Positions 1-9,790 of a DNA stretch of 9,790 nt are shown in pieces. The stretch covers positions 1-9,790 of the forward strand of contig WJIO01000020.1 of assembly GCA_014730235.1 (NCBI GenBank), read 5' to 3'. Under the pieces are notes generated by a model. It saw only the letters and a list, made by a program, of their open reading frames with translations, ran no database searches and was not told the origin of the DNA. This DNA is from Candidatus Poribacteria bacterium. Its GTDB lineage: Bacteria > Poribacteria > DTPJ01 > WJIO01. Made by a program: the position numbers and the translations under genes. The first letter of the stretch is position 1; each line of letters begins with the position of its first letter.

Positions 1-27
1 AAGAACCAAAGATTTTAGATTTTTCCT

Positions 28-58
28 TAGATTGGTTTCGCAGACTCAAACCAATCTA
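28..58. repeat. Perfect 11-bp inverted repeat, possible terminator
   Basis: The arms TAGATTGGTTT (28-38) and AAACCAATCTA (48-58) are perfectly complementary around a 9-nt loop. On the plus strand the stem is followed by an A/T-rich run with several T's (59-73), so it would best fit a terminator for rightward transcription entering from outside the window. On the minus strand, where nadK transcripts arrive, the stem is followed by AGGAAAAATC, which is not a U-tract. The stem holds only three G/C pairs. A terminator role is a weak inference; the repeat itself is read directly. Confidence 0.45.
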
Positions 59-67
59 TATATAATT

Positions 68-91
68 TTATTTATGATAAAACATAAATAA
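68..91. repeat. A/T-rich 9-bp inverted repeat downstream of nadK
   Basis: TTATTTATG (68-76) and CATAAATAA (83-91) form a perfect palindrome with a 6-nt spacer, 14 bp beyond the nadK stop codon. Each arm has a single G/C base, so a hairpin would be weak. It could help end or stabilise the nadK transcript, or be chance symmetry in an A/T-rich gap. Confidence 0.35.
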
Positions 92-104
92 TATCAAAAT
101 TTGC

Positions 105-968
105 TTAATCTTTACCTCCCCATTTAAGCTTTGTTCTAAGAACTTCATAATAGCTTCGTCTTTGGGATCTAATTAGTTTTATAGTCTTAACAGCTTTTTT
201 TATCTCTACCAATGCTCCTGGATAAAGTTCAAAAGCTTCCTGCCCATCTATAGTTAACATAACATCACCATGAACAGCTTTTACCAGGACAGAAATTTTT
301 GAATCAGCCGACACAATATGAGGCCTCAAACTCAAGGCGTGGGGGCAAATTGGGGTTAAAATAAAAGCATCCATATTAGGATGGACGATAGGTCCACCGG
401 CAGATAGTGAATAAGCTGTTGAGCCGCTGGGGGTTGCAATGATAAGCCCATCAGCCCTATACGTGGCCACATGTTCACCGTCTATATATGATTCCAGCAG
501 TATAATCTTGGAAAAAGGTTCTTTACTTATGACCGCATCATTAAGGGCTGTGCTGGTAAATTCTATTTCATTATCTGTTCCCACATTAGAGGTAAGCATC
601 ATGCGTTCATCAATCTGGTAGTCTCCGTTGATAACTTTTGTAAGGGATTGATAAAGCTCATCTATTGTCAATTCTGTAAGAAATCCTAGGCTTCCGATAT
701 TCACAGCCAGTATAGGTACTTTCTCAGCACCGGTTATTCGGGAAGCATTCAAAAGTGTACCGTCGCCGCCAAATACTATGATGCAATGAGATTTAGATGC
801 TAATTCCTCTCTATCTGTAACTGCAAAACCATTACATCCAGTTGTGTCAATACAATCCTGAGTTATCAGTGGTTGTATTCCTTTATTATGAAGCCAATCC
901 GACACCTCGGATACTGCCTTTGACGCTCCTTCTTTGGTGAGGTTTGCTATTATTCCAATAGATTTCAT
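105..968 (-). CDS. nadK: NAD kinase (ATP-NAD kinase)
   Basis: This cytoplasmic enzyme phosphorylates NAD at the 2'-hydroxyl of its adenosine ribose to make NADP. The 287 residues match the usual bacterial length of about 280-300. The family landmarks are all present and in order: GGDGT at 67-71, NIGSLGFLT at 90-98, ALND at 141-144, and the long block around RADG and TAYSLSAGG at 171-192. ICPHALSLRP follows at 207-216. The ATG shares one base with the stop codon of the upstream membrane-protein gene (TGATG). Only a weak, distant AAGG lies upstream, so translation is probably coupled. It is the last gene of the leftward operon seen here. In many bacteria nadK lies beside argR and recN, but nothing of them is visible before the window edge. 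Nothing looks degraded. Confidence 0.97.
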   Translation of the reverse strand: MKSIGIIANLTKEGASKAVSEVSDWLHNKGIQPLITQDCIDTTGCNGFAVTDREELASKSHCIIVFGGDGTLLNASRITGAEKVPILAVNIGSLGFLTELTIDELYQSLTKVINGDYQIDERMMLTSNVGTDNEIEFTSTALNDAVISKEPFSKIILLESYIDGEHVATYRADGLIIATPSGSTAYSLSAGGPIVHPNMDAFILTPICPHALSLRPHIVSADSKISVLVKAVHGDVMLTIDGQEAFELYPGALVEIKKAVKTIKLIRSQRRSYYEVLRTKLKWGGKD

Positions 969-1480
969 CAGCCAAAAAGCCTTATTACTGTTGCTGTTCC
1001 GTAAGTTGCCATACTTACAACCAGGCTTGCTGTAAGAACCCCCAGTATGATAGCCGGAAAAGAGTATTTAAACTTCACCCCAAATAAAAAAGCGGCAACA
1101 CAACCGGTCCATGCACCTGTAACAGGAAGAGGAATTGCCACAAAAAGTGTTAAGCCAAAGAATATACCATATTTTCTGATACCAGCTTCGGTCTTTCTTC
1201 TGGTTCTGGAAAAAAGCCATTCAAAAAATTGGTCAGTTGCCTTTAAATGCCTTCGCATCCAGTACGATACAGGTTCTAGCAACAGAAGTATAGGAACAAC
1301 AGGGATTAAATTACCCAATACTGCCATTATATAGGTTCTCCACCATTCAAGACCCAGCAATAAACCTACCGGTATACCGCCTCGAAGCTCGAATATGGGT
1401 AAAGTTGAAACAATCAAAACTACCAGTTCACCCGGTAAACCATTGGAACTCAACCAGTGAATAATACTTTCCCGCAACAT
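968..1480 (-). CDS. COG2426 / small multi-drug export family membrane protein
   Basis: This is a 170-residue integral membrane protein of the family named 'putative small multi-drug export protein' (PF06695, COG2426). The family's transport function is poorly supported. Hydrophobic stretches lie near residues 17-44, 48-72, 104-134 and 140-168, with a basic, polar stretch between at about 75-103. The two conserved motifs are FELRGGIP near 30-37 and IPLPVTGAWTG near 116-126. From memory, the fold has been compared with the DedA/VTT superfamily, whose members include undecaprenyl-phosphate flippases; I hold that loosely. An AGGAGG lies only 2 nt before the ATG but 5 nt before the TTG of codon 2, so initiation at codon 2 is possible. 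The gene overlaps nadK by one base and follows surE after a 97-nt gap. Family assignment is good; function is unknown. Confidence 0.85.
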   Translation of the reverse strand: MLRESIIHWLSSNGLPGELVVLIVSTLPIFELRGGIPVGLLLGLEWWRTYIMAVLGNLIPVVPILLLLEPVSYWMRRHLKATDQFFEWLFSRTRRKTEAGIRKYGIFFGLTLFVAIPLPVTGAWTGCVAAFLFGVKFKYSFPAIILGVLTASLVVSMATYGTATVIRLFG

Positions 1481-1497
1481 CGCCTCCTGTTATTTCG

Positions 1498-1518
1498 CGA
1501 TCAGTGAACAGTAATCAG
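1498..1518. repeat. Three 7-bp tandem units (NNNNCAG)
   Basis: CGATCAG, TGAACAG and TAATCAG follow one another directly, each 7 bp and ending in CAG, and a degenerate TTAGTG continues the pattern. They sit in the 97-bp gap between surE and the membrane-protein gene. Beside them is an imperfect hairpin (CCCCTTTT...AAAGAGGG, about 1528-1545) without a following T-run. Short arrays like this are often dispersed through intergenic regions of one genome. Dispersal cannot be tested from a single window. Confidence 0.4.
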
Positions 1519-1577
1519 TTAGTGTTGCCCCTTTTCTAAAGAGGGATTAAATTAAATCTATGAAATCCAATTTTTCA

Positions 1578-2342
1578 TTAATCATTTATCCAGTGAGATA
1601 ATTCATCTATAACAGAATAATCCGTCAGATCCAGCCGAAGGGGTGTCACAGATACTTTTCTCTGACGCAAGATATCCAGATCTGTCTCTGAGTGCTCGCT
1701 TTCCCGACGGAATTCACCACCTACCCAGTAATACTTTCTTCCTCTAGGATCAAGCCTGTGTTGTATTTCAATATCATATGTTACACTGCCATGTCGGCTG
1801 ATCTCTATACCTTCAATTTCTGGTAGTGGAACATTAGGTACATTAACATTAAGGTATGTACCAATGGGGAGTTTATACTTGAGAACATTACGGGCGATCT
1901 TCAATGCTATCTGGGCAGCGCTGCCATACCAGAACACATCTTCGTATGTATCATCAAACTGTTTGTTGGCAATGGAAACAGCCATTGATGGAATACCAAA
2001 CATAGTTCCCAGTATAGCCGCCCCTACTGTACCGGAATGATAAATGTCATACCCTAGGTTTTGCCCGTCATTAATACCTGACACCAAAAGATCAGGGGAA
2101 GAATCCAAAATATTATGAACCGCCAGAGTTACGCAATCGGCAGGCATGCCATCCACTGAATATGTTTTTTCCCCCACATTTCGGATTCTCAGGGGATGCT
2201 CAAGAGTTACGGATAAGCCCACAGCGCTACGTTGTCGATCCGGGGCCACAACATAAACGTCACCAATTTCCTTAAGTGTATCGGCTAGGGTTTTTAAACC
2301 TTCGGAATTTATACCATCATCGTTTGTAACAAGTATATTCAC
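1578..2342 (-). CDS. surE: 5'/3'-nucleotidase SurE
   Basis: SurE proteins are metal-dependent phosphatases that remove phosphate from nucleoside monophosphates (and in some species from short polyphosphate), with roles in nucleotide turnover and survival. At 254 residues the length is normal. The family signature is complete: NILVTNDDG at 2-10 with the metal-binding Asp pair 8-9, Ser39 in RQRSAVG, Asn91 in SGINDGQNLG, and YHSGTVGAA at 101-109. The start is GTG, with AGGAG 9 nt upstream, inside the end of the preceding gene. The GTG overlaps the glycosyltransferase stop as GTGA, so the two are translationally coupled. No missing residues are seen. The substrate range cannot be told from sequence. 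Confidence 0.96.
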   Translation of the reverse strand: MNILVTNDDGINSEGLKTLADTLKEIGDVYVVAPDRQRSAVGLSVTLEHPLRIRNVGEKTYSVDGMPADCVTLAVHNILDSSPDLLVSGINDGQNLGYDIYHSGTVGAAILGTMFGIPSMAVSIANKQFDDTYEDVFWYGSAAQIALKIARNVLKYKLPIGTYLNVNVPNVPLPEIEGIEISRHGSVTYDIEIQHRLDPRGRKYYWVGGEFRRESEHSETDLDILRQRKVSVTPLRLDLTDYSVIDELSHWIND

Positions 2343-3004
2343 CAGCGTAAACTCCTGAAAAAAAGCCTGAAAAATCTTAGTGTATCTCTTACCGGTTTTA
2401 TCTTGCTGACTTCATCCCCGTATATAGTTTTAATAGGCACTGAAATAATACGAAATCCCGCCTTTGAAGCCTTTATGAGTATCTCCGATTCCATCTCATA
2501 TCCCGTTGTTTCCAGGTTTACAGACCTCAATATATCGCTGTTTACAAGTCGAAAACCCGACTGGCTGTCCTCTATCTTCTGGTGAACCAAGAGCGAACCT
2601 ACAAAGGAAGTAAGTTTATTTGTGCATTTCCTTACAGCAGGCATGCCGGATATATCACCCATCCTTGATCCGATTATAACTCCAATTTTTGGGTTGTCCT
2701 CAAAGGCTTTCAGAAATCCCGGTAAATCCTCGGGATCATGCTGTCCATCGCTGTCCATTGTTATAACAGCGTCGTAATTATTTGTCAGTATATAATCAAA
2801 TCCAGTCTGTAAAGCTGCACCTTTGCCTTTATTGATTTCATGAACAATAACAGTCGCGCCGGCCTTACGGGCTATATCTGCTGTGTTATCCCCTGAACCA
2901 TCATCCACCACCAGAACTGAATCCAGTATCCTGCGAACACCCGAAACAACTCGCCCTATAGCTTTGGCCTCGTTATATGCCGGGATTAAAATGCAAACTT
3001 TCAT
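2339..3004 (-). CDS. Family 2 glycosyltransferase, polyprenol-phosphate sugar synthase type
   Basis: This is a 221-residue GT-A fold glycosyltransferase (GT2), close to the dolichol/polyprenol-phosphate mannose or glucose synthase group, which moves a sugar from a nucleotide donor to a lipid phosphate. Visible motifs are IPAYNEA near 7-13, VVDDGSGDNT at 32-41, NKGKGAA at 58-64, DSDGQHDPED at 84-93 (the metal-binding DxD), GSR at 112-114 and DSQSGFR at 146-152. The C-terminal stretch from YGDEVSKI to the end is basic and aromatic. There is no transmembrane tail, unlike the longer GtrB/ArnC-like enzymes, so it is probably cytosolic or peripheral at the membrane. The ATG lies 4 nt beyond the thiC stop and its end overlaps surE. 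The acceptor and sugar are not predictable. Confidence 0.9.
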   Translation of the reverse strand: MKVCILIPAYNEAKAIGRVVSGVRRILDSVLVVDDGSGDNTADIARKAGATVIVHEINKGKGAALQTGFDYILTNNYDAVITMDSDGQHDPEDLPGFLKAFEDNPKIGVIIGSRMGDISGMPAVRKCTNKLTSFVGSLLVHQKIEDSQSGFRLVNSDILRSVNLETTGYEMESEILIKASKAGFRIISVPIKTIYGDEVSKIKPVRDTLRFFRLFFRSLRW

Positions 3005-3008
3005 GATC

Positions 3009-4301
3009 CTACTTCAAAGGCTCAGAAAAATACTCCTTCAATCCCTTAACGGCACAGAACTTACCGCACATGGTACAGGCTTCCTCTTCATCCGGTGGAT
3101 TTGCATCTCGTCTTGATTTCACCAGATCAGGATCCATGGCAAGTTCCATCTGAGCATCCCAATCCAGTTCCTTCCTGGCCTTGCCCATCTTTTTATCCCA
3201 TTCTTGAGCAGTCTTTGATCCTTTGGCCAGGTCTGCCACATGAGCAGCAATTCTTGAGGCAATAACTCCCTGTCTGACGTCTTCCAACGTAGGCAAACAT
3301 AAATGCTCTGCAGGTGTAACGTAACAGAGGAAGTCCGCGCCGGCTTTTGCGGCTAATGCACCACCTATGGCCGATGTTATATGATCATAACCCGGGGCTA
3401 CGTCTGTGGTTATAGGCCCTAAAACATAGAACGGCGCGCCGTCACACAGCTTCTTTTCTAGCATTATGTTGGCTTCTATTTCGTTAAGCGGCACATGTCC
3501 CGGGCCTTCGATCATAGCCTGGACACCGTTTTCTTTTGCCCTTTTAGCCAGTTCACCCAATATTATTAGCTCCTGAATCTGAGATCTGTCGGTGGAATCA
3601 GCCAGACATCCGGGACGTAAACCATCACCTAAGCTCAGGGTAACATCATAATCCCTGGCTATGCGTAAAAGGCGGTCATATTGGGCATACAAGGGATTTT
3701 CCTCCTCATGACAGAGCATCCATTGGGCCAAAAATGATCCACCCCTGCTGACAATATCAGTAATTCTTTTCTGATTTCTCAGGCGTCTTATGGTCTCCAG
3801 GGTAACACCACAGTGAACAGTAATGAAATCCATGCCGTATTCCACATGCTTTTGTATGCTGTCAAACATATCATCGGCTGTCATTTCCACAACCTTTTTG
3901 CCTTTTTTAACAATTTCCACAGCAGCGCTGTAGATAGGCACACTTCCTACCGGCACAGGAGATTCTTCCAATATACGCTTTCTTATATCATCAAGATGGC
4001 CACCGGTGCTTAAATCCATTACTGCATCAGCACCGTGTTTGACGGCAACCTTCAATTTTTCCAGCTCATTTTGCAAATCCGGATTATCCGGAGATGTACC
4101 GAGATTTGCGTTTACTTTGGTTCGGAGGCCTTCGCCAATTCCGCAGAGCCTTAAACCGGGTCTGTCGTTATTATGGAGTATAACAATTTTCCCCTCCGCA
4201 ACTCCGGTCCTTATAAATTCAGAGGAAAGCCCTTCCTTTCGGGCTACTTCCTCCATTTCCATTGTTATCTTACCTATTTGAGCTGACTCTAACTGCGTCA
4301 T
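3009..4301 (-). CDS. thiC: Phosphomethylpyrimidine synthase ThiC
   Basis: ThiC is a cytosolic radical-SAM iron-sulfur enzyme that rearranges aminoimidazole ribotide to HMP-P, the pyrimidine precursor of thiamine. At 430 residues this is the short form, without the N-terminal extension of the roughly 600-residue proteobacterial enzyme. Recognisable blocks include TKVNANLGTS (61-70), MDLSTGG (95-101), SRGGS (185-189), SLGDGLRPG (223-231), EGPGHVP (265-271), and GPITTDVAPGYDH further on. The C-terminal cluster cysteines are Cys409, Cys412 and Cys416, spaced C-X2-C-X3-C, one residue shorter than the C-X2-C-X4-C of E. coli-type ThiC. The ATG shares a base with the thiE stop (TGATG). A strong GGAGGTGA about 6 nt upstream is formed by the last codons of thiE. 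The glycosyltransferase follows after 4 nt. Confidence 0.97.
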   Translation of the reverse strand: MTQLESAQIGKITMEMEEVARKEGLSSEFIRTGVAEGKIVILHNNDRPGLRLCGIGEGLRTKVNANLGTSPDNPDLQNELEKLKVAVKHGADAVMDLSTGGHLDDIRKRILEESPVPVGSVPIYSAAVEIVKKGKKVVEMTADDMFDSIQKHVEYGMDFITVHCGVTLETIRRLRNQKRITDIVSRGGSFLAQWMLCHEEENPLYAQYDRLLRIARDYDVTLSLGDGLRPGCLADSTDRSQIQELIILGELAKRAKENGVQAMIEGPGHVPLNEIEANIMLEKKLCDGAPFYVLGPITTDVAPGYDHITSAIGGALAAKAGADFLCYVTPAEHLCLPTLEDVRQGVIASRIAAHVADLAKGSKTAQEWDKKMGKARKELDWDAQMELAMDPDLVKSRRDANPPDEEEACTMCGKFCAVKGLKEYFSEPLK

Positions 4302-4951
4302 CAGCCCTCACCTCCAGTTCTTCTGGCAGCGAGAAATGTCTTTTTCAGTTCTTTTGCTGCCATCTTTACATTATCAGCAGCTACAACTGCTGAAACTACT
4401 GCTATACAATCAGCACCGGCTTTGGCTATCATAGATACGTTATCTTTTTTTATACCACCTATGGTTATTACCGGTATACTGACATTTTCCTTTATATTAC
4501 CTATAAAATCCAATCCCAAAGGAACAGCGTCGGGTTTTGTAGGAGTCGAAAATATCGCGCTTACCGCTATATAATCTGCTCCTTCGTTTTCTGCCTTTAA
4601 AGCCTGTTCCAGTGTCTGTATGGATATTCCTATAATTTTGTTATCACCCAGCAATCTTCTGGCATATTTAAGGGGAAGATCATCCTGACCCAAATGCACA
4701 CCGTCGGCATCTGCTGCCATAGCCAGATCGACACGATCGTTAATCAACAGAGGAACATTATTTTCACGTGTTATATTTCGTATTTTAATAGCTTCTTCCA
4801 GTCTTTCCTTTGCTGTCAGTTCCTTATCCCACAACTGAATAACATCTGCCCCACCTGCTATGGCTTCCTTCACAATAAAATCATTTTGCCTGCCTTTTGA
4901 AAGATTAAGAGCCGTAAGTACATATAGATAAATGTTAAAATCAAATTTCAT
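4301..4951 (-). CDS. thiE: Thiamine-phosphate synthase ThiE
   Basis: ThiE is a cytosolic TIM-barrel enzyme that joins HMP-PP to hydroxyethylthiazole phosphate to give thiamine phosphate and pyrophosphate. I choose the ATG at 4951, giving 216 residues, because the family alignment begins at about MKFDFNIYLYVLT and a GGGA lies 5 nt upstream. The frame stays open to a TTG at 4999, which would add 16 residues unlike the family. Key blocks, numbered from the ATG, are QLWDKEL (39-45), NDRVDLAMAADADGVHLGQDD (71-91), STPTKPD (135-141) and ITIGGIKKDN (163-172). The ADCIAVVSAVV stretch then binds phosphate near the end. The gene follows thiD2 after 63 nt (15 nt from the TTG) and overlaps thiC by one base. 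All core motifs are intact. Confidence 0.94.
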   Translation of the reverse strand: MKFDFNIYLYVLTALNLSKGRQNDFIVKEAIAGGADVIQLWDKELTAKERLEEAIKIRNITRENNVPLLINDRVDLAMAADADGVHLGQDDLPLKYARRLLGDNKIIGISIQTLEQALKAENEGADYIAVSAIFSTPTKPDAVPLGLDFIGNIKENVSIPVITIGGIKKDNVSMIAKAGADCIAVVSAVVAADNVKMAAKELKKTFLAARRTGGEG

Positions 4952-5014
4952 ATTATTCCCATATTCATCAATAAAAACAACAGTTATACAATATATCAAA
5001 TTCCCATTAGTTTT

Positions 5015-5443
5015 TCATTTGTTTTTATGATTCTGCAATTTTGGTATTACCATCTTTTCCAATTCATACATGCGGAATCTCAGAGATTTAAATTTTAAAC
5101 CAGATTCAGGGGAGTATAGCTTCGTCAATTCCTCCAATACCCTCATGGATTCCTGGGCCCTATGAATATTAGCTACAGCTATCTGTATTATATCAGAGCG
5201 ATTATTCTCTCCCGAGTTGTTAAGAAATGCCCCTACATCCGCGCTGCTTTTCCTTGATTTAAGAAATTCCCATTTATCCAAAGGCAATTCTGCTATAATT
5301 TCTGTTATCTCATGCCGCAGGTTTTTAAATTCAGAAGCTGACTCTTTATCATCCAGTACAAATCTTGCAATATCTTCAATTACCCGCAAACCTTCCCGGG
5401 CACGATTGGTATTTGCGTCTATTATTCTAATAATTCTATTCAT
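5015..5443 (-). CDS. thiD2: ThiD2-family HMP-phosphate kinase (stand-alone)
   Basis: This small helical protein matches the ThiD2 family (PF17792), often found fused to the N-terminus of ThiE and often misannotated as ThiE. ThiD2 is described as a kinase that converts HMP-P to HMP-PP but does not act on free HMP. From the ATG at 5443 it has 142 residues and opens with NRIIRIIDANTNRAREGLR, the usual family start. A GTG at 5458 would add five residues and has no Shine-Dalgarno, whereas GGTGAT lies 10 nt before the ATG. The sequence holds two similar halves: NRAREGLRVIEDIARF ... FKNLRHEITE and HRAQESMRVLEELTKL ... FKSLRFRMYE. First gene of the operon, followed by thiE and thiC, so it plausibly supplies the missing kinase step. 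Family call firm; activity inferred. Confidence 0.88.
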   Translation of the reverse strand: MNRIIRIIDANTNRAREGLRVIEDIARFVLDDKESASEFKNLRHEITEIIAELPLDKWEFLKSRKSSADVGAFLNNSGENNRSDIIQIAVANIHRAQESMRVLEELTKLYSPESGLKFKSLRFRMYELEKMVIPKLQNHKNK

Positions 5444-5487
5444 AATAGTTCTTATCACCGAAGTTAATATAATCTGTGTTTCTAAGC

Positions 5488-5517
5488 ATTATACTATCTG
5501 TAATCATTGATTGTCAA
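5488..5517 (-). promoter_or_regulatory. Consensus promoter of the thi operon
   Basis: Read on the minus strand, TTGACA (5517-5512) and TATAAT (5493-5488) are both perfect matches to the housekeeping consensus, with an 18-bp spacer. Transcription would begin near 5481. That leaves about 38 nt before the ThiD2 ATG, too short for a TPP riboswitch. Seen directly; promoter activity is inferred. Confidence 0.8.
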
Positions 5518-5539
5518 CTGGTTTTACAATACAGCAGTT
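5516..5539. promoter_or_regulatory. Small dyad between the divergent -35 boxes, possible operator
   Basis: AACTG (5516-5520) and CAGTT (5535-5539) are inverted around 14 bp, and the outer -35 boxes TGTCAA (5512-5517) and TTGACA (5541-5546) extend the symmetry imperfectly. A dimeric regulator bound here could touch both promoters. Part of the symmetry simply follows from two opposed TTGACA boxes, so this is a weak call. Confidence 0.25.
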
Positions 5540-5540
5540 A

Positions 5541-5569
5541 TTGACATTTATTCATAAATAATATATTAT
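5541..5569 (+). promoter_or_regulatory. Near-consensus promoter of the CHAT-STAND-TPR gene
   Basis: TTGACA (5541-5546) and TATTAT (5564-5569, one mismatch) are separated by the optimal 17 bp. Transcription would start near 5576, only a few bases before the GTG at 5580. This favours the downstream TTG at 5622 as the real start codon. Seen directly; activity is inferred. Confidence 0.75.
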
Positions 5570-5610
5570 AAAAACGTAAGTGGCTAAAGGATCAAATATC
5601 CGGATTATAT

Positions 5611-5614
5611 GGAG
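5611..5614 (+). promoter_or_regulatory. Ribosome binding site deciding the TTG start
   Basis: GGAG lies 7 nt before the in-frame TTG at 5622. The upstream GTG at 5580 has no Shine-Dalgarno and sits almost on the predicted transcription start. This site therefore argues for translation from 5622. Confidence 0.55.
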
Positions 5615-5621
5615 AATATCA

Positions 5622-8600
5622 TTGAATAAAGCTGTTAAATGCCTTATCACAAAAGATTTTGTTATTATTGATGATTTAAAATACAATTTTGAATCAAGCA
5701 TTACTCAGGAGGAAATTAAATCTTACCAAAATCCATCCTGGGATGAATTACTTGAGTCTAACGCTGAATATCTAAGAGAAATGGGGGAAAAGCTTTTTCA
5801 AAGGGTGTTTAGTGGAGAAGTTCTTCAGAAATATAAGTCCACAACCCCTAAACCATTGGCTTTAAATTTAAGCAACGAGTTATCCGCATTGCCATGGGAG
5901 ATTATGTTTGATAGTTCAGATTGGATTGCTCGTAAACGCGGAATATTCAGAGGTGTAAAAACCGAACAGGTATCACCAGATATAATACCAAAACCGGGAA
6001 TTTTGAAGGTATTAGCGGTTGTAGCTGACCCATTGCTGGAATCTGAGCATGAACAGATATGGGGAGATATTATTCTGAATTCGGTATGCCATATAGACAA
6101 CCTTAGAAATCTGGCTTCTGAGAGATTTCCCCTGGAAATAAGACTGCTCAGTAATGCTACAAAAGTAAAACTCCAGAATGAAGTAAGCAAAAATTATCAT
6201 GTTATCCATTACATAGGACGTATAAGTGTTAAATCTCTGGCCCTGGAAAGCAGACATGGGTTTCTGGATTTAGCCCATGAAGAATGGCTAGAAGAACAGT
6301 TAACAGCAGCTATTAGAGGTGGAGCGCGGTTGTTTATTCTGGATGCTGGTTTTTCAAAGGATAATAATCATTTAGTTCACAGAATGGTTAAGTTTATAAT
6401 AAACACCGGTATTCCTGTTGTAATAGCTACCCAGGGAAAAATATCCGAATATGGGGAAAATGTTTTTATAAGAACTTTATACGGTAGGTTATCCACGGGA
6501 AAATCCATTGATGAAGCTATCATGGACACCCGAAGAAATATGTCAACAGAGTGGCAGATAAATCCCTGGGAATGGACCATACCAGTAGTTTTTGTGAATG
6601 ACTCTTTGTTGGAATATGAAATGCCATTAAACCTTATAGATGCTGAAATGACAGAGATGATCAGCGACTCTAAAACAAGAGTGTTGGAAAAAAATAACGG
6701 GAAAGCTAACAAGATGATGAAGCGTGAAGAGAATTTTGTTGGTAGAAACAGGGAAATAAGTGAAATACTTCGCAGTCTTGATCCTGATGCGGAGGAATTT
6801 AAAAATATTATATGTCTTTATGGTGAAGATGGTATAGGGAAAACATCTATAGCTATGGAAGCTGTAAGACGTATGGAACAGTGGTATGACGAAGTATTCT
6901 GGTTTTCAGAAGGCTTTGATCCATTAAAACATATATCTAAAGATGGCAGGTTTCTTGACCGTTTGGCCAGGAAGTGTGAAATCAACCTGAAACTTAATAA
7001 TAACCCAAAGGATTTATCCAGAAAAATCAAAGAGAGAATAAAAGATGGCTATAAACGTCTTATCGTAATTGATGGTGCTGATAGTATAGTGGAATCAGGT
7101 CAATTCATTAATATTTTTCGCGAACTTCCACAAACTCTTGGAATTTTATTAATAACCAGTAAACCCACGGCCCTGAATGCAGGTCATATTTGTGTGGGCC
7201 CAATAGGTGGCAAGGAAGCAAGTGCCCTTATAAAAGCCTATACAGCTTCTAGCAATACCCAGCTATCATCAGAAGAAATTGACGAAGCTGTGCTTTTTGC
7301 CGGCGGTCACACTCTGATTTTACGTTTGCTGGCATCTATAGCATCTATTCCCGGTAAAAGTCTGAAATATATTATCAATATTCTGAAAGAGGAAAAAGAA
7401 AACATTTTAGATGGAGTATTAAAACACTCTCTGGAAATGTGCGGCGATGAATGTAAAGAAATTTTATACGCCGTAGGCTTCTTCTATCCAACAACAGGTT
7501 TGAAAACACTCAAGCAAATAGCCAAACTTACTACCGCTGACTTTGACAAAGGGTTAAAACAGGCCAGAGACTTGGCTATGGTGGAATATTATGAGGATGC
7601 AGAAAGATTTAGCCTGCATCCAATTATCCGTCAGGAAGTAATTAGATTTATCGAATCACCTGAGAAAAAGGCACTTTACCAGGATAGATTTATTGAGCTT
7701 TACAGTGAGTTTTTAAACGCAACTATTCCCATGACAAATCCCGAAGTAGCAGCTAAAGCCCTTGGCGCACCCATGCTTCAGGGGAAAACATCGGAACGGA
7801 TACAGCAGGCAGCAAAGGAAATACTGGTAAAACCAGCCCTGCGTATGATGGAATCAGAGCTTAATAATTGTCTGTTGGCCCTGGAATGGTCTCTGGAAAA
7901 AGATGATGCTGATACAGCTACTAAATTTCTCGACAATCTGGATGATTTTCTCCGATCTAACGGTTACTGGAACGAGGCGATTTACTACAGCAAAAAAGTA
8001 GCGGAAAGCTGGCATAAACACGAGGAATACAGAGCAGAGGCGGCATGTTTATTTAACCTGTCTGTCCTATATCAAAATCGAGGATCACAGTATGAAGCCT
8101 TGATAAATTATAAAGATGCTCTTGAGGCGGCAGAAAAAGCCGAAGATAAGGAATTAGAAGCTGAGATATTAAACGGTCTTGGTATAGCATACCGGGATAA
8201 AGGTCAATGGGATGAAGCTATCGAGTACTTCCAGAAAGCATGTGAAATATTTAAGGAAACGGGAAAAGAATCTGAAGAGTTAGCCGTTATCAATAGGATC
8301 GGACTTATTTATCAACAGACAAATCGCTGGAATGAAGCGATAACTTATTTTGAACGTTCTCTTGAAGTATCCAGGAAAATCAATGATAAAAAGGGTGAAG
8401 CAACAGCTTTGAGCAATCTGGCAAGATGTTATCAGATGGAAGGTGATGAATACCAGAAAGTTATAGAGCTTTATGAGAGTTCCCTTGAAAAATTTGAAAA
8501 CCTTGGTATGGAAAAGGAAAAGCAGGATATTTTATTCAGTCTTGGTATAGTTAATCAGGAATACGAAGATCTGGATGCTGCTATGAATTATTATCAGCAG

Positions 8601-9065
8601 GTGCTGGATATTAGCATTAAGACAGATGATTATGCTACTCAAAGAACAGCTTTGAATAACATAGCGTTTATACACAGTAGAAACCAGGAATGGCTGGAAT
8701 CTGCCAGCGCATGTCTTGAAGCTTTTCAGCTTGCTATGAAAACAGGTTCAGCAGAAGCAATTGACTCCTTAAGAACCATAATGCAGATCAGCCGTTATAT
8801 GCTGGATGATAACCAATTTGTGCTATCAGCCCAATTATCCCAGCAACTTTCTCAATTGATACAGGAATCTGAAACAAAAGATGAAGCTATGCGTACTGCC
8901 CTGGCTATATGTCATGGTGTGTTTACCGTAATTAATTTTGTATCAGCCAGCGAAGGTGATAAAAATAGTGAATTATACAGGGAAGCCATGGAACTTGCTT
9001 TTACTTTAGATGAAAAGACAAATTCAGCTTTGGATTTAAACCAATGGTTAGAAGGAGAGGAATAA
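5622..9065 (+). CDS. CHAT (inactive)-STAND NTPase-TPR protein
   Basis: This is a cytosolic multidomain signalling protein of about 1,147 residues from the TTG; the frame opens at a GTG at 5580, and the numbering below counts from that GTG. An N-terminal CHAT domain (caspase-like, about 20-345) shows the ALPWEIM block and IPVVIATQG...FIRTLYGRLSTGKSIDEAI. The catalytic His of GHG is Arg214 (HYIGRI), and the catalytic Cys is Gly257 (LDAGFS), so peptidase activity is unlikely. A STAND NTPase follows: FVGR (386-389), Walker A GEDGIGKT (415-422), Walker B LIVIDGAD (Asp498), LITSK, GGHTL and LHP. Seven TPR-like units then repeat every 40 residues (anchors at 800, 840, 880, 920, 961, 1001, 1041). The helical tail is unassigned. 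By analogy with other STAND proteins, the TPRs may sense a ligand and drive oligomerisation. The PspC gene follows after one base. Domain calls are firm; function is unknown. Confidence 0.9.
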   Translation: MNKAVKCLITKDFVIIDDLKYNFESSITQEEIKSYQNPSWDELLESNAEYLREMGEKLFQRVFSGEVLQKYKSTTPKPLALNLSNELSALPWEIMFDSSDWIARKRGIFRGVKTEQVSPDIIPKPGILKVLAVVADPLLESEHEQIWGDIILNSVCHIDNLRNLASERFPLEIRLLSNATKVKLQNEVSKNYHVIHYIGRISVKSLALESRHGFLDLAHEEWLEEQLTAAIRGGARLFILDAGFSKDNNHLVHRMVKFIINTGIPVVIATQGKISEYGENVFIRTLYGRLSTGKSIDEAIMDTRRNMSTEWQINPWEWTIPVVFVNDSLLEYEMPLNLIDAEMTEMISDSKTRVLEKNNGKANKMMKREENFVGRNREISEILRSLDPDAEEFKNIICLYGEDGIGKTSIAMEAVRRMEQWYDEVFWFSEGFDPLKHISKDGRFLDRLARKCEINLKLNNNPKDLSRKIKERIKDGYKRLIVIDGADSIVESGQFINIFRELPQTLGILLITSKPTALNAGHICVGPIGGKEASALIKAYTASSNTQLSSEEIDEAVLFAGGHTLILRLLASIASIPGKSLKYIINILKEEKENILDGVLKHSLEMCGDECKEILYAVGFFYPTTGLKTLKQIAKLTTADFDKGLKQARDLAMVEYYEDAERFSLHPIIRQEVIRFIESPEKKALYQDRFIELYSEFLNATIPMTNPEVAAKALGAPMLQGKTSERIQQAAKEILVKPALRMMESELNNCLLALEWSLEKDDADTATKFLDNLDDFLRSNGYWNEAIYYSKKVAESWHKHEEYRAEAACLFNLSVLYQNRGSQYEALINYKDALEAAEKAEDKELEAEILNGLGIAYRDKGQWDEAIEYFQKACEIFKETGKESEELAVINRIGLIYQQTNRWNEAITYFERSLEVSRKINDKKGEATALSNLARCYQMEGDEYQKVIELYESSLEKFENLGMEKEKQDILFSLGIVNQEYEDLDAAMNYYQQVLDISIKTDDYATQRTALNNIAFIHSRNQEWLESASACLEAFQLAMKTGSAEAIDSLRTIMQISRYMLDDNQFVLSAQLSQQLSQLIQESETKDEAMRTALAICHGVFTVINFVSASEGDKNSELYREAMELAFTLDEKTNSALDLNQWLEGEE

Positions 9066-9066
9066 A

Positions 9067-9306
9067 ATGGGAACAGATAAAGAGTCCAGAAAATTGATGC
9101 GTATTAAACCAAAAGGATGGTTGGGTGGTGTCTGTGCCGGTTTTAGTTACTGGATCGGATGGCCCACATGGATAATAAGGGCTTTGTGGACTGTGGTATT
9201 TTTTGCCGGTGGTACAGGTGGACTCATTTATATTATACTGTGGATTTTTATGCCGGCGACATACGATGTACCCGCAGATTACGACGAAAGAACTACCAGA
9301 GTATAG
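9067..9306 (+). CDS. PspC-domain small membrane protein
   Basis: This 79-residue protein consists almost entirely of a PspC domain (PF04024). PspC of the phage-shock system is an inner-membrane protein that senses envelope stress and binds PspA or PspB. Residues 14-64 carry the family pattern: KGWLGGVCAGFSYWIGWPTW, then IIRALW, and a glycine-rich hydrophobic segment ending in LIYIILWIFMPA. That segment is the probable membrane span, followed by a short charged tail. AGGAGAGG lies 6 nt before the ATG, inside the end of the CHAT-STAND gene, and one base separates the stop and start codons. The two genes are therefore probably co-translated. No pspA or pspB is seen. Stand-alone PspC proteins are common outside proteobacteria, usually with unknown roles. 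Confidence 0.92.
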   Translation: MGTDKESRKLMRIKPKGWLGGVCAGFSYWIGWPTWIIRALWTVVFFAGGTGGLIYIILWIFMPATYDVPADYDERTTRV

Positions 9307-9315
9307 GTGTAAAGT

Positions 9316-9790
9316 ATGAACGACAAAACGAATGTGTTATTTGTTGTGGTGGATGATCTGCGTCCTGAGTTAAACTGCTATGGTAAAGAGCAGATTATAT
9401 CACCGAATATCGATAATTTGGCCAGAGACGGTCTGTTATTCGAACGGGCCTACTGTCAGCAGGCTGTATGCGCTCCTTCGCGATGCAGTGTCCTCAGCGG
9501 CTGCCGCCCGGATACGACAGGGATATATAACCTTTCCACACCTCTAAGGGAAGGAATGCCGGATGTCCTGTCAATGCCTCAGCATTTTAAGAATAACGGT
9601 TATACCACAGTCTCTATCGGTAAAGTCTACCATCATCCAAAGGATGATCTGGAAGGCTGGTCTGAAGAACCTTTTCAATCAAAAGGTGACTGGAAAGGTC
9701 GCGGTTATCTGACAGACGAAGCTATGGAAGCCATGAAAAAGAATGAAGAACTGCTAAAACAGCGTAATGACCGAAGGGTTGGCCTGGGCC
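9316..9790 (+). CDS. Iduronate-2-sulfatase-like sulfatase (partial, runs off the window)
   Basis: This is the N-terminal 158 residues of a type I sulfatase, which hydrolyses sulfate esters using a formylglycine made from a cysteine. The start is ATG with AGGTG 6 nt upstream, 9 nt after the PspC stop, so it probably belongs to the same transcript. [13 protein letters not shown] gives the metal-binding Asp13-Asp14. CAPSR at 52-56 is the C-x-P-S-R modification motif, with Cys52 the formylglycine precursor. [19 protein letters not shown] and SIGKVYHHP resemble the iduronate-2-sulfatase group rather than arylsulfatases. There is no signal peptide, since the catalytic fold begins at residue 5, so the enzyme would act in the cytosol on imported sugars unless exported otherwise. 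It needs a maturase (FGE or anSME) not seen here. The true substrate is uncertain. Confidence 0.93.

What the first reader, a model, noticed from the sequence alone, without database searches (positions are those of the whole stretch)
6198..6350. CHAT domain has lost both catalytic residues
The protein keeps the overall CHAT sequence pattern, but the position of the catalytic His in GHG is Arg214 (codon CGT at 6219-6221). The position of the catalytic Cys in LxAC is Gly257 (GGT at 6348-6350). Each is one base away from the canonical codon (CAT and TGT). The 43-residue spacing matches the spacing expected between the real pair, so the alignment is credible. The rest of the 1,150-residue frame is intact, so this is not simple pseudogene decay. 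A conserved pseudo-protease effector on a STAND sensor would imply signalling by binding rather than cleavage.
Basis: partly seen in the sequence, partly recalled or inferred. Interest (0 to 1): 0.72.

Follow-up and report, generated by a model that had tools for sequence, protein, structure and literature searches.

The report
Dead protease on bacterial immune-type sensor
A large sensor protein from an uncultured bacterium (Candidatus Poribacteria) carries a protease domain in which both cutting residues have been replaced, while all 112 related domains compared here keep them; the protein may therefore signal by binding rather than cutting, or may be a recently disarmed gene.

Summary
The gene at 5622-9065 (+) encodes CHAT-STAND-TPR. 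At the two catalytic columns it has Arg (CGT 6219-6221) and Gly (GGT 6348-6350), 43 residues apart. Three alignment methods agree on the columns. In a survey not selected on these residues, all 112 other CHAT domains aligned keep His and Cys, including the nearest full-length relative (another Poribacteria genome, 35% identical) and the rest of its clade. Of the 11 CHAT columns at least 95% conserved, the window loses exactly these two. The frame, P-loop and Walker B are intact, promoter-like and ribosome-binding sequences are present, and CHAT does not evolve faster than the rest of the protein. So cysteine-protease catalysis is almost certainly lost, on the window's own branch. Whether the dead domain is a conserved pseudo-protease cannot be shown: no relative closer than order level is held, so Arg/Gly rests on one sequence. 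Retained function by binding is my best reading (about 0.5); a recently disarmed effector is the main rival. Catalytically dead caspase-like domains in related systems are already described, so this is a variant of a known kind.

The parts
5541..5569 (+). promoter-like site TTGACA-17-TATTAT directly upstream of the gene
   Evidence: 11 of 12 matches; consensus match only
5611..5614 (+). Shine-Dalgarno-like GGAG, 7 bases before TTG 5622
   Evidence: sequence
5622..9065 (+). CHAT-STAND-TPR protein, 1147 aa, preferred TTG start (the longer frame opens at GTG 5580)
   Evidence: start aligned with the ortholog in G001
5778..6578 (+). CHAT domain (PF12770)
   Evidence: 52-56 bits, over the curated cut-off
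6219..6221 (+). Arg200 (CGT) at the catalytic His column
6348..6350 (+). Gly243 (GGT) at the catalytic Cys column
6732..7073 (+). STAND/AAA NTPase core (AAA_16, NB-ARC matches)
6822..6848 (+). P-loop GEDGIGKTS (Walker A), intact
   Evidence: GIGKT identical in the G001 and G141 homologs
7056..7073 (+). Walker B RLIVID, intact
8106..8750 (+). TPR array (sensor/scaffold repeats)
   Evidence: TPR_12 5.9e-35
8757..9062 (+). C-terminal helical region, the most conserved part against G001 (50% identity)

Best explanation
A STAND (NLR-like) switch protein whose N-terminal CHAT effector has become a pseudo-protease. [quoted passage not shown] Inferred: the TPR/C-terminal part senses a trigger, the NTPase switches and probably oligomerises, and the CHAT domain no longer cuts but gives its output by binding: as a scaffold or adaptor for another protein, as a decoy or substrate trap in its old peptide groove, or as a dominant-negative subunit. 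No partner is encoded next to the gene in this contig.
For: Dyad loss is unique among 112 other aligned CHATs, including the other four members of its clade. Of the 11 CHAT columns at least 95% conserved, the window keeps 9 and loses exactly the two catalytic ones; if two losses fell at random among 11 columns, this pair has chance 1/55. Under unconstrained decay the chance that both dyad codons are hit before any nonsense mutation is about 5e-4, and that the second is hit after the first about 1.5%; the 1147-codon frame has no stop or frameshift. Relative-rate counts are 53:36 (window:G001) in CHAT against 62:46 in the rest of the part compared, so there is no CHAT-specific relaxation. CHAT identity to G001 is 37%, against 25-50% elsewhere. 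Promoter-like and ribosome-binding sequences are present. Precedent: inactive caspase-like effector domains proposed as dominant-negative regulators or peptide-binding domains (PMC7159879), pseudo-orthocaspases (PMC6426788), and the pseudo-caspase CHAT1 of Csx29 (PMC10028731).
Against: Arg/Gly is seen in one metagenome-type draft genome only; no relative closer than order level is held, so conservation of the dead state is untested. The window's CHAT branch is somewhat longer than its sister's (0.98 against 0.70). It also differs at several 85-95% conserved positions where G001 does not, such as Leu95, Ala256, Ala266, Met270 and Leu323. Two point changes can be very recent, so an intact frame does not prove present function. 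No partner gene is known.
Confidence: 0.5

Rival explanations
1. A recently disarmed effector: the active, potentially self-harming CHAT was inactivated by point mutation in this lineage, and the protein has no function now or is on its way to a pseudogene.
For: All relatives are active-type, so the loss is private to this branch. The window branch is somewhat longer and the region 521-753 is also accelerated (40:23). A related gene (L164) is already split by an in-frame TAA, so decay may occur in this clade.
Against: One hit would suffice; the second exact hit before any nonsense change has chance about 1.5%. All other CHAT columns at least 95% conserved and the NTPase motifs are kept. The broken relative L164 keeps its dyad, so there decay did not begin with it.
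Confidence: 0.33
2. The domain is still an enzyme, using other residues (for example His193/His196 with Ser245, or Cys7/Cys155) in a changed active site.
For: His193 and His196 are kept, and Ser245 lies two residues after the lost Cys.
Against: His196 is a general CHAT position, 98% conserved beside an intact dyad. Cys155 is not in the ortholog and no Cys lies near column 243. All other CHATs surveyed keep the residues lost here.
Confidence: 0.06
3. Sequencing or assembly error in the draft contig.
For: The contig is a short (9790-base) piece of a 451-contig draft with 4.8% contamination.
Against: Two independent single-base errors at exactly the two catalytic codons, without any frameshift in 3.4 kb, are very unlikely; neighbouring genes are intact.
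Confidence: 0.04
4. The pseudo-CHAT works in trans with an active caspase-type protease of the same cell, as an adaptor or inhibitor (a special case of the best explanation).
For: The genome has no other CHAT match but one Peptidase_C14 protein with intact GHG and DTC motifs on another contig.
Against: The two genes are on different contigs, no link between them is known, and C14 and CHAT are different families.
Confidence: 0.07

Closest known systems
CHAT-STAND-TPR proteins with an active-type dyad (homologs in G001 Poribacteria, G141, G363)
   Same: Domain order CHAT-STAND-TPR; same clade in the CHAT tree
   Different: They keep His and Cys; the window has Arg and Gly
Csx29 (TPR-CHAT of Craspase, type III-E CRISPR)
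   Same: CHAT fold with TPR; 43-residue dyad spacing; includes a pseudo-caspase CHAT1 region (PMC10028731)
   Different: Csx29 has an active CHAT2 in the same chain, no STAND domain described, and is activated with Cas7-11 by target RNA; the window has one CHAT and it lacks the dyad
SAVED-CHAT (PDB 8tl0)
   Same: Canonical CHATs related to the window's match its CHAT domain (E 6.6e-17), GHG and NAC motifs aligned
   Different: SAVED sensor instead of STAND-TPR; keeps His and Cys
Pseudo-orthocaspases
   Same: Caspase-like domain with the His-Cys dyad replaced in intact proteins, some with TPRs (PMC6426788)
   Different: Peptidase C14 p20 family with other replacements (such as Tyr/Ser), abundant in photosynthetic bacteria; here a CHAT with Arg/Gly, single case
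Inactive caspase effectors of vWA-MoxR ternary conflict systems
   Same: Catalytically dead caspase-superfamily domain in effector position of an NTPase-based system (PMC7159879)
   Different: Multi-gene vWA-MoxR systems; the window gene stands alone with its own STAND domain

Membership tests
CHAT domain (PF12770) | Profile match above curated cut-off over the domain | tested here: met
   52-56 bits against cut-off 24, positions 2-282 of 289
CHAT domain (PF12770) | Catalytic His-Cys dyad (defines the active peptidase, not the fold) | tested here: not met
   Arg200/Gly243; 112 of 112 others H/C
CHAT domain (PF12770) | Caspase-like fold, dyad at the ends of adjacent strands | tested here: inconclusive
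   Model of poor quality (pLDDT 38, 3 sequences), though strands 194-199 and 237-242 end at the two columns
STAND NTPase | P-loop and Walker B with NB-ARC/AAA match, followed by repeats | tested here: met
   AAA_16 35.1 bits (cut-off 32.6); GEDGIGKTS and RLIVID; NB-ARC 23.2, just under its cut-off of 23.5
CHAT-STAND-TPR subfamily (as found here) | Same domain order and common clade | tested here: met
   Clade of five with support 0.998; pair with G001 0.976; domains of relatives
Pseudo-protease (conserved non-catalytic relative) | Catalytic residues absent | tested here: met
Pseudo-protease (conserved non-catalytic relative) | Dead state conserved among close orthologs under purifying selection | not testable with these tools
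Pseudo-protease (conserved non-catalytic relative) | No measurable peptidase activity | not testable with these tools
   Needs an assay

The most novel reading that the evidence does not exclude
A STAND immune-type receptor in which the CHAT protease has been turned into a non-catalytic signalling module, so that the activated receptor acts by protein binding (adaptor, decoy or substrate trap); I found no earlier description of such a case on a CHAT-STAND receptor in the papers searched.
Probability: 0.4. Interest if true: 0.55.

Novelty: new variant of a known kind. Interest (0 to 1): 0.4.

Why it matters
CHAT domains on STAND receptors are generally taken to act by cleavage. A receptor kept with a dead CHAT would show that the domain has a second, binding function, and would be a natural catalytic-dead mutant for finding what CHATs bind. 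The survey also shows how strict the dyad is: none of 112 other domains lacks it, so the case is an exception and not a common variant in this part of the family.

Tried and rejected
Four scans of viral contigs for CHAT relatives found none. The single-sequence scan of genome contigs found none; the alignment scan found G001's record and an Ardenticatena locus. A direct search of solved structures with the window CHAT found nothing; a profile of canonical CHATs found SAVED-CHAT. dN/dS was not computed: at 35% protein identity synonymous sites are expected to be saturated. The idea that dyad-less CHATs are common in this clade was tested and rejected. The idea of a second CHAT in the same genome supplying activity was tested and rejected for the 92%-complete assembly. 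A link to a neighbouring effector gene was rejected: the nearest neighbours are thiamine-synthesis genes on the other strand and a sulfatase.

Full report
What is there. The window is a whole 9790-base contig of a draft genome of 5.5 Mb (92% complete, 451 contigs). Its only relative in the same order is G001, whose contig has the same length (10743) as the record found as Candidatus Poribacteria SpSt-970, DTPJ01000831. The gene in question runs from 5622 (TTG; GGAG 7 bases upstream) to 9065; the frame is open from GTG 5580. A promoter-like site TTGACA-17-TATTAT ends at 5569, which would leave almost no leader for the GTG, so TTG 5622 is preferred, in line with the aligned start of the G001 ortholog. 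The domain order is CHAT (52 bits), STAND/AAA NTPase, TPR array and a conserved C-terminal region.

The dyad. At the catalytic His column the protein has Arg200 (CGT 6219-6221) and at the catalytic Cys column Gly243 (GGT 6348-6350), 43 residues apart as in Csx29 H615/C658 (PMC10028731). The alignment is not in doubt: it is gap-free between the two columns against the 35%-identical full-length ortholog, which has 'HFIGHTA' and 'QNSCHS'; it is reproduced by profile-profile comparison with canonical CHATs at probability 99.7; and by two multiple alignments. Canonical CHATs in turn match the solved SAVED-CHAT chain 8tl0 with GHG and NAC aligned (identity of 8tl0 from PMC11417357).

Is it rare? I collected most of the CHAT-region matches that a profile of the window plus G001 listed in 150 genomes of another class, and those of the window's phylum, without regard to the dyad. 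In the HMM alignment, 108 of 108 others with letters in both columns are His and Cys. With further homologs added and realigned by MAFFT, 112 of 112 are. The sample is mostly from one class outside the phylum, so it says little about distant CHATs.

Closest relatives. The tree of the CHAT domain puts the window with G001 (support 0.976), then G363 and G141, then G495 (support 0.998 for the five). All four others keep His and Cys, so the loss most simply lies on the window's own branch. Four more distant homologs found with the same profile also keep both.

Decay or function? Of the 11 CHAT columns at least 95% conserved, the window keeps 9 and loses exactly His200 and Cys243. The branch of the window is moderately longer than that of G001 (0.98 and 0.70), but the same mild excess is seen outside CHAT (53:36 in CHAT, 62:46 in the rest of the part compared), so the CHAT domain is not specially relaxed. 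Under free decay the chance of both dyad codons changing before any nonsense change is about 5e-4; given that one was lost, the second follows before a nonsense change with about 1.5%. These figures ignore indels, and they carry the bias that the case was picked out of a scan. They favour a frame that is still under constraint with a free active site, but two point changes can be recent, so they do not prove it.

What it may do. P-loop GEDGIGKTS and Walker B RLIVID are intact, so sensing and switching should still work. The genome has no other CHAT match and one unlinked C14 caspase-like protein with an intact dyad. The most likely output is binding, with the partner unknown. Such roles have been proposed for the inactive caspase-like effectors of vWA-MoxR systems, about 70% of which are dead (PMC7159879), and pseudo-orthocaspases are a described class (PMC6426788). 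Hence I file it as a new variant of a known kind, not a new category. That it works like a STAND receptor with a non-cutting effector is an inference; that it is a member of the CHAT fold family but not of the active CHAT peptidases is shown by sequence.

Limits. The structure model is too poor to use.

Noticed in passing
window 5488-5517 (-): A perfect TTGACA-18-TATAAT promoter-like site (12 of 12) faces the ThiD2/ThiE/ThiC thiamine genes, divergent from the promoter-like site of the CHAT gene.
   Followed up: no
L049 and L078 (G141:C202, G141:C272): Two nearly identical CHAT-STAND-TPR genes in one genome that differ mainly in the TPR array, both running off contig ends; suggests recombination of near-identical repeats or a split assembly.
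   Followed up: no
L164 (G495:C486): A CHAT-STAND-TPR homolog split by an in-frame TAA after the STAND core while its CHAT keeps His and Cys.
   Followed up: partly
L160 (G000:C38:498-1169): A large protein with a C14 caspase domain (GHG and DTC intact) after a long repeat-rich N-terminal part, the only C14 match in the window's genome.
   Followed up: partly
window 9316-9789 (+): Sulfatase gene cut by the contig end.
   Followed up: no
L002 1239-1553 (-): In G001 a short PspC-like frame overlaps the end of the ortholog gene and the neighbours are folate-type genes; gene order is not shared with the window.
   Followed up: no
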